Assembly (NCBI GenBank): GCA_007136585.1
Contig: SLGR01000221.1
Span: forward strand, 1 to 7,368
Length of the DNA: 7,368 nt
Reading direction: 5' to 3'
Source of the DNA: Candidatus Sumerlaeota bacterium
GTDB lineage: Bacteria > CG03 > SLGR01
Positions within the stretch are counted from its first letter, which is position 1. Every line of letters starts with the position of its first letter. Positions 1 to 7,368 of the stretch are shown here, one piece after another. The notes beneath the pieces were generated by a model that was not told the origin of the DNA, did no database searches, and saw only the letters and a list, made by a program, of their open reading frames with translations. Made by a program: the position numbers and the translations under genes.

Positions 1-59
1 CGGAGATTGTGCAAAAGAAAAGGGATGAATTATTTGCTACAATCAGAAAGGCAGCATGA
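1..59 (+). CDS. C-terminal tail of a truncated + strand gene
   Basis: An open frame enters from the left edge (first full codon at 3) and stops with TGA at 57-59. The visible 18 residues (EIVQKKRDELFATIRKAA) are charged and look like a terminal amphipathic helix, which is more protein-like than the other frames here. The gene would converge on the receiver gene that ends at 107. Too little is present to name a product. The alternative is that this stretch is non-coding. Confidence 0.4.
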   Translation, partial: EIVQKKRDELFATIRKAA

Positions 60-106
60 CTCTGCTTCAGGCTCATCTTTGGATTGGAAAAGACTTACCG
101 GGGGTT

Positions 107-475
107 TCAGTTCTTTAAGATAGAGGCCGCTGTATTTCGAAGAGTGTTTATATCCACGGGTTTTCCCAGAAAAGCCGCTACACCCTTCTCAAAGGCCGCT
201 TCTCTGTTTTCGGGGGTATCGTAGGCGGTTATCATCAGTATACCGCTCCGGGGTTTCATCTCTTTTACTTTCCCGGCAAATTCCATACCGTCAACCCCGG
301 GAAGCATAAGGTCGGTTATGATAAGATCGTAATCATTTTTACTCGCAAGCTCAAGGGCATCTTCCGCGGTTCCGGCAAGGTCTATATCCAAATCAAACTT
401 TCGTGAGAGTATCCTGCTGTAAACCGCCTGAACCTGTTTCTCGTCATCGAGTATAAGAACTTTTTTTCTTTTCAT
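107..475 (-). CDS. Stand-alone CheY-like response-regulator receiver protein
   Basis: This 122-residue protein is a single phosphoacceptor receiver domain with no output domain. The full catalytic set is visible: acidic pair D10/D11, phosphoacceptor D55 in TDLMLPG, switch Thr T83 (MITAY) and Lys K105 in the GKP motif. Known members of this family are phosphorylated by a histidine kinase and then bind a partner protein. No kinase lies in the window, so partner and pathway are unknown. The length matches a bare receiver fold (about 120 residues), so it is not a truncated larger regulator. The start is ATG at 475. The site upstream is a poor SD (GGTAA about 10 bases away) and no better in-frame start was seen. 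It is transcribed in the same direction as the regulator unit upstream but separated by 153 bases containing a terminator-like hairpin, so it probably has its own promoter. An AT-rich stretch at about 515-560 could hold it, though I could not assign clean hexamers. Confidence 0.93.
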   Translation of the reverse strand: MKRKKVLILDDEKQVQAVYSRILSRKFDLDIDLAGTAEDALELASKNDYDLIITDLMLPGVDGMEFAGKVKEMKPRSGILMITAYDTPENREAAFEKGVAAFLGKPVDINTLRNTAASILKN

Positions 476-552
476 ATGATGTTATTTACCATGTATCCCA
501 TTCCGGGGGATTCCTTACTTAAATATATACAACCTTAAAGTTTAAAACGTGT

Positions 553-584
553 CATACAAAAGTAACCGGTCTGTAACAGACCGG
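553..584 (-). terminator. Candidate intrinsic terminator of the 958-1626/629-961 unit
   Basis: A perfect inverted repeat, CCGGTCTGT-A-ACAGACCGG, lies at 566-584. As RNA it folds into an 8-bp GC-rich stem with a 3-base loop. On the minus strand it is followed by TTACTTTTG, a modest U-rich tail, and it sits 44 bases after the stop of the small exported protein. On the + strand no T-run follows, so any terminator function is for the minus strand. The interrupted U-tract makes it weaker than the terminator at 3011-3045. As 19-bp DNA with dyad symmetry it could instead be an operator for the receiver gene downstream. Confidence 0.55.
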
Positions 585-628
585 AAGAACAGGAAATACT
601 GCTTCTGAGTTAAATAGTATTTAAAAAA

Positions 629-961
629 TTAGAATTTTACAACCAGGATGGTCATTCCGCCGAGCATCCCGGCCGCTATATCCCCCCAGTTGAAACCTGT
701 CCTGGGAATATCGTATATCTCTTTCCCGACAGAACAGACCAACACCAGTGAAAGCGAGTAGACCCAGGCGTCTTCCTCGCTGATATACTTCTTAAAGAAG
801 GGATAGGATAGATGAGATATAACCACACCGGCTGAAAAATGCACGTATTTATCCTTTTCCAGAGAGGCGAGCCGGTCAAAAATAGAGGCGTTTGCCGGGC
901 GGTGAAGGAAAAGAGAGAGAATCGCGATAAGGACTGAGCACCTGCGTTTAAAATCTCTCAT
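629..961 (-). CDS. Small exported/membrane protein, YfiM (DUF2279)-like
   Basis: A 110-residue protein with a basic N-terminus (RDFKRR) and a hydrophobic core at about 9-19, ending in a signal-peptidase-like ANA at 23-25. A DKYVHF motif follows at 37-42, then a hydrophobic helix (about 66-78), a GKEIYD motif at 79-84, GFNWGDIAAG at 89-98 and a final hydrophobic segment to the C-terminus. The DK-x-x-H, KE-x-x-D and D-x-x-A-G pattern resembles the small YfiM/DUF2279 lipoprotein-like family, whose function is unknown. This one has no clear lipobox, since C8 precedes the hydrophobic core. It probably sits in or at the outer face of the inner membrane. Its ATG overlaps the stop of the regulator upstream by four bases (ATGA, 958-961), implying coupled translation and perhaps physical partnership. 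Family assignment is from motif memory only. Confidence 0.75.
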   Translation of the reverse strand: MRDFKRRCSVLIAILSLFLHRPANASIFDRLASLEKDKYVHFSAGVVISHLSYPFFKKYISEEDAWVYSLSLVLVCSVGKEIYDIPRTGFNWGDIAAGMLGGMTILVVKF

Positions 962-1626
962 TCCCTGAAGGTATACCCGAACCCTTTTACAGTTTTTATA
1001 TACTTTGAAGATCCTGCTAATTTTTTCCTGAGCCGGGCCACGGCCATATCCACTGTCCGGGAAGCGCCTAAATAATCATAACCCCATACCCTGTCAAGAA
1101 GGTACTCCCGTGACAGCACCCTTCCTTTTTTAAGTATCAAAACCCAGAGAAGTTCAAACTCAATCGGAGTAAGCTCCGGATTTTTATCTCCCGCTATGAC
1201 TCTTTTTTCCGGATGGTTGACGGTTATTTCCTTAAAGGTCACCGCAGAAACCTTCCTGAGCCCCGATACTATATCCAAGAGATTACCCGCAGAATTTGAT
1301 ACCGGCTCCAGGTGCTGGGAGGGAAGTTTGCTAATCTCCTTTTTCAACTTCTCTGTCTCGCTGAGGATATCGGTTACAAGGGCATCAGTAAGCCTGGCGT
1401 ACCTGGTCTCCTCCTCAACGGCACCTCTCTGGAACTCCCGCATCCCCTCTACTATCCTGTCCAGGTTTATCAGGGCTATAAGAAGAAATATGACCAGGCT
1501 GGACATTATTATAGCTGCGGAGGCAAGAGAAGTGGTCCCCTGAAAGATAAGAATATTTATAACCGGAACGGCAAAAAGAAGCAGAAAGAAGATCCTCAGC
1601 TCGTTTTTCCTGTATGCTCTGTTCAA
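958..1626 (-). CDS. Membrane-anchored OmpR-type winged-helix transcription factor without receiver
   Basis: This 222-residue protein begins with two hydrophobic helices (about 12-28 and 34-53) joined by a short QGTTS turn. Basic residues before the first helix (R3, R6, K7, R11) and after the second (R57, R63, R67) predict both ends in the cytosol. A charged, helical, probably coiled linker follows (about 56-102). The C-terminal domain (about 130-222) is a PhoB/OmpR winged helix: TPIEFELLWVL, LLDRVWGYDY, recognition-helix signature RTVDMAVARLRKKL (190-203) and wing motif TVKGFGYTF (212-220). There is no receiver domain. ToxR/CadC-type one-component regulators also tether this DNA-binding fold to the membrane, but with the winged helix N-terminal and a periplasmic sensor C-terminal, so the order here is reversed. 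The start is a TTG at 1626, supported by a strong SD (GGGAGG, 5 bases away); the next Met is residue 41, inside TM2. Co-translated with the exported protein at 629-961. Target genes and signal are unknown. Confidence 0.9.
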   Translation of the reverse strand: MNRAYRKNELRIFFLLLFAVPVINILIFQGTTSLASAAIIMSSLVIFLLIALINLDRIVEGMREFQRGAVEEETRYARLTDALVTDILSETEKLKKEISKLPSQHLEPVSNSAGNLLDIVSGLRKVSAVTFKEITVNHPEKRVIAGDKNPELTPIEFELLWVLILKKGRVLSREYLLDRVWGYDYLGASRTVDMAVARLRKKLAGSSKYIKTVKGFGYTFRE

Positions 1627-1689
1627 AATTACCTCCCGCCCCGCTGAGACCGGGACAACCAGCCGGATGTTTCCGGAAAACTGATGAAT

Positions 1690-1717
1690 TCTATATTATT
1701 TTTCCACTTAAAATCAA
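1690..1717 (-). promoter_or_regulatory. Possible sigma-70-type promoter for the membrane regulator
   Basis: On the minus strand TTGATT (1712-1717) and TATAGA (1690-1695) are separated by 16 bases; each matches four of six consensus positions. A start site near 1683 would give a leader of about 57 bases to the TTG start at 1626. The -35 overlaps the last codons of the flavin-reductase gene, so read-through from that gene is an alternative route of expression. Confidence 0.3.
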
Positions 1718-2235
1718 TCCGGGCGTATTTCCCCGGATAGGCCGAACTCACTGAAAACAGAGTTTCCGGCGTTTAAGAGTGGAAGCTTATCGGGGTTTCC
1801 CGAGGCGGCAAGAACCTCTCCCGCGAAGACGGTATGGTCCCCGGTCTCGAACTCACCGGTTTTTCGGCATTCAAAACTTACCCGGCAACCTTCAACCAGG
1901 GGAAGCCTCAGTTTCCGGGATAAAACTCTCGGGATATTCTTCTTACTGAACTTCTCAACCTCTCTCCCCGAATGAGAGCCGCAGTATGAGATTATATCCT
2001 CCTGCCCCCTGACAGGGTAAGAGAGGATAAACCCGTCATATTTTTTTAAAAGCGCGTGAGTATGGCGGGTATGCCCCACAGAGACAACCATTATCGGAGG
2101 ATCAAACGAACTCCTCATAACCCACCCGGCCGGCATTATATTTACCTCATCCCCGATTCTCCCGGATATCAGCAGAACCGGATGCTCCGGCTTGGTATAA
2201 TTCGCAAACGCCTTTTTTACATCCAACTCCTTCAT
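1714..2235 (-). CDS. Flavin reductase-like FMN-binding split-barrel protein
   Basis: A 173-residue protein of the flavin reductase/flavoredoxin family (COG1853 type), cytosolic proteins that bind FMN and use it in NAD(P)H-dependent flavin reduction or electron transfer. Visible hallmarks are PVLLIS near 19-24, NIMPAGWVM at 32-40, SFDPPIMVVSVG at 43-54, the TRHTH segment at 56-60, FILSYP at 69-74, SGREVEKF at 89-96 and the GDHTVFAGEV motif at 132-141. The length is typical of the compact flavoredoxin-like members. The specific electron donor and acceptor cannot be told from sequence. The ATG at 2235 has no SD ahead of it, and its promoter places the predicted transcript start at the ATG itself, suggesting leaderless translation. 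It is divergent from the HAD phosphatase across 111 bases, and no operon partner is evident. Confidence 0.9.
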   Translation of the reverse strand: MKELDVKKAFANYTKPEHPVLLISGRIGDEVNIMPAGWVMRSSFDPPIMVVSVGHTRHTHALLKKYDGFILSYPVRGQEDIISYCGSHSGREVEKFSKKNIPRVLSRKLRLPLVEGCRVSFECRKTGEFETGDHTVFAGEVLAASGNPDKLPLLNAGNSVFSEFGLSGEIRPD

Positions 2236-2241
2236 ACGGGT

Positions 2242-2270
2242 ATCTTATTTGTTGAATTTCTCATTGTCAA
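2242..2270 (-). promoter_or_regulatory. Near-consensus sigma-70-type promoter of the flavin reductase gene
   Basis: On the minus strand a perfect TTGACA (2265-2270) is followed by exactly 17 bases and then TAAGAT (2242-2247, four of six matches to TATAAT). Only six bases separate the -10 from the ATG at 2235, so the expected start site falls on or next to the A of the start codon. Confidence 0.6.
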
Positions 2271-2284
2271 AGCAGCTTACGCGA

Positions 2285-2313
2285 TTGAATTTTTGCCTTA
2301 AATCCTTTAAGAT
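2285..2313 (+). promoter_or_regulatory. Probable promoter of the HAD phosphatase gene
   Basis: TTGAAT (2285-2290), a 17-base spacer and TAAGAT (2308-2313) form a sigma-70-like promoter with four of six matches in each hexamer. It would give a leader of roughly 27 bases containing the SD AAGGA (2338-2342). The same TAAGAT -10 is used by the divergent promoter. A 15-base dyad, CTTAAA-TCC-TTTAAG (2297-2311), overlaps the -10, but being AT-rich it may be chance. Confidence 0.45.
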
Positions 2314-2346
2314 AACCTGAATTCACCGTGAAGTTTCAAGGATATA

Positions 2347-3003
2347 ATGACCAAAACAGATAAAATCAGAACACTCGTATGGGACTTTAACGGAACCCTC
2401 GTAGACGATGCCCGGATCTCAGTTGAAAGCATAAACATAATGCTTAAAGACCGCGGACTCCCCGGCATATCCCTTGTAAAGTACCGCAGCCTCTTCTCAT
2501 TCCCCGTGAAGGATTATTACGAGAAAGCGGGGTTTGATTTCTCCAGGGAGAGTTTCTCTTCAGTGGGCAGGGAGTTCATATCCATATACACTTTGCTATT
2601 TCCCCGGGCCCGTATATTCCCGGAGGCGAAAAGACTTCTCCAGGTATTTAATGAACTCGGGATAGAACAGTTTGTCCTCTCCGCGATGGAGCAGGAGATG
2701 CTTGAAAGATCAATCCGCGATGCGGGCCTTGAGAGTTACTTCACAGAAGTCTCCGGCATAGATAACATATACGCTTCTTCAAAACTCAAGAACGGGAAGG
2801 ATCTCTTTAAACGCCGGGGACTGGAGGGCGAAAAAACCTGGATTATCGGGGATACTGTCCATGACTGGCAGGTGGCGGAAGAACTCGGATGCAGATGCCT
2901 ACTTATAGGCGCGGGACACCAGGATATCTCCTGCCTAAGGGAGACCGGGTGCCCTTATATACTCAAAGACCACTCAGAAATACCCCGGAGACTTAAATTC
3001 TGA
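2347..3003 (+). CDS. HAD-superfamily hydrolase, phosphoglycolate phosphatase-like
   Basis: A 218-residue cytosolic HAD-fold protein. Motif I is WDFNGTLVDD, with nucleophile D13. The helical cap domain covers about 20-85. Motif II is the Ser in VLSAM (S112), motif III is a Lys in SSKLKNGK (K146 or K148) and motif IV is GDTVHD (D169, D173) in a typical II-GD-x-x-x-D strand end. Length and order fit the Gph-like subgroup that removes phosphate from small metabolites. Substrate cannot be inferred. The usual second Asp of motif I (D-x-D), normally the general acid/base, is Asn (N15). Related W-x-N-G-T variants are known among bacterial HAD proteins, so activity may be altered but need not be lost. 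The ATG at 2347 has an upstream AAGGA at good spacing. It stands alone and is convergent with the porin gene. Its stop lies only a few bases before the terminator hairpin at 3018-3045. Confidence 0.9.
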   Translation: MTKTDKIRTLVWDFNGTLVDDARISVESINIMLKDRGLPGISLVKYRSLFSFPVKDYYEKAGFDFSRESFSSVGREFISIYTLLFPRARIFPEAKRLLQVFNELGIEQFVLSAMEQEMLERSIRDAGLESYFTEVSGIDNIYASSKLKNGKDLFKRRGLEGEKTWIIGDTVHDWQVAEELGCRCLLIGAGHQDISCLRETGCPYILKDHSEIPRRLKF

Positions 3004-3010
3004 TGTAAAT

Positions 3011-3045
3011 AAAAAAAGCTGCCCGGCGGTTAAAGGCCGGGCAGC
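3011..3045 (-). terminator. Strong intrinsic terminator of the Opu-porin operon
   Basis: A perfect 10-bp stem, GCTGCCCGGC with GCCGGGCAGC (3018-3027 and 3036-3045), closes an 8-base loop. On the minus strand it is followed directly by seven T residues (complement of A 3011-3017). This is a canonical intrinsic terminator 30 bases after the porin stop. Read on the + strand, the hairpin follows the HAD gene but has no T-run after it, so it would terminate that transcript poorly while perhaps still protecting its 3' end. Confidence 0.93.
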
Positions 3046-3075
3046 AGTAGTTCTTCGCTTACCTTAAGTAGCGGT

Positions 3076-4251
3076 TTAGAAGTTCACCGCGTATTCAAGA
3101 GCAGCAAAGTTTGTGTTGTCCACGCCACTTGCTTCAGGCATAAACTGGCTGTATGTCACGAAAACATTGCTTGTGCCGTTTATGGCGTAATTAAGTTTTA
3201 CGCCCAGCTCGTCTCCGATGTCATCGCCGTTTGCTTCATCGGCCAGCATATAGTAGTGAGCCATGAATGTGACGTCACTCAGCGGATTGAAGCTGAATCC
3301 CGTACCAATTGCTTCCAGGTTTTGAATTGTACCGAAAGTCACCGCAGATCCAAATGCGTCAAGATAGTAATCATACCAGAACGTATCTATGACATATCCG
3401 TACATTGTGGCCGAACCGAAGTTTTCCGTGGCCAGAAGGTAATCGGCTTTCAGCGAAAGGCCGCTTAAATCAAGCAGGTCATAGTTAAGCCCGACATAAA
3501 GAAGAGACTCGTCATAGTCATCACCCGCTGAATCACTGCCGTTCTGCATTACATACTCGGCATAGTGACGGATATCACCGAATCCGCCCTGCGCGAATAA
3601 TCCGATGAAATCTTTCTGGTCGCTTTCGGGTTGGCCTTCGGCACTATTATAGTCAGCAATATAGTAGCCAGTCAGGTCGGTCACCGGAAGCGAATACGAA
3701 GCCGTTACACCGGTTTTGTGCTCCTTGCCATATGTTCCGTCAAGGGCCCAGTCGGCATCCCCTAACCTGTAATGAAGAGCGCTCAGGCTAAGATCATCGT
3801 AGCTGTAAGACGCCTTTAATCCGTCAAGGCCGGCCCAGTCCGATGTGAGGACAAAACCGCGGCCCAGGAATATGTTCTGGCGGCCGATCGTCAGATCCAG
3901 GTTCTCGGTGAGAAGGTCGGATATTGTCACATATCCCTGCTGGAGTTTAAACGATCTTCCGTTTGTCGCGGGCCTCCAGCCGGTATCTCCCATTGTGTTC
4001 TCAAACTCGGCCACGATGTTTACGTATACATTGTCCGAAACATCTCCGTCCAATCCGAGATGAATCCTGTTTCTCATGAACTCGCTGTCGCCTGGAAGCC
4101 AAGTGCCGGTGCCATCATCCAGTAATACGTTCTCCATCATCTGCCAGCGCAGCCGGTACTGCCCTGTGAAATTCAGGTCTTCCAGGTCAAAAGCGTAGCC
4201 GCTCGCGGTAAGACCCAGCATAACAAGCAGTGCAATTACCTTGCTCTTCAT
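3076..4251 (-). CDS. Outer-membrane beta-barrel porin, alginate-export-like
   Basis: A 391-residue protein with a signal peptide (MKSKVIALLVML, cleavage probably after SGYA near residue 20) and a mature part made of alternating-residue amphipathic strands rich in Tyr, Phe, Trp, Gly and Asp. It begins FTGQYRLRWQ and ends with a terminal strand finishing in Phe (EYAVNF), the usual signal for the outer-membrane assembly (BAM) machinery. The opening strand, the MRNRIHLGL segment and LTIGRQNIFLGRGF near 120-133 recall the alginate-export porin family (PF13372-like). That family is broad and does not imply alginate export here. The loops are acidic. The ATG at 4251 has a strong SD (AGGAGG, 5 bases). 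It lies 54 bases after the binding-lipoprotein gene and is followed by the operon terminator, so it is most likely the last gene of the osmoprotectant operon and may admit those solutes through the outer membrane. The solute specificity is an inference. Confidence 0.85.
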   Translation of the reverse strand: MKSKVIALLVMLGLTASGYAFDLEDLNFTGQYRLRWQMMENVLLDDGTGTWLPGDSEFMRNRIHLGLDGDVSDNVYVNIVAEFENTMGDTGWRPATNGRSFKLQQGYVTISDLLTENLDLTIGRQNIFLGRGFVLTSDWAGLDGLKASYSYDDLSLSALHYRLGDADWALDGTYGKEHKTGVTASYSLPVTDLTGYYIADYNSAEGQPESDQKDFIGLFAQGGFGDIRHYAEYVMQNGSDSAGDDYDESLLYVGLNYDLLDLSGLSLKADYLLATENFGSATMYGYVIDTFWYDYYLDAFGSAVTFGTIQNLEAIGTGFSFNPLSDVTFMAHYYMLADEANGDDIGDELGVKLNYAINGTSNVFVTYSQFMPEASGVDNTNFAALEYAVNF

Positions 4252-4305
4252 ACATTCCTCCTTTTAATATCCAACAACACTCTATTGTTTTCTTTATTTA
4301 GCAAA

Positions 4306-5160
4306 TTACTGCAGCCACTGATCTACTACGTCCGAATTTTCGTTTATCCATCTCACAGCTGTCTCATAGGGATCGGCTCCCACTTCCTCGTTCCATGCCA
4401 TAACAGTGTGCAGGTCATCGGGAGTCCAGAAGAAATTGTCCAGGAAATTGTAAACTTCAGGCATATCCTCTTCCAGTCCCTGACGAACAATCGTATGTAT
4501 GTATTCTTCTCCGCCGTAAATACCCCTTGGATCCTCCAGATATTTCAGATCCCACTCGCCAAATTTCCAGTGGGGGGTCCAGCCGGTGACAACCACCCAT
4601 TCATTATTATTTACAGCATCCGAGAGAGCTCCTGCCATAGTCGCGCCACTTCCCTCTACAAGGGTAAACTCATCAAGTTCGTAGGTCTCGATAGCTTCTT
4701 CGGTAGCGCTCATTATACCCGCGCCGGGATCTATGCCTATTATCTCATTGCCAAACCTTTCAGCACTGGCCTTTAACTCTTCAATTGAATCAATATCCAC
4801 ATAATCCGGAACAACCAGCCCTATTCTCGTGCCTTCAAGGTTCGGGCCCAGGTCGATCACCCTGTCCCTGACTTCTTCCAGATAATGACCGTGAGTTGTC
4901 TCAAGCCAGGCGCAGTTGATCGCATCCACATCCCCGGCCGCTACGGCTGTCCACATTGCGGCTGCCGATACCGATATAATCTCCGTATCGTACCCAAGTC
5001 TTTCCTGAATCACGGCTTTTGCCACGTTTGTCCCCGCGGTAGCGCAGGCCCACTCAACATAGCCTAGTTCAACCGTATCTCTCTCAGGAGCGGCGCAGCT
5101 AAGCGCCCCGGCAGCGATAAGCGCCGCCGTGATACCGGCAAGAAACTGTTTTAAATTCAT
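4306..5160 (-). CDS. opuAC: Glycine/proline betaine-type ABC substrate-binding lipoprotein (OpuAC/ProX family)
   Basis: Counted from the ATG at 5160, this is a 284-residue lipoprotein. A short Lys-containing start and hydrophobic core end in the lipobox ALSC, so C22 would be lipidated and the protein tethered at the periplasmic face. The mature part matches the OpuAC/ProX type II binding fold: VEWACATAGTNVAKAVI with GYDTEII, MWTAVAAGDVDAINCAWLETTHGHY, the GIDPGAGIM turn, WVVVTGWTPHWKF and FFWTPDDL. Members hold the quaternary ammonium head of betaines in a cage of Trp side chains, and several Trp are available here (W37, W62, W77 and those in GWTPHWKF). Exact cage residues are not assigned. 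A TTG at 5202 would add 14 residues but has no SD, whereas the 5160 ATG has GGAGG 6 bases upstream and gives a normal signal peptide. It is separated from the permease gene by 75 bases and from the porin gene by 54. The very acidic mature protein is consistent with an extracytoplasmic role. Confidence 0.93.
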   Translation of the reverse strand: MNLKQFLAGITAALIAAGALSCAAPERDTVELGYVEWACATAGTNVAKAVIQERLGYDTEIISVSAAAMWTAVAAGDVDAINCAWLETTHGHYLEEVRDRVIDLGPNLEGTRIGLVVPDYVDIDSIEELKASAERFGNEIIGIDPGAGIMSATEEAIETYELDEFTLVEGSGATMAGALSDAVNNNEWVVVTGWTPHWKFGEWDLKYLEDPRGIYGGEEYIHTIVRQGLEEDMPEVYNFLDNFFWTPDDLHTVMAWNEEVGADPYETAVRWINENSDVVDQWLQ

Positions 5161-5212
5161 TACAATCCTCCTCTTCCATTCTAACACCAACTTTTTTACC
5201 AAATTTTTCTGA

Positions 5213-5236
5213 GAATGAAGCAGTAACGCTTCTTTC
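5213..5236 (-). other. Weak hairpin between permease and binding-protein genes
   Basis: GAATGAAGC (5213-5221) pairs with GCTTCTTTC (5228-5236) with a single mismatch around a 6-base loop. It lies right at the permease stop codon and is not followed by a U-tract on the minus strand, so it is not a terminator. Such intercistronic stems can protect upstream mRNA ends and raise binding-protein output, but this one is AT-rich and may be incidental. Confidence 0.3.
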
Positions 5237-6057
5237 TATTTTTTACCGACAATATTCTGAGTCAGCCTGTCAAATATCATTGCCAGAATAACAATGGCGA
5301 TACCTGCTTCAAACCCCATTCCCATCTCAAGACGCTGTATTGCCCTCCAGACAACCCCGCCGAGCCCCCCGGCGCCTATCATTGCCGCTATAACCACCAT
5401 TGAGAGCGCCAGCATTATGGTCTGGTTTATCCCCCCCAATATAGTAGGAGCCGCAAGGGGAAGCTGGACCTTTAAAAGCTTCTGCATCGTGGTGGAACCG
5501 AAGGCATCAGCAGCCTCTATAAGATCTTCCGGAAGCTGTCTGATGCCCAGGGCCGTGAACCGTATTGAAGGCGGGATTGAGAATATCACCGTAGCAAAAA
5601 CGGCTGCCACCTTACCCAGGCCGAAAAAAGGAATAGCCGGGATAAGATACACAAATGCGGGCATGGTCTGCATAAAATCAAGCACCGGGGTTATCAGCCG
5701 GTAAAACCTGTCATTTAAGGCCGCAATAATTCCTAGTGGAAGGCCAAGTACAATCGCGATAAAGGTTGAGGCTACAACCAGGGCAAAAGTTGACACCGTA
5801 GGCTCCCAGAGCCCAAAACTCCATATAAGAAGAAGTCCCAGAATGGATAAAATGCCGCCTTTAAGTGAGATAACCTTCCAGGACAGAAACCCCACCAGAA
5901 GTATTATCACCCAGAAAGGGAGGAATTCCAGGAAATCTATCATATAACTTATCAGTATATCAACAAAACCTGAGAAAGCCCTTGTAGCCCCCGCAAAATT
6001 AATTGTCAGGAAATCTATCCCCCCTTCTATCCATCTTCCAAGAGGTATACTATTCAT
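5236..6057 (-). CDS. opuAB: Osmoprotectant ABC transporter permease (OpuAB/ProW family)
   Basis: A 273-residue inner-membrane protein. The N-terminal region (about 1-45) precedes hydrophobic segments near 46-60, 66-84, 88-113, 132-160, 203-228 and 250-264. The core contains the permease coupling (EAA) motif E181-A-A-D-A-F-G187 with LP at 199-200, which docks onto the ATPase. QTMPAFVYLIPAIPFFGLG (130-148) and GAGGLGGVVW are characteristic of ProW/OpuAB-type betaine permeases. Length agrees with OpuAB and is shorter than enteric ProW, which has a longer N-terminal tail. The start codon overlaps the stop of the ATPase gene by four bases (ATGA, 6054-6057), so the two subunits are likely made in step. 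Two copies would pair with two ATPases in the importer. Confidence 0.94.
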   Translation of the reverse strand: MNSIPLGRWIEGGIDFLTINFAGATRAFSGFVDILISYMIDFLEFLPFWVIILLVGFLSWKVISLKGGILSILGLLLIWSFGLWEPTVSTFALVVASTFIAIVLGLPLGIIAALNDRFYRLITPVLDFMQTMPAFVYLIPAIPFFGLGKVAAVFATVIFSIPPSIRFTALGIRQLPEDLIEAADAFGSTTMQKLLKVQLPLAAPTILGGINQTIMLALSMVVIAAMIGAGGLGGVVWRAIQRLEMGMGFEAGIAIVILAMIFDRLTQNIVGKK

Positions 6058-7253
6058 GAGAAATTACCGCTTTCGGCAAGCCCAGCAATTATAGAACCCC
6101 GCACTACAATACCTTTCAGTATATTATTCTCATCAATTACAGCTATGGGATAACGGTTGTCTACTATAACCTGAAAAAGATTGCGCACCTGCATATCCAG
6201 ACCGACTTTCTGTTTCTCGTACTTTTCTATTATCTCTGATATATTTTTTTTGCCTTCTCGAGCATAATCACCGGCTTTTTCGGCGGTAACATATCCTACA
6301 AGTTTATGTTCGGCATCCACAATAAATATTCCGGAGAGTCCTTCTTTACGCATTTTGTGAAGGAGCGTAACCGGCCCGTCCTTTATGAACCCCGTAGTTT
6401 TCGGGGTTACCATAACATCGGAAGCCGTAAGAACTTTGGTAAAATCCACATTTTCCACAAACTTTTTAACATAAGTATTCTCGGGTCTGGTGAGTATATC
6501 CTCAGGAGTCCCTATCTGAACGATCCTTCCGTCCTTCATCAGGATAACCCTGTCTCCCATCTTAAGAGCTTCGTCCAGGTCATGGGTAATGAAGAGAATT
6601 GTTTTATGCACCTTGGACTGCAGTTCGATAAGTTCGTCCTGCATCTCAGTCCTTATAAGCGGATCAAGAGCGCTGAACGCCTCATCCATAAGAAGTATTT
6701 CGGGGTTTATGGCAAGAGCCCTGGCCAATCCGACACGCTGCTGCATCCCGCCGCTGAGCTGCCCCGGGTACGATTTTTCCCAACCTTCCAGTCCAACCAG
6801 TTTAAGGGCGTCACGGGCGCTTTTCACCTGGCGTTCCCTGGAAAGTTTTCTTACTGAAAGTCCATACGCGGCGTTCTCAAGTATTGTCTTATGGGGAAAC
6901 AGAGCAAAGCGCTGAAAAACCATTCCGAACTTATTCCGTCTCATAAGCCGGAGCTCTTCTTCCGGGGCTGTTGAAATATCATAACCGTCAATCATAACCT
7001 GACCCTTTGTGGGCTTAATAAGACGGTTTATGCACCTGAGAAGCGTTGATTTTCCGCTTCCGGAGAGTCCCATAACAACCAATAACTCTCCCTCACGGAC
7101 ATCAAAGTTTGCCTCGGCCACTCCCACCCCGCATTTTGTTCTTGAGAGTATCTCATTATTAGGGATCCCGCTTTTGAGAAGATCAAGAGCTTCTTTGGAT
7201 CTGGGCCCGAATATTTTATAAAGGTCTCTTACTTTTATTTTTGTTTTGGGCAT
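6054..7253 (-). CDS. opuAA: Osmoprotectant ABC transporter ATPase with tandem CBS domains (OpuAA/ProV family)
   Basis: A 399-residue cytosolic ATPase that powers betaine uptake. The ABC domain holds Walker A GLSGSGKST (62-70), the Q-loop in FQRFALFPH (Q114), signature LSGGMQQR (166-173), Walker B ILLMDE (186-191), the D-loop SALD and switch His H224. The N-terminal extension, including GPRSKEALDLL (16-26), is typical of ProV/OpuAA rather than of other ABC ATPases. From about residue 276 to the end are two CBS domains (about 276-331 and 340-395). In OpuA-type transporters these sense ionic strength or bind cyclic di-AMP; which applies here is not shown by sequence. It is the first gene of the operon. 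The ATG at 7253 has only a weak SD (GGTAA), and 75 bases upstream separate it from the divergent gene at 7329. That gap holds an 18-bp palindrome. Confidence 0.96.
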   Translation of the reverse strand: MPKTKIKVRDLYKIFGPRSKEALDLLKSGIPNNEILSRTKCGVGVAEANFDVREGELLVVMGLSGSGKSTLLRCINRLIKPTKGQVMIDGYDISTAPEEELRLMRRNKFGMVFQRFALFPHKTILENAAYGLSVRKLSRERQVKSARDALKLVGLEGWEKSYPGQLSGGMQQRVGLARALAINPEILLMDEAFSALDPLIRTEMQDELIELQSKVHKTILFITHDLDEALKMGDRVILMKDGRIVQIGTPEDILTRPENTYVKKFVENVDFTKVLTASDVMVTPKTTGFIKDGPVTLLHKMRKEGLSGIFIVDAEHKLVGYVTAEKAGDYAREGKKNISEIIEKYEKQKVGLDMQVRNLFQVIVDNRYPIAVIDENNILKGIVVRGSIIAGLAESGNFS

Positions 7254-7275
7254 TTACCGTTTCAGGGACCAGCAA

Positions 7276-7293
7276 TAATATGATATCATATTA
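7276..7293. promoter_or_regulatory. Perfect 18-bp palindrome, candidate operator of the divergent promoters
   Basis: TAATATGATATCATATTA reads identically on both strands, with no spacer at the centre. It lies 23 bases before the ATPase start and 35 bases before the divergent + strand start. It contains -10-like hexamers (TAATAT, TATGAT) in both directions. On the + strand TTTACC (7253-7258) sits 17 bases before TAATAT (7276-7281), a possible promoter overlapped by the palindrome. A dimeric repressor bound here could block both promoters. MarR/GbsR and TetR/BetI families are known to control betaine genes in other bacteria, but none is identified in this window. Confidence 0.55.
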
Positions 7294-7328
7294 CTTGAAG
7301 GGCTGGTTTATTGAGGAGAGTAGATGCT

Positions 7329-7368
7329 ATGAAAAGGATATTTACAGCCAAGGAAAGCTGCACGCGGA
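7329..7368 (+). CDS. Start of a divergent gene, truncated by the window edge
   Basis: An ATG at 7329 opens a frame (MKRIFTAKESCTR) that continues off the right edge. A purine-rich GAGGAGAG (7313-7320) at 8-10 bases makes this a credible start. Thirteen residues are not enough to identify the product. Its position back-to-back with the osmoprotectant operon makes a regulator or a functionally linked gene reasonable, but that is a guess from context. A two-codon frame ATG-CTA-TGA (7324-7332) overlaps the start codon and lies closer to the SD. Confidence 0.5.
   Translation, partial: MKRIFTAKESCTR

Follow-up and report, generated by a model that had tools for sequence, protein, structure and literature searches.

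A membrane-anchored winged-helix regulator, its neighbouring stand-alone receiver and an operator-like repeat: a candidate intramembrane-sensing circuit

We analyzed a 7,368-nt stretch of DNA (the window) from a 1.88 Mb draft genome of a small phylum, 16 genomes of which were searched. The following features, all on the minus strand, were located in its first part.

107..475, minus strand: stand-alone CheY-like receiver, 122 aa (Pfam PF00072)
524..529, minus strand: -10-like box TATATA (read off by index)
562..579, minus strand: operator-like direct repeat CTGTTACAGACCGGTTAC, 11-bp spacing, upstream of the receiver (sole exact match in the genome)
629..961, minus strand: gene of a small YfiM-like envelope protein (weak NCBIfam YfiM match, E 5.5e-5, far under the cut-off)
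958..1626, minus strand: membrane-anchored winged-helix regulator, 222 aa, TTG start (ORF list, Pfam, orthologues L004:1486-2160 and L005:1492-2166)
964..1239, minus strand: OmpR/PhoB-type winged helix of the regulator, residues ~130-221 (Pfam PF00486, structure match)
1240..1461, minus strand: helical linker, residues ~56-129 (AlphaFold2 model)
1462..1593, minus strand: two-helix membrane hairpin, residues ~12-55 (hydropathy, charge, conservation)

The regulator reading frame was intact, and a GGGAGG-type ribosome site preceded the TTG start. The start of the YfiM-like gene overlapped the regulator stop by 4 bp, and the two genes are likely co-translated; in the two relatives described below, no YfiM-like gene separates the regulator from the receiver. 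Elsewhere in the window, positions 3076-7253 (minus strand) hold a complete ProU/choline-type ABC uptake set (ATPase with a CBS domain, permease and OpuAC binding protein), followed by a porin-like outer-membrane protein. Neither Rfam families nor tRNA were detected within the window.

Trans_reg_C (PF00486; residues 149-220, E 1.9e-25) was the sole Pfam domain in the regulator. It is the DNA-binding domain of OmpR/PhoB response regulators, here without the N-terminal receiver that those proteins carry in the same chain. The closest structural relatives of the winged helix were VicR/WalR (YycF; Z 17.6) and DNA-bound PhoB (Z 17.4), with the top matches in the range 17.6-17.0; the closest solved winged helices shared 36-43% identity at rmsd 1.1-2.1. 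DNA-bound ToxR also matched the winged helix, with Z 13.7. The leading rows of the fold comparison all covered the winged helix, and the linker and hairpin lay outside them. Hydropathy, Pfam, the AlphaFold2 model and the orthologues agreed on an N-terminal hairpin, a cytosolic helical linker and a C-terminal winged helix, the architecture read in an earlier note on this DNA.

The two hydrophobic segments begin near residues 10 and 35 (Kyte-Doolittle 19-residue means of 2.57 and 2.71). The loop of the hairpin, GTTSLA, has ~6 residues and no charge, so there is almost no periplasmic region, as had been proposed. Four Lys/Arg residues at the N-terminus and four in the stretch following TM2, together with the uncharged loop, indicate an N-in/C-in topology. 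The best hydropathy of the regulator was matched by 16 of 2000 shuffles, and that of the orthologues by 4-5 of 2000. Full-length orthologues with the hairpin retained (54-56% identity over residues 6-222) were found in genomes G004 and G006, which belong to another family of the same order as the host; all three genomes are drafts.

The TTG codon at the start of the regulator might suggest an artefact of translation, with the true start downstream of the helices and a soluble winged-helix protein as the product. However, both orthologues start at an ATG in the equivalent place, and an in-frame stop lies one codon before it. This argues against a downstream start, and at the codon level the hairpin was better conserved than any other part. 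We regard such an artefact as barely credible. Between our regulator and L004, identity reached 73% in the hairpin and 66% in the winged helix, and dropped to 34% in the linker (32-34% for the linker between families). The dN/dS values for L004 versus L005 were ~0.05, 0.12 and 0.24 for the hairpin, winged helix and linker, respectively. Conservation at both levels indicates that the hairpin is translated and is the most constrained region, apparently more than expected of a mere anchor. The earlier note proposed that the signal is sensed within the membrane, through a partner protein or by the linker. Purifying selection acts most strongly on the hairpin, in keeping with an input read inside the bilayer or from a membrane partner.

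A profile search of 290 genomes with the N-terminal part returned no further convincing relatives; the rest, at E 0.001 or worse, were taken as noise. In a contig scan of one genome per species with the full regulator protein, the matches listed were to the winged helix only. Among 127 winged-helix ORFs of the retrieved loci, the N-terminal transmembrane hairpin was confined to this family, and no membrane-anchored form was found in two Saprospiraceae genomes. This rarity applies to the genomes searched.

The earlier note described a regulator with no receiver. This holds for the polypeptide, in which the Pfam scan gave no Response_reg match, but a receiver gene lies ~480 bp downstream on the same strand. 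Both this conserved, trans-encoded receiver and the operator-like repeats in its promoter had been missed. The acidic pair, the phospho-acceptor Asp, the Thr/Ser and the Lys are all kept in the receiver, as read from the translations. In each of the three genomes, the regulator is followed downstream, on its own strand, by a single-domain receiver (107-475 in the window, 2309-2680 in L004 and 952-1323 in L005). With the window's receiver as query, G004 gave 43 receiver matches and G006 gave 17; in both, the regulator-adjacent receiver ranked first (97 bits in G004, next 62; 88 bits in G006, next 66). A profile of the three receivers found no comparable orthologue in the 13 genomes lacking the regulator, where the best score was 90 bits (a 568-aa frame) versus 203-225 bits. 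Stand-alone receivers and those of hybrid kinases were closer to this receiver than most OmpR-type ones were; hence it is not just an OmpR receiver that became detached. As for conserved neighbours, only the receiver recurs beside the regulator: the pair is flanked by a flavin reductase and the YfiM-like gene in the window, and by a TPR/HEAT protein and V-ATPase genes in the relatives. Because the flanking genes differ between families, the regulator-receiver pair stands out as the conserved unit.

Another arrangement of a receiver was seen at locus L228, where the frame at 1202-1783 (plus strand) appears, from its translation, to be a response regulator of reversed order (N-terminal MerR-like helix-turn-helix, C-terminal receiver) adjoining a histidine kinase. 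At 1780-5844 (plus strand), a frame encodes a Kelch-repeat protein of 1354 aa. Its C-terminus weakly resembles a type IX secretion-like sorting tail (Por_Secre_tail, E 3e-4, below the cut-off), a match hinting at type IX-like secretion in this phylum.

The AlphaFold2 model of the regulator comprised helices 3-28, 34-99 and 103-127, followed by the winged helix, with a mean pLDDT of 86.8; its alignment was enriched with 48 winged-helix segments, and the N-terminal half rests on three sequences. With the three sequences alone, pLDDT was 47.8, and a fold search with that model gave no matches. In the enriched model, the linker helix is continuous with TM2 up to residue 99; after a turn comes helix 103-127. 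The linker is thus predicted, from those three sequences, as a helical hairpin, as in DHp domains. By eye, the linker looked like a DHp domain lacking its histidine, but profile tests did not support an origin from a histidine kinase: hhalign gave a probability of 4.8% against 39 DHp segments, the HMM scores were reached by 1-16% of shuffled linkers, and the Pfam scan (E up to 10) found no HisKA in the regulator.

The same results bear on a receiver-gated regulator, in which the receiver would dock on the linker as a histidine-less, DHp-like platform and a response regulator would be split over two chains, one of them in the membrane. The conserved pairing, the predicted helical hairpin and the retained phosphorylation residues are in its favor. 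We nevertheless consider it distinctly unlikely in view of the low hhalign probability, the HMM scores within the range of shuffled linkers, and a receiver that is nearer to stand-alone and hybrid-kinase types than to most OmpR-type ones.

Upstream of the receiver, TGTTACA-like half-sites form direct repeats with 11-bp spacing in all three genomes. They read CTGTTACAGAC CGGTTACTTTT GTATGACACGT in the window, CTGTTACAAAA GCGTTACAGTA ATGTTTCCTTT CTGTTAAACCC in L004 and CTGTTACACCA ATGTTACAGTA AAGTTGCCTAT CTGTTAAACGC in L005; in the window, the later (third and fourth) repeats are weaker. In all three receiver promoters, no other repeat period was as strong as a lag of 11, and a -10-like box (TATACT, TATAAT or TATATA) begins exactly 50 nt past the element's first base. 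The repeat match between families was 13/13, a value reached by none of 400 shuffles of the window's promoter region. The pattern CTGTTACA-N5-GTTAC had three exact matches in the 16 genomes, all between regulator and receiver, and TGTTAC-N6-GTTAC occurred once in each of the three genomes. As the first pattern was drawn up with the three sites in view, only its absence elsewhere, not its presence at them, counts as independent evidence; the strong points are therefore that absence and the fixed geometry. The search for a wider regulon in the 16 genomes gave no convincing further site, single-mismatch matches being no more frequent than with the reversed control pattern, and no site was found upstream of the regulator gene itself. 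In the window, the repeat lies partly inside a perfect stem, CCGGTCTGTTACAGACCGG (566-584, minus strand). This stem, absent from the relatives, was scored as a terminator as well.

The direct repeat conserved at the receiver promoter is a candidate operator of the OmpR/PhoB type for the regulator. Its sequence agrees with TGTWAHA-N4-TGTWAHA, the consensus for VicR, and is similar to the PhoB box (PMC4168254). The fit to the WalR/VicR consensus is as expected, since WalR/VicR and PhoB are the closest structural relatives of the winged helix. Some 9 nt separate the end of the repeats from the downstream -10 box in the two relatives. PhoB-type promoters have a similar layout, and for this reason the regulator is probably an activator of the receiver gene.

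An ordinary tethered regulator must also be weighed, with the hairpin as a passive anchor, the receiver as a functionally unlinked neighbour, and another OmpR-type response regulator binding the repeats. G000 and G004 each encode another OmpR-type regulator that could bind the site, flanking genes differ between families, and the YfiM-like gene intervenes between regulator and receiver in the window, with the repeat within the terminator-like stem. We counted the other regulators and the intervening gene and stem against our main reading as well, along with the sample of only three genomes, two of them of one genus. On the other side, a passive anchor is not expected to outdo the DNA-binding domain in conservation, receiver, regulator and unique repeat occur together in 3 of 3 genomes and in 0 of the other 13, and in G006, which is 82% complete, no second winged-helix match of this kind was found. 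We therefore consider the ordinary tethered regulator unlikely.

The reading that we favor, with moderate confidence, is that of an intramembrane-sensing, transmembrane one-component regulator that is wired to, and controls, a trans-encoded receiver gene. The hairpin would read the state of a lipid, the bilayer or a membrane partner. TM2 would relay the change through the continuous helix to the linker; because TM2 runs on into the linker helix, it could set the geometry of the dimer. Two or more paired winged helices would then bind the repeats and switch the receiver gene, and the receiver may carry the signal into the histidine-kinase network of the cell or feed back on the regulator. A bolder version, a response regulator split across the membrane, has the hairpin reading the bilayer and the receiver, made only on the regulator's command, docking on the linker and gating it. 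We find it very doubtful; if true, it would join one-component intramembrane sensing with phosphosignalling.

Transmembrane regulators are abundant, yet few of them are characterized, and targets are known for only a minority. Here, one small locus suggests a sensor, a partner and a probable binding site from sequence alone, and so offers a compact, testable signalling circuit. Such a circuit would link one-component sensing to a two-component receiver, and so minimal a system would make sensing in the bilayer and action from the membrane directly testable.

With a DNA-binding domain and at least one transmembrane segment in one chain, the protein falls under the definition of transmembrane transcription regulators, of which a 2023 survey counted 50,302, 17% with two transmembrane segments (PMC10269533). 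Like ToxR and CadC, it is a membrane-held OmpR-type winged helix without a receiver. In those proteins, however, the winged helix is N-terminal, the transmembrane segment is single and a periplasmic domain is C-terminal, whereas our regulator has the opposite order, as the earlier note recognized, with two transmembrane helices and no periplasmic domain, and lies outside the ToxR/CadC family.

The further claim that this order by itself defines a distinct class was not supported, given the abundance of transmembrane regulators and the existence of the same order in Bacteroidia. An uncharacterized family there (L230-L237; 8 of 80 genomes searched) has an N-terminal anchor, a periplasmic domain, a transmembrane segment and a C-terminal Trans_reg_C, and is likewise membrane-first, winged-helix-last and receiver-less. 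It was recovered with a composed bait sequence, and the evidence consists only of the retrieved genomic sequences. Its members are 287-307 aa long with a periplasmic region of ~130 residues, in contrast to our ~6-residue loop, and outside the winged helix no similarity between the two families was apparent. The periplasmic region of the Bacteroidia proteins has recurring IGHxxLL and CY motifs. In the open-access literature searched, we found no published description of the hairpin, linker and C-terminal winged helix architecture, nor of the minimal hairpin form together with a receiver encoded in trans and an operator-like site that is unique in the genome.

With the OmpR/PhoB response regulators (WalR/VicR, PhoB), our regulator shares the DNA-binding domain, and its candidate operator is a direct repeat of the kind they use. 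Those proteins are soluble and carry an N-terminal receiver, in place of which our regulator has the hairpin and linker. The input resembles that of the intramembrane-sensing kinases SaeS, LiaS and BceS, namely two transmembrane helices and a very short loop; SaeS shows that two such helices with a loop of 9 residues are enough for sensing (PMC4388633). Whereas the output of these proteins is a kinase, that of our regulator is a DNA-binding domain.
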